Notes under the pieces: model-generated | Told to the model about the DNA's origin: nothing | Database searches by the model: none | What the model saw: only the letters and a program-made list of their open reading frames with translations | Made by a program: the position numbers and the translations under genes | Shown here: one piece after another, positions 1 through 52,177 of the stretch | Layout of the letters: every line of letters starts with the position of its first letter | How positions within the stretch are numbered: position 1 is the first letter of the stretch | Assembly: GCA_002816715.1 (NCBI GenBank) | Contig: MUCJ01000041.1 | Location: 1 to 52,177, forward strand | Length of the DNA: 52,177 nt | Reading direction: 5' to 3' | Origin: SAR202 cluster bacterium Casp-Chloro-G3 | GTDB taxonomy: Bacteria > Chloroflexota > Dehalococcoidia > Lucifugimonadales > UBA3495

Positions 1-217
1 CCAGCCACTGGAAGTCCCTGGTGAACTGGAACCCGCCCGCCGTATAGTCATACCGAGCGAATATCGCAATCGAAAGAACCAGGGTGATGAACGAGACCAG
101 AATGGCGAAGTACCAGGCATCCTTGGGCCGGTCTTTAGCAATAAACATGGAAATCAGCGCGCCCACTAGCGGCACGACAATCACCATAAACAGTGCAGTT
201 TGATCGAAAGCGTTCAT
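1..217 (-). CDS. nuoM: NADH-quinone oxidoreductase subunit M, N-terminal fragment
   Basis: This is the first 72 or so codons of an antiporter-like membrane subunit of complex I; the rest lies beyond the left edge. The ATG (215-217) is 4 nt after the nuoL stop, the usual L-M order. The fragment begins MNAFDQTALFMVIVVPLVGA and shows two hydrophobic segments split by a short charged loop (IAKDRPKDAW), as expected of NuoM. NuoM forms one of the proton-pumping modules of the membrane arm. The assignment rests on position plus N-terminal character, so it is good but not independently proven from this piece. Confidence 0.8.
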   Translation of the reverse strand, partial: MNAFDQTALFMVIVVPLVGALISMFIAKDRPKDAWYFAILVSFITLVLSIAIFARYDYTAGGFQFTRDFQWL

Positions 218-221
218 TTAC

Positions 222-2153
222 TCAGCTTGCCGACTGCATCCACCAGACTAGGGCCAGCACGATGGCGCCCAGGGTCATGGCCAGCGCATAGCTGTACACG
301 TGGCCGGTTACGTGCAATCGCAGAGTCACTCCCAAGTGCCGAACCAGGTTCGCCGGGCCGTTCACCGCCACATCGTTAACCACCGCCCGGTCGAAGAAAC
401 CAATGAAGGCCGCCAGCGTCAGGACCACGCGGTCAATGACAAACTGGTAAAGCTCGTCGATGTAGTACTTGTTCTCAGCCAGACTGACCGGCCACGACAA
501 GCGACCGCGGATACTCTCAATCGAAATTGTTTTCCTGGCGTAAATCAGGTAACCCAGGACGAAAGCAATCACCGCCAGAACCGTGGAAAGGACGCCCAAC
601 CAGACCGTAAAGTGAAAGGCCTCCGGTTCCTCAAAGAACAGGAACGTACCGATACCGTCGTAAGGCCCCGGCCAATCTAGGCTGATTAAGCCAAATCCCA
701 GAGCCAGGATACCCAGCAAGAACATGGTGATCGCCATCGTTGGCGGCGCGTCGTGGACATGCTCATGCTCTGGCCGCAATTCACCGAAGAACACCGCGAA
801 CATCGCCCTCGCCATGTACAGCGCACTCAGGAAAGCCGTTAACAGAGTCAGCACGATAAATACCGGCGGCAGGTGGTCATTGACCGCTACCAATATTTCG
901 TCCTTGCTCCAGAACCCGGCAAGGATGGGTATCCCGCCCAGGGATAATGCGCCAATGGAGAACAGCAAGGCAGTCAGAGGCATCACTTTGCGCAAGCCAC
1001 CCATTTTTCGGATGTCCAGCTCGTCGGTGCTGTGCATCACGCTGCCCGCTCCCAGGAAAAGCAGAGCCTTGGAAAAACCGTGGGCCAATAGGTGAAAAAT
1101 GGCAGCCGTATAGCCAAATGCCCCCAACGATAGCATCATCAATCCCAGATGACTGATGGTGGAAAAGGCTAGAATCCGTTTCAGGTCGGTGGAAACCAAC
1201 GCTATGGTTGCAGCCCCCAGGGATGTGATCAGGCCAATGACAGCTACGACCATCAGCGCATCGCCGGAGGCTTCAAATATCGGGTAGACCCGGGCCACCA
1301 GGTACACACCGGCGGCGACCATCGTGGCCGCGTGGATCAGCGCGCTAACCGGCGTCGGGCCTTCCATCGCATCGGGCAGCCAGACGTGCAGCGGGAACTG
1401 GGCCGACTTGCCCGCGGCTCCGGCGAATAACAGCAATGCCACCACCGTGGCCATCCCCTGGCTGATCACGCCACTGTGCACCGCCTCAAAAGCGGCGGTC
1501 ATGCTGAAGCTGCCCACCTCACGCCAGATTAACAAGATGCCAATCAGCAGACCCACGTCGCCAATGCGGGTGACAATGAAGGCTTTCTTGGCGGCCTCCC
1601 GCGCGGCGGGACGCTCAAACCAGAACCCAATCAACAAATACGAACACAATCCCACCAATTCCCAGGCAACATATAACAGCAGGAAGTTATCCGCCAACGC
1701 CAGAGTCAGCATCGCCGCGATGAAGAGCGCGTGGAAGGCATAGTACCAACTGAAGCGCGAGTCGCCGTGCATGTATCCCAGGGAATACACCTGCACCATT
1801 AGGGCCACAAAGGTAATCAACCCCAGCATGACCAGGGTCAGCGGGTCAATCAGAATCCCCCAGTTCAGGTGGATTCTTTCATCGACATCGCTGGACAGGC
1901 CGGGCAGGCCAGCCTGGAACCAGGTGCGCTCATATTCGCAGGTCAGGGTGCCGGTATAATCACTGGTAGAGCAACCTTCTGTGTCTGGGGACGCTCCCAA
2001 CCACCCTATAAATACGAAGCAAAAGAGGGCGAACCCACCGGCAATAGCCAGAATCGCCAGCGGCGAACCTTTACCCGGCAGATATTTGCCAAAGAGGATA
2101 ATCAGCGGCACCGCCGCGAAGCTGAAAACAGGTATTAGCCAGGCCCATTCCAT
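222..2153 (-). CDS. nuoL: NADH-quinone oxidoreductase subunit L
   Basis: This 643-aa polytopic membrane protein is the distal proton-pumping subunit of complex I and belongs to the Mrp antiporter family. It has many hydrophobic segments, the conserved core around residues 100-350 (for example WELVGLCSYLLIGFW and the TPVSALIHAATMVAAGVYL helix with its key histidine and nearby lysines), the SLGGIPILAGFWSKDEIL segment, and a C-terminal extension with the long-helix character typical of NuoL. The length fits the family. ATG at 2151-2153 is preceded by GAGGTAG, which lies inside the end of the upstream micro-ORF, so translation is probably coupled. It ends in TGA, evidence that UGA is a normal stop here. 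Confidence 0.97.
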   Translation of the reverse strand: MEWAWLIPVFSFAAVPLIILFGKYLPGKGSPLAILAIAGGFALFCFVFIGWLGASPDTEGCSTSDYTGTLTCEYERTWFQAGLPGLSSDVDERIHLNWGILIDPLTLVMLGLITFVALMVQVYSLGYMHGDSRFSWYYAFHALFIAAMLTLALADNFLLLYVAWELVGLCSYLLIGFWFERPAAREAAKKAFIVTRIGDVGLLIGILLIWREVGSFSMTAAFEAVHSGVISQGMATVVALLLFAGAAGKSAQFPLHVWLPDAMEGPTPVSALIHAATMVAAGVYLVARVYPIFEASGDALMVVAVIGLITSLGAATIALVSTDLKRILAFSTISHLGLMMLSLGAFGYTAAIFHLLAHGFSKALLFLGAGSVMHSTDELDIRKMGGLRKVMPLTALLFSIGALSLGGIPILAGFWSKDEILVAVNDHLPPVFIVLTLLTAFLSALYMARAMFAVFFGELRPEHEHVHDAPPTMAITMFLLGILALGFGLISLDWPGPYDGIGTFLFFEEPEAFHFTVWLGVLSTVLAVIAFVLGYLIYARKTISIESIRGRLSWPVSLAENKYYIDELYQFVIDRVVLTLAAFIGFFDRAVVNDVAVNGPANLVRHLGVTLRLHVTGHVYSYALAMTLGAIVLALVWWMQSAS

Positions 2154-2154
2154 G

Positions 2155-2280
2155 CTAGGCTGCTACCTCGATGGGGGTACCGATACCCACAGATTGACCG
2201 TGGGGTTCACCTTCGTCCCAACCTTCTCCCACCAAGGTAGGAAGAGTTAGTTTCAGGCCCTGCAAACTTTCTTGCTTCAC
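2155..2280 (-). CDS. Micro-ORF (41 aa) filling the nuoK-nuoL gap
   Basis: A GTG-started ORF of 41 codons begins 2 nt after the nuoK stop and ends with TAG 1 nt before the nuoL ATG, so it fills the only long gap between these genes. The predicted peptide (starting VKQESLQGLKLTLP, ending IGTPIEVAA) is soluble, Gly/Glu-rich and without a recognisable domain. Its last codons contain the nuoL Shine-Dalgarno (GAGGTAG). That fits a translational-coupling leader as well as a real small subunit. No strong Shine-Dalgarno precedes the GTG. I do not recognise a family; the support is position and reading-frame fit only. Confidence 0.4.
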   Translation of the reverse strand: MKQESLQGLKLTLPTLVGEGWDEGEPHGQSVGIGTPIEVAA

Positions 2281-2282
2281 AA

Positions 2283-2603
2283 TTACCATTTCATCAGATT
2301 CATTTCGTCCACGTCCACCGTACCGCGGTTTCGGTGCATCCGAAGGATAATAGCTATTGCCAAGCCCAATTCAGCGGCGGCGATGGTAATGACGAATATA
2401 GCGATGATCTGTCCATCAAAATTAACGAAGCCGCCGATACCTTCCAGGTGTGAAGCCGCCGCGATCAGGTTGATGTTCACCGCGTTGAGCATCAACTCGA
2501 TGGACATGATAATCAGCACAGCACTGCGCCGGGCCATCACCCCGTAAAGGCCAATCACAAACAGGGCCGCACTCAATAGTTGAAAGTAAACCAAGGGTGT
2601 CAT
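2283..2603 (-). CDS. nuoK: NADH-quinone oxidoreductase subunit K
   Basis: A 106-aa protein with three hydrophobic helices, the standard NuoK size and topology (the MrpC/ND4L homologue). The second helix carries the conserved glutamate in the SIELMLNAVN motif, part of the charged axis of the membrane arm. It starts 2 nt after the nuoJ stop, so the two are tightly coupled. The C-terminus (HRNRGTVDVDEMNLMKW) is a short charged tail, as is usual. Confidence 0.96.
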   Translation of the reverse strand: MTPLVYFQLLSAALFVIGLYGVMARRSAVLIIMSIELMLNAVNINLIAAASHLEGIGGFVNFDGQIIAIFVITIAAAELGLAIAIILRMHRNRGTVDVDEMNLMKW

Positions 2604-2605
2604 TG

Positions 2606-3094
2606 TTAGCCCTCCCCTCCGTTGCCGGTGCGCGCGATTATAATCGCCCCAATCAGGGCCACCAGCAAAACTAACGACGCGACTTCAAAGGGTATGGCCC
2701 ACCGAGTGAAAAGCGAGTTGGCCAGTTCCGTGAATTCTGGGCTTTGCGCGGTGGTGCCCGTCGGCGGATTAGTCCAGAAAGCTGTTCCCAACACCACACC
2801 CAGGGCCAGGGCCGCTACCGCCGCCAAAGGCCACTGTCGGTTGTCAGAAATGCGGGGGTACTCCGAGGTGCGGGTCAACATGATGGCGAACACCAGCACG
2901 ATGATTATTGCCCCACCGTAAATCAGCACCTGCACCAACGCCAGGAACTCGGTGAATAGAATCAGGTATATGCCAGCGACCGATACCAGGGATATCAACA
3001 GGAAAAGCGCGGCGTGAACCACGTTTCGGGTTAGCACCACCCCCAGTCCGCCGAGCAACGTCGACGCCGCCAGCACTACGAAAAGCCAGGTCAT
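2606..3094 (-). CDS. nuoJ: NADH-quinone oxidoreductase subunit J
   Basis: A 162-aa membrane protein with five predicted hydrophobic helices, matching NuoJ/ND6 in size. The conserved third-helix region is visible (FTEFLALVQVLIYGGAIIIV). The ATG overlaps the TGA of the upstream micro-ORF as ATGA, a classic coupled arrangement, and GAGGTAG lies upstream. It sits in the operon order I-[two small ORFs]-J-K-[micro-ORF]-L-M. Confidence 0.95.
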   Translation of the reverse strand: MTWLFVVLAASTLLGGLGVVLTRNVVHAALFLLISLVSVAGIYLILFTEFLALVQVLIYGGAIIIVLVFAIMLTRTSEYPRISDNRQWPLAAVAALALGVVLGTAFWTNPPTGTTAQSPEFTELANSLFTRWAIPFEVASLVLLVALIGAIIIARTGNGGEG

Positions 3095-3234
3095 ACTTGG
3101 GCTACCTCGTCCCGTTGGACAGCGGGTGAGTCGGCATAGCCGCGGTTGACCGGGATATTCACCGAATAAAGAGCCGCTTTGGCGGCGGCTCCAAAATGCT
3201 CAAATTGACAAATTTCACGCAGGATATAGTTCAA
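3091..3234 (-). CDS. Micro-ORF (47 aa) upstream of nuoJ, ATGA-coupled
   Basis: A TTG-started ORF of 47 codons ends in a TGA that overlaps the nuoJ start (ATGA). The peptide (LNYILREICQFEHFG at the start, SPAVQRDEVAQV at the end) is soluble with one Cys and has no recognised domain. It lies in the same frame as the preceding double-CxCxxC gene, separated from it by that gene's TAA and four sense codons; a readthrough form could exist but I see no signal for it. The end encodes the nuoJ Shine-Dalgarno. It could be a coupling leader, a real small subunit, or chance. Confidence 0.4.
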   Translation of the reverse strand: MNYILREICQFEHFGAAAKAALYSVNIPVNRGYADSPAVQRDEVAQV

Positions 3235-3246
3235 CGACCGAAACCC

Positions 3247-3528
3247 TTACTTTTTTCCCAATAGTTTGCCGACAAATCCGGGCTTACGGCCAGCGGTTGC
3301 CGGCAAATCCCCCACCGACCTCAGCAAGCTACAAGTTGCACAGGCGCAATCTTTAGGATGGGGTTTAACCTTTTCGCCACCAGATTTTCCGAACCACCGC
3401 TGCCAGACGCCCTGGCCACCCTTGGAGGTCTTCCGCTTCAAGAACCTATCGGTGCACGCGGTGCAGGTGCAGTATGCCGCATGCTTCCCAGAAAGCCTTA
3501 GCTGGCGTTCGTCTTCTCTCTTCGGCAT
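3247..3528 (-). CDS. Small protein with two CxCxxC motifs, inside the nuo operon
   Basis: A 93-aa basic protein with two related modules: AAYCTCTACTDRFLKRK at about residues 17-33 and PKDCACATCSLLRSV at about 58-72. Each has the pattern C-x-C-x-x-C, and His or Lys lies just upstream. This suggests two zinc or Fe-S sites made by duplication. It has no signal peptide or membrane segment. The ATG is 10 nt after the nuoI stop, on the operon strand. I do not recognise the family. Its place after the Fe-S subunit NuoI makes a role in complex I assembly or metal handling possible, but that is inference. Confidence 0.75.
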   Translation of the reverse strand: MPKREDERQLRLSGKHAAYCTCTACTDRFLKRKTSKGGQGVWQRWFGKSGGEKVKPHPKDCACATCSLLRSVGDLPATAGRKPGFVGKLLGKK

Positions 3529-3538
3529 ATTATTGGGC

Positions 3539-4135
3539 TTAATCCGACTCTGCTTTATCTTCAGCTACCGCAGGTTCAGCTACGACGGCTTCAGTCACCA
3601 CGGCGCCTGCCGGTTCTTGTCCTGCTTGAGCCGCATCCTCAGCGTCTTTCTTCTGCTTGGCCAACACCGTGGGCGGTATCCAGCCGGTTTTCTCCTGATA
3701 TTTGCGCCCAACCTGCAACAGAGCGGGCAAATCGACCCGGTCGCCGTTGCGCTGATATGTGCTCATCTCATGCTCGTGGCTCATCACGATGGCATCGAAA
3801 TTGCAAACTTCGACACAAATTCCACACAGTATACACCTGTTGAGGTTAATCTCGAAGAAGTCGATAATTTTCCGGCGGGAGCTTGTTCCTTCCGCCTGAG
3901 CTGGGTTGTCCTTCATTGTTGCCGACATACACTGGGTGGGACAGTTACGGATGCAGACCATGCAGCCAGTGCAAAAAGGCTCCGGCACCTTATCGTCCCA
4001 AGTCAACGCCGGAAATCCCATGAACCGGGGCTTGACCGGCGTCGGCACCGTCGGGTATTGCTGAGTTATCGGCTTGCGCAGACCTTTAACGGTAGAGGCC
4101 AGGGTGATCATTAAACCCTTGACGCTATTTAACAC
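3539..4135 (-). CDS. nuoI: NADH-quinone oxidoreductase subunit I (two 4Fe-4S)
   Basis: A 198-aa peripheral subunit that carries clusters N6a and N6b between NuoG and NuoB. Two ferredoxin-type motifs are visible: CTGCMVCIRNCP and CILCGICVEVCNFDAI. The C-terminal ~45 residues form an Ala/Glu-rich low-complexity tail. A longer frame is open to 4180, but I chose GTG at 4133-4135. GAGGAGG sits 8 nt upstream of it, the product then starts MLNSVKGLMITL like other NuoI proteins, and it overlaps the nuoH stop by 11 nt. Confidence 0.95.
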   Translation of the reverse strand: MLNSVKGLMITLASTVKGLRKPITQQYPTVPTPVKPRFMGFPALTWDDKVPEPFCTGCMVCIRNCPTQCMSATMKDNPAQAEGTSSRRKIIDFFEINLNRCILCGICVEVCNFDAIVMSHEHEMSTYQRNGDRVDLPALLQVGRKYQEKTGWIPPTVLAKQKKDAEDAAQAGQEPAGAVVTEAVVAEPAVAEDKAESD

Positions 4136-5303
4136 TGGCCAAACCTCCTCGGGAACGATTAGCCGCCCGACGCTGGGCACTTTGCTGCTCCTGCCGGGCC
4201 TTGACCACCGCTACCCGCTTGCCGGGCGCGCTCACCCGCCGGTATAGCAGATATCCAACCACCCCAAGACCCGCCAGGGACATCAAGGTCAGAGTCCAGG
4301 CTGGCCAGTCGTAGAACAGGTAGACAGCAGTGATTACTATGGTGTAGAACGCCAACGGCACCATGACCTTCCAGGCGAAGGCCATTAGCTGGTCAATGCG
4401 CAGTCGGGGAAAGGTGCCCCTAATCCAGAAAACCACCAGCACCAGGGCGAACACCTTGATCAGCAACCAGACCACCCCAGGCAGGAACGGCCCCAGCCAG
4501 CCGCCCAGGAACAACAACGATGCCAGCGTTGCTATGGCAAAGGTGTTGATGTATTCGGCCAAGAAGAACACCGCCCAGTGCGCGCCACTGTACTCCACGA
4601 AGGGGCCACCAACAACCTCGGATTCGGCGTGATAAATGTCGAAGGGAGTCCGTCCCACTTCGGCCAGTCCGGCGATGAAGAAGATCACCAGACCCAGCGG
4701 CAACACCGCCACGTAAAGCACCGGATTCTGGCTAGCGACAATGACCCGCAAGTCCAACGACTGGGCCAGCATTGCCACCGCCACGACTACCAGAATTACC
4801 GGAATTTCATAGCTGATTAATTGGGCCGCCGAGCGCAGGCCGCCCAGCACGCCGTATTTGTTGGCGGAACCCCAACCGGCCAAGACCAGACCCAGGATTC
4901 CCACCACCGCAAAAGCGGTTATGTAGAACAGTCCCAACTCCAGGTTCTTGACCACTAAGCCCTGACTGGTCGGGCTGCCTGGACTAGCGGGAATCGTCAC
5001 CCAGATCATAAACGCCGAGACTACAACAATTACCGGCGCCACCCAGAAGATGGCCTTGTCCGACGCCGACGGCAAAATATCCTCTTTAATCACCAGCTTC
5101 AGCGCATCAGCAATTGGCTGCATCAGGCCCATTGGCCCGGTGCGAGTAGGCCCCAACCGACGCTGCAATCGGCCCAGCGCTTTGCGTTCCAGCCAGGTCA
5201 GAATCAGCACTACTACCGACAACACGACGAACAGAGAAAGCAAACTGGCCAGAATCCAACCTACCTCGATCAGGCTAACGGCCAGCACAATAGAGGCAAA
5301 CAC
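4125..5303 (-). CDS. nuoH: NADH-quinone oxidoreductase subunit H
   Basis: A 392-aa membrane subunit (ND1 homologue) that forms the quinone-binding chamber with NuoB and NuoD. It contains the family core ERKALGRLQRRLGPTRTGP and the loop AEVGRTPFDIYHAESEVVGG with the conserved acidic cluster. The GTG start overlaps the nuoD TAG by one base, with GAGGTGG upstream. Compared with many NuoH proteins it has a basic C-terminal extension of about 35 residues (after YLLYRRVSAPGKR), likely cytoplasmic. Confidence 0.96.
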   Translation of the reverse strand: MFASIVLAVSLIEVGWILASLLSLFVVLSVVVLILTWLERKALGRLQRRLGPTRTGPMGLMQPIADALKLVIKEDILPSASDKAIFWVAPVIVVVSAFMIWVTIPASPGSPTSQGLVVKNLELGLFYITAFAVVGILGLVLAGWGSANKYGVLGGLRSAAQLISYEIPVILVVVAVAMLAQSLDLRVIVASQNPVLYVAVLPLGLVIFFIAGLAEVGRTPFDIYHAESEVVGGPFVEYSGAHWAVFFLAEYINTFAIATLASLLFLGGWLGPFLPGVVWLLIKVFALVLVVFWIRGTFPRLRIDQLMAFAWKVMVPLAFYTIVITAVYLFYDWPAWTLTLMSLAGLGVVGYLLYRRVSAPGKRVAVVKARQEQQSAQRRAANRSRGGLASVK

Positions 5304-6433
5304 TAGCGGTCCACCTCGCCCAGCACAATGTCCAGTGAGCCGAGAATCACCACCGAGTCGGCCACCCAGGCATCTTTCAGCAGCCGTTTCAGGGCCGACA
5401 AATTACAAAAGGAGGGAGGGCGCACTTTCAGACGATAGGGCTTGTCGGTGCCCTGACTGACCAGGTATACGCCAATCTCACCGCGAGGGTTCTCCGCCCG
5501 CACGTACACTTCTCCGGCAGGAGGCCGGATTAAACGCCGACCCAGCGAAGAAGTAACCGGCCCCTCGGGCATTTGCTCCAGGGCCTGCTCGATGATGTGC
5601 ATCGACTGGTACATCTCCTGCACCCGAACCCAATGCCGATCCCAGCAGTCGCCGTCCAGACCCACCGGCACCTCGAAGTCGAACCGGTCGTAAACCGAAT
5701 AGGGCTCGGCCTTGCGCACATCGTACTCATAACCACAGCCGCGCAGACACGGGCCGGTCAGACCGTAGTCAATGGCTTCCTCGGCGGAAATTACGCCCAC
5801 GTCCTTGGTTCTGGAGATGAAAATCTCGTTGAAGGTGATGATCTTGTCGCTTTCTTCAATATCTTCGGCCAGTAGAGGCAGCAACTCCCGAATCATCTGC
5901 TCAAAGTTGTCGGGCAAGTCTTCTTTCAGCCCACCGATGCGGAAGTAATTGTGCATCATCCGCGCTCCGGACACTGCCTCGAACAGGGCTTGGACCCGCT
6001 CGCGGCCCCGGAAGGCAAACATGGTGGGAGTCATTGCCCCGGCATCAAGACCAATGGTACCGACGTAGAGCAGATGACTGGCGATGCGGTTTAGCTCGCA
6101 CAAAATCACCCGTACATACTCGGCCCGTTCGGGGACGGTTAAGCCCATCAGCTTTTCGACTGCCTGGCAATAGACCAACTCATTATTGAAGTTGGCGACG
6201 TAATCCAAGCGGTCGAATAATGTAATTATCTGGTGGTACTGCTCGCCTTCGCAGATTTTCTCGGAGCCACGGTGGAGATACCCAATGTGCGGCTCCACAC
6301 CCAGGATTTTCTCCCCATCAATCCACAGCACCATGCGGAACACGCCGTGGGTGGACGGATGCTGCGGCCCCATGTTGAGGAGCAGTTCCACCGACTGGCC
6401 GTCGGGGTGTATTGTGCTGCTAACTTCTACCAT
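5303..6433 (-). CDS. nuoD: NADH-quinone oxidoreductase subunit D
   Basis: The 376-aa 49-kDa subunit homologue, derived from the hydrogenase large subunit. It shows the quinone-site N-terminal loop MGPQHPSTHGVFRM with its conserved histidines and the typical C-terminus DIVLGEVDR. NuoC and NuoD are separate genes here, not fused. Unusually, two HicB-like genes lie between them. Length and both ends match the family. Confidence 0.97.
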   Translation of the reverse strand: MVEVSSTIHPDGQSVELLLNMGPQHPSTHGVFRMVLWIDGEKILGVEPHIGYLHRGSEKICEGEQYHQIITLFDRLDYVANFNNELVYCQAVEKLMGLTVPERAEYVRVILCELNRIASHLLYVGTIGLDAGAMTPTMFAFRGRERVQALFEAVSGARMMHNYFRIGGLKEDLPDNFEQMIRELLPLLAEDIEESDKIITFNEIFISRTKDVGVISAEEAIDYGLTGPCLRGCGYEYDVRKAEPYSVYDRFDFEVPVGLDGDCWDRHWVRVQEMYQSMHIIEQALEQMPEGPVTSSLGRRLIRPPAGEVYVRAENPRGEIGVYLVSQGTDKPYRLKVRPPSFCNLSALKRLLKDAWVADSVVILGSLDIVLGEVDR

Positions 6434-6485
6434 ATCGCCAAGGCAATTGCCTGCAGAGTCATTCCAAAACCTAAATGCCTGAAAC

Positions 6486-6755
6486 CTAAATAATCGTGAT
6501 CTTGGGTTCTTTGGGCGGTACCACCTGGCTGCTCATCCAGACTTCATCGTTGTCGTAAAAACCGGCCTCAATCAAGACCTCGTCCAAGATTCCCATCTCC
6601 TCGCAATCTTCCAGGTAGATGGATATTTCCCGGCGCAAAGTGTCTTTGGCCTCTTCCGGGGTGTCACCAAAACCGGTCATCACCAATTCCGGGCAGTAAG
6701 CCTGGTACGACTTGCCCAATTTGGTTTCTTCTATTTGATATATGATTCGATCCAT
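6486..6755 (-). CDS. HicB-like small protein, second of a pair in the nuo operon
   Basis: An 89-aa protein with the HicB/RNase-H-like fold signature: an N-terminal beta strand (IIYQIEETK), YQAYCPELVMTGFGDTPEEA, then a helix ending in DCEEMG. HicB proteins are usually the antitoxins of HicA mRNA interferases. This one lacks a C-terminal DNA-binding domain and no HicA gene is nearby. It ends 52 nt before nuoD and starts 28 nt after its sister gene. Both probably ride on the nuo transcript. A solo HicB-like regulatory or structural protein is likely; the exact role is unknown. Confidence 0.75.
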   Translation of the reverse strand: MDRIIYQIEETKLGKSYQAYCPELVMTGFGDTPEEAKDTLRREISIYLEDCEEMGILDEVLIEAGFYDNDEVWMSSQVVPPKEPKITII

Positions 6756-6783
6756 TTATTTGTTGGTACCCAAGTTATTTATT

Positions 6784-7041
6784 TTACTCAAGCGCTGAGC
6801 CGGTGAACTCTAGCTGTATTTCGGTATCCTCGTCAACTCCGGGAAAGCCCGCGTCGTCCAGAGCCTGTTCCAAAGTTTCGGCGGCCTCGTGTATCTCGAT
6901 CCAACCCCTTAAATTGCTAACCAATTCATCCTGGGCTTGTTCAATCGATTCACCAGAACCTTCCAGTTCAAGCCCTTCCAGTATCGCCATATACCCTTCG
7001 TCTTCTGGAATAACTTGAGCCTTTAATACTAGTTGCTCCAA
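6784..7041 (-). CDS. HicB-like small protein, first of a pair in the nuo operon
   Basis: An 85-aa acidic protein with the same HicB-like layout as its neighbour: VIPEDEGYMAILEGLELEGS followed by ESIEQAQDELVSNLRGWIE. The strand, Gly-turn and helix order is that of HicB antitoxins. There is no added HTH or ribbon-helix-helix domain and no HicA partner. It starts 6 nt after the nuoC stop, so it is co-transcribed with complex I. The two HicB-like proteins differ in sequence, so any duplication is old. Confidence 0.75.
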   Translation of the reverse strand: MEQLVLKAQVIPEDEGYMAILEGLELEGSGESIEQAQDELVSNLRGWIEIHEAAETLEQALDDAGFPGVDEDTEIQLEFTGSALE

Positions 7042-7047
7042 CTAGTC

Positions 7048-7569
7048 CTAAAACTCCTCATAATCGTTAAGCGGGTACTCCTTGCGTCCAGGATACCCTT
7101 CAAATTCCTCGTAGAGCAACAGGGGAGCAAGGTCGGGATGCCCATCGAAATCCACCCCAAACAGGTCGTGGGCCTCTCGCTCGTACCAATCAGCGGCTTG
7201 CCACACCGAGGTCACCGACGGCAAACTTGGGTTTTCATAGGGGACATCAGTCTTGATCACCAGCGTCTGCTCATGGGTCAGGGATTGCAAGAAGTAGACC
7301 AGCTGGAAGTACTTTTCGTAGTCCACGCAGGCAAGGCAAAGCAAGAGTTTGAAATCCAGCCGAGGATCATCCTTGGCGGTCTGACAAAGACTGGCGATAC
7401 TGCCGGAATCCACCTTCAACTGCGGCAAGTCTTTCAAGACACCAGGTTGAGGGTGGAACTGCTGGAATACGTCCTCCACCAGCGCCAACAGTTCGCGGCG
7501 GGACTGACTTAGCTGGTCGAAATCGGGCGGGGACTCCTCGGGCGGGCCCTGGTTATGGTGTTGGGCCAC
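7048..7569 (-). CDS. nuoC: NADH-quinone oxidoreductase subunit C
   Basis: The 173-aa 30-kDa subunit homologue of the peripheral arm. The family signature is clear near residue 130 ([20 protein letters not shown]), followed by [17 protein letters not shown]. It is a stand-alone NuoC, not a NuoCD fusion. The start overlaps nuoB by 17 nt. The N-terminal 15 residues are Pro/Glu-rich and probably disordered. Confidence 0.96.
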
Positions 7570-8089
7570 TGCTCTTGGCGTCCTGCATAATTTTCTCTTG
7601 AAGCTTCAAAATCCCATACAGCAGGGCTTCTGGCCGAGGCGGGCAGCCCGGGACGTACACATCCACCGGGATAATGTGGTCAACGCCCATCACCACCGAG
7701 TAGGAGCGATAGTAAGGCCCGCCGTTGGTGGCGCAACTACCCATGGCGATTACCCACTTGGGTTCAGGCATTTGCTCGTACAGCAAGCGAATGGGTTCGG
7801 CCATTTTCTTGACTACCGTGCCGGCCACTATCATAACGTCGGACTGACGGGGCGACGGCCAGGTCACCACGCCAAACCGGTCAAAGTCATGGTGGGCCAT
7901 GTAGGTGGATATCATTTCAATGGCGCAACAAGCGAGTCCAAAACTCAACGTCCAGAGAGAAGACTTACGCGCCATTCCGAAAAGCTGGTCTTTGGTAGTG
8001 GTTATCACGCCGGGGACTCTGCCAGTGATGGCTTGGTCCAACAAGCTGGGTGCTGGCCGATTCCCCTGACCCAGAATTATTTCTGCCAT
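7553..8089 (-). CDS. nuoB: NADH-quinone oxidoreductase subunit B (cluster N2)
   Basis: The 178-aa subunit that binds the terminal cluster N2. Its ligands are visible as the tandem Cys in LACCAIEM, the Cys in GSCATNGG, and [12 protein letters not shown]. The start lies 13 nt inside nuoA, so translation is coupled. The N-terminal stretch before the NuoB core is about 40 residues, usual for bacterial proteins. Confidence 0.97.
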
Positions 8090-8496
8090 TCAAGGACTCC
8101 CTTTCTCCAGCCGTAGATGATAGCGAAGAACAACACGCCCAGGAATAGCATCATGGCGTAGAAAGGCACGGAGTTACCCAGGTCTCTCTGCTCCAAGAAG
8201 ATGACCGCCCACGGGAACAAGAAGACGGCTTCGACATCAAAGATCAAGAAAAGAATGGCGAAGATGTAGAACCGGATGTTGATATTGGACCATGCAAACG
8301 GTGTTGCCGGGATGCCGCACTCGTAGGTGGTGAGTTTGACGTCCGAGTGCCGACGTGAAGATAGCATTCTTGAGGCGGCAAACATGCCACCGATAGCCAG
8401 CACGCCCACCACGGCGGAAAGCGCAACCGCAGTCCAGTTACTGGCGAAAACGTTGGGGTCGAAGGCTTGTAATGTCACGCCGATTGGTGGCGTCAT
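8077..8496 (-). CDS. nuoA: NADH-quinone oxidoreductase subunit A
   Basis: A 139-aa membrane protein with three hydrophobic helices and the conserved YECGIPA loop and [15 protein letters not shown] helix of NuoA/ND3. It is the first gene of the operon. A strong promoter lies about 55 nt upstream of the ATG. The Shine-Dalgarno is weak (TTTAGAGT). Confidence 0.96.
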
Positions 8497-8550
8497 ACTC
8501 TAAATTCGTAAATGTGTAATTTCATAATTTGCAGGGAGTGATTTGCCGCA

Positions 8551-8580
8551 ATCTTAACATCGGGCCGAATCTAGTGTCAA
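8551..8580 (-). promoter_or_regulatory. Sigma-70-type promoter of the nuo operon
   Basis: On the minus strand, TTGACA (8575-8580), an 18-nt spacer and TAAGAT (8551-8556) form a near-consensus housekeeping promoter. The nuoA ATG lies 54 nt downstream. No other gene starts between, so this probably drives the whole complex I operon. The remaining part of 8497-8747 shows nothing I can name. Confidence 0.75.
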
Positions 8581-8747
8581 CGTGAGTTGAACGTAGTTCC
8601 TGGGCGTCTTTGTTTGATCGGTTCGGGAGAGTAGAGGAGCGCACTGGAGTTTGCTCCTGGTCAAACACACAGGTCTACCCCTACATAAGGAATGTGTGGC
8701 TCCATGAGAAATAAATGATACTGGTCTAAGTCCGCTAGCACCCAAGG

Positions 8748-9905
8748 CTAACTCTGAGCGCGCAATTCGGTCGAGGAAATATCCACCCGGAAACTGGATT
8801 CGGGAATGGCCTGGAACATCGGATGGAAGCCCTGCGGAATCGGCACATCCGCCAGCCCCATGAATCTGCCGTGGTCCTGCCGCCCCGCAACCAGGAATCG
8901 GCAGCCACCGGCCCACATCTCGGCCAGCGCGGTAAGCATATCAACCTCGCTGCCGCCATAGTACCGGGGGTCAACCAATCGCACCGCCGTGTCCCAGCCA
9001 ACGACAAATGTCGACCCGGGAAACAGTTGCGACTTCTTGTAAAATGTTTCCGCCCGGGTCAATACCACCTTTCCCTGGCCCTGAAACTGGCCTACCCGTC
9101 TCAGGATTTCTGCTTCTTCCAGCGCCGGCTTGTCAACGTTGATCACTGAGATTTCAAAGACAACCTCAGCGTTGAGCATCTCCGACACTACTCGGGCCAG
9201 AGTCTGGTGACCGCGGTGCAGCGGGCTGAAGGAGCCCGGGAAAATAATAGCACGGTTGCTCTTACCGTCCCTTCTAACGAGGCTTTCTTCGGAGACCATT
9301 CTGCCATCGGGATAAACCGTCAGGTGACCAATATCCCCAGAAATTAGCCGCTGAATCGGGGGTGGGTGAGCAATGATGTCCTTCTGGGGATGTTCCTTGC
9401 TGGTCAACCCTATCGGGAGGTCTGCCTCAATGCCATAGGACTGGGCCAACGCCAGCAACAATAACCGGCTCACCAACTCCTCTTCCCCGTCCCGCCCACG
9501 GGCGCCTTTTTCCAGTACCAGTTCGTATTGCAGCAGCCGGTTCTCATCCCAGGTTGCGATGAAACACCGATGGTCACCGCGCTTGGTGCGGTCGGTGGCG
9601 ATAGTAGCGGTACAGGCGACACCCACCACCGGAGAGTCGTCCTCGCGCAGTTGCACCCCCCGACGGTAGGCTGCTTTTGCCATATCCCGCGCCGTCTGAG
9701 ACGACACATACTGCTCCGGTTCGACGCCCAAAAAATCAATCAGGGACAGGCGTCCGTAAGGCACTAGCGTTTCCAGAATCGTTCGGGACGCGCCAGACAC
9801 CCCCAAAAGCCAGGCAATTGCATGACTGCCCGCACCCGCCACCACAATAACTGACTTGTGGGGAGTCGCGTGAATTTTTTCGATCAGGGAATTAAGCTCA
9901 TTCAC
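8748..9905 (-). CDS. CinA-C/NMN deamidase-like domain fused to a nicotinate-nucleotide adenylyltransferase-like domain
   Basis: A 385-aa protein with two parts. Residues 1 to about 165 resemble the CinA C-terminal (PncC, nicotinamide-nucleotide amidase) domain, with VIVVAGAGSHAIAWLLGVSGAS and the following SRTILETLVPYG. Residues ~215-385 form a nucleotidyltransferase fold with the IFPGSFSPLHRGH motif (HxGH-type) and a C-terminal ISSTELR motif like that of NMN adenylyltransferases. Together they could deamidate NMN and adenylylate the product, two linked steps of NAD salvage; this is inference. The start is the GTG at 9903-9905, because an in-frame stop lies 9 nt upstream. It follows the flavin-reductase gene by 20 nt on the same strand. 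Confidence 0.8.
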   Translation of the reverse strand: MNELNSLIEKIHATPHKSVIVVAGAGSHAIAWLLGVSGASRTILETLVPYGRLSLIDFLGVEPEQYVSSQTARDMAKAAYRRGVQLREDDSPVVGVACTATIATDRTKRGDHRCFIATWDENRLLQYELVLEKGARGRDGEEELVSRLLLLALAQSYGIEADLPIGLTSKEHPQKDIIAHPPPIQRLISGDIGHLTVYPDGRMVSEESLVRRDGKSNRAIIFPGSFSPLHRGHQTLARVVSEMLNAEVVFEISVINVDKPALEEAEILRRVGQFQGQGKVVLTRAETFYKKSQLFPGSTFVVGWDTAVRLVDPRYYGGSEVDMLTALAEMWAGGCRFLVAGRQDHGRFMGLADVPIPQGFHPMFQAIPESSFRVDISSTELRAQS

Positions 9906-9925
9906 AGGAGGTCACGCATACTAAA

Positions 9926-10561
9926 TCACGCACGCCCAGTCTCGTTGGCCGGGTCCATTGCTGGGATTCCTTGGTCGGTTTCCTTGCTCGGGTTCCAGGG
10001 TGTGTAATCGATTTGATCCATGAGATGAGTAGACTTCTGGATCTGCTCTGCAATCTTGGCGTCCCATTCCTGGTTCCACGCGGCGGGTATCATCCGGCGG
10101 GCCTCGGGCCACCAGAGAGGTTCGCTCTCGCTAACCGTCCCGCCGTCAACCACCTCGCCCAAGAAGCAGGTCATATCGCCGCCATCCATTGCGTTAATTA
10201 CCCGGCAGTCCAGATAGCCCCAACAGTTCTGCAGGATTGGGCTGCCAGTTAGGCCACTTCTGTGAGCGACTTCTGACAACTTGTCCCCATCAAGACCGCT
10301 AACCAGCCCGAAGTCTTTAATCAACTGAAGCTGGTCTGGCCGCAGGAAATTCAGCGCCAAGGCTCCACTGTGCTGGATCAACTCCCAACTGTAGTTCGCT
10401 TTGTAAATTTGGATCACCACTCTCGGCTTCTCCGGGACAACCGAGGCCGCCCCGACCGAGACCGCAATTTGGGCGTTGGTCTTGCCTTGCCACTGACTGG
10501 TGACCGCCACAATCGGCGACCACAGTTGGCCCATCATCGCCGAAATAGGTGCAGAATCCAC
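9926..10561 (-). CDS. Flavin reductase-like (FMN-binding split barrel) protein
   Basis: A 211-aa protein with the flavoredoxin/flavin-reductase layout: an N-terminal SPIVAVTSQWQGKTNAQIAVSVG segment, the EKPRVVIQIYKANYSWELI strand-helix that contacts FMN, ALALNFLRPDQ, and the late strand TCFLGEVVDG. The last ~45 residues are a Pro/Asn-rich tail. Family members bind FMN and reduce flavins or small substrates with NAD(P)H; the substrate cannot be read from sequence. It is upstream of, and probably co-transcribed with, the CinA fusion. Confidence 0.8.
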   Translation of the reverse strand: MDSAPISAMMGQLWSPIVAVTSQWQGKTNAQIAVSVGAASVVPEKPRVVIQIYKANYSWELIQHSGALALNFLRPDQLQLIKDFGLVSGLDGDKLSEVAHRSGLTGSPILQNCWGYLDCRVINAMDGGDMTCFLGEVVDGGTVSESEPLWWPEARRMIPAAWNQEWDAKIAEQIQKSTHLMDQIDYTPWNPSKETDQGIPAMDPANETGRA

Positions 10562-10705
10562 TTGTCTCCCTTCCGCCAGTCATCGGCTGGAATCGCCTGA
10601 TTAGATGATCACCGAGTTTAGCATTCCTGGTGATCTGGGTCTACTCAGACGCAGACAAAATCGTTCACGAATTTTTCACACCTATCCTATTTCATTATGT
10701 TAATG

Positions 10706-10734
10706 TTGTTCATGAATAAACGGTGGTTTATAAA
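10706..10734 (+). promoter_or_regulatory. Possible promoter upstream of the HTH gene
   Basis: TTGTTC (10706-10711), a 17-nt spacer and TATAAA (10729-10734) lie about 95 nt before the ATG of the HTH gene. The region 10562-10829 is AT-richer than its surroundings and holds no convincing gene. The match is moderate. Confidence 0.4.
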
Positions 10735-10829
10735 GGGAACAATATCCCTTCACATTATTCCTTCAGAGATTAGTAACCCGGTTCAGCCTAACAACCAGAT
10801 TGAGACGACCAAAGGGGCAGAGTATACAT

Positions 10830-11162
10830 ATGTCCAGAGGCCGCAAGACCAATCTCAGCATTCAACTGACCCCAGCAGAACGCACAGTGTTGGAGTCTTG
10901 GCAACGTTCAACCAGCATCCGAGCCGGCCTGGTCAGAAGAGGCCATATAATACTAATGCTGGCCGATGGCGAATCGATTTCTCATATTGCCCGTACGGTG
11001 AGCATACGACGCCGGTTCATTTACAAATGGGTAGAGCGCTTCAGCGAGCAGCGGCTAGCCGGGCTGGTGGACAAACCCGGTAGAGGCAAAGCTGCTGCCA
11101 CAACAGCGGTAGCAGTTAACCCCAAGCAGGACTTGGTGGCCGATTCCACCATCAGCCGTTAA
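10830..11162 (+). pseudogene. IS630-type transposase N-terminal HTH remnant
   Basis: A 110-aa basic protein starting at the ATG 10830-10832 (MSRGRKTNLSIQLTPAERTV). It carries a helix-turn-helix (ADGESISHIARTVSIRRRFIYKWVERF) followed by LAGLVDKPGRG, the usual start of IS630-family transposases (HTH_23/29 type). The DDE catalytic domain is absent, and downstream is a different gene on the other strand. It is most likely a truncated transposase. A surviving solo DNA-binding protein cannot be excluded. The TA-flanked repeats at 17479 and 44080 would suit IS630-type transposition. Confidence 0.65.
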
Positions 11163-11186
11163 ATATTAGCTCCCACATGATAACTC

Positions 11187-12236
11187 CTACCAATCAGGCG
11201 AGTGTTCCTCAGCGTTGTTGTTGGTTAGACGCTGCTGATTGCTTCCGTCAGCATCCGTCACGAAAATTTCCCCCGGCCCATAGAGATACGAGACAAAGGC
11301 GATTTTCCGGCCATCCGGCGACCAGACCGGGTCGAGATCGTCCTGTCGATTGTTGGTCAGCCGTTGTTGTCTAGCCCCGTCGGCACGCATGGTGTAAATT
11401 TCGGCGTTACCGTCGCGGTAAGAAACGAAGGCCAGCAATTTGCTGTCCGGAGACCAGTCCGGAGACGCGTCCGACTCAGGCACTTGGGTCAGACGTAATT
11501 CTTGAACCGGGTCACGCCACGTACCCGGGTTAGATTTTGCCACTAAATAGATATCTACATTGTCATCTTTAGTGCGTACGAAGGCGATTCGCTCTCCATC
11601 GGGAGACCAAACAGCTTCGGTGTCCCTCCCCTGAGTCAACTGGATCAGGTTAACGCCGCTGGGATTTCGCAGCCACAAGCCTGGCTCCGAGTTAGCGTCG
11701 GTGGCGTAGAACACCAGCCACTCCCCATCGGGAGACCAATCTCCCAAGCGGTCTTGCGCCTGGTTGAAAGTGATTCGGGTGGGATTGCCGCGATTGGGTT
11801 CCAGCACATACAGCTCCGGGTTACTCGCTCCAGAAATACTCTCACGCTGAGACACAAAGGCCAGCCGGTCGCCGTTGGGAGACCATGCCGCGCTGTCGTT
11901 CGCGTTGATGCGCTCGCCCCGGGTCAAACGAGTCTTTGCCTCGCCATTGCGGTTGATTTGATTGATCTCCAGGTTGCGGGACTCATCGGTCAGGTAAGCG
12001 ATTTTTTCTCGGTCGTCAGACCAAATCGGGCTGAAATCCTGCGCACTGTTATTGGTAAGCTGGATGGCGTTACCGCTACCCATATCCAGCAGAAATATTT
12101 CCTGGTCACCATCAGATTCAGAAACAAAGATGATCTGCTGTTCAGTAGATGAAGAGCATGCCATCAGCAATAACACAAACCATGCCAGCCCTACCAAAGT
12201 AATCCAATAGAAGGCTTTTTTCCAGACTGATTGCAT
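11187..12236 (-). CDS. TolB/PD40-type beta-propeller lipoprotein
   Basis: A secreted lipoprotein of about 349 aa. The N-terminus (MQSVWKKAFYWITLVGLAWF) is a signal peptide ending in a lipobox, LLMAC, with the Cys as lipid anchor. It is followed by repeated PD40 blades with the W-S-P-D-G-x-x-I-A-F-V pattern (I count six full WS motifs). The protein ends at HSPDW, and the first blade begins with the missing IIFVSES strand, so the ends probably close a seven-bladed propeller. Family members bind proteins or glycans; the ligand is unknown. In-frame ATGs also exist at 12248 and 12260; I prefer 12236 because it gives a normal signal peptide n-region. Confidence 0.85.
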   Translation of the reverse strand: MQSVWKKAFYWITLVGLAWFVLLLMACSSSTEQQIIFVSESDGDQEIFLLDMGSGNAIQLTNNSAQDFSPIWSDDREKIAYLTDESRNLEINQINRNGEAKTRLTRGERINANDSAAWSPNGDRLAFVSQRESISGASNPELYVLEPNRGNPTRITFNQAQDRLGDWSPDGEWLVFYATDANSEPGLWLRNPSGVNLIQLTQGRDTEAVWSPDGERIAFVRTKDDNVDIYLVAKSNPGTWRDPVQELRLTQVPESDASPDWSPDSKLLAFVSYRDGNAEIYTMRADGARQQRLTNNRQDDLDPVWSPDGRKIAFVSYLYGPGEIFVTDADGSNQQRLTNNNAEEHSPDW

Positions 12237-12407
12237 TCTTTCACCCATGAACCCACCCATGAAACCGTTTATCGCCCATACGCCGGGGCATTATCAACAT
12301 GGAGACTCTCCACTAAGGGCGATTATAGTTAAACCTACTGTACCCATCCCTTCACCGTATTTTCCATTTGTCAGCAAATAGTGCAAGTTTGCAAGTGGCG
12401 GTTATTC

Positions 12408-12436
12408 TTGACAACCTGTCGGGGCTTCTTTAGCAT
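12408..12436 (+). promoter_or_regulatory. Promoter of the amidohydrolase gene
   Basis: TTGACA (12408-12413), a 17-nt spacer and TAGCAT (12431-12436) lie 65 nt before the chosen ATG. The -35 is perfect and the -10 matches at 4 of 6 positions. The rest of 12261-12501 holds no recognisable feature. Confidence 0.6.
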
Positions 12437-12501
12437 CATTTTAACTTGAGCGTGAACTTGAACGAAGATTGCTCAAATTTGGCGAGGGTGGAGGTGTTTT
12501 T

Positions 12502-13749
12502 ATGAAAGCCCTGATTGGAGCGAAACTAATTGACGGCACCGGTGGCCCGGTGATTGACGATGCCACGGTGCTCATTGACGAGCCGCACATCGTCGAGGCT
12601 GGCCCCCGGGCGGCGGTGATGATTCCCGCCGATACTGAAATCATCGATGTGTCAGGCATGACCTTGATGCCCGGGCTGATCGACTGCCACGACCACCTGG
12701 CCTCCAAAGGCTACGATTTGGCCAGCCGTTGGGGACTGAATGAACCTATATCGCTGCGGCATTTGCGCACCGCCTATGTCCTGGCCCAAACGCTGGCCGC
12801 CGGATACACTTGTGTGCGTGACGCTGGGGGCTTGGATGTTGGATTCAAGATGGCGGTGGAAGAAGGGCTATACCCGGGGCCAAGGCTGGTCAACTCCATC
12901 AGCATCATATCTCCCACCGGCGGTCTGGACGACCGGGTTAGCGGCTCAGGACATGCCCACGCGCATAACGACCCCCGGCTGCCTTCTGGAGTCGCCGACG
13001 GGGTGGACGCCGTGCGTACGAAAGTTCGTGAAATGGTCCGGGTCGGCGCCGACGTGATCAAGTTCGCCACCACCGGCGGCGCTAGTTCCCGGCCGGGACA
13101 CGGCCCCAAAGACATCGAATACACGCCCGAGGAGGTCAAGGCGCTGGTGGCCGAGGCTCGCTCGCTGGGCCGCAACACCATGTGCCATGCCGTGGGTGGT
13201 CAGGGACTGCGGAACGCAATTGAAGCTGGCGTCGGCTCAATTGAGCACGGGTGCTATCTGGCCGAAGACCCAGACCTGGCCAAAATGATGGCCGACCAGG
13301 GTATTTTTCTGGTGCCCACCTTTGAAGTCTACGAGTATCATTCCACGGTCAGCGCGCCGCACATGCAGGAACGGGCCAGGTCTTTAATGGAGATTCATAG
13401 AGAGAGCATGCATCAGGCCCTGGCCGCTGGCGTCAAAGTGGTGGCCGGAACTGACGCGGGCGGTTTTGTCCACGGCGACAATGCCCGCGAGATCGAACTG
13501 CTGGTAGAACGGGGAATGTCCCCAATGCAAGCAATTCAGGCCGCCACCGGCTGGGCCGCCGAATGTGTTGGTCTGGACAAAGAAATCGGCACCATTCAGA
13601 AGGGCAAGCTAGCCGACTTGCTGGTGCTGGACGGCGACCCGCTCAAAGACATCACCATTGTCCGAGACCAGGACCGAATGATGCTGGTTATGAAGGGCGG
13701 TCAAGTCTTTGTTGACCTGCTGCCGATGGGAGAGCCTCTGGCGGTGTAG
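12502..13749 (+). CDS. Metal-dependent amidohydrolase (prolidase/imidazolonepropionase-like)
   Basis: A 415-aa amidohydrolase-superfamily enzyme. Visible metal ligands are H-x-H in LIDCHDHLA, the likely carbamylated Lys in [14 protein letters not shown], His in MCHAVGGQG, His in SIEHGCYL and Asp in VAGTDAGG. The C-terminal strand has the [17 protein letters not shown] motif common to the family. It probably cleaves a peptide-like, amide or lactam bond; the substrate is not predictable. I chose the ATG at 12502 because GGAGGT lies 6-7 nt upstream and the first domain strand then starts at once; the frame is open to 12469. Confidence 0.9.
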
Positions 13750-13814
13750 GCCAAAAAGCAGATTGCCGCCAACCAATCTATAGACCTACCGGTTCCCTGC
13801 TGTATCATGCAAAC

Positions 13815-14576
13815 ATGAAGTTTCACGTACTAACCCTGTTCCCAGAGGCTTTCTCTGGCCCTATGCAACACAGCATGTTGGGCCGCGCTCAGGAACGGGG
13901 GTTGATCTCGATACAGCTAACCGACATTCGTGACCATGCCCACGATGCCCACAACACTGCCGACGATTACCAATTTGGCGGCGGTTTCGGCATGGTGATG
14001 AAGCCAGAGCCAATATTTGAGGCCGTGGAGGATGTATTGTCCTCCCGTTCCCAAGAGGAGCGTCGGGACATACCAGTGATCCTGATGTCACCCCAGGGTG
14101 AAACCCTCGATCAAGAGATGGTTGAAGAGTTAGCCCACGAAGGTGAATTGGTTCTGATTTGCGGCCATTACGCGGGCGTGGACGAACGGGTCCGAGAACA
14201 CTTGATCACCCGAGAAGTGAGCATCGGCGACTACGTGCTCACCGGCGGCGAGTTGGCGGCTATGGTGCTGATCGACGCGGTGTCCCGGTTTATCGACGGC
14301 GTGGTTGGCTCTCAGGAAAACGTTCTGGAGGACTCAATCACCTGCGGGCTGCTGCAACACCCGCTGTACACCCGTCCGGCTGATTTTCGCGAGTTCTCAG
14401 TGCCGGAAATCCTCCGCTCTGGGCATCACGCCGAGATCGAGCGGTGGCGGCGGCTTCAATCGCTTCGGATAACCCTGGAGAAGCGCCCCGACTTGCTGTC
14501 CACCGCTGATCTTACGTTAAATGACCTGGCGTTCCTGCAATCGCTGGGATGGCCCCCGCCGGAATCCCCGGAATAA
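13815..14576 (+). CDS. trmD: tRNA (guanine-N1)-methyltransferase
   Basis: A 253-aa SPOUT-class enzyme that methylates G37 of tRNAs with SAM. Family motifs are visible: [13 protein letters not shown] at the start, [27 protein letters not shown], and the trefoil-knot region [12 protein letters not shown]. The usual rpsP-rimM-trmD-rplS neighbours are absent. A -10-like TATCAT ends about 6 nt before the ATG, so a leaderless mRNA is possible. The thioesterase gene follows after 8 nt. Confidence 0.96.
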
Positions 14577-14584
14577 GCAGGACT

Positions 14585-15064
14585 ATGCCCAGATCCGATT
14601 TCAAATTCCATACTGTGGTCAGGGTGCGCTGGATGGACTGCGACGCCCAGGGTATTGTCTTCAATGGCGCGTACATGGGCTACCTGGAAATCGCCCAGGC
14701 CGAATACTTCCGCACCCTGGGGTTCAGCATCTACAAGATTGCGCAGCGAGGATACTTTGACAGCGCGGTGGTCAAGGCCACCCTGGAATTCAAAGCCCCG
14801 GCCCGTATCGACGAACTGTTGGAACTGCACGCCCGGGTCTCCCGCATTGGCAACACCAGCCTGACCCTTGACGTGGAGATTTACCAGCCGGACTCGGAGA
14901 GGCTGCTCAGCGCAATCCAAGCGGTGTACGTGGGCTTTTACCCGGAGACTCTGGCTACCCGACCGGTGCCGGGGGAGATTCGCGCTCTAGTAGGCCATTT
15001 TGAGGCTAGCGGAGAGATTCTGCCTTTGGCGGAGTTCCCGGCGCTGGCTGAAGCGGCAACTTAG
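14585..15064 (+). CDS. Acyl-CoA thioesterase, 4HBT/YbgC type
   Basis: A 159-aa hot-dog-fold protein. The catalytic region RWMDCDAQGIVFNGAYMGY contains the Asp of 4-hydroxybenzoyl-CoA thioesterase-type enzymes, and LEIAQAEYFR follows as in YbgC proteins. I chose the ATG at 14585 (AGCAGGAC upstream), 8 nt after trmD; the open frame extends back into trmD. It hydrolyses an acyl-CoA of unknown chain type. The spacer 15065-15135 to the converging speE gene shows no clear terminator. Confidence 0.85.
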   Translation: MPRSDFKFHTVVRVRWMDCDAQGIVFNGAYMGYLEIAQAEYFRTLGFSIYKIAQRGYFDSAVVKATLEFKAPARIDELLELHARVSRIGNTSLTLDVEIYQPDSERLLSAIQAVYVGFYPETLATRPVPGEIRALVGHFEASGEILPLAEFPALAEAAT

Positions 15065-15135
15065 AATCGCTTCGCTCGGCGTAGCAGAGAGGCCTTGGCA
15101 GAGGGATAAAAGTCCGAAGAGGAAGAAAGCGGCGG

Positions 15136-16053
15136 TTAGGCCATGAATACCGGGGCCTCATCTCGATTGACCCGATTTTCATTTTGCATGCTCTGTCGTA
15201 GGAATTTGGGCAAGCTGAACATATTGGTGTGAGATTCGCCGTCATAGAACTTTAGCGGCTTGTTCACCCGCTGGGCGATTAATCCGTCCAATTTTTCTGG
15301 TTCATCAAGTTTGGGCAACTCGGCATCCGACGCGATGTTAAAGCCCCACAATGTTTGGAATGCCGGGATGTGAACTTGACATCCTCTAACATTATTGAAC
15401 ACTCCCTGGAGAGTGTTGTGTATCGTCGTAAAGCATTCCTGGTGCGCCAGCAAGCCAGCCGGGCCAGACTGAGTCACCAGAATGCCGCCAGGATTCAACT
15501 TTGACTTGGCAATTCGGTAATACTGGTCGGTGTAGAGCAGATATGCGGTGCCGCCCTCCAGGGGATCAACCAAGTCCATAACCATCACGTCGAACTGCTG
15601 GGGGCAATTCTCCAGGTAGGCCCGGGCATCCTGATGCAGTAGTTCCACCCGCGGATCGTCGAAGCTGCCCTGGTGGTGTTGGGGTAAATAGCGGCGGCAC
15701 AAGTCCACCACCTCCTGGTCCAAGTCCAGCATTACCACCCGCTCCACAGATTTATGAGACAGCACCTCTCTAAGAGTGCCGCCCTCCCCGCCGCCGCCAA
15801 TAAACACCGTGCGAGGTTGCGGGTGCATCAGCATAGCGGGTTGCACCAACCCTTCATGGTAGATGTGCTCATCCCTCTCGGTAGACTGGGTCTTGCCGTC
15901 CAGCACCAGGCTGCGTCCAAAGACCACCGACTCCAGAACTTCCACGTTCTGATACTCGGTTTTACCGGAGTAGAGCACCTTTTGCACCCGGAGCATCATC
16001 ACCAGATCGGGGAAGACAGTTTCCAGATACCATTTGCCAGATATTTCGTCCAT
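15136..16053 (-). CDS. speE: Aminopropyltransferase (spermidine/thermospermine synthase-like)
   Basis: A 305-aa class I methyltransferase-fold aminopropyltransferase. It shows FIGGGGEGGTLREVL (nucleotide site), the acidic DLDQEVVDLCRRYL, DARAYLE, and the catalytic-loop region VMDLVDPLEGG followed by LYTDQYY. GGGEG instead of the usual GGGDG, VDLCRRYL, DPLEGG and the GPAGLLAHQECFTTI stretch resemble ACL5-type thermospermine synthases more than E. coli SpeE. It transfers aminopropyl from decarboxylated SAM to putrescine or spermidine; which product forms is open. It follows speD by 20 nt. Confidence 0.9.
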   Translation of the reverse strand: MDEISGKWYLETVFPDLVMMLRVQKVLYSGKTEYQNVEVLESVVFGRSLVLDGKTQSTERDEHIYHEGLVQPAMLMHPQPRTVFIGGGGEGGTLREVLSHKSVERVVMLDLDQEVVDLCRRYLPQHHQGSFDDPRVELLHQDARAYLENCPQQFDVMVMDLVDPLEGGTAYLLYTDQYYRIAKSKLNPGGILVTQSGPAGLLAHQECFTTIHNTLQGVFNNVRGCQVHIPAFQTLWGFNIASDAELPKLDEPEKLDGLIAQRVNKPLKFYDGESHTNMFSLPKFLRQSMQNENRVNRDEAPVFMA

Positions 16054-16073
16054 TACTTCTTCAACCAGCTTGA

Positions 16074-16439
16074 CTAGTGGGAAGTCGCCTTGATCAACAG
16101 ACCGCGAGGGACTTCGGTTATATCCTGGTCTTTGGACTCCAGCCGCTCAATCAAAATTTCGGCAGCCTCCATCGGATGGAACGACGACCCGCAGGTGAAT
16201 ATGTCTGCCGCCGCGTAACCGTACTCAGGCCAAGTGTGTATAGAGATATGAGACTCAGCAATAGACAGGATACCGGTTACACCTTGGGGACTGAATTGGT
16301 GAAACGACTCACCGACCACGTGGGCGCCGATGTCTTCGGCGGCTTGTAGCATAGAAGTGCGGACATATTCCAGATCATTAAGAAGCTGGGGGTTACATTC
16401 TTTCAGTTCCAGCAGAACATGCTTTCCTAGTACATTCAA
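16074..16439 (-). CDS. speD: S-adenosylmethionine decarboxylase proenzyme
   Basis: A 121-aa class 1B SpeD that makes decarboxylated SAM, the donor for SpeE downstream. Self-cleavage is expected before Ser63 in AESHISIHTWPE, giving the pyruvoyl group; His68 and Cys83 (DIFTCGSS) match the known catalytic positions. The start is TTG at 16437-16439 with GGAGGGCGG upstream. The ATG at 16433-16435 is in another frame and meets a stop after two codons. A short ORF (16436-16621) ends overlapping this TTG. A weak TTGCTT-17-TACAAT element (-10 at 16491-16496) could be its promoter. Confidence 0.95.
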   Translation of the reverse strand: MNVLGKHVLLELKECNPQLLNDLEYVRTSMLQAAEDIGAHVVGESFHQFSPQGVTGILSIAESHISIHTWPEYGYAAADIFTCGSSFHPMEAAEILIERLESKDQDITEVPRGLLIKATSH

Positions 16440-16663
16440 TCACCCGCCCTCCAATTAGATTGGGATAGCCCTGAATTCGGCAAGACACCAATTGTATATG
16501 CACAGTAGTAGGGAAGCAAGACCCAATCGTTCCCATTTGCCCCGTGCATATCCGAGACAACAATGAGCACACCAACGACTGCCAATATACACCGATAGAA
16601 CCCAGGTAGAATGCACCCCAAATTAAACTAATGCGCCGGAAGCATTGGCCCGACACGCGACCA

Positions 16664-16692
16664 TTGACTGACGGTAGCCGCCTCGATACAAT
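16664..16692 (+). promoter_or_regulatory. Promoter of the PHP gene
   Basis: TTGACT (16664-16669), a 17-nt spacer and TACAAT (16687-16692) form a good housekeeping promoter. The ATG of the PHP gene is only 12 nt after the -10, so the transcript would have a very short leader. The rest of 16440-16704 holds the speD leader region. Confidence 0.65.
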
Positions 16693-16704
16693 CAGAGGCA
16701 CTTT

Positions 16705-17400
16705 ATGGCCCGCTTGTTTGACCTCCACATCCACACCACCAAGGGAAGCGCTGACAGCAGCCTCTCCCCGGAAGACCTGATTCTTGAAGCTGAACGGCTT
16801 GGCCTGCGCGGACTTTGCATCACCGAGCACAGCGGCCCCTGGGATCGGCACGAATTTGAGCGGTTCGCCAGCCGCCACAATGTGGTCTTAGTACGAGCAA
16901 TGGAAGCGGACACCGACCTGGGCCATATGCTGGCTTTTGGGATTGACCGCTATCAGTCGGGGTTCAACAAAGCTGAGGAACTCTGCCGGGCGGCCAACGC
17001 CGTCGGTGGGTTCGTAGTCAGCGCCCATCCCTTCCGGGGCGTGCTGGGACAACACATGCGGGAGCGTCCCTACCTTTATCGAACTCAGCCCGACCCACTG
17101 CCCAAGGTACCCAGCGACGCGCTAGACCACCCGGTGTTCAAGCTGGCCCACGCGGTTGAGGTCGCCAACGGCGGCACCTCCGATGATGAAAATCGCTTTG
17201 CCATGCAGGTAGCCGGACTACTGAAAATTCCTTTGACCGGCGGCAGCGATGCCCATTCCACCCACGGCTTGGGCAAGTTCGTGACCGCCTTTCGGGATGA
17301 AATTAACACTGAGGCTGAGTTTCTGAAAGGTCTGCACAGCGGGACATTCTATCCGGCGGTTGGCCTTCGTGAAGGTAACCTGCGGCCCTATACCGGGTAG
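16705..17400 (+). CDS. PHP-domain metal-dependent phosphoesterase
   Basis: A 231-aa PHP protein. Metal-binding motifs are in order: FDLHIHTTKGSADSSLSPED (HxH), ITEHSG, SAHPFRG and GGSDAHSTHGLG near the C-terminus. It resembles the small TrpH/YciV-type PHP phosphoesterases that act on nucleotides or short oligonucleotides. The substrate is not certain. Its -10 box is 12 nt before the ATG. The MITE-like repeat lies downstream. Confidence 0.88.
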   Translation: MARLFDLHIHTTKGSADSSLSPEDLILEAERLGLRGLCITEHSGPWDRHEFERFASRHNVVLVRAMEADTDLGHMLAFGIDRYQSGFNKAEELCRAANAVGGFVVSAHPFRGVLGQHMRERPYLYRTQPDPLPKVPSDALDHPVFKLAHAVEVANGGTSDDENRFAMQVAGLLKIPLTGGSDAHSTHGLGKFVTAFRDEINTEAEFLKGLHSGTFYPAVGLREGNLRPYTG

Positions 17401-17478
17401 TGAGTACTTGGAGTTCACAGCTGGCTTAAACCGCCACGTATACAGCGGTGGATTGTTGAAATCCGGGACTTAAGAATC

Positions 17479-17605
17479 TATCTCAAAACTCTGGGTATTA
17501 TACTCTGAGTATTTCTGGGAAATAATCCTTCGACAAGCTCAGGATGAGCGGATTAGGGAGCCAGCCCCCGCTCGTATTGAGCCTGTCGCACCACGTTTTG
17601 AGATA
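17479..17605. repeat. MITE-like repeat, copy 1 (127 bp)
   Basis: The ends are perfect 11-bp inverted repeats, TATCTCAAAAC (17479-17489) and GTTTTGAGATA (17595-17605), so the element is bounded by TA on both sides. The inside holds a palindromic core beginning CCTTCGACAAGCTCAGGATG. A diverged copy lies in opposite orientation at 44080-44212. TA-bounded ends are typical of IS630/Tc1-mobilised elements. The rest of 17401-17706 is non-coding, except for a short 6-bp inverted repeat GCGGAA-T-TTCCGC at 17665-17677 in the leader of the next gene. Confidence 0.85.
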
Positions 17606-17706
17606 ATTACTAAGCCAGCCTGAGAATCCTCTTTGGGAATACTTGGGAGCACAAAATAATAAACGCGGAATTTCCGCCCGGACGGGTTTAGGGAAGGTGG
17701 TGGGCT

Positions 17707-20556
17707 ATGTTCATGGACCAAGCATTAATATCTGAGCAAGTTGTTGACCGGATCTTTGTTGCTCTCGACCTGGAAACCACCGGTCTCGATTCGAATCGGG
17801 ACTCGATCATCGAGATTGGTGCGGTCAAGTTCCAAGACGACCAGGTTATTGACACCTTCCAGACCTTCGTTAATCCGGGACGAAACATCCCTGAATTCAT
17901 CCAGCGTCTGACCGGAATATCTCCCGACCGGGTGAAACGGGCGCCAAATTTTAACGCGGTGATGGATGATCTAGAGTCATTTCTGGAAGGACATCCAATT
18001 GTGGGTCACAACATTGCCTTCGACTTGAAGTTTCTAGACTCCCACGGCTTGACTCTCGCCAATCCTAGCCACGACACCTGGGATTTAGCCTCAGTTTTCC
18101 TGCCCACCACCAATGAATACTCGCTAAGGTACCTGGCCAAGCTGCTGGGTGCGGAGCACACCAATCCCCACCGCGCCCTGGATGACGCCCAGGCAACGCG
18201 TGAGGTGTTTGTCAGCCTGTTGCGCCAAGCATCGGAACTGGATCCGGGACTGCTGGCCCACATCACCAATCTTTCCAACCGTAGCCGCTGGGCAATGGCC
18301 TCGCTCTTAGCCGGAGTCGAAGGTAAAAATGGAAACGGGAATGGCACCTCGGCCTTTGGGTTAACCGGACTGAACCTGGAATACCTATCAACTCGCCTGG
18401 GACGCCCCGAACGACGGCGCTTCGACACAGAACTGGCCCACCTGGATGAAAAGAAAATCACCAACCTCCTGGAAGCCGACGGCCCCTTCTCCAAAGTTTT
18501 TCCAGGGTTCGAGCACCGCCCGGAGCAGTTGGAGATGCTTTCCAAAGTCACTGAGGCGATCTACCAGGGTCACCATCTGGTGGTAGAAGGCGGCACCGGC
18601 GTGGGCAAATCAATGGCCTACCTTTTACCCGCTGCCATCTTCGCCGCGTCCAAGGGGCAGCGCGTGGTGATTTCCACCAACACCATCAACCTGCAAGAGC
18701 AGTTGATGCGCAAAGACATTCCGGCGGTGATAGAGGTGCTGGAAGGCGCAGGACTGGTCAAAGAAGGCTTGATTCAGGCAGCGCTCCTGAAAGGCCGGGG
18801 CAATTACCTGTGCCTGCACCGTTGGGGATACCTGGCCCGCAGCGAAAACCCGTCGGTGGACGACGCCAGGCTGCTGGGTAAGACCTCGGTGTGGCTTCAG
18901 GAAACTACCACTGGTGACCGCAGCGAGATCAACCTTTCTGGTCGAGACGCTTTTACCTGGAGCAAAGTCTCGGCGGGAGACAAAGGCTGGTGTCCCGGTC
19001 TTAGAAACGGCGGCCCCTGCTTCTTGCGCAGCGCCCGTGAAAAAGCCGATCAGGCGCACATTGTGGTGGTGAACCACGCTCTGCTGCTGTCCGACCTGAT
19101 GCACGGCGGCAGCCTCATCCCCGACTACCAGTACTTGATTATTGACGAGGCCCACAATCTGGAAGAGGAAGCCACCAAGCAATTTGGCTTCGAGATTACT
19201 CCAGAGCGACTCCAAGACGAGCTTGAGCCGCTCTCCCGCCTGACCACTCAGGTGCGGGTTGCTCTCAGCACTGAGGACCTGGCATCGGTAGCCCGGCAAA
19301 ACGGCGACCGGTCGGTGGCCGATATCGAGTCGCTGGTGCCCCACCTGCGGGAACTCTGGGCGCGCTTGTGGAGTGAGACCGAGCGGTTTCTGGAATCCCA
19401 GCGTTCCGGTGGCGGTGGCGACAATTCTCAGTTGCTGATTACAACGCCAATGCGAAACCAGAAGTCTTGGGCCGACCTGACCCTGGCCTGGGAAAACCTG
19501 GACGTTACCCTGGGACAGGCGATCAACCGTATCGCCCAGGTTCAACGTTTTCTTGAGGGAGCTAACCTACCCGCCGTTGGCGACTCGGACACGCTGACAA
19601 TGGAAGCCGCCAATATCCAGGAGGCCTTCAGCCAGCTCCGGGTGAACATGTCTTCGGTGATTGGCACCTCCGACGAGCAAAGCATAATTTGGATCGCCCG
19701 TGACCAGTATAAGAATAATGATGTATCGCTACACGCCGCTCCTTTGCAAGTCAGTACCGCCCTGGAGGAGCAGCTCTTCTCCAAAAAGGAAAGCGTCGTG
19801 CTGACCAGCGCCACGCTGAGCACTCAGGGAACTTTCGAATATGTTCGTGGCCGTTTGGGCCTGGGCGAAGAAACCGAGGAGTTGCTGGTCGGCTCTCCCT
19901 TCGACTACCAGAAGGCCGCGCTGCTGATGATCCCCGACGATATGCCCCAGCCAAATTCGGACAAGTATGTTGAATCAATGTCCAGGGTGATGGTTGAGTT
20001 GGGCAAGTCGCTGAGCGGACACACCATGGCCCTGTTCACCTCCTACTCGGCCCTGCGGTCGGTAGCCCAGCAAATACGTTCCTCGCTGATAGTAGAAGGC
20101 ATCGAAGTGCTGGCGCAGGGGGTAGATGGTTCACCGCAGCAACTAACCCGCCGGTTCATCGAGAACCCCAAGGCTGTGCTGCTGGGCACCAGCAGCTTTT
20201 GGGAAGGGGTGGATTTCCCCAGCGGCGTGCTCAAGGCCCTGGTGCTAACCCGTCTGCCCTTTCAGGTTCCTTCTGATCCAATAGTGAAGGCCCGCTCCGA
20301 CCAGTACGAAGACGCTTTCAAGGAATATTCCATCCCCCAGGCGGTGCTGCGTTTCCGGCAGGGCATTGGGCGGCTGATCCGCAACAAGGGCGACAAGGGA
20401 GCCATCGTGGTGCTGGACCGCCGAATAACCGGGCGTTCTTATGGGCAGGCGTTCTTAAGTTCGATACCACCTTGCAATTTGAAACCGAGCAGCCTGGCAA
20501 CGGTTGGGACGCTGGCGGCGGAGTGGATTGGGGAAAACCGTGGAAGTAACCATTGA
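17707..20556 (+). CDS. dinG: DnaQ-type exonuclease fused to DinG-family helicase
   Basis: A 949-aa two-part protein. Residues ~15-185 form a DEDDh 3'-5' exonuclease with ALDLETTGLD, VGHNIAFDLKFLD and NPHRALDDAQAT. Residues ~260-945 form an XPD/DinG superfamily 2 helicase with Walker A GGTGVGKS, DEAH in LIIDEAHNLEEE, and later motifs GTSSFWEGVDFPSG and RFRQGIGRLIR. In the Fe-S region I see only three Cys (GNYLC, GWCPG, GGPCF), so the cluster may be incomplete or absent, as in some Gram-positive exonuclease-DinG proteins. It likely acts in DNA repair. The end overlaps the glycosylase gene by 17 nt. Confidence 0.92.
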   Translation: MFMDQALISEQVVDRIFVALDLETTGLDSNRDSIIEIGAVKFQDDQVIDTFQTFVNPGRNIPEFIQRLTGISPDRVKRAPNFNAVMDDLESFLEGHPIVGHNIAFDLKFLDSHGLTLANPSHDTWDLASVFLPTTNEYSLRYLAKLLGAEHTNPHRALDDAQATREVFVSLLRQASELDPGLLAHITNLSNRSRWAMASLLAGVEGKNGNGNGTSAFGLTGLNLEYLSTRLGRPERRRFDTELAHLDEKKITNLLEADGPFSKVFPGFEHRPEQLEMLSKVTEAIYQGHHLVVEGGTGVGKSMAYLLPAAIFAASKGQRVVISTNTINLQEQLMRKDIPAVIEVLEGAGLVKEGLIQAALLKGRGNYLCLHRWGYLARSENPSVDDARLLGKTSVWLQETTTGDRSEINLSGRDAFTWSKVSAGDKGWCPGLRNGGPCFLRSAREKADQAHIVVVNHALLLSDLMHGGSLIPDYQYLIIDEAHNLEEEATKQFGFEITPERLQDELEPLSRLTTQVRVALSTEDLASVARQNGDRSVADIESLVPHLRELWARLWSETERFLESQRSGGGGDNSQLLITTPMRNQKSWADLTLAWENLDVTLGQAINRIAQVQRFLEGANLPAVGDSDTLTMEAANIQEAFSQLRVNMSSVIGTSDEQSIIWIARDQYKNNDVSLHAAPLQVSTALEEQLFSKKESVVLTSATLSTQGTFEYVRGRLGLGEETEELLVGSPFDYQKAALLMIPDDMPQPNSDKYVESMSRVMVELGKSLSGHTMALFTSYSALRSVAQQIRSSLIVEGIEVLAQGVDGSPQQLTRRFIENPKAVLLGTSSFWEGVDFPSGVLKALVLTRLPFQVPSDPIVKARSDQYEDAFKEYSIPQAVLRFRQGIGRLIRNKGDKGAIVVLDRRITGRSYGQAFLSSIPPCNLKPSSLATVGTLAAEWIGENRGSNH

Positions 20557-21385
20557 CCCACCTTTCGATCTAGCGTCCACCCTGGAAAGCGGCCAAGCCC
20601 ACCGCTGGCGCAAGGAAGACGAAGGGTGGTACTCAGGCGTGGTGCGGGGCAACTTCATCAAAATGCGCCAGTCCGAACATGGCGTTGAGTTCCGCGCGCA
20701 ACCCTGGCCCGAAACCTCGGTGATTCCCATCCTGCAAAGCTACTTCCGGTTGGACGACGACCTCAACGCCATCTACCAGGAGATAACCCAAGACCAGCGG
20801 GTAGCCACTATGGTCAATCGGTATTCTGGACTGCGAGTGCTGCGTCAGGAGCCCTGGGAGTGCCTGGTCGCCTTCATTTGCTCGGCCAACTCCAACATCA
20901 AACGCATCCACCAGGTCATGGAGAAGATGGCCGAGGGCTTCGGCGAACCCATCGTCATGGAAGGCGAGGTGCGTCACGCATTCCCCACTCCTATCCAGTT
21001 GGTTGAAGCGGGGGAGCAGGAACTGCGCCGGCTGGGGCTAGGGTTCAGGGCGCCCTACGTGGACAAGGCTACCCGGCGGGTGGTGGAGAAGCTGCTGGAC
21101 TTAGATGAGCTGATCGACATGCCCTACGACGAGGCCAAGGCAAGGCTGATGGAGTGCGTGGGCATTGGCCCAAAAATCGCCGACTGCATCCTGGTATTTT
21201 CACTGGAAAAGATGGAAGCCTTTCCAATTGATGTTTGGGTGCGCCGCGCCTTGGCCGAGTGGTACTTCCCCGGCGAGAAGACCCCCAGCAACCAGGCGCT
21301 GTCGGAATGGGCGCACGACCACTTTGGGCGCTACGCTGGTTACTCTCAGCAATATTTGTTTCACGGGAGGAGGCTGGAGAAGTAG
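20540..21385 (+). CDS. ogg: 8-oxoguanine DNA glycosylase, OGG1 type
   Basis: A 281-aa HhH-GPD glycosylase/lyase. An OGG_N-like N-terminal domain (LESGQAHRWRKEDEGWYSGV) precedes the core EPWECLVAFICSANSNIKRI, then the hairpin VGIGPKIADCILVF with the catalytic Lys, and FPIDVWVRR with the catalytic Asp. It removes oxidised guanine and cuts the strand. I chose GTG at 20540-20542, inside the end of dinG with GGGG upstream; the frame is open to 20504. The overlap with the exonuclease-helicase gene implies joint expression as a DNA repair pair. Confidence 0.9.
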   Translation: MEVTIDPPFDLASTLESGQAHRWRKEDEGWYSGVVRGNFIKMRQSEHGVEFRAQPWPETSVIPILQSYFRLDDDLNAIYQEITQDQRVATMVNRYSGLRVLRQEPWECLVAFICSANSNIKRIHQVMEKMAEGFGEPIVMEGEVRHAFPTPIQLVEAGEQELRRLGLGFRAPYVDKATRRVVEKLLDLDELIDMPYDEAKARLMECVGIGPKIADCILVFSLEKMEAFPIDVWVRRALAEWYFPGEKTPSNQALSEWAHDHFGRYAGYSQQYLFHGRRLEK

Positions 21386-21387
21386 GA

Positions 21388-22419
21388 TTAAGGCCTCAAC
21401 AGCAGCTTCCCGAAAAAATTGGTGTCCGCCATTGCCTGGTGCGCAGCGGCGGCCTCAGCCAGCGGAAACACCTGATGCACCACCGGGTGGATCACTCCCC
21501 GGTTCAGCATCGCCACAATCTCCCGCATATCCTCGTTGGTGCCCATGAAGCCGCCGTAAATTTCAATCTGACGGGTAAACAACAGCCCTAAATGCAGCTC
21601 GGCCCGCAGTCCGGTAGTCGCACCGCAAATGGTGTAGCGGCCACCCGGTCTCAGCGAACCAAAAGCGGCGGTGAAAAACTCGGCCCCCACGTGGTCCAAC
21701 ACCACGTCCACACCCTTGCCGCCGGTGATGGCTTTGACCCGCTCGGCGATGTCTTCCTCTTTGTAGTTGATCACCTCGTCGGCCCCCAAGCTACGGGCCT
21801 GGGCCGCTTTCTCGGAGGTGCTGGTGGTGGCAATTACCCGGGCTCCCACCACCTTCTTGGCCACCTGTATCGCCGCAGTCCCCACCCCGGCAGAAGCCGA
21901 TAGGACTAACACCGTCTCCCAGGGTTTGAGCTGGGCACGACGCACTAACAAGTTCCAGACCGGCAGGAACGTGGTCGGCGCGGCGGCGGCTTCTTCGTAA
22001 GACACGGCCTCGGCAATGGGGTGGGCGTTCACCGCCGGCACCGCAATGTATTCGGCGTAGCTGCCATCGACGGCGCTGCCCATGAACTGAGGCGGCGGCG
22101 CGGCGGCCTCGGGCGGGTACGCGCCAAGCTGCATCGGATCGATCAGGGGATTGACCACCACCCGGTCGCCGGCTTTCAGGCCGAGGACGCTATCACCGAC
22201 TTCCAGCACGTCACCGGCGCAGTCACCGCCCAGAATCAACGGTGGCGGAAAGTCACGGCGCAGTCCGCGTCCGCCTTCCCTGGTAAACAGGTCCAGCCGG
22301 TTCAACGCCGACGCCCGCACCTTAACTTTAACTTCGTTAGGCTTGATCGCCGGATCGGGCCGGTCTCCGTAGATCAATACCTCCGGCCCTCCGTGGGCTT
22401 CAATGTATACAGCTTTCAT
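21388..22419 (-). CDS. NADPH:quinone oxidoreductase-like MDR protein
   Basis: A 343-aa medium-chain dehydrogenase/reductase. The N-terminal GroES-like fold has ASALNRLDLF, with Asn where zinc alcohol dehydrogenases have the catalytic Cys. There is no four-Cys structural zinc lobe, so it is of the quinone-reductase type. The Rossmann motif is SASAGVGTAAIQVAKKVVGA, followed by SLGADEVINYKEED. It probably reduces quinones or enones with NADPH. It converges on ogg with only 2 nt between stops. Confidence 0.85.
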   Translation of the reverse strand: MKAVYIEAHGGPEVLIYGDRPDPAIKPNEVKVKVRASALNRLDLFTREGGRGLRRDFPPPLILGGDCAGDVLEVGDSVLGLKAGDRVVVNPLIDPMQLGAYPPEAAAPPPQFMGSAVDGSYAEYIAVPAVNAHPIAEAVSYEEAAAAPTTFLPVWNLLVRRAQLKPWETVLVLSASAGVGTAAIQVAKKVVGARVIATTSTSEKAAQARSLGADEVINYKEEDIAERVKAITGGKGVDVVLDHVGAEFFTAAFGSLRPGGRYTICGATTGLRAELHLGLLFTRQIEIYGGFMGTNEDMREIVAMLNRGVIHPVVHQVFPLAEAAAAHQAMADTNFFGKLLLRP

Positions 22420-22458
22420 CAGATTTTCGTCTCCAAAATAATAGCGAGAGGTGACGCT

Positions 22459-22683
22459 CTAAGGCCGCCGACCCTCGTAACAGTCATTGCACAGAAACAC
22501 AATGGCCAGCGCGTCTTCGTGGCTGGCGATACGACCGCACAGGGGTATATCGCTGCCCTCTGTCCAGGGGCGGTGGAACCCGCCGCCGCACATCTGACAG
22601 GAAGTCTGATGAACCCCATCCAGCGGGCCGTCGCAGATTACGCACGATTCCTGATCCAACTCTTGATCTACAGCCTCAGACAT
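22459..22683 (-). CDS. Small zinc-ribbon protein
   Basis: A 74-aa protein with four Cys pairs or near pairs: CVICDGPLDG, SCQMCGGGFH, PLCGR and FLCNDCYEGRRP. This suggests a double zinc site. There is no signal or membrane segment. I do not recognise a named family. The start is the ATG at 22681-22683, directly after GGGAGAGAAG and overlapping the cca stop by 8 nt, so it is coupled to cca. A longer open frame (to 22725) is less likely. Confidence 0.75.
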   Translation of the reverse strand: MSEAVDQELDQESCVICDGPLDGVHQTSCQMCGGGFHRPWTEGSDIPLCGRIASHEDALAIVFLCNDCYEGRRP

Positions 22684-23869
22684 CTTCTCTCCCGGCCAGA
22701 ATCCTTCGCACCAATTGTCGCTCATCCTCTTCGGATTCCACCAGGCGGTCCAGTTTTGCCGTCCGCAATTTCCCCAGTATGCGACCGACCAGAGGGCCTT
22801 CAGTGACTCCCATAGCCAGCATCGAGTCGCCGTCCAAAATAGGATTAACCTGACACAATTCGGTCAGATACAGATCGAGTCTTTGCGACACCACGCCCGG
22901 GCGGCCAATCTGCGAGACGGCTGCTATTGCTTCTTCTGAGCGACCTTCAAGCAACTGGCATATCTCCGAGTTTGGCAGAGTAGCCGACGAAAACTGGGGT
23001 ACAAGTTGCCTCAATTCCCCGGTGTCCTGTACTACTTTAGCCCAATGACCGGGCAAGTTAAAACGCTGGATGACCCCTTCGGCGTCCTGTGACGACAGGG
23101 GGTAGGCCAGCGCCGCCAAATACAGCATTGAGCTTGAGTGATTATCTCCGCTTGACCTGGAATCCAGGGATAATATTGGGGTCTGATCGATCAAAGCTGG
23201 ATGGATGGCTTTCAGGACTCCCAGATCAATCGCCCGTGCTAAAGCCGGGCCGGGATGCTGCTCAGCCAAGATTCGTTCCAGTTCGTGGCGCAGCCGATCA
23301 CCGCTGACCGCATCCATATAACCGCTGGCCAGAGCGTGCCGCAAGTGGGCTTTACTTTCTATTTCCAAAGCGAATCCAAACCGCTGCTCGTATCGCACTG
23401 CCCGCAGCATACGAGTTGGGTCATCGGCAAAGCTTAGCGGGTGCAGGGTTCGGATCAAGCCTTTGCCCAATTCATCGATACCGTGATGCTCGTCGATAGG
23501 CTGGGGGACAGACTGGAACAGAGGCAAAGCCAGGGTGTTGATGGAAAAGTCGCGGCGGGCCAGGTCATCGTGTATCGTGCCGGGTGAAACCTCCGGCAGC
23601 GCGCCAGGGGCTGAATACACTTCCTGGCGAGCCGTTACCAGGTCAATATGACAATCTTCGTGGGACACGGTGGCGGTGCCAAAACGGTCATGTACCACCA
23701 AATGCCAGCCCAGTTCCCGCGCCAACTCCGAGGCCAGTTGCGGCGCGTCGCCTTCCAGCACAAAGTCCAGGTCAGTAGTCGGAGCACCCAACAGCACATC
23801 GCGAACCGGGCCGCCCACCAGGTACACCGGCAAAGATTCGGCCAAGGCTCTCTGGCGAAGGGTTTTCAA
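22676..23869 (-). CDS. cca: CCA tRNA nucleotidyltransferase / poly(A) polymerase family
   Basis: A 397-aa class II nucleotidyltransferase that adds or repairs the tRNA 3' CCA, or acts as poly(A) polymerase. Motifs: LVGGPVRDVLLG, the metal pair in TTDLDFVLEGD, RRDFSINTLAL, and RMLRAVRYEQRFGF. The TTG at 23867-23869 is the first conventional start, but the frame stays open upstream for more than 20 codons (…NTLQAIEKSIGGSNLIF), toward a -10 at 23969-23974 and an AGGAGG at 23952-23957. The true start may therefore be a non-standard codon near 23935. Confidence 0.93.
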   Translation of the reverse strand: MKTLRQRALAESLPVYLVGGPVRDVLLGAPTTDLDFVLEGDAPQLASELARELGWHLVVHDRFGTATVSHEDCHIDLVTARQEVYSAPGALPEVSPGTIHDDLARRDFSINTLALPLFQSVPQPIDEHHGIDELGKGLIRTLHPLSFADDPTRMLRAVRYEQRFGFALEIESKAHLRHALASGYMDAVSGDRLRHELERILAEQHPGPALARAIDLGVLKAIHPALIDQTPILSLDSRSSGDNHSSSMLYLAALAYPLSSQDAEGVIQRFNLPGHWAKVVQDTGELRQLVPQFSSATLPNSEICQLLEGRSEEAIAAVSQIGRPGVVSQRLDLYLTELCQVNPILDGDSMLAMGVTEGPLVGRILGKLRTAKLDRLVESEEDERQLVRRILAGREDV

Positions 23870-23968
23870 GAATATGAGGTTGCTGCCACCGATGCTTTTT
23901 TCGATAGCCTGGAGAGTATTGGGGATGTGCCGCAGCTTCCGCGTGGGAGGGCCTCCTGTCTGCCGCCT

Positions 23969-23974
23969 ATTATA
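23969..23974 (-). promoter_or_regulatory. -10 box of the cca gene
   Basis: Minus-strand TATAAT is a perfect -10 hexamer followed 11 nt later by AGGAGG. The -35 region is weak. It suggests transcription starts near 23962, upstream of the uncertain cca start. Confidence 0.45.
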
Positions 23975-24046
23975 GCATGGCGGTGACCACGCTTTGGGTT
24001 CCAGGCGTCGCCGAAACGAAACAACCTGATAGCCAACGAGCCACCT

Positions 24047-24074
24047 TGGACATCAACGGCCGCTATGCTACAAT
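24047..24074 (+). promoter_or_regulatory. Promoter of the Sec-DsbA gene
   Basis: TGGACA (24047-24052), a 16-nt spacer and TACAAT (24069-24074) match the housekeeping consensus at 5 of 6 positions each. The ATG of the Sec-containing DsbA gene is 51 nt downstream. It diverges from the cca promoter. Confidence 0.65.
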
Positions 24075-24125
24075 CCTGACAGCGCATCCGTGGGTTTCTA
24101 CGAGCACAATTTCAGGAGGTAGAGC

Positions 24126-24761
24126 ATGTCCGAGTTTAACTTCACCACATACTACGACTTTCGTTGACCCTTCGTATACAACGCAGCCGTGTGGCTGTCG
24201 AAGGTAAGAGAGACCACCGGACAGTCGGTGGATGTCGACTGGCAGCCCTTCTCGCTGGCCCAGGCCAATAGTGCGGACAAGGGCGAGGATTTTAAAATCT
24301 GGGAGCAGCCGGGGATAATAGACGGTTCGGACACAGCGTTACTGGCTCACCGCGCTGGCTTGGCCGCCAAGCGTCAGGGTAAAGAGGCATTTGAGTCCTA
24401 CTTGATGACCCTACTAAAGGCCCGCCACGAAGAGAAGAAAGACCTGACCGACCCGGCGGTGATCCACGATGCTGGGGTCGCTGCCGGCATCGACATGGGA
24501 CAGTTCCAGGAGGACCTGCTCGATCCTGATCTGCTGCGGGAAATCGGCGAAAGCCACACCAAGGCCGTTGAAGAACACGGCGCATTCGGTGTGCCGACCT
24601 ATGTGTTCCCGGGCGGTGGCACGGCGTTCATCAAGATGTTCGTCCCCCCCGATGAACAGGCCGGAGCCATCTACAACAACCTGAGCGAAATGGTCTCCAC
24701 CCTGATGCACGTCGGCGAGGTCAAGCGGCCCCAGCCGCCCTGGCCCCACGGTGTTATCTAG
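24126..24761 (+). CDS. Selenocysteine-containing DsbA/FrnE-like oxidoreductase (U-P-F-V site)
   Basis: A 211-aa thioredoxin-fold protein read through one in-frame TGA at 24165-24167 as Sec14. AGGAGGT (24114-24120) sits 5 nt before the ATG. The N-terminus reads MSEFNFTTYYDFR-U-PFVYN, the place where DsbA/FrnE proteins have the CPxx active site. The rest is family-typical: a helical insert, then the cis-Pro loop GVPTYVF. No resolving Cys follows in the U-P-F-V site, so it would act as a one-selenol redox enzyme, isomerase or glutathione-dependent enzyme. A frame starting at 24189 would lose the active site. The hairpin after the TGA fits a SECIS. rnc follows 12 nt downstream. The main alternative, a nonsense mutation, is unlikely given two similar cases in this window. 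Confidence 0.88.
24169..24204 (+). promoter_or_regulatory. Putative bacterial SECIS hairpin (Sec-DsbA 1)
   Basis: Just after the TGA, an outer stem CCTTCG/CGAAGG (24169-24174 with 24199-24204) encloses an apical stem CAGCC/GGCTG (24184-24188 with 24193-24197) with a GTGT loop. The apical stem begins 16 nt after the TGA, in the range for bacterial SECIS elements read by SelB. Confidence 0.65.
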
Positions 24762-24773
24762 GAAGATTATCGC

Positions 24774-25481
24774 TTGAGCACGGAACGATTAACTGAACGG
24801 TTAGAGGCTGTGCTGGGTTTGTCCTTCAATAACCAGGGCTTGTTACAACAGGCCCTGGTTCATGGTTCCTTTCTCAACGAGCAGGGCGGCTCATCGCTAG
24901 ATTCCTACGAGCGGATGGAGTTCTTGGGGGATGCCGTCTTGGAACTGGTGGTCTCAACCGAAATTTACCACCGGCTGCCTCAACTTCCAGAAGGGGGACT
25001 GACCAAAATCCGCGCCGGTCTGGTGTGCCGGGAAAGTCTGTCCCAAGCCGCCCAATCTATCAATCTGGGCAGCTTCCTGTCCCTGGGCAGGGGTGAGGAA
25101 GCCTCTGGCGGCAGGGAGCGGGACTCGATTCTGGAAGCGGCATTTGAAGCCCTGGTTGCCGCCATCTATCTGGACCAGGGATACGAACCAGCTCGCGGCT
25201 TCATACTGAAATCCTTGCACGACGCCCTGGCAGACGTTTGTCGGCGGGGTTCTTCGTTAGACAACCCCAAGTCGGCTCTGCAGGAATATATTCAAGGCCA
25301 GGGCAAGCCAGCGCCTCGTTATCAGCTGGTGTCGGCGGAAGGCCCCGATCACAGTCCAGTATTCACCGTGGAAGTCTTGGTCGGCGATCAGGTCATTGGT
25401 GCGGGACGGGGCGCCAAGAAGTCCGACGCTGAACGCGACGCCGCCCTGGATGCTTTGCAAAAATCCGCTATCCAACCGTAA
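24774..25481 (+). CDS. rnc: Ribonuclease III
   Basis: A 235-aa dsRNA endonuclease for rRNA and mRNA processing. The signature ERMEFLGDAVLELVVS lies near residue 45, and ESILEAAFEALVAAIYLDQGY carries the second acidic group (here read as DSILEAAFEAL). A C-terminal double-stranded RNA-binding domain starts near residue 162 (NPKSALQEYIQGQG) and ends in KKSDAERDAALDAL. The start is TTG at 24774, after GGAAG, 12 nt after the Sec-DsbA stop. Confidence 0.97.
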   Translation: MSTERLTERLEAVLGLSFNNQGLLQQALVHGSFLNEQGGSSLDSYERMEFLGDAVLELVVSTEIYHRLPQLPEGGLTKIRAGLVCRESLSQAAQSINLGSFLSLGRGEEASGGRERDSILEAAFEALVAAIYLDQGYEPARGFILKSLHDALADVCRRGSSLDNPKSALQEYIQGQGKPAPRYQLVSAEGPDHSPVFTVEVLVGDQVIGAGRGAKKSDAERDAALDALQKSAIQP

Positions 25482-25542
25482 ACCCAGAATACCGAGGACA
25501 ACGGCCCTCGCATTCCCCGACGGTAAGTAAGATAATAATGCC

Positions 25543-26499
25543 ATGTTTAGCATCTTCAAACGCAATCGCGCCGAAAACAAAAAGCAGACCGATGAAGGCG
25601 TCAAGCGCAGTCGGGAACGCTGGTTTGGCAAGGTCTTGGGCCTGCTACGTTCTTCCCGGCTGGATGACTCAGTGTGGGATGAATTAGAGGAAATCCTGAT
25701 ATCCGCCGATGTGGGTGTCGAGACTTCATTGGGCATCATCGAAGAGTTAAAATCCCAGGTCAAAGACCAACGTATTGAAGACCCGGAGCAGGCTTTTGAG
25801 AAGCTCAAGGAAACCTTGGCCCAGGGATTTGGCTCAAATAATTCCAGCGACGTATGGCTGGACAACGATGATGAACCCCGGCCCTACGTGATCTTGATGG
25901 TGGGAGTTAATGGCGTTGGCAAGACCACCAGCATCGCCAAGCTGGCCTACCACTTCAAGCGGGCGGGCAAGAAGGTGGTGCTGGGCGCAGCGGACACCTT
26001 CCGCGCCGCCGCTGAGGAACAGTTGGAAATCCTTGGTGAGCGCGTGGGCGTAGATGTTATCAGTCACAGTCCCGGCGCTGACCCCGGAGCGGTGGCTTAC
26101 GACGCTTATCAGGCTGCCAAAGCCCGCAACGCCGACGTGCTGATTATCGACACCGCCGGACGTTTGCACACCAAGTCTAACTTAATGGAAGAGTTGAAGA
26201 AGGTGCATCGGGTGATCGCCCGCCTGGAACCCACCGCTCCCCACCAGGTGCTGCTGACCCTGGACGCCACCACCGGACACAATGGTCTGGCCCAAGCCAA
26301 GTCCTTCAAGGACTCGGTCAATTGCACTGGCATCTTCTTGTCCAAGTTGGACGGTACCGCCCGGGGTGGCATCGCCTTGGCAATCCAGCAGGAACTACAG
26401 GTGCCCATACTGTTCATCGGCACCGGAGAATCGTTGGATGATATGGCTCCCTTCGACGCTAAGGACTTTGTGGACGCTTTACTTGCCCCGGTGTCCTAG
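25543..26499 (+). CDS. ftsY: Signal recognition particle receptor FtsY
   Basis: A 318-aa SRP GTPase that docks ribosome-SRP complexes at the membrane. It has the N (four-helix) and G domains only, with a short basic N-terminus (FKRNRAENKKQ) in place of a long acidic A domain. GTPase motifs: GVNGVGKTTSIAKLA, DTFRAAAEEQL, IIDTAGRLHTKSNLMEEL, and SKLDGTARGGIAL. It follows rnc, a common order. Confidence 0.97.
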   Translation: MFSIFKRNRAENKKQTDEGVKRSRERWFGKVLGLLRSSRLDDSVWDELEEILISADVGVETSLGIIEELKSQVKDQRIEDPEQAFEKLKETLAQGFGSNNSSDVWLDNDDEPRPYVILMVGVNGVGKTTSIAKLAYHFKRAGKKVVLGAADTFRAAAEEQLEILGERVGVDVISHSPGADPGAVAYDAYQAAKARNADVLIIDTAGRLHTKSNLMEELKKVHRVIARLEPTAPHQVLLTLDATTGHNGLAQAKSFKDSVNCTGIFLSKLDGTARGGIALAIQQELQVPILFIGTGESLDDMAPFDAKDFVDALLAPVS

Positions 26500-26582
26500 C
26501 TTATTCCGGCTGGATTTCTCCGGGTTATCGCCCTGCTTCCCTCGATGCCTGCACCCCTTAATCAGCCCCAAGAGTAGCTGGC

Positions 26583-28967
26583 TTGATTGACGCCCTGGTC
26601 TGGTTCACCGCTATTGAGTTTCTGGGACTGCTGGCCTTTCCGCTGGCTTTCCTCCTCTTCAGCAGACTGCCCGACCGGGGCTACGCCTTCGCCAAACCGC
26701 TGGCCCTGGTGCTGGTGTCCTACCTGCTATGGATGCTGGGGCTGACCCAGTTCATCCCCAATTCCCCGGTTACCATCCTGGCCATTCTGCTGGCAATGCT
26801 GGTCATTTCAGGTTGGCTGCTGCGCCGTCATAAAACCGAGATACTCCGATTCCTGCGCTCAGAATGGAAAACGATCCTGATGGCTGAAGCGGTTTTCCTG
26901 GGCTTCTTTGTTTTCTGGCTGTTGATAGTTTCCGACGCTCCCGCCATCAACCACACCGAAAAACCTATGGATTTCGCGTTCCTGAACGCCATCCTGCAAA
27001 GTTCATCCTTCCCGCCGGAAGACCCCTGGCTGGCCGGGCACTCCATCAGCTACTACTACTTCGGTCATTTCATGATGGCCACTATCACGAAACTGACGGC
27101 GGTGCCTTCGCCGGTGGGTTACAACCTGGCGGTGGCCCTGGTGCCGGCATTATTGGCGATGGGAGTTTTTGGGCTGGTGTACAACTTGATACGGCTCTCC
27201 GGCGGCCGGGCCAGAGCAGCGATGAGTTTTGGCCTGGTCGCCACCGCCTTGCTGATTCTGATCGGCAATCTGGAAGGCACACTTGAACTGGCGAACGCTC
27301 AAGGTTGGGGCAACGATGGCTTTTGGCAGTGGGTTGGCATCAAAGGGCTGGAGGGGGCTGCCTCCGCCAGTCCGGGCGCGTTCCCGGAACAGTCCTGGTG
27401 GTGGTGGCGGGCCACGCGGGTAATCGACACCCTGAGCGGCGGCCAAAGCCTGGATTACACCATCACTGAGTTTCCCTTCTTTTCCTTTATTTTGGGTGAC
27501 CTGCACCCCCACATGGTAAGTCTGCCCTTCCTGGTGATGTTCCTGGGAGCGTCCCTCAACATTTTCCAGACGCCAGAGCGGCTTGGCCTGGGCTGGCTGC
27601 TGCGGCATCCGTTGGAGTCAGTAATAGTTGCTTTGCTCCTGGGATCGCTGGCCTTCATCAACGCCTGGGACTTTCCGGTGTTCGCCGCCATCTTGGCGCT
27701 GGTGATCTTCGTCAAAGCATACCGGCCAAGCGGGCTAATGTTCGGCAAACAAGTGACCAACCCACTGGCCAGTGCGGCATCAAATACCCTGGTGACGATG
27801 GCCCCTATCGCCGCGATGGCGGTGCTCCTGTTCCTCCCTTTCTATCAAGGGTTCAGCAGTCAGGCGTCTGGAATTCTACCCGTCACCGGCCCGGGCACCA
27901 GACCGTTTCTATTTTTTCTGGTGATGGGCCTCTTCGCACTGCTGGCAATTACCTTCCTGTTGAAGCAGCTTCCCGGAGTGAACCGTCCATCTGCGAAACA
28001 GGCTCCCATCATCCTGCTGGTGGCGTTGCTTTCAGTAGTCCCGTTGCTGTTGTGGGTATTGAGTGTGGCGGTGGCAGCCCTGATTACTGGTGACGGTACC
28101 GGAATTGCGTCCACAATTGGGGGCCGGATACCGTTGGTTCTACCCGGGTTGATCATCGCAAGCCTGGCCGCATTCAGCGCGTTGCAGCGAGTCAGCCATA
28201 ACTCGAATCCCACGACTGCTTTTCCGTTGTTGTTGCTGGCGACATCCTTCTATTTATTGGTGGGCGCAGAGCTGTTTTTTGTGGTTGACCTCTTTGGAAA
28301 TCGCATGAACACCGTCTTCAAGGTATACTTTCAGTCTTGGCTTTTGCTGGCGGTGGTTGGCGCTTACGGGTTGTACTACTGGCGGGCGCACTGGGATTCC
28401 AGCAGCGTAGCTGTGAAGACACTCCAGTATGGTTGGTCGGGAGTGGTAGTGATTCTAGTGGCTGCATCGCTTTACTACTCGGTGGGAGCGGTGATCAACC
28501 GAACGGGAATAACTTCCAGCAGCTATAGCTTTTCCGGCAAGACGTTGGACGGGCTGGCGTTTCTGAACCGTAGCGACCCGGGTGAGTACGAAGCGGTGGT
28601 CTGGTTGAGGGATACGGCGGACAAAGGACGCATCGTCGAGGCGGTGGGCGGTGATTATTCCGACTACGGCCGGATTTCCTCCAGCACCGGATTGCCCACC
28701 ATCCTGGGGTGGCCAGGGCACGAGCAACAATGGCGGGGGACTAGCAATCTGCATGAGGGGCGGGCCGAGGACGTGGCGAGCATCTATCAAAGCAACAATG
28801 CGGAGGAAGTGCTTCGATTGCTGAGCAAATATGGTGCCAAGTACGTGTATGTAGGGAGTCGTGAGCGCGCCAGCTACGGCGGCACCGGAATGACCGATTT
28901 CACCAGCTTTATGAGAACCGCCTTTGCAGCCCCGGGCGTAGTAATCTACGAGAGAGCCCAAAATTAG
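26583..28967 (+). CDS. Chlor_Arch_YYY (DUF2298) multi-pass membrane protein
   Basis: A 794-aa polytopic membrane protein with a large number of hydrophobic segments. It carries the hallmark SISYYYFGHFMMATITKL (the YYY motif), LDYTITEFPFFSFILGDLHPH and DLFGNRMNTVFKVYFQSW, typical of the DUF2298/Chlor_Arch_YYY family of Chloroflexi and archaea. The last ~150 residues form an extracytoplasmic domain (EYEAVVWLRDTADKGRIVEAVG). It resembles GT-C type glycosyltransferases and is probably an envelope or glycan enzyme. The start is TTG at 26583. Its GT39-like partner lies downstream. Confidence 0.88.
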   Translation: MIDALVWFTAIEFLGLLAFPLAFLLFSRLPDRGYAFAKPLALVLVSYLLWMLGLTQFIPNSPVTILAILLAMLVISGWLLRRHKTEILRFLRSEWKTILMAEAVFLGFFVFWLLIVSDAPAINHTEKPMDFAFLNAILQSSSFPPEDPWLAGHSISYYYFGHFMMATITKLTAVPSPVGYNLAVALVPALLAMGVFGLVYNLIRLSGGRARAAMSFGLVATALLILIGNLEGTLELANAQGWGNDGFWQWVGIKGLEGAASASPGAFPEQSWWWWRATRVIDTLSGGQSLDYTITEFPFFSFILGDLHPHMVSLPFLVMFLGASLNIFQTPERLGLGWLLRHPLESVIVALLLGSLAFINAWDFPVFAAILALVIFVKAYRPSGLMFGKQVTNPLASAASNTLVTMAPIAAMAVLLFLPFYQGFSSQASGILPVTGPGTRPFLFFLVMGLFALLAITFLLKQLPGVNRPSAKQAPIILLVALLSVVPLLLWVLSVAVAALITGDGTGIASTIGGRIPLVLPGLIIASLAAFSALQRVSHNSNPTTAFPLLLLATSFYLLVGAELFFVVDLFGNRMNTVFKVYFQSWLLLAVVGAYGLYYWRAHWDSSSVAVKTLQYGWSGVVVILVAASLYYSVGAVINRTGITSSSYSFSGKTLDGLAFLNRSDPGEYEAVVWLRDTADKGRIVEAVGGDYSDYGRISSSTGLPTILGWPGHEQQWRGTSNLHEGRAEDVASIYQSNNAEEVLRLLSKYGAKYVYVGSRERASYGGTGMTDFTSFMRTAFAAPGVVIYERAQN

Positions 28968-29072
28968 CCGCGGAGGGACCACCGGTAGATTCTCATTGAA
29001 CCAGACTCGCGCTGGCGTATTTCATATCTGGCGTTGTAAAAACTCTCGGCTCCAGGGGAGTTTCCTCCGTCG

Positions 29073-29149
29073 CTCCGGCGCAAGCCGGAGTCCAGAAACG
29101 GCTCCTGGTTGGTGGCGAAACGCCACAGGATTCCGGCGTTGGCCGGAAT
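29073..29149. repeat. Palindromic intergenic repeat (three hairpins)
   Basis: Three successive inverted repeats: CTCCGGC-GCAA-GCCGGAG (29073-29090), GTGGCG-AAA-CGCCAC (29112-29126), and ATTCCGGC/GCCGGAAT (29130-29149). The gap 28968-29209 between the YYY and GT39 genes holds no gene. This looks like the common dispersed CCGGA-type intergenic repeat; I see no second copy in the window. Confidence 0.7.
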
Positions 29150-29209
29150 TACGCCGTTCAGGACTTCGGCAGATATTTGAACAAAGGACAGGTTTAGGAC
29201 TGAAACAAT

Positions 29210-31759
29210 TTGCCCCGCTTACTTAGCAAAAAATATTGGAGAGGCAGAATCGGCTGGCTGGAAGTCAGCTTCTTGATATTGCTGGCCACCGCCCTGGCGA
29301 TGCGTCTTTGGGAACTGGGCGGACGCGCAATGCACTACGACGAGGCCATCCACCTTCACTACGCCTGGAAATTATCCAATCTGGAAGAGTACATCCATTC
29401 ACCCTGGATGCACGGGCCATTCCAGATCGAATTTGTCGCCCTCATTTTTGGCATTTTCGGCGATACTGAATTCACTTCCAGGATAGGCTACGTTTTGTTC
29501 GGGGTTGCCCTGGTCGCGTTGCCCTATTTCCTGCGCCAGCATCTAGGACCGATTGGCTCCTTGTTTACCGCTATTATGTTAACTGCGTCGCCCGTACTAC
29601 TTTACTTCAGTCGATTTGGGCGCAACGACATCATCATGGTTTTTTGGGCCACGGCCCTGCTGGTACTGATGTGGCGGTACATCCACGAAGAGAAAAACCG
29701 ATATTTGTACCTGGCATCGGCAATACTGGCCTTCATGTTTGCCACCAAGGAGACCGCCTATTTCATCGTGTTAATTTTTGGCGCATTAACGTTTTTCCTG
29801 GCGATTCCCCAGATAGCGCCAGTATTTTTCGGGCGAGCCAGAGTATCGCAATTGACCGGGCCAGCGGCATTCTTTCTGCTGATATTTACGCTGACATTGC
29901 CCCAATGGTCGGCAGTAGCGGGTCTGTTTCAGAGTTTGGTCGGACTGACCCTGGTCAACCCGGACGGTGTCGCTGGCGGTATAGTCGGCGCACCGCACTG
30001 GGCCGGGCCTATGGTGCTACTGCCGGTGTATTCCCCTCCAGCGTGGCTCCACGCCGTGCCCGCAATGGTTTTGGTCGTCGGGTTGCTTTGGCTGAGCAAA
30101 TCCAGCGGATGGTCGGCAAAGTCGCTGTTGCCCAGAGTTGTCGCGCCGTTGGCGGCATCGGCGGCGGTGGTCTTGGCTATGTACCGGCCTTTGGGCCAAG
30201 TAATATCGCCAGAAAACCCTCCCTGGTTAGTTGACATTCCTCTAGCTGGCGCGCTGGTAGTCATCGCCATCGGCATTTTCTTGATACGACAACACCCCTG
30301 GCAAAGGAGTCTGGCACTGATTCTTGGCCCGGCGGCTTCAATATTAATCTATGCCGCCCTGTTCACTCCGGTGGTTAACGTAGGCTCTGTGGTACGAAAC
30401 GTGTTGCCCTCGGGCATCCCGGTGGACACCTCGCTCAATGGAGTTCCGGTCAACTTCATTGTGGCGGGAGGCATCCTGACGGTTGCCCTGGTAGTCTCCG
30501 CAGTGCTGGGTTTGGCCTGGCGGGGAGGAGTCTGGCTGGTCTGCGCCGCTATTTTCTATCTGGAGTGGCTGACCCTGTATACCACCATCTACACCAACTG
30601 GGCCGGGGCGTTCAGCGGGGTCTGGCAGGGTATGGGCTACTGGATTGCCCAGCAGGAAGTCGCCCGGGGCAACCAGCCCTGGTATTACTACTTTGTCGGA
30701 CTTTCGGTGTACGAGCTACTGCCGGTGCTGTTCGGCGGTGTTGGGGCTGTCTATTTTCTCAAGAAGGGCGACATCTTCGGTCTGGCACTGATGTTTTGGG
30801 CCGGGCTGAGCCTGCTAGCCTACACCATCGCCAGCGAGAAGATGCCCTGGCTACTGGTGAATATTACCGTGCCCTTCATTTTGCTAGCGGGCAAGTACCT
30901 CGGCGAACTGTTTGAGCGAGTCCGCTGGCGAGAAGCTCTTGCAAGGGGGACGGTTTTACTGTTGGTTCTGACGCCTGTGGGAGTAATCGGCGGCGCCTAC
31001 ATCTTGAGGAGTTATGTAGATATCGACGCTGAATTCTCCAGCGTCCAATGGCTGGCCTTAGCTGGCCTGGCCGCTTTGGCGGTGTTGTGCGCCCTGCTGG
31101 TCAGGCTCGGCCGCCCGCAATCGGGGGTGGCGATGATCGGCATTGGCGCTGCGGCACTACTGCTGGCTTTTGGAACCTGGGCCGCCCTCCGCGCCGCCTA
31201 TACCTTTGATGACTCCCACCCAGAAATTCTGGCGTACGCTCAGGGCAGCGCCGATCTGCCCCAGACCTACCAGAATCTAAAGCAAGACGCCCTCCTTTCG
31301 ACGGCAGAGAATGGCCCGGTCAAGGTGGACTATGACCTTTGGTATCCCTTCCAGTGGTACGTCCGCGATGAGGCCAGCGACGACGCGTTAAGATTCGCCT
31401 GTTTTAAGGACTCGAAGGAGGCCGACTGGAACGACAGTTGCAATCCCGCTTCTGAAATCTCCGACTCGGCTGCCCTCTTGTTGACCTCGTCCCATATCAG
31501 CGACGACTCCCAACTTCTGGACCGCTACGAGAAGTCGGGGCCGATGAGAAATTTGCTCTGGTTTCCCGAAAGCTACCGCCGACCGGCCGAGAATCGGCAA
31601 TCGGAAGGCCCGGCTGAAGAGCTGTCCAGGGACTTTGCATTCTTCAGGGACATCGCCAGCAGCCGTGAAGCCTGGCAGAAGGCCCTCAACTACATTCTGT
31701 TCCGAGACCTGGAACGGGACTGGTATAACTCGGAATATTACAGTTATACCCGTAAATGA
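29210..31759 (+). CDS. GT39-type membrane protein (TIGR03663/Agl23-like)
   Basis: An 849-aa polytopic membrane protein. The first loop GGRAMHYDEAIHLHYAWKL has the acidic DE pair of PMT-type (GT39) transferases, and SRFGRNDIIMVFWATALLVLM with ATKETAYF follows. That combination is typical of TIGR03663 proteins, which pair with YYY proteins in Chloroflexi and archaea. It then runs through many helices to a soluble C-terminal region rich in Trp/Tyr (DYDLWYPFQWYVRDE). It is likely to use a lipid-linked sugar donor. The start is TTG at 29210. Confidence 0.85.
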   Translation: MPRLLSKKYWRGRIGWLEVSFLILLATALAMRLWELGGRAMHYDEAIHLHYAWKLSNLEEYIHSPWMHGPFQIEFVALIFGIFGDTEFTSRIGYVLFGVALVALPYFLRQHLGPIGSLFTAIMLTASPVLLYFSRFGRNDIIMVFWATALLVLMWRYIHEEKNRYLYLASAILAFMFATKETAYFIVLIFGALTFFLAIPQIAPVFFGRARVSQLTGPAAFFLLIFTLTLPQWSAVAGLFQSLVGLTLVNPDGVAGGIVGAPHWAGPMVLLPVYSPPAWLHAVPAMVLVVGLLWLSKSSGWSAKSLLPRVVAPLAASAAVVLAMYRPLGQVISPENPPWLVDIPLAGALVVIAIGIFLIRQHPWQRSLALILGPAASILIYAALFTPVVNVGSVVRNVLPSGIPVDTSLNGVPVNFIVAGGILTVALVVSAVLGLAWRGGVWLVCAAIFYLEWLTLYTTIYTNWAGAFSGVWQGMGYWIAQQEVARGNQPWYYYFVGLSVYELLPVLFGGVGAVYFLKKGDIFGLALMFWAGLSLLAYTIASEKMPWLLVNITVPFILLAGKYLGELFERVRWREALARGTVLLLVLTPVGVIGGAYILRSYVDIDAEFSSVQWLALAGLAALAVLCALLVRLGRPQSGVAMIGIGAAALLLAFGTWAALRAAYTFDDSHPEILAYAQGSADLPQTYQNLKQDALLSTAENGPVKVDYDLWYPFQWYVRDEASDDALRFACFKDSKEADWNDSCNPASEISDSAALLLTSSHISDDSQLLDRYEKSGPMRNLLWFPESYRRPAENRQSEGPAEELSRDFAFFRDIASSREAWQKALNYILFRDLERDWYNSEYYSYTRK

Positions 31760-31831
31760 TGCGCTTTGCCGGGCTAAGGGGGCAGCGCCTGTGGGATAAT
31801 ATCTGGGTCGAGTAATCAAGGATAGTCTCAA

Positions 31832-32929
31832 TTGAACATTAACAACTGGCGATTGTGGCTGGGCATCGGGATCAGTGTACTTTTCCTGCTCCTGCTGGCT
31901 TACAACGTAGACCTGAATGAAATAGCCACTTCGCTGGCCGAAGCCAATTACCTGTACGCGGTGCCGGCCATCGGACTCTATTTTGTGGCGGTATACTTTC
32001 GCTCAATCCGCTGGCGGTTCCTGTTGTCACCGCTGGCCACGGTGCCGGTCAACCGACTGTATCCAGTGGTGGTGATCGGCTACATGGCTAACAACCTGAT
32101 GCCCGCCCGATTGGGGGAACTGGTACGGTCTTACTACCTGGAGCGTCGGGAGAACGTTAGCGGAAGCTCAGCGTTGGCGACCATCGCCATCGAACGAGTC
32201 TACGACGGTGTAACCCTGCTGGCCTTTGCCGCGATATCCGCGCCCATCTTATTGCTGCTGGGCATGTTCGACGGGGCCAGCGAGGCATACCGCACTACCG
32301 CCATCGCTCTGGCCATTGGAGTAGTTGGCCTGTTCCTGACCGCCTTGGCGGTGTTGACCTTCGCCACTTTCCCCTGGTTCTTGCGCCTGTTGGATTTGGC
32401 GTTGAGGGCGGTCCCTTCAGTGATTCGGCCCAAAGCCCGTCATCTGGCGATAAGCTTTATCGGCGGGCTGAGCGTGCTCAGTTCTCCCCGAAAGCACCTG
32501 GCGGTGTTCGCTCTTTCCCTGCCAGTTTGGCTACTGGAAGGGGCAATGTATTTCCTGATCAGCTATTCCTTTGGTATTGACAGCTACTTTGACTCTTTTT
32601 GGATTCTGTTGCTGGCGATGCTGCTGCTGACCGCCACCTCCAATTTGGCCAGCGCGCTGCCCACCAGCGTCGGCGGTATTGGACCCTTTGAGTTGGCCGC
32701 CCAACAGACGCTGGTGGTACTAGGCGTAGGGGCGTCGGTAGGCGCGGTTTACGCCGGATTCCTGCATGTGATCGCGCTATGGCTGCCGGTAAATCTAGTC
32801 GGCCTGGTGCTGCTTTGGAAGCAAAATCTCTCGTTGCGGGGACTGGCGGACGCCCCTCCTAAGGCCAGTGCCGAATCGCCTCGAGGGTATGGCGGCAGAC
32901 TACCCATTGCCAGCGAGGATACTCCGTGA
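31832..32929 (+). CDS. Flippase-like / lysylphosphatidylglycerol synthase TM-family protein
   Basis: A 365-aa membrane protein of the UPF0104/LPG_synthase_TM group. Typical motifs: the first helix, then YFVAVYFRSIRWRFLLSPL, GYMANNLMPARLGELVRSYYL, ATIAIERVYDG, and ALPTSVGGIGPFELAAQQTL. Members are proposed to move or modify lipids in glycolipid pathways (as for archaeal AglD). The last ~30 residues are a soluble Pro/Ser-rich tail. The start is TTG, and the stop overlaps the next gene (GTGA). Confidence 0.87.
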   Translation: MNINNWRLWLGIGISVLFLLLLAYNVDLNEIATSLAEANYLYAVPAIGLYFVAVYFRSIRWRFLLSPLATVPVNRLYPVVVIGYMANNLMPARLGELVRSYYLERRENVSGSSALATIAIERVYDGVTLLAFAAISAPILLLLGMFDGASEAYRTTAIALAIGVVGLFLTALAVLTFATFPWFLRLLDLALRAVPSVIRPKARHLAISFIGGLSVLSSPRKHLAVFALSLPVWLLEGAMYFLISYSFGIDSYFDSFWILLLAMLLLTATSNLASALPTSVGGIGPFELAAQQTLVVLGVGASVGAVYAGFLHVIALWLPVNLVGLVLLWKQNLSLRGLADAPPKASAESPRGYGGRLPIASEDTP

Positions 32930-34245
32930 GAGTCGGCATCATTGGCGGAGGCGCGGCGGGTCTGGCCGCCGCTTACGAACTGACCAAGCAGGGCCATTAC
33001 GCTGGGGTGTTTGAGCAGGCGCCATTCCTAGGCGGTCAGGCTTCGACCTTCCCGGTAGGCGGCGGCCAGTTGGAACGAGGCTATCATCATCTCTTTGTCA
33101 GCGACACCGACATTGTAGATTTGATTCACGAGATTGGTCTGGGACACCGCATGGCCTGGCTGGAATCCAAGGTGGGCCTGTACAACAGTGGTCAAATCTG
33201 GCGGTTCTCCACCCCGATGGACCTGCTGCGGTTCACGCCGCTCTCTTTGATTCAGCGGTTTAGAGTGGGGTTCTGGACTTTCCTAATGCAAAAGACTAAA
33301 GACTGGCGGAAGTTTGAAGGTGTCACGGCCAAGGACTGGATTATCAGTCACATGAGTCAGGAAGCATATCAGGTAATTTGGGAGCCGCTGCTGCGCGGAA
33401 AATTCGGCGAGTATTACGATCAGATCAGCATGACCTGGCTGTGGGGAAAGATATATTTACGGGTGGCCTCCCGGGGGAAAAGCCTGCAAAAGGAACGTCT
33501 GGGCTACCCGATGGGCAGTTTCGGGGAGGTGTTCGACGTACTGGCCCAGCGAATTGAACAACAGGGCGGGAATGTGCATATTAAGGCTGGCGTTGAACAG
33601 ATAACGGTTGAAGACGGCGCGGCCACCGGGTTGAGCGTGCATATTGGTGATGGTGGGACGCAAAGCAAGGATTTTGACGCGGTGATCGCCACCACGCCTT
33701 CGTATATCTTTCCCAGGCTGGCGCCGTCCCTGCCTCAAGAGTATCTGGATCGCCTTGCCGCCACCAAGTATCTGTCGGCGGTACTGATCATTCTGGTGCT
33801 GGATCGCCCGCTGTCCAGCATGTATTGGATGAACATCGCCGACCCAGACCTGCCCTTCGTGGGAGTTATTGAACACACTAACATGATCGACAAATCGCTA
33901 TACGGAGACAATCACATTGTGTACGTCACCAATTACCTGAGCCGAGAAAGTGAACTGTATCAGATGACCCAGGAAGAACTGTTGGCGGCTTACGTCCCGC
34001 ATCTGAAGAAGATCAATCCTGACTTTGACGAATCATGGATAATTGAATATCACTACCATAAGGTGGACGGAGCCCAGCCCATTATCGGCCTGAATTACAG
34101 CCAGCAGATACCCGATCACCGAACTCCGATCAAGAACCTGTACCTGGCCAATACCACGCAGATTTACCCCGAAGACCGGGGCACCAATTATTCGGTTCGT
34201 ATGGGACGGCAGGTGGCGCGGATGGTGTTGGAGGATTTAGGATAG
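32926..34245 (+). CDS. FAD-dependent oxidoreductase (amine oxidase / protoporphyrinogen oxidase-like)
   Basis: A 439-aa flavoprotein starting at GTG, overlapping the flippase stop by 4 nt. The Rossmann motif GIIGGGAAGLAAAYEL, the QASTFPVGGGQLERGYHHL stretch and the C-terminal LYLANTTQIYPEDRGTNYSV are typical of NAD(P)/FAD-dependent amine-oxidase or phytoene/UDP-galactopyranose-like enzymes. The substrate is unclear. Coupled to the flippase-like gene, it may act on a lipid-linked or prenyl substrate for the envelope. Confidence 0.85.
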   Translation: MRVGIIGGGAAGLAAAYELTKQGHYAGVFEQAPFLGGQASTFPVGGGQLERGYHHLFVSDTDIVDLIHEIGLGHRMAWLESKVGLYNSGQIWRFSTPMDLLRFTPLSLIQRFRVGFWTFLMQKTKDWRKFEGVTAKDWIISHMSQEAYQVIWEPLLRGKFGEYYDQISMTWLWGKIYLRVASRGKSLQKERLGYPMGSFGEVFDVLAQRIEQQGGNVHIKAGVEQITVEDGAATGLSVHIGDGGTQSKDFDAVIATTPSYIFPRLAPSLPQEYLDRLAATKYLSAVLIILVLDRPLSSMYWMNIADPDLPFVGVIEHTNMIDKSLYGDNHIVYVTNYLSRESELYQMTQEELLAAYVPHLKKINPDFDESWIIEYHYHKVDGAQPIIGLNYSQQIPDHRTPIKNLYLANTTQIYPEDRGTNYSVRMGRQVARMVLEDLG

Positions 34246-34335
34246 GCTGTTCCCAAAATCGACTGTACGAGGTAGAATGAACGAGTGGCTTTAGCTGACT
34301 AAGCCTGAACTCTATGAAATATTGTGGAGTGGATT

Positions 34336-34542
34336 GTGTCTTCAGATATTAAACCCGACGGGCAGTCTCGACGTAGTTTCCTGGTCAAGCTGGGCCTGGG
34401 TGTCACTGCCTTGGCTGGCGTATCCAGCGGGCTGGTCGGCCTGAGCAAAAAGGAAACGGCGGCTAAAGACCAGGACTTTCCAGAGGTGGGCTCAATCTTC
34501 CACCCGGCACAAGACCCGCGCACCGACCCCCGGCGCGTTTAG
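34336..34542 (+). CDS. Small Tat-signal protein
   Basis: A 68-aa protein with a clear twin-arginine signal, QSRRSFLVKLGLGVTALAG, followed by a small-residue segment and a short mature part (KKETAAKDQDFPEVGS, ending in TDPRRV). So little is left after the signal that it may be a membrane-tethered peptide or accessory subunit. I chose GTG 34336 because GGAG lies 7 nt upstream; the frame is open from 34324. The gaps 34246-34335 and 34543-34625 show nothing definite. Confidence 0.7.
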   Translation: MSSDIKPDGQSRRSFLVKLGLGVTALAGVSSGLVGLSKKETAAKDQDFPEVGSIFHPAQDPRTDPRRV

Positions 34543-34625
34543 TACCCGTATTTAGCAAGGCCATCATTGGGTCAAACTCATCTCGTGTAGGGGTGGGCTT
34601 TTACTTTTGAGATTCAAGGCCGCTG

Positions 34626-36374
34626 CTAACGACGCCCAAACTCCCGGTCCATTTGGTACTCGCTGAAATGAATCAACGTCGGGCGGCCATGGGGACAGGT
34701 GTGAGGGTTGTCGGTAACCTCCAATTCTTCCAACAAAGCCCGCATCTCCGGCTCGGTCAGCGACTTTCCCGCCCGAATCGCGCTGTGACAGGCAATCGAA
34801 GCCGCCAACACGTCGTCATGCTGACGCAGCAACCCCTCAAACGCCACCATGTCCAGAATATCTACCAGCGACTGGGCTGGGTTCTGAGACGTCATGACGC
34901 TGGGCACCGCCCGCAGCAGATAGCTGTTTTCCCCAAAAGCCTCCACCTCAAATCCATACGCAGCGAGAAAGGCCAGATTATTGTGAAATGCCTCAGCCTG
35001 CCCAGGGGTCAGGTCCACAGTCATTGGCGCCAGTAGCGGCTGGGATTCGGGCGATTGATCCGCCGCTTTCCGCACGATTCGGTCAAACAACACTCGCTCG
35101 TGGGCGGCATGCTGGTCAACCAGGTACATCCCATCCGGGCCCTCGGCCACAATGTAAGTCAAGCGCACCTGGCCGACGACGCGCAGCGCAGGCAGGGCCT
35201 GCTGGGGCGTGAATCCCGCCGCCGTCAACGCGCCATACTCATTGCCTTGCTGACCTCCTGCGCCCCTTCCTGAGCTTCCCGGTCGGTCAAACGCGCTCCG
35301 GAAGAAGCTGGGCGACGCCGCACCGTCATTCGCCGATGGCTGACCACTCCCAAACCCGGAGCGGCCCAACACCGGCACCGGGGAGTCAGCGATCAAAGCG
35401 GCCCGCACTGCCCGCTGTAACGTCGAGTAGACTTTGCTCTCATCAACGAAGCGCACCTCGCGCTTGGCTGGGTGGGAGTTTACGTCTACGTCGGAGTAGG
35501 GCACGGTCAGGTTCAGCGCGGCCAGCGGATAGCGTCGCTCCGGCAACAAGCCGTGATACGCCTCTTCCAGCGCAAAGGAAAGCATGCGACTCTGAATCCA
35601 GCGGCGGTTGATAAAGAAGGTCATGTAGGTGCGGTTGGCCCGGTTCAACCGCGGCGCGCTGACGAATCCATCAACGCCGTAGCCGCTCTCCGGGTCGTCT
35701 TCCTGCACCCGCAGCATTCCTGAGGCGATTTCCGGCCCGTATACCGCCAGCAGCGCCTCCTCCGGCCTGCCGCTGCCGGGGGTCGCCACCGAGGTGCGTC
35801 CCTCCACAACCAGCTGAAACCGGACTCCCGGAAAGGCCAGAGCGTAACGGTCGATCAGTTCTCGGATGCGGGCGGTCTCAGCGGAGTTGGACTTGAGAAA
35901 TTTACGGCGGGCGGGCAGGTTGGCAAAAAGATCGCTGACCGTCACCGAAGTGCCCGGGGAGCATCCTTGGGAACCTTCGCTGACCTTTTGTCCCCATTGA
36001 TACTGAACCTGCTGGCCGCCACCAGTGTCATGGGGCCGGGTGGTCATAGTCATTTGGGAGACTGCGGCAATACTGGGAATCGCCTCGCCGCGAAAACCTA
36101 AAGTGCCGATGCAGTCCAGTTGTTCTTGGCGAGTCAGTTTGCTGGTGGCGTGGTGCTGAAAAGCCAACGCGACCTGATCAGCCGGTATGCCTTCACCATC
36201 GTCAATGACCCTTACCTGGTCGACGCCCCCGCCCTTGATCTCGACGGTTATCTGGAAGGCCCCGGCATCAAGAGAGTTTTCGACCAACTCTTTGACCACC
36301 GATACCGGCCTTTCCACCACCTCACCAGCGGCGATCTGGGAGGCCAATTCCGGTTCCAATACTTTGATCGGCAT
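34626..36374 (-). CDS. mutL: DNA mismatch repair protein MutL
   Basis: A 582-aa protein with the GHKL ATPase at the N-terminus (AAGEVVERPVSVVKELVENS, VIDDGEGIP, GTLGFRGEA). The C-terminal part contains the nuclease-type motifs DQHAAHERVLFD, ACHSAIRAGKS and CPHGRPT. In the DQHA(X)2E(X)4E motif the last Glu is Asp, a mild change. It is probably a nicking MutL, as in bacteria without MutH. mutS lies upstream on the same strand, with the HAD and Sec-ArsC genes between. Confidence 0.96.
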   Translation of the reverse strand: MPIKVLEPELASQIAAGEVVERPVSVVKELVENSLDAGAFQITVEIKGGGVDQVRVIDDGEGIPADQVALAFQHHATSKLTRQEQLDCIGTLGFRGEAIPSIAAVSQMTMTTRPHDTGGGQQVQYQWGQKVSEGSQGCSPGTSVTVSDLFANLPARRKFLKSNSAETARIRELIDRYALAFPGVRFQLVVEGRTSVATPGSGRPEEALLAVYGPEIASGMLRVQEDDPESGYGVDGFVSAPRLNRANRTYMTFFINRRWIQSRMLSFALEEAYHGLLPERRYPLAALNLTVPYSDVDVNSHPAKREVRFVDESKVYSTLQRAVRAALIADSPVPVLGRSGFGSGQPSANDGAASPSFFRSAFDRPGSSGRGAGGQQGNEYGALTAAGFTPQQALPALRVVGQVRLTYIVAEGPDGMYLVDQHAAHERVLFDRIVRKAADQSPESQPLLAPMTVDLTPGQAEAFHNNLAFLAAYGFEVEAFGENSYLLRAVPSVMTSQNPAQSLVDILDMVAFEGLLRQHDDVLAASIACHSAIRAGKSLTEPEMRALLEELEVTDNPHTCPHGRPTLIHFSEYQMDREFGRR

Positions 36375-36426
36375 GGTGATGTACCGCTTCTCGCCTTTTA
36401 TGCGGCGAATATATTAGCTGAGATGG

Positions 36427-36867
36427 CTAAAACAGGGGCAATTTGGTGCCTTTCGCCCGGTACTGGCGGTCTTCCGACGTACCGTCACGAGAGAAGTCAC
36501 TGATAATATCGTAAATCCGCCCCATCTGCTGGTCAACACTGCGAGCGAAGAAATAAGGTGGCACCCACACGCCGCCGAAGGCCGCCACTACTTCCGGATA
36601 ATCGTCGATGACAAATTCCGGCTCGAAGGGGATCTTCAGTTCTTCCAATCTTTCGTGAAAGTGATGGGTGGGCTTTTCGTAAACTCCACTGATGTAGGGT
36701 TTCAAGCTGTGTTTCTCAATGACTTCCCAGCGCTCGCCCATACCCGACCAGATGTAAATTTCATGCCCATCATCCAGGAGCTTTTGGAAGGTATCAGTAG
36801 TGCCGGGTCTGAGCGAATCATCCAGACCCAGGATGGTGTAGTCAACGTCGAAGAATATTTTCATCAC
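36427..36867 (-). CDS. HAD-like small protein
   Basis: A 146-aa protein starting near MMKIFFDVDYTILG, with the D-x-D-x-T nucleophile motif of the HAD superfamily, IYIWSGMG (the Ser/Thr motif), a Lys in EKPTHHFHERL, and EFVIDDYPEVV (the acidic motif). It lacks a large cap domain. Phosphatase function is plausible, the substrate unknown. GTG 36867 and ATG 36864 are both possible starts. It sits between mutS and mutL on their strand. Confidence 0.8.
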   Translation of the reverse strand: MMKIFFDVDYTILGLDDSLRPGTTDTFQKLLDDGHEIYIWSGMGERWEVIEKHSLKPYISGVYEKPTHHFHERLEELKIPFEPEFVIDDYPEVVAAFGGVWVPPYFFARSVDQQMGRIYDIISDFSRDGTSEDRQYRAKGTKLPLF

Positions 36868-37030
36868 GGAATGTAAGTCCCCTTGCTATGATTCACCGCT
36901 CCACTTATTACACAGGCAGCTATATTAGCATGATTATGTTACATGTCCAACTACGGCCAGTAGCAAGGCGGTTACCGTTCAGTATATGTTCAGTTTCAGC
37001 CGCGCCAGCCCAATCAACCTGGCACAACGC

Positions 37031-37387
37031 TTAGACGCTGGCGAGAGCCGCTTCAATCGCCTTTATGTTGCCGCCCACCAGCAGGCGGTCGCCCAGCTTG
37101 ATCAGGGGGCGGCGCACCAGCTTGGGTTCTTGCAGCATCAGCTTGACCATCTCGTCTTCAGAAATTTCCTGACCGACCACGCCCATTAGCTTCAAGCTGG
37201 GACTGCGCCAGGCAAACATATCCGACAATCCCACCATTGACGCCAGGCCCCGTATTTCTTCCTCGGTGAAGCGGTCTTTGAAAAAGTCCCGCTCCTCCAA
37301 CTCCATACCTTTTTGTAAGAGCAACTCCCTTACTTTGCGGCAGGTGGATCAACGAGGCCAGGTGTAAAAACCTACTTTATCGCTCAT
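37031..37387 (-). CDS. Selenocysteine-containing ArsC/Spx-family reductase (U-S-T-C site)
   Basis: A 118-aa thioredoxin-fold protein read through one in-frame TGA (37349-37351) as Sec13. AGGAAG lies 6 nt before the ATG (37385-37387). It reads MSDKVGFYTWPR-U-STCRKVREL, matching the family site Y-x-x-P-x-C-S-T-C-R-K with Sec for the first Cys and the second Cys kept. Downstream, ERDFFKDRFTEEEI and KLVRRPLI are family hallmarks. Members are glutaredoxin-linked arsenate reductases or Spx-like regulators; with Sec, a redox enzyme is more likely than a regulator. The frame starting at 37324 loses the active site. A hairpin follows the TGA by 15 nt. Confidence 0.9.
37315..37333 (-). promoter_or_regulatory. 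Putative bacterial SECIS hairpin (Sec-ArsC)
   Basis: On the coding strand, GTAAGGG (37333-37327) pairs with CTCTTAC (37321-37315), one pair being G-U, around a 5-nt loop AGTTG. The stem begins 15 nt after the TGA, the same spacing as in the two DsbA-like genes. Confidence 0.6.
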
Positions 37388-37474
37388 AATTACTTCCTGC
37401 TAAAATCTCTTGGCCCCATTTTAACGGCTGTTTGCATCGCAGAAAAAGACTTCAACCCCATGTAATATTCGATA

Positions 37475-40093
37475 TCACGTAGTCTCTTTCAGGCCCTTGG
37501 CTTGCTCTTGAAGCTCATACAGCTTGTTGATCGCCTCCAGGGGAGTCAAGTTGGCGATGTCCACGCCCAACACTTCCTCAACCAGCGGCTGGGACGGGCT
37601 GAACAGGGGCATCTGCAACACCGGCGGGCCAGACCTGGAACCACGTTTCCTCGAAGATTTTTGATCTAACAATGGCTGCTCAAGGTCGGACAACACCTCC
37701 CAGGCGCGGTGGATCACCGCCGGGGGCAGCCCGGCCAGTCGGGCGACATGCACGCCGTAACTACGATCGGCCCCGCCCGGGAGTATCCGATGCAGAAACA
37801 CCACATCGTTGCCCTCTTCTACCACCGCGACGTTGTAGTTGCGCACTCCCGGCAGCGTATTAGCCAACTCGGTCAATTCATGGTAGTGGGTGGCGAACAG
37901 GGCTTTACAGCGCAGCCTGGATTCGTTGTGCAGATGCTCAATTACCGCTCTGGCAATGGACAGGCCATCGTAGGTGCTGGTGCCGCGACCAATCTCGTCG
38001 AGAATCAGCAGCGAGCGGGGCGTAGCCTGGTTCAAAATGGCGGCGGTCTCCACCATTTCGACCATGAAGGTTGACTGCCCGGTGGTCAGGTCGTCCTGCA
38101 AACCAACCCGGGTGAAGATGCGGTCAACCAGCCCGATGACAGCCTCAGCGGCAGGCACAAAGCTGCCGATCTGGGCCATCAGGGTAATGATAGCCACCTG
38201 CCGGATGTAGGTGGACTTGCCCGCCATGTTGGGGCCGGTAAGGACAATGATCTGGGCATCGTCATTGGAGAGATAAACGTCATTGGGGACGTAGGAGCCA
38301 GTATCCAGCACCTGCTCTACCACGGGATGACGCCCATCTTTTATGGATACGACGTTGCCCTGATTAATCTGCGGGCGCACGTAGCGGTTTCTAACCGCCA
38401 CTTCGGCCAGCCCGGCGAACACGTCCACCTGAGCCACGCCCTGGGCCAGACGGCTGATGGCCCCGGCAGATTCGGCAATTTGGACGCACACCCGTCGGTA
38501 GAGGTCTCGCTCCATCTCCTCAATCCGCTCTCGGGCGGACAACACCAGCGACTCATACTCTTTCAACTCAGGCACCATGTACCGCTGCCCGTTGGTCAGG
38601 GTCTGACGCCGGATATAATCTTCCGGCACCTGGGCCAGATTCGCGTTGCTGACTTCTATGTAGTAGCCAAAGACATGGTTGTAGCCAACTTTCAGATTCT
38701 TGATTCCGGTGCGTTCCCGCTCCCGCTGCTCCAGTCCAGCTATGAACCCTCGGGCGTCGCTGGAAGCTGATTTCAAATGGTCTAGCTCGGCGGAAAATCC
38801 TGGGCGGAGGACGCCGCCCTCACCAACGCTGCCGGAGGGTTCAGGAGCAATGGAGTCGCCAATTAAAGCAACCACCTCTGGTATGGGCACCAACTCTTGC
38901 CCCAACCAGGACAACGAGCCGCCCTCGCAGCCCTTGCATTGCTCAGCCAAGACCGCCGACGCCTCTATTCCAGACTTCAGGGCCAGCAATTCCCGGGGAG
39001 CGGCTGTCCCCGCTTGAACCCGGCCGCAGACGCGCTCCAGATCGACAATCTTGGCTAGAGTATCCAGAGCAGTGCGTCGTTGGAAGGCATCCTGATGGAA
39101 AAATCCCACTGCGTCCAAACGACGGCTCAGTTGTGCCAGGTCCAGCAATGGCTGAGCCAACCAGCGGCGCAGCAATCTAGCGCCCATCGGGGTCTTGGTT
39201 TGGTCCAGCGTGGCCAGTAAAGATAGCTGGCTACTGCCCCCCCGTCCTGCTTGGAACAGCTCGAGATTGCGTCGGGTCGGGGCGTCCAGCGTCATGTAGG
39301 CGGCGGTGGAATAAGTGCTCAGCGGCCCTAGCTGAGGCTTGGCAGTCTTGTAGGTACGACCCAAATAATCAATGACGGCCCCGGCGGCCCGTACCGCCAA
39401 AGGCAGGGCCTCACAGCCAAAGGACTCCAAAGACAGGATTTGATATTGCTCAAGTAGGGCATCCCTACACACGTTAAGGTCAAAGGAGGCCGCGATTACT
39501 GGAGTGACATGGCGGCCCTCACCAACCGTTTGATCTACTGAGGACAATGCCAGCCCTTGATTGTCAGTCATCGAGGCATCGGGCACCAGGACTTCTGCCG
39601 GTGAAACGCGCTCCAATTCCAACGATAGCCGGTCAGTGGGTAGTTGAGTAGTGGCAAACTCGCCGGTGGTTATGTCAACGTAGGCCAGTCCAGCGGTGTC
39701 ACCATCCTCGATGACTGCCGCCAGGTAATTGTTGGTCTTTTGCTCCAGCAGCCCCGACTCCACCACCGTGCCGGGAGTGACCACCCGCACCACATCTCGT
39801 TCCACCAGCCCCTTGGAAGCCGCCGGGTCGCTGAGCTGCTCACAAATGGCGACTTTGTGGCCCTTCTTGATGAGCCTGGCTAAATAGGACTCCAGAGCAT
39901 GCGCCGGGACTCCCGCCATTGGCACTTTGAGGTCTTTGCCCATGCTGCGGGAGGTGAGGGTAATTTCCAATTCCCGCGCTGCCAACTGAGCGTCATCGTC
40001 GAAGGTCTCGTAAAAATCACCCAGGCGAAACAATACTATGGCGTCAGGGTATGAATGCTTGATTTTCAGATACTGGCGGCGTACCGGTGTCAC
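37475..40093 (-). CDS. mutS: DNA mismatch repair protein MutS
   Basis: An 872-aa mismatch-binding ATPase. The N-terminal domain has LFRLGDFYETF (the Phe-x-Glu mismatch wedge); the ATPase has LTGPNMAGKSTYIRQVA (Walker A) and LLILDEIGRGTSTYDGL (Walker B), followed by ATHYHELTEL. The length fits MutS1. The start is GTG at 40091-40093 with AAGG upstream; the product then begins MTPVRRQYLKIK as expected. Confidence 0.97.
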   Translation of the reverse strand: MTPVRRQYLKIKHSYPDAIVLFRLGDFYETFDDDAQLAARELEITLTSRSMGKDLKVPMAGVPAHALESYLARLIKKGHKVAICEQLSDPAASKGLVERDVVRVVTPGTVVESGLLEQKTNNYLAAVIEDGDTAGLAYVDITTGEFATTQLPTDRLSLELERVSPAEVLVPDASMTDNQGLALSSVDQTVGEGRHVTPVIAASFDLNVCRDALLEQYQILSLESFGCEALPLAVRAAGAVIDYLGRTYKTAKPQLGPLSTYSTAAYMTLDAPTRRNLELFQAGRGGSSQLSLLATLDQTKTPMGARLLRRWLAQPLLDLAQLSRRLDAVGFFHQDAFQRRTALDTLAKIVDLERVCGRVQAGTAAPRELLALKSGIEASAVLAEQCKGCEGGSLSWLGQELVPIPEVVALIGDSIAPEPSGSVGEGGVLRPGFSAELDHLKSASSDARGFIAGLEQRERERTGIKNLKVGYNHVFGYYIEVSNANLAQVPEDYIRRQTLTNGQRYMVPELKEYESLVLSARERIEEMERDLYRRVCVQIAESAGAISRLAQGVAQVDVFAGLAEVAVRNRYVRPQINQGNVVSIKDGRHPVVEQVLDTGSYVPNDVYLSNDDAQIIVLTGPNMAGKSTYIRQVAIITLMAQIGSFVPAAEAVIGLVDRIFTRVGLQDDLTTGQSTFMVEMVETAAILNQATPRSLLILDEIGRGTSTYDGLSIARAVIEHLHNESRLRCKALFATHYHELTELANTLPGVRNYNVAVVEEGNDVVFLHRILPGGADRSYGVHVARLAGLPPAVIHRAWEVLSDLEQPLLDQKSSRKRGSRSGPPVLQMPLFSPSQPLVEEVLGVDIANLTPLEAINKLYELQEQAKGLKETT

Positions 40094-40198
40094 TGCGACC
40101 TTACCGTTGGGGGTAGAATCACCTCCATTCTACTCTACATCCATCGCCATAATAAACGACCGCTACGACACCCTGCTGCGATTATGAATTGAGCATAG

Positions 40199-40223
40199 AA
40201 AAGGGGCACGGTTGTCGTGCCCC
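40199..40223 (-). terminator. Rho-independent terminator
   Basis: On the minus strand a GC-rich hairpin (GGGGCACG, ACAAC loop, CGTGCCCC; 40203-40223) is followed by TTTT (40202-40199). It lies just after the FNR stop and should end the nuoEFG-FNR transcript. The rest of 40094-40259 is featureless. Confidence 0.85.
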
Positions 40224-40259
40224 TATAGTTTCAATCTATTCTATTGCGATGATGAATTT

Positions 40260-41024
40260 CTACTCTTTCCAGAAGCGTTCCTCGATGAAGTTCCATCCAG
40301 CCAAGGCCGCCTTTTCTTTAACGTCGGCGATCATACCGGGATGACCGCAGGCATAAATCATGGTGTCTTCTTTAGGTAGGTTGAACCTACCCAAGTAGCT
40401 CTCAAATATGGCATTGACACGGCCCTTGGCACCAGTCCAGCCTACGTTGCGATCCTCGTCGGGACGGCTGCAGGCGGGTACAAACTTGACCGTATTCGGA
40501 TACTTGACCGCCAATGAGGACAGCTCCCGGTCATAGGTCAACTCATCCTGGTAGCTGGCGCCCAGCAGGACGTAGAAGGTGTGCCCTTCCCGGCGCTCGT
40601 GCAGGTAATGGCGGATCATACTAATGCTTGGGGCGACTCCGGTTACCGTCGACAGCATCATATGATGATGGAAATTATCCTTGAAGGTGAATACCCCTTT
40701 CGCGCGGGGACGGATGGACATGGTATCGCCGACCTTGAGCCGCCACATCTTGGGAGTCAGCCCTCCTTCGGGCACCAGTTCCACGAACACCTCCAAGAAG
40801 TCCTCATGCGGTGCTGACGCGATGGAATAGGCGCGTTCCACGCCCTCCTTACCCAGAGTGCAGTACTGGCCCGGCTTAAAATCGAAAACGCCGCCCTCTG
40901 GCACCAATTTGATTACCATCAAGTCATCGGTGACGTCCCGGCGTTCCACCAATTTGGCGCGGGGCAAACTGGCCAGCTTGCCTTCCCCTGACTCAACTTT
41001 TGATTCAACTTTAAGATTGGTCAT
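40260..41024 (-). CDS. Ferredoxin-NADP reductase (FPR type)
   Basis: A 254-aa FAD/NAD(P)H reductase. The FAD site is seen as ERAYSIASAPHEDFLEVFVE, and the nucleotide site starts at LSTVTGVAPSISMIRHYL with YACGHPGMI near the end. The C-terminus FIEERFWKE is typical of bacterial FPR-type enzymes, where a terminal aromatic stacks on FAD. It would pass electrons between NADPH and ferredoxin or flavodoxin. Its place after nuoE-F-G suggests a link between the NADH module and a ferredoxin pool. Confidence 0.88.
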   Translation of the reverse strand: MTNLKVESKVESGEGKLASLPRAKLVERRDVTDDLMVIKLVPEGGVFDFKPGQYCTLGKEGVERAYSIASAPHEDFLEVFVELVPEGGLTPKMWRLKVGDTMSIRPRAKGVFTFKDNFHHHMMLSTVTGVAPSISMIRHYLHERREGHTFYVLLGASYQDELTYDRELSSLAVKYPNTVKFVPACSRPDEDRNVGWTGAKGRVNAIFESYLGRFNLPKEDTMIYACGHPGMIADVKEKAALAGWNFIEERFWKE

Positions 41025-41207
41025 TTTCTTCCCTGATAATTAAATTTTACTGTAGATTCGCTAACTGGTATCTGCTCCCTGCCTGCCCCCGGAGGCTGTT
41101 CAGGGTTTAATCACTAATTAATATGCTGACCGACACTAGATTAATTCGAAAGGGGGTAGACACCCAATTCTATTTCCCGCCTGCCGTACAAATTTTGCGC
41201 CTCATTG

Positions 41208-44060
41208 CTACGCGCTGCTGAGGGCCGAAACTTTGGCGATTCTTGCCGATAGAATCTCCAAGCCGGGCGCTTTAGACATGGGATTCTTTTCCTCGCTGGA
41301 CTGCAGCTCTACGGCCAACTGGCCGAAGAGCGTGGTAACACTGATCACGCCGGGCGGGATTGAAGGGTCCAACCGGGCTAAACCAGACCAAGTCCCCCGG
41401 GGCGTCACTACTTCTACTGGATCACCGTCTTTGATTAGCTCGTTTTCCGCGTAACTGGGATGCAAAGACACCAGTTCATCCCGCACCAGCCGGTTCAACT
41501 TGCCCGTCACCACGGTGGTTTCCCGGTCGGTCTGCAACAATACCCGGCCGGGGACAAACCAGCCGGAGTATTCCGAATCCAGGTGAGGCTCGGGAGCTTG
41601 AAACACGGGAGTTATCGGATCGGCTTTACCGTTAGGAAAACCATTTTGATACAAGATCGGCGTGGCGGATGGATCATCAGCGGTACATGGCCATTGGATG
41701 CCTCGACGTTCCTTGCCAGAGTAAAGCACTTGGGTCGGTTTGGGCATCTCCAAGCCGCTCCGAAACACGGTAGAAACCTGGGATTCCAGCAGTGGGTAGG
41801 ACACGCCAGAGTATATTGGACAGACCGACGCTATCTCATCCATGATCGCATAGGCAGCGGGATAGTCGAACCCGCTATACCCCATCCGGCGGGCGAGTTC
41901 GCCGAACACCCATTGTTCGGGTTGAGCGCCACCACTCTTCGACTGGATGCTGGGCTTCACCCTTTGGATTCGCCGCTCCAGGCTGGTATAGGTACCGTCC
42001 TTTTCCGCGAAGGTAGACCGGGGCAGCACCACGTCCGCAACCTGGGCCAGCTGTCCCCAAAAGGTATCCTGCACCACCAGAAAGTCCAGGTTCTGGAGGG
42101 CCGCCAAGCCATCACCCAATCTCCCATTGGTAAAGTTAGGGCTGTCGCCAATGATCAGCATGGACTTGATCTGGCCGTCCCGCGCGGCATTGATGGCATC
42201 AGCAACGCCCAACCCCTGGGAAACTGAAATTGTACAATTCCAGGATCTTTCCAACGCCTTCACCACCGTCGCGTCTCTCAACGAGAGGTTCCCGGGCAAA
42301 CGGTTCGGCACGCATCCCACGTCGGAGGCTCCCTGCTCGTTCATCCCCGACCGCATCGGGAAAATCCCGGCGCCGGGCTTGCCAATGTTGCCAGTAAGGA
42401 GGGCCAAGTTTACCAGGGACAGCACGCAGTCCCGCTGTAACTCACCAGGGAGGTTATCCAAGGCGTAGACCACTGCTCCGCCGTCTGCTTGGGCGAAGAT
42501 ACGGGCAGCCTCGGCGATGGCTTCCTCCGATACGTGGGTGACCCGGGTCACGTGGTCCATATCTATGGAGTTAAGGGTATAGTGCAGGGTGGCCGGTTCC
42601 TCGCAGTTTTCATCCATCCACTCGGTTTGCTCCAGGCCCTGGTCTACCACCGCTTTGAGGATGCCGCCCAGCAGCAGCAACTCGGTTCCAGGCACGGGAC
42701 GCAGCCAAGAATCGGCGTAGCGAGTCAGTTCGACTTCGCGGGGATCAATCACGATCAGCTTGGCGCCACGCTGTGCGGCCTTCTTGATGGGCACGCCCAC
42801 CACGTTTTGATCTTCGGTCAAGTTGGAGTTGAAAACCAAAATACAGCCTGCATGCTCCAGTTCCCAGATGGAGTTGGTGGCGGCGGCATACCCCAATGCT
42901 CGTTCCAGTCCCACCGTAAGCTCCGGCTGGATGTTTGAGGTCTGGTCAACGTTATTGGTACCCATCACCACCCGGGCGAATTTCTGCGCCAGGTACAGTT
43001 CCTCGTTGGTGCTGTTGGGTGATGCCAGTAGCGCGAAGGCATCACCTTTGAACTCCGGCAGGCGGCCAGCGATTACGTTTAACGCCTCGTCCCAGGTGGC
43101 CTCCTCCAATTGCCCATTGCGACGGACTAATGGCTGCTCGAGCCTGGCCGAGTCGTTCAGGAATTCCAGGCCAAACTTGCCTTTGAAGCAGGCTTGACCG
43201 TGGTTGGAAGGCGAATTTAACTCCGGCACAGCGCGAATCATCTTACCGGCACCATTGAATTCCAGATTAAGCTGACAACCCACCGGGCAATGGGGGCAGA
43301 TAACCTGCTCGACCCGTCGAGCCTTCTCCCACTTATGTTCCCTTTCCACCAGGGCGCCCACGGGACACACATCAATACAGGCGCCGCAAAACTCGCAGCC
43401 GGATTCCAGCAACGAATCGCCAAAGGATGTCCCAATCAACGCCCGACCGGAGCGGTCGGTAAAGCAGAGCGCGGAATTGCCGCGCACCTCTTCACAGACT
43501 CGGACGCAACGCCCGCAGGTAATGCACAGGTTCAAGTCCCGGTCGTAGAAAGGGTCGCTGACCTCCAGAGGAATCTGGCGGTATTTGTACTCCAGCGGAG
43601 ATTCCAGCTCCATGCCCAGATAACGGACAGTGTCTTTGAACTCGCATCGTTCGTTTTTTGGGCAGGTGATACAGCGGTCATTGACCGAAACATGGCGGAG
43701 GCAGACATCGCTGGGGCCGCAGATATCGACACGATGGCAGGTCAAGCATCCATTGGGATGTTCCGCTATGAGCATCTCCATCACCGAGCGGCGCAGTTCG
43801 TTGACTTCATGGGACTCACTGCGGATTTTCATCCCGTCGGCCACCGGCAGCGTGCAGGACGCCGGGAAGCCCCGGCCACCCTCCACCGACACCACACACA
43901 TGCGGCAGGCAGCGAAGGGCTTCATGCCGGAGTGGTAGCACAGATACGGAATATAGATACCGGCTTCAATGGCGGCTTCCAGCACCATCTTGCCGGGCTG
44001 AGTCTTGATATCCACGCCATCAATGGCGATGGTTATATCGGTGGTAATATTTTCTGCCAT
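41208..44060 (-). CDS. nuoG: NuoG/formate dehydrogenase alpha-like Fe-S molybdopterin-fold subunit
   Basis: A 950-aa protein. Order: an N-terminal [2Fe-2S] domain (CYHSGMKPFAACRMCVV); a His/Cys-rich segment (EHPNGCLTCHRVDICGPSD, then CITCPKNERC); two 4Fe-4S motifs (CITCGRCVRVC, CEFCGACIDVC); then an FDH-type domain with its own cluster (CPHCPVGC … ACFKGKFG). In true formate dehydrogenases, Sec or Cys ligates Mo/W just after NNVD. Here the stretch reads NNVDQTSNIQPELTVGL with Gln378 (codon 42927-42929) at or next to that place and no following His, so formate oxidation is unlikely. The C-terminal molybdopterin-like domain is kept. With nuoE and nuoF next door, an electron-transfer NuoG role fits best; another small-molecule oxidoreductase activity is possible. 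Confidence 0.88.
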   Translation of the reverse strand: MAENITTDITIAIDGVDIKTQPGKMVLEAAIEAGIYIPYLCYHSGMKPFAACRMCVVSVEGGRGFPASCTLPVADGMKIRSESHEVNELRRSVMEMLIAEHPNGCLTCHRVDICGPSDVCLRHVSVNDRCITCPKNERCEFKDTVRYLGMELESPLEYKYRQIPLEVSDPFYDRDLNLCITCGRCVRVCEEVRGNSALCFTDRSGRALIGTSFGDSLLESGCEFCGACIDVCPVGALVEREHKWEKARRVEQVICPHCPVGCQLNLEFNGAGKMIRAVPELNSPSNHGQACFKGKFGLEFLNDSARLEQPLVRRNGQLEEATWDEALNVIAGRLPEFKGDAFALLASPNSTNEELYLAQKFARVVMGTNNVDQTSNIQPELTVGLERALGYAAATNSIWELEHAGCILVFNSNLTEDQNVVGVPIKKAAQRGAKLIVIDPREVELTRYADSWLRPVPGTELLLLGGILKAVVDQGLEQTEWMDENCEEPATLHYTLNSIDMDHVTRVTHVSEEAIAEAARIFAQADGGAVVYALDNLPGELQRDCVLSLVNLALLTGNIGKPGAGIFPMRSGMNEQGASDVGCVPNRLPGNLSLRDATVVKALERSWNCTISVSQGLGVADAINAARDGQIKSMLIIGDSPNFTNGRLGDGLAALQNLDFLVVQDTFWGQLAQVADVVLPRSTFAEKDGTYTSLERRIQRVKPSIQSKSGGAQPEQWVFGELARRMGYSGFDYPAAYAIMDEIASVCPIYSGVSYPLLESQVSTVFRSGLEMPKPTQVLYSGKERRGIQWPCTADDPSATPILYQNGFPNGKADPITPVFQAPEPHLDSEYSGWFVPGRVLLQTDRETTVVTGKLNRLVRDELVSLHPSYAENELIKDGDPVEVVTPRGTWSGLARLDPSIPPGVISVTTLFGQLAVELQSSEEKNPMSKAPGLEILSARIAKVSALSSA

Positions 44061-44079
44061 ACTTGCCCGCCTCAGACCC

Positions 44080-44212
44080 TATATCAAAACGTGGTTCGAC
44101 AAGTCTGTCCCGAGCTTGCCGAAGGACTGGCCACGAACGGTGGCGAACCCGTCATCCGCTCATCCTGAGCTTGTCGAAGGATAACCTGTGTCAATCACCA
44201 AAGTTTTGAATA
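44080..44212. repeat. MITE-like repeat, copy 2 (133 bp), in the nuoF-nuoG gap
   Basis: The ends are imperfect inverted repeats, TATATCAAAAC (44080-44090) and GTTTTGAATA (44203-44212). Read on the minus strand, it aligns with copy 1 at 17479-17605, including ATCCTTCGACAAGCTCAGGA and the end CACGTTTTGA-ATA. A longer palindromic middle (TTCGTGGCC region) is present in this copy. It sits between the nuoF stop and the nuoG start, so it is transcribed in the operon and may form a hairpin. Confidence 0.85.
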
Positions 44213-44243
44213 GCCAATTATTACTCAGGAGCGACCCTGAATT

Positions 44244-45950
44244 TTACCTTCTGGTTAGCTTTGGTGAAAATTTCACGCCGAGGCACGCCCCAGTGGGGCA
44301 GCGTCGCTCTAGAACATGAGCGTCAAACTCAGGGCCAAAATACTTGATGGCCGAAGAAACCGGGTTGAACCCCAGTTGACCGTGGCCGCACAACGACCCG
44401 GCTTGCATGTTCAAACCAACGCTGCGCATTAACTCCAGGTCGCCGCGCTCGCCCTCCAAACGGCAGATGCGCTCCAGAACTTCCAGCAAATGGCTCATTC
44501 CCATTCGGCAGGGGAAGCACTTGCCGCAAGATTCGTACTGGCAGAAGGCGATCAAGGCCCGGGTCAGATCGACTATGCAGGTGTCTTCATCCGCCGCTAT
44601 AATGCCGCCAGAACCCAGGATTGCCCCGGCCTCCCGGAAAACTTCAAAGTCCAGGGCCAGGTCCATATTGTCGACCCCCAACACGCCCCCCAGCGGCCCA
44701 CCAGTCTGCACCAGTTTCAGATCCTTACCGCCTTTGATTCCGCCAGCGATTTCATAAAGCACTTGGTTCAGATTTAGGCCCATGGGAACTTCCACCATGC
44801 CGGTGTAGTTCAGCGGGCCAGACAGACACAGAATGGCCGTGCCAGTGCTGCGTCCGTGGCCAATACCGGCGAACCATGCTCCGCCTTTGGCCACAATCTC
44901 CGGCACATAGGCCAAAGTCTTGACGTTATTAATGTTGGTCGGTTTGCCAAAGAGACCCACCTGGGCTGGAAAAGGCGGTCGGTATCGGGGCATAGACCGC
45001 TTGCCTTCAATGGCCTCCATCAGAGCAGTCTCTTCACCAGAGACATAAGAGTCTCCGGTAAGAGCGACTTCCAGGTCGAAGCTGTAATCGCTGCCCAGGA
45101 TGTTCTGGCCGAGCAAACCCAATTCATAAGCCTGCTCCACCGCGCCCCGAGCACGATCTACCGGGCCGTCGTGGCCGTGGCGGACGAATATATACCCGTT
45201 GCTGGCTCCGGTGGCATAGCCAGCCAAGATGATGCCCTCAACCACCGTATGGGGATCGCTTTCCAGAATGCCCTTGTCGTTGAAGGCTCCCGGGTCGCCT
45301 TCCTCACAGTTGCACAGTACATACTTGACCGGCTCTTTGGAGCCAGCCAGGAAGTTCCACTTGGTGCCGGTAGCAAAGGCCGCTCCCCCTCGCCCCCGCA
45401 GACCGGATGCGTTAACTTGCTCCAGCATTTCCTGGGCGGTCATTTCGGTCAGCGACTGGTTAAGGGCCTGATAACCGCCATTGGCGATGTACTGATAGAT
45501 GTCACCCGGATCAATGTTACCGGCGTTACGCAGAGCAATGCGCGTCTCACTGGCTTTCATTGGGTGAGCACTCAGCGCGGGAATGCCGTCGATGCTGCTT
45601 TCGCCAATGTATCCCAGAGCCAAGTGAGCCACCGGGGTTCCCAAGACAACATGGGAGGCGACTATCTCCTCGGCAGTCTCTGGCGTTACGTCACGGTAGA
45701 TGACCCGGGAGCCGCCGGGCAGTTGCACATCGACCAGGGGCTCAGCAAAACAAGGGCCTAAGCAGCCAACTTCGCTGATTTGAGCGGCCACACCATGACG
45801 CTGCAAGGATGACTCCAGCGCGACCAGAACGGCATCGGAGCCCGCTGCTTTGCCGCAGAGGGCCGCGCCGACTCTAATCCAGGGAGTCTCCCCTTCGGTT
45901 AGCGACTTCCAGCGGCGGTCGGCCTCGGCGGCTAGCTCGACGAAACTCAT
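44244..45950 (-). CDS. nuoF: NADH-quinone oxidoreductase subunit F (FMN, NADH site)
   Basis: A 568-aa subunit with an extra N-terminal thioredoxin-like [2Fe-2S] domain (ALCGKAAGSDAV … EVGCLGPCFAEPLVDV), as in HoxF/HndC-type proteins. It is followed by the NuoF core: GLRGRGGAAFATGTKW (NADH/FMN site) and CNCEEGDPGAFNDK. The C-terminal cluster N3 motif is YESCGKCFPCRMG with a later Cys in GSLCGHGQ. It oxidises NADH and passes electrons to NuoG. The fused N-terminal domain is common in bifurcating or NAD-linked FDH/hydrogenase modules. Confidence 0.95.
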   Translation of the reverse strand: MSFVELAAEADRRWKSLTEGETPWIRVGAALCGKAAGSDAVLVALESSLQRHGVAAQISEVGCLGPCFAEPLVDVQLPGGSRVIYRDVTPETAEEIVASHVVLGTPVAHLALGYIGESSIDGIPALSAHPMKASETRIALRNAGNIDPGDIYQYIANGGYQALNQSLTEMTAQEMLEQVNASGLRGRGGAAFATGTKWNFLAGSKEPVKYVLCNCEEGDPGAFNDKGILESDPHTVVEGIILAGYATGASNGYIFVRHGHDGPVDRARGAVEQAYELGLLGQNILGSDYSFDLEVALTGDSYVSGEETALMEAIEGKRSMPRYRPPFPAQVGLFGKPTNINNVKTLAYVPEIVAKGGAWFAGIGHGRSTGTAILCLSGPLNYTGMVEVPMGLNLNQVLYEIAGGIKGGKDLKLVQTGGPLGGVLGVDNMDLALDFEVFREAGAILGSGGIIAADEDTCIVDLTRALIAFCQYESCGKCFPCRMGMSHLLEVLERICRLEGERGDLELMRSVGLNMQAGSLCGHGQLGFNPVSSAIKYFGPEFDAHVLERRCPTGACLGVKFSPKLTRR

Positions 45951-46013
45951 AACCGCCTGCGCGAACCGAGCATGAACATTCCATTGGGTTGGTATCGAAA
46001 TAGTCGCGGCACT

Positions 46014-46505
46014 TCAGTTGCCACCTTGGCCGTGAGGGCTGGGGCTGGCAAGGAGTGCGGTTACGGCGGCCCGCACTTTCTCCGGGGACTGCCGCCCCAT
46101 TAGATTATGATCGGCGGATATGACCGGAGCCTGAGCGCAGGCACCCAGACAGGTGTTGTAGCGCAAAGAGAGTTTTCCATCTGAAGTATCACCCTCGCCT
46201 TCAACCCCGACCTGATCCAACGCGGCGGCAATAACCGCCATCGCCCCCATCAAATGGCAAGAGGGCCCCCAGCAAAGCTCTAGCTGGTGCTCACAGGGAG
46301 GGTCGAACCTGAAGTTGGGGTAAAAAGACGCTACCGCCCAGACGTCGTTGATGGTGGTGCCGGTGAGGTCGGCGACTTCTTCCACCGCGTCTTTCGGAAT
46401 GTAACCAATGGCGTCCTCCACTGCCAGCAGTGAGGAAAGAACGGTAACGGTAGGTTGCGGCTGGTTGTGGATAGCGGCGGTTATCCTTTGCTTGAGTCCA
46501 TCCAT
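46014..46505 (-). CDS. nuoE: NADH-quinone oxidoreductase subunit E ([2Fe-2S])
   Basis: A 163-aa thioredoxin-like [2Fe-2S] protein. The four cluster Cys are in ELCWGPSCHLMGA and RYNTCLGACAQAPV. An N-terminal helical bundle (LLAVEDAIGYIPKDAVEEVA) is typical. It is the first gene of the nuoE-F-G-FNR group, with a promoter 68 nt upstream. Confidence 0.95.
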   Translation of the reverse strand: MDGLKQRITAAIHNQPQPTVTVLSSLLAVEDAIGYIPKDAVEEVADLTGTTINDVWAVASFYPNFRFDPPCEHQLELCWGPSCHLMGAMAVIAAALDQVGVEGEGDTSDGKLSLRYNTCLGACAQAPVISADHNLMGRQSPEKVRAAVTALLASPSPHGQGGN

Positions 46506-46572
46506 AACACGCGCACTCAGCTACTCCACAGCAAATTATCGGTTCGTGAAATTTGTAACAATCTCCACCGCA

Positions 46573-46602
46573 ATGGTAGCACAGAGGCCGTCGGCGATTC
46601 AA
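46573..46602 (-). promoter_or_regulatory. Promoter of the nuoE operon
   Basis: On the minus strand, TTGAAT (46597-46602), an 18-nt spacer and TACCAT (46573-46578) stand 68 nt before the nuoE ATG. Both boxes match at 4-5 of 6 positions. Confidence 0.5.
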
Positions 46603-46659
46603 CTAGAAACGGCTAGGATTGGAAGGAAATAGCTTAGTCCACAATCAGCAATTCAGCCA

Positions 46660-47301
46660 CTAGGAAGCCGGGGCCTCCAGCAACTTGCTCATCGCCGATT
46701 GGAAAATTTCGTAGGGGTGCGCCCCGGTGAAGAGCAGGTTGCCCACCACAAAGGTTGGTATCCCTCGGATGCCGTGCCCCAGGGCTTGCTGGTATTGCTC
46801 CATAACGGCAGGTGTGTACAGGCTGCTCTCCAATCCCGCCAGCAACTCAGTTGAATTCAACGAAACTTGCTGAGCCAGGCCCTCAATCACCGCCAGGTCG
46901 CCCAAGTCTTGTCCATCTTCCCAGTAGGCTTTGTAGGCCGCGTGGTGGAACTCCATGAACTTGCCCTGCCGCTGGGCGTACTCGGTGGCCTCCAAGATGT
47001 ACATGGTGTTGGGAGTGACTTTGGGGGGCCGCATGATCAAGTTGGACTCGCTGGCTTGACTCCGCAGAGGCTCGCTAAGCTGGCCGTCGGCCTCACCGGG
47101 TCGGGGTTGCCGCACAATACCTTCCTTGGGGGTATCTGGCCGCAGCAAATACGCTTGGCCGACGATTGAAATGTTGTAGTCTTGACTCAACCGGTCGACT
47201 CTTTCCAGGCCGACATAGCACCAGGGTCAAATATAGTCGTACCAGACTACTACTTTAACCGGGTCGGAAGTGTTGAGGGGATGCTGGACAGGTTCGGTCA
47301 T
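46660..47301 (-). CDS. Selenocysteine-containing DsbA/FrnE-like oxidoreductase (U-P-W-C site)
   Basis: A 213-aa thioredoxin-fold protein read through one in-frame TGA (47227-47229) as Sec25. AGGAGT lies 5 nt before the ATG (47299-47301). The site reads VVVWYDYI-U-PWCYVGLER, the classic DsbA/FrnE C-P-W-C motif with Sec for the first Cys and the resolving Cys kept. The remainder is FrnE-like: a long helical insert (YAQRQGKFMEFHHAAYKAYWE) and the cis-Pro loop GIRGIPTFVVGN. No signal peptide is visible, so it is probably cytoplasmic. A frame starting at 47190 loses the active site. It is upstream of nuoE on the same strand but 154 nt away and behind a separate promoter. Confidence 0.92.
47187..47213 (-). 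promoter_or_regulatory. Putative bacterial SECIS hairpin (Sec-DsbA 2)
   Basis: On the coding strand, TCGGCC, a bulged T and GG (47213-47205) pair with CC and GGTTGA (47194-47187), two pairs being G-U, around a 10-nt loop. The stem begins 13 nt after the TGA. A bulged U near the loop is a known mark of bacterial SECIS elements bound by SelB. Confidence 0.65.
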
Positions 47302-47497
47302 AACTACTCCTGTTCCATTTTGATGAGTTGGAGGGGAAGAACAGGTGGAGTCTAGCAGCGACGTGTTGGCTGGTCAACCGGGTGTTTATATCTTGCGATG
47401 CCGTTTGAAACCGTTTGATACCGTGGTTAAAAATCAAAACTAGTTTCTGTAGGTGGAGGAACTAAAGGGAACTGAGGTCAACAAGCGAGAGTTGCTG

Positions 47498-48712
47498 CTA
47501 TCCGAACACCTGCTTGACTACCTCGAGCAGATGAGCCGGACTGAAGGGTTTGGCCAGCATGCCAAAGGCCCCGGCGGCCATGATTTCACGAATGGCTTGC
47601 TGGCCGGGGTTGCCGCTGGAGACTATCACCTTCACCAGAGGGTCTAGCTCCCGAAGCTTGTGGAAGGTGGTGAGGCCATCCATGCCGGGCAAGGACATAT
47701 CAAGGATGACGGCCTTAGTCGCGCCATCTGAATCTTGATAAGCTTTGAGGGCTTCTTCGCCACTGGTTACACCAACGACTTCCATTTGTTCGCTTTTCAG
47801 TATCTCAGCAATCAGCACATGGATAATCGCTTCATCATCCACGACCAACAGGGTTTGGAGAGTTTGCGCGCCCTCAAACCTGAGTGCCGCATTGGTCTCA
47901 GGTGGCATCTCCTGCATGACCGGCCAGTAGATATCGACACAGGTACCTACCGAGAGTTCACTAGACACTTCGATGAATCCCTGATGAGCGTGAACCGCAT
48001 CATAAACAATGGTCAGGCCCAGACCCCGGTCCTTGCCGTACTTGGTGGTAAAGAAAGGGTCAAACATTGATCCCTTGACCGAATCTTCCATTCCCTCTCC
48101 AGTGTCGCTGACCCGTAGGCGTAGATACGGGCTCTTGACGCCTGAAGCTGGCTCGGTCACTTGCTCCAATGTGGTCTCCCAGCAGAGTCTGCCGCCTTCC
48201 GGCATGGCCTCGACCGCGTTCTGCCAAAGGTGCCGGCAAATCTGTTCAAGCTGGTCGCCATCACAGAGCAGGGACGGCAAGCCACGGCTGGGCTCAACTT
48301 GAACTTGCACCGTAGTGGGCAGGTCTACTCTAGCCTTGGCCAAGAATTCATCAACCGAGCTGCTCAAATCCAGTTGGGTCAGCTCAACCGGCTTGTTGTT
48401 GGCGAATGCCGAAAGCCAGCTAGTCAGTTTTAGCGCCTCACCGGCCGAAGCCTCAATCTGCTCCGCCATTCCCCGATTGGGTTCATCGTCTTTTAGTCGA
48501 GTCTGCAAGATAGATGCGAAGCCCTGCATCACCGCGATGAAATTGTTGAAATCATGGGCGGTCCGGCGGGAGAAGCGTTTGGCGACTTGAATGGAATGGT
48601 CCAATTGAGCGTCGTCGATCCTAGAGCGCACGCGGTTGGCCGCCGGTTCGTTCGAACTACCGTTGGGCGTTACAGGATTATCTGGTTTGGAGTTGTAAGC
48701 TTGAGACAGCAT
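47498..48712 (-). CDS. Histidine kinase fused to a C-terminal receiver domain
   Basis: A 404-aa soluble two-component protein. After a disordered start, the phospho-acceptor helix is RRTAHDFNNFIAVMQGF (H-D-F-N-N type). The ATPase follows with QNAVEAMPEGG (N box), VSDTGEGM (G1) and GLGLTIVYDAVHAHQG (G2). From residue ~285 a receiver domain has LLVVDDEAII, the phospho-acceptor Asp in VILDMSLPGMDGL, and Lys in MLAKPFSPAHL. No sensor or membrane segment is present, so input must come from a partner protein. The gap 47302-47497 holds nothing clear. Confidence 0.92.
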   Translation of the reverse strand: MLSQAYNSKPDNPVTPNGSSNEPAANRVRSRIDDAQLDHSIQVAKRFSRRTAHDFNNFIAVMQGFASILQTRLKDDEPNRGMAEQIEASAGEALKLTSWLSAFANNKPVELTQLDLSSSVDEFLAKARVDLPTTVQVQVEPSRGLPSLLCDGDQLEQICRHLWQNAVEAMPEGGRLCWETTLEQVTEPASGVKSPYLRLRVSDTGEGMEDSVKGSMFDPFFTTKYGKDRGLGLTIVYDAVHAHQGFIEVSSELSVGTCVDIYWPVMQEMPPETNAALRFEGAQTLQTLLVVDDEAIIHVLIAEILKSEQMEVVGVTSGEEALKAYQDSDGATKAVILDMSLPGMDGLTTFHKLRELDPLVKVIVSSGNPGQQAIREIMAAGAFGMLAKPFSPAHLLEVVKQVFG

Positions 48713-48949
48713 TAGCTTCTGGCCTCTAACGTGCCGTGGTTTAACGAAACCATTCTCTTGAGCGGCATGAGAGATTTTCGGGTTTCGAATGACATGTGCA
48801 TATTGTGGGTCAGGTCAGCTAGATTCTTAAGGGTGACAACCCACAAGCGTAGGAGGGTGTTTCGCCAAACCGGCTATGCCGATAACGGAAAACCCAAAGG
48901 TTTCAGGTTGGGATTGGGAGGTTGGTGGGGGCTTTGACCGAGTGATTGC
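48713..48949. other. Intergenic region with short hairpins, unassigned
   Basis: This 237-bp gap lies upstream of the histidine kinase and downstream of the HAD gene (both minus). It includes small inverted repeats such as CGGC-TAT-GCCG and AAACC-CAAA-GGTTT near 48870-48905. A structured RNA or terminator is possible, but I cannot match it to a known riboswitch class. Confidence 0.25.
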
Positions 48950-49717
48950 CTACTCTTCTACCTGGTCTTGCAATTGGGTAATGCGCTGGTGTTTAGCTGG
49001 CTGAAGTGAATGAGGAGCCGCCGCCAGGAGTGGAGCGAGGTCGCTCAGGCTGGCTATCCGGATGCAATCGTTTATATCGGGATGGAAGCCGCCTCGATCG
49101 ATCAACACCGGATGGATTCCCACCCCACGGGCACCCAATACGTCGGACCGATGCTGGTCACCCACGTGAACTGCCTCTTGCGGCGCAACCGTGGCCCGCT
49201 CCAATGCCGCCAAAAATATGGGAGCTCCGGGTTTTTCTGACCCGATCTCAGCCGAGTCGACGACGAAGTCCACGTATTGGCCAATACCCAGCCGCCGACA
49301 AATCTCCAGCATGTCTCTCCGCAGGTTGGAAATTATGCCCACCTGAAAACCACTATTGTGCAAATGGGCCAGCGCAGCCACGGTATCATCAAAGAGCATA
49401 AACTCTTTGGGCACCGAGGCCGCCATCTCCCAGATTCTTTGGGCCAAGTCTGGGCTAACCGAGAGGCCGGCATTATCCAGAATCATTTGTTCGTAGCTGG
49501 TAAAAAATTTCAGGCGGTCCTCGTCAGAACGCAATGCGAGAGGTCGGTTTTCATTCTCCCGATTAAAATAAACATCAGCGATGGCGTACCCATGCTTAAC
49601 GCCTTCTTCTGAGATGTTCAGCCCAAATTCCTGACACGCCGATTGCTGAATCTGTTCTAGTGGGGGCCAGAATTTCACCAGGGTATTGTAGAAATCAAAG
49701 AATACTGCTTTTATCAT
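48950..49717 (-). CDS. HAD-superfamily hydrolase (HAD-IA)
   Basis: A 255-aa HAD phosphatase-like protein. Motifs: VFFDFYNTLVKF (nucleophile Asp), VGIISNLRRD (Ser/Thr motif), Lys in EIGSEKPGAPIF, and HVGDQHRSDVLGARGVG (acidic motif). The helical cap lies between. It hydrolyses a small phosphate ester or a haloacid; the substrate is unknown. A promoter overlapped by an 8-bp palindrome lies about 100 nt upstream. Confidence 0.88.
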   Translation of the reverse strand: MIKAVFFDFYNTLVKFWPPLEQIQQSACQEFGLNISEEGVKHGYAIADVYFNRENENRPLALRSDEDRLKFFTSYEQMILDNAGLSVSPDLAQRIWEMAASVPKEFMLFDDTVAALAHLHNSGFQVGIISNLRRDMLEICRRLGIGQYVDFVVDSAEIGSEKPGAPIFLAALERATVAPQEAVHVGDQHRSDVLGARGVGIHPVLIDRGGFHPDINDCIRIASLSDLAPLLAAAPHSLQPAKHQRITQLQDQVEE

Positions 49718-49811
49718 TTAGGTATTATTTTCTCGCCAATACGTACCGTCACCCCAGCCGCATATTGCAGGGGCCGGATCTAATGGGTCAGTCCAACACT
49801 AAATGGGAAGG

Positions 49812-49847
49812 CTGTGGCATTCTAGCATACTGCCACAGAGATGTGAA
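49812..49847 (-). promoter_or_regulatory. Promoter with overlapping palindromic operator, HAD gene
   Basis: On the minus strand, TTCACA (49842-49847), a 17-nt spacer and TAGAAT (49819-49824) form a good promoter. A perfect 8-bp inverted repeat, CTGTGGCA-N11-TGCCACAG (49812-49838), straddles the -10. That position suits a repressor site. The rest of 49718-49961 shows no gene. Confidence 0.6.
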
Positions 49848-49961
49848 TCCTAATCATCTGAACCGGCTACTGGCCAATCCTATAATCAGCGACCGTAGGG
49901 CCTGCACGGGGTCGATTCCAGCCGTATTGAATCTCCGGTCGCCGCCGGTACTACACCAGTA

Positions 49962-50759
49962 TCATAATTGCAGCAACAGCCGCAAAGTATCGGCGACTTC
50001 TATCGGTGAATCTAACCGGTACCGGGCCTTGGTGGGATGCCCAGCGGGGCCAACAAAAACTGCGATTCCACCGGCATCCTGAACGACGCTAAATCCAGCC
50101 TCATCGGTAAGGTCATCCCCAAAATAAGTGGCTAGCGTGGCATCGGCTAGTGTGCTATTGAAATGAACATCCATAATCTTGGCTATGGCCTTGCCTTTAT
50201 CCCACTCCACGTTGGGACGAACTTCCAAGACCTTCTTCCCGCGTGTAATCCTAACAACATTGTCGCCAACATCAGAGGCCACGACGCTATTGAACGTATT
50301 TTCCACCTGGTCTACCAGGTCTTCAGGAGTCAGGCGGTAATGCACGCTCAATGTAAGCCCTTTGTTCTCAACTATTACCCCCGGGTATAGGCTCAACTCC
50401 CGGCTTAGCTTTTGGCAGATCAGTTCCAAGTTTTCACTGAAGGCCATAGCTTCTGGATGGAGAAACTGTTCGCCCAGCCCAGCCATTTCCAAGCCGTGGT
50501 TTCCAGCGTAAATAATGTCGCTCACGCCCACCCGTTCTTGAACATCCGCCAAACTCCGACCGCTAATTACGCCAAGAACAAACCTGGAGTTAGCCTTCAA
50601 ACCGTTGAGTAGTTGCCGTGTGTCTGATGACAGAATGGCCTGCTCAGGCCGGGGGACTATCGAAGACAGAGTGCCATCATAGTCGAGCAAAAGCAAAGTC
50701 CGGCTTGCCCGCCGAAACTGTTCCATAACACTGGGCCAAACGCTCAACAAGTGGGGCAT
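49962..50759 (-). CDS. otsB: Trehalose-6-phosphate phosphatase
   Basis: A 265-aa HAD-superfamily enzyme. Motifs: TLLLLDYDGTLSSIVPRPEQ, VISGRSLADVQ, the Lys region GKKVLEVRPNVEWDKGKA, and YFGDDLTDEAGF. It removes phosphate from trehalose-6-phosphate to give trehalose, a compatible solute. It follows otsA by 21 nt. No good Shine-Dalgarno is seen before its ATG. Confidence 0.94.
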   Translation of the reverse strand: MPHLLSVWPSVMEQFRRASRTLLLLDYDGTLSSIVPRPEQAILSSDTRQLLNGLKANSRFVLGVISGRSLADVQERVGVSDIIYAGNHGLEMAGLGEQFLHPEAMAFSENLELICQKLSRELSLYPGVIVENKGLTLSVHYRLTPEDLVDQVENTFNSVVASDVGDNVVRITRGKKVLEVRPNVEWDKGKAIAKIMDVHFNSTLADATLATYFGDDLTDEAGFSVVQDAGGIAVFVGPAGHPTKARYRLDSPIEVADTLRLLLQL

Positions 50760-50780
50760 AAAAACTAGCGGTTATTTGGA

Positions 50781-52177
50781 CTAAAGCGCCGAAGACGACA
50801 TAACTTCACCTTGGGACGCTCGACCGCGTCGGGCACGCTGAAGGAGCTGCACCAACATTTGGGCTGCCCATTTGTAGATATTGTTCTCCTGCACGGTGGA
50901 GCGCATTTGCTGCATGCGCCATTGACGCTCCGGCTGGGGCATGGTGACCGCCTTGAGGATATTGTCGGCAAATTCTTCAGTGGCGTAAGGGTTGACGATG
51001 AGGGCCTGCGTTAGCTCAAGAGCAGCTCCGGTGAAAGGACTCAAGATCAGGACTCCATCCTCGTCGAAGCGGCTGGCAGCGTATTCTTTGGCCACCAGGT
51101 TCATACCGTCATGCAGCGAGCTTACCACGCAGAATTGGGCCAGCCGACGCAGGGCCATCAACGTATCCCCAGGCAAATCGTCGGGCAAATAGATAATGGG
51201 CTGCCAGCCATTCCTGGCGAATTTACTGTTGATATCATCCAATAACTGCTCAATCTGTTCGGCCAGCCAGCGATAGGCATCAATGTCGGCCCGACTGATT
51301 ACTCCAGCCTGGATGAATACCACTTTCTCAAGATATTGAGGGTATTTCTCAAAGAATCGACCAATGGCCTTGAAGCGGTGCGGTATCCCCTTGGTATAGT
51401 CGATTCGGTCGATGCCCAGACCCACAACCTGGCCTTCCAGATTCAATTCATTGACCAGGCGTTCCATTTCCAGATCAACATCGTCGCTCTGAGCTTCCCG
51501 GTTGATCTGCTCAAAGTCTACGCTAATTGGGAATGGCCGGACGAGGGTCGTTCCGCCTTTATAGCTGGCGAAGTTGTATTCCTGGTCAACTCTGGCGTCT
51601 AAAGATCTGGAAACGCTGGCGACAAAGTTGTTGGAATGCTCACCGATATGGAATCCGAGCAAATCGTTGCCCAACAAACCGTCGAGTATCTCTTCCTGCC
51701 AGGGGCATATCCGAAAAATGTCGGGGTTGGGCCAGGGAATGTGCCAGAACTGGCCGGTGATTACGTCGGCGTCCGCTGAACGCAGCAGCCGGGACAACAA
51801 GGCCAGATGATAATCTTGAATAAAAACGACAGCGGGCTTACTGCCGATTTCATCCAATATGTTACCGGCAAACGACTCGTTAACTCTTTGGTATGTCTGC
51901 CAGTCTCGCAATTCAAACGTAGGCTCAGTGTAGGCATTGTGACAGAGAGGCCAGAGAGCGTCGTTAGAGAACCCGTAGTAGTACCCTTGTTCTTCCTGCT
52001 CAGTCAGCCACAAGAGCCGCAACGCATACTTTGGGTCGTCGGGGGGTACCATCACCTTATTGCCCGCTTCCACCACCAGACGATCGCCGGTTCCGCCCCC
52101 GTGAGCCACCCACGTCCCGCCGCAGGCTTGCATCAGAGGATCAATTGCGTTAATCTGAGGTGGCCCCCAAAAATCGG
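50781..52177 (-). CDS. otsA: Trehalose-6-phosphate synthase, cut by the window edge
   Basis: At least 465 aa of a GT20 glycosyltransferase; the frame stays open through the right edge (DFWGPPQINAIDPL precedes the first internal Met). Motifs: WHIPWPNPDIFRICPWQEE, LLGNDLLGFHIGEHSNNF, GIDRIDYTKGIPHRFKAI and SLHDGMNLVAKEYAA. It joins UDP- or GDP-glucose to glucose-6-phosphate. With otsB it forms the OtsAB trehalose pathway. The N-terminal residues are outside the window. Confidence 0.95.
   Translation of the reverse strand, partial: DFWGPPQINAIDPLMQACGGTWVAHGGGTGDRLVVEAGNKVMVPPDDPKYALRLLWLTEQEEQGYYYGFSNDALWPLCHNAYTEPTFELRDWQTYQRVNESFAGNILDEIGSKPAVVFIQDYHLALLSRLLRSADADVITGQFWHIPWPNPDIFRICPWQEEILDGLLGNDLLGFHIGEHSNNFVASVSRSLDARVDQEYNFASYKGGTTLVRPFPISVDFEQINREAQSDDVDLEMERLVNELNLEGQVVGLGIDRIDYTKGIPHRFKAIGRFFEKYPQYLEKVVFIQAGVISRADIDAYRWLAEQIEQLLDDINSKFARNGWQPIIYLPDDLPGDTLMALRRLAQFCVVSSLHDGMNLVAKEYAASRFDEDGVLILSPFTGAALELTQALIVNPYATEEFADNILKAVTMPQPERQWRMQQMRSTVQENNIYKWAAQMLVQLLQRARRGRASQGEVMSSSAL

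Follow-up and report, generated by a model that had tools for sequence, protein, structure and literature searches.

A predicted FrnE/DsbA-type selenoprotein with a UPWC site in a SAR202-cluster genome, and its cysteine-containing relatives

Selenoproteins of the "DsbA-like" UxxC type have been known since 2005, when a Sargasso Sea study listed them under COG2761 (PMC1088965); DsbA 1, DsbA 2 and DsbA 3 selenoproteins were subsequently given for GOS (PMC2398784), and a review of 2026 has a "DsbA-like protein form 1" (PMC13188914). In the accessible portions of these three sources, Chloroflexota are not mentioned for this class. The best structural reference is the FrnE of Deinococcus radiodurans (drFrnE; DR_0659; PDB 5CNW and 5CP1), for which isomerase and insulin-reducing activities have been reported (PMC8945050). 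The location given for FrnE proteins is the cytoplasm, and in Deinococcus they have a CP(W/F)C site. Many of them, but not all, carry a C-terminal CXXXXC, which does not strictly define the group; in drFrnE it has been proposed that this pair restores the active site (PMC8945050).

The gene that we consider here lies in a window of 52,177 nucleotides, which is the whole stretch of DNA that was analysed (contig MUCJ01000041.1 of the SAR202 cluster bacterium Casp-Chloro-G3). An earlier note, made from the sequence alone, had presented it as a missed selenoprotein, in which a TGA stands at the first Cys of a C-P-W-C site while the frame, the Shine-Dalgarno sequence and the ATG are intact. All of this is borne out by the frame read from 47301 to 46660 on the minus strand, in which the TGA at residue 25 is the sole stop before the end and whose translation runs MTEPVQHPLNTSDPVKVVVWYDYI-U-PWCYVGLERV... 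The features of the locus are the following.

46660-47301, minus strand: full coding sequence of the predicted FrnE/DsbA-like selenoprotein, 213 aa, TAG stop (frame, PF01323, family conservation)
47227-47229, minus strand: in-frame TGA, putative selenocysteine (Sec) codon, U25 of UPWC (sequence, TGA conservation, Cys column, codon use)
47218-47220, minus strand: TGC codon of the putative resolving Cys28 of UPWC (sequence; invariant in the alignment)
46756-46758, minus strand: Pro182 of the putative cis-Pro loop (GIPT), invariant (alignment and model; cis from the fold family)
47307-47311, minus strand: Shine-Dalgarno sequence AGGAG, 5 nt before the ATG at 47301-47299 (sequence)
47194-47214, minus strand: bSECIS-like hairpin with GG opening its apical loop, nt 13-33 after the TGA (folding and comparative test)

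A mechanical ORF call gives 46660-47190, with a TTG start and 176 aa, so that the active site is lost, just as the note had said. The PF01323 (DSBA) match extends over residues 17-204 and spans the TGA (E 4.9e-30; 105.2 bits vs a gathering cut-off of 25.6). Positions 25 (Sec) and 28 are the only Cys or Sec residues of the protein, the C-terminal CXXXXC is absent from the whole translation, and no signal peptide is apparent on inspection by eye. Rfam at its gathering thresholds returned no match anywhere in the window.

The TGA is kept in a large set of relatives, and the nearest named loci are those of Dehalococcoidia and SAR202 cluster MAGs. A near-full-length copy (identity of at least 58%) with exactly one stop, a TGA, was found in 46 of the 50 family genomes. 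When the window's genome and its relatives are taken together, 65 of 99 have a TGA copy, and in the best matches the TGA is the only stop in frame. An even draw across the phylum gave a match at E <= 1e-15 in 96 of 400 genomes, most of them with one TGA. In 61 distinct genes the column of residue 25 reads TGA; five copies that are more distant have TGC there, and a single one (L143) has TCT. With L174, L180 and L181, the TGC homologues come to eight (L119, L120, L139, L141, L142, L174, L180 and L181), and no stop codon other than TGA was seen there in the aligned homologues. Homologues with Cys in the TGA column, which the note had proposed as a check, therefore exist, and on either side of the TGA the similarity extends over the full length.

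The note had also claimed a hairpin downstream of the TGA. It is present and recurs in most sequences, but its own folding energy is unremarkable: against dinucleotide shuffles, z is about -0.2 for the window's gene and averages -1.1 over the family, which is uninformative, and significance comes only from a comparative test. Because the protein is conserved at the hairpin, we chose a protein-preserving null, in which the amino acids are kept and the synonymous codons are redrawn from each gene's own usage. Under this null, codons 4-12 after the TGA have a mean z of -2.82 over the 61 TGA genes, every one of them below -0.5, although these genes are related and do not amount to 61 independent tests. 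The mean z of the remaining segments along the gene lies between -0.49 and +0.18, and that of codons 4-12 in six non-TGA homologues is -0.58. Taken alone, the window's own gene is borderline (p = 0.07). The codons of the hairpin are nearly fixed (GGC in 37/38, CTG in 36/38, GTC in 34/38), and for the same residues further downstream the codons are mixed. Judged from the synonymous null and from codon choice, the hairpin is thus conserved beyond the requirement of the protein, and the bSECIS check that the note had asked for gives a signal at the comparative level.

The machinery that would read this codon is only partly represented in the bin, which comprises 1.36 Mb in 60 contigs and is 66.7% complete. 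The note would have given up its reading if the genome had no selA, selB, selC and selD; selB is there, and its product of 621 aa has the GTPase, beta-barrel and winged-helix domains (355.6 bits vs a cut-off of 242). The other three were not found in this bin, which says little because about a third of the genome is absent. The tRNA-Sec candidates of the bin were rejected, as they proved to be Arg, His, Leu, Ser and Lys tRNAs. We made the sel calls in the 99 genomes with curated cut-offs for selA, selB, selD and tRNA-Sec: most relatives hold selA, selB, selC and selD, their SelD usually with an in-frame TGA of its own, and all 65 genomes with a TGA copy have at least one sel component. Four genomes (G065, G077, G080 and G091; 89-97% complete) are without all four components; they have no TGA copy, and the sole homologue that they carry is the Cys form.

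In a maximum-likelihood tree, the Cys copies are scattered in four separate places among the TGA copies; since the tree is rooted at its midpoint, the direction of the Sec/Cys changes is something that we infer. The sel-free G091 has the TGC form and its family mate G053 the TGA form (support 100/94), a contrast that, on these sequences, looks like a change from Sec to Cys that went with the loss of Sec decoding. As a separate observation, L120, L139, L141 and L142, from other family genomes, form a paralogue clade of their own with CPHC or CPHS active sites, and the genomes that carry this paralogue retain the TGA in the orthologue of the gene considered here.

Our reading, of which we are highly confident, is that the gene would encode a cytoplasmic FrnE/DsbA-type thiol-disulfide oxidoreductase with an attacking Sec (UPWC), the UGA being recoded through SelB and a SECIS hairpin. 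The draft bin of the window is incomplete, and in it a nonsense mutation or a base-call error in a CPWC gene could pass for such a codon; the identical TGA in dozens of independent genomes, conserved in the family and across the phylum, refutes a pseudogene or assembly error, and both the SECIS signal and the purifying selection downstream of the TGA (74 synonymous vs 31 amino-acid changes over 180 codons, against the nearest relative) argue against it as well, so that we give it practically no credit. Hardly more credible is a true start at 47190 or later, such as the standard ORF call yields, which would make the product a DsbA-like protein without CxxC and the upstream part a leader peptide. 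The upstream segment YDYI-U-PWCYxGLxR is in fact the best-conserved part of the protein, with D22, Y23, position 25, P26 and C28 invariant in the alignment (as is P182 further on), the PF01323 match begins before the TGA, and the SECIS would then be purposeless.

If a special or near-cognate tRNA decoded the UGA as another residue, Cys or Trp, this would fit the failure to find selC in the bin, and the replacement by Cys is by itself equally compatible with Cys insertion. This explanation is nevertheless very improbable in view of selB in the bin, of the tRNA-Sec, SelA and usually TGA-bearing SelD of the relatives, of the constraint on the SECIS, and of the use of TGA as an ordinary stop elsewhere in the window, where it terminates 9 of the 37 long ORFs. 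A global recoding of TGA was rejected on this same count. We infer, at the level of sequence, that selenium is actually inserted at U25.

The predicted structure of the Sec-FrnE protein, modelled with Cys in place of Sec, has a pLDDT of 91 and a pTM of 0.87. In this model, residue 25 lies just before the helix 26-41 and Pro182 just before the strand 183-186, which is the DsbA arrangement. The best PDB match is drFrnE, both by fold (Foldseek, where it takes the top five places) and by sequence (phmmer). The cytoplasmic drFrnE has its CPWC at the same place, with Cys where the SAR202 protein has Sec, but also an additional C-terminal CXXXXC pair that the SAR202 protein lacks. With respect to the FrnE subfamily (cd03024), the Foldseek and phmmer matches and the UPWC motif point to the fold and to the CP(W/F)C-type site, and the CXXXXC is missing. 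The Rcas_1661 family of thioredoxin-like (seleno)lipoproteins (NF041057, DsbG-like) likewise combines a thioredoxin fold with an optional Sec; membership in it was rejected, the match being confined to the C-terminal half and reaching 45.8 bits vs a cut-off of 190.

In the mechanism that we propose, SelB and Sec-tRNA(Sec) would recode UGA codon 25 under the direction of the bacterial SECIS hairpin, which starts 13 nt downstream and inside the coding sequence; disulfides would then be attacked by the selenolate, placed at the N-terminus of the first helix, and Cys28, adjoining the cis-Pro182 loop, would resolve them. The function is assigned from the homology to drFrnE, whose sequence is about 25% identical. 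By analogy with drFrnE, a reductase/isomerase is more likely than an oxidase; with the cytoplasmic location of FrnE proteins and the lack of a signal peptide by eye, we favour a disulfide reductase/isomerase that is selenol-based and presumably cytoplasmic. As the protein has no other Cys and lacks the CXXXXC pair of drFrnE, another partner must regenerate it, which would be thioredoxin, glutathione or another low-molecular thiol.

The note had placed the gene upstream of nuoEFG, which is only roughly right: NuoE-like and NuoF-like genes do follow it, and the third gene (41208-44060, minus strand) is of the NuoG/formate-dehydrogenase-alpha type, with TIGR01591 as its best NCBIfam match (488 bits, below the cut-off). 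By eye, the product of this third gene has no Cys or Sec at the place where FdhF has Sec (VDQTSN), and for this reason it may not be a formate dehydrogenase. On the other side, a HAD hydrolase gene precedes the Sec-FrnE gene in 29 of 34 family loci, the other five being truncated or having an intervening gene such as a histidine kinase/regulator. NuoE/NuoF-like genes are found downstream, at variable spacing, in at least about 15 family loci, a lower bound because for many loci the available flank measures no more than 1.5 kb. In the flanking stretches examined from outside the family, none of the window's downstream genes turned up in the vicinity of the Sec-FrnE gene. An operon-level functional link with these neighbours is only a suggestion. 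It would be a bold and rather doubtful step to see here a distinct Chloroflexota-wide Sec-FrnE subfamily that many SAR202-type genomes keep beside an NAD-linked oxidoreductase module (NuoE/NuoF/Fdh-like), that serves this module as a factor for selenium-dependent thiol maintenance, and that has repeatedly been converted to Cys upon loss of Sec decoding.

Further redox genes with an in-frame TGA are found in the window and elsewhere in the bin.

24126-24761, plus strand: DSBA-domain selenoprotein candidate, motif UPFV, TGA at 24165-24167 (TGA copies, SECIS-like signal)
37031-37387, minus strand: ArsC/Spx-like selenoprotein candidate, motif U-S-T-C, TGA at 37351-37349 (TGA copies, hairpin)
L147 1429-1893 (minus strand), L148 1429-1989 (minus strand) and L152 1453-2952 (plus strand), other contigs of the bin: AhpC/TSA- and thioredoxin/NHL-type genes

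The UPFV candidate, found with its TGA in 39 of 50 related genomes, has its putative Sec at the first catalytic position and no second Cys, and it compares with the GOS "DsbA 3, UxxV" (PMC2398784). The ArsC/Spx-like candidate, directly after mutS, occurs with its TGA in 42 of 50 genomes and shows a clear hairpin behind the TGA (GTAAGAGAGTTGCTCTTAC in relatives). Codons 4-12 give a SECIS-like signal in both of these window genes (z of -2.55 and -2.12, ten loci each). In L147, L148 and L152, the TGA falls at the motifs GGUTDQ, FAULPC and CUINC, which are the expected catalytic positions, and from their sequences these genes are likely further selenoproteins of the bin.

The Sec-FrnE gene belongs to a selenoprotein class that is already known, and the note had called thioredoxin-fold Sec proteins an established class; none of the papers searched names its Chloroflexota subfamily. 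COG2761 is the FrnE COG. The published DsbA-like selenoproteins (PF01323/COG2761; DsbA 1 in GOS) share with our protein the Pfam domain, the UxxC and the Sec at the first catalytic Cys, and they are marine, as are the SAR202 relatives by their own descriptions. What differs is that the present subfamily is traced to SAR202-type and other Chloroflexota with its genome context, its likeness to the published class being one of description. A named SAR202 or Chloroflexota FrnE selenoprotein was not found in the open-licence literature, and an earlier description may exist. The gene opens no new mechanism. Its interest lies in that at least three genes within one 52-kb window are stripped of their active sites by a plain ORF call, and in that an uncultured Chloroflexota lineage, near the SAR202 cluster MAGs, is indicated to use selenocysteine in several redox enzymes. 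The Sec-FrnE family offers in addition a natural experiment, in which Cys stands where Sec would be and the genome has lost its sel genes.
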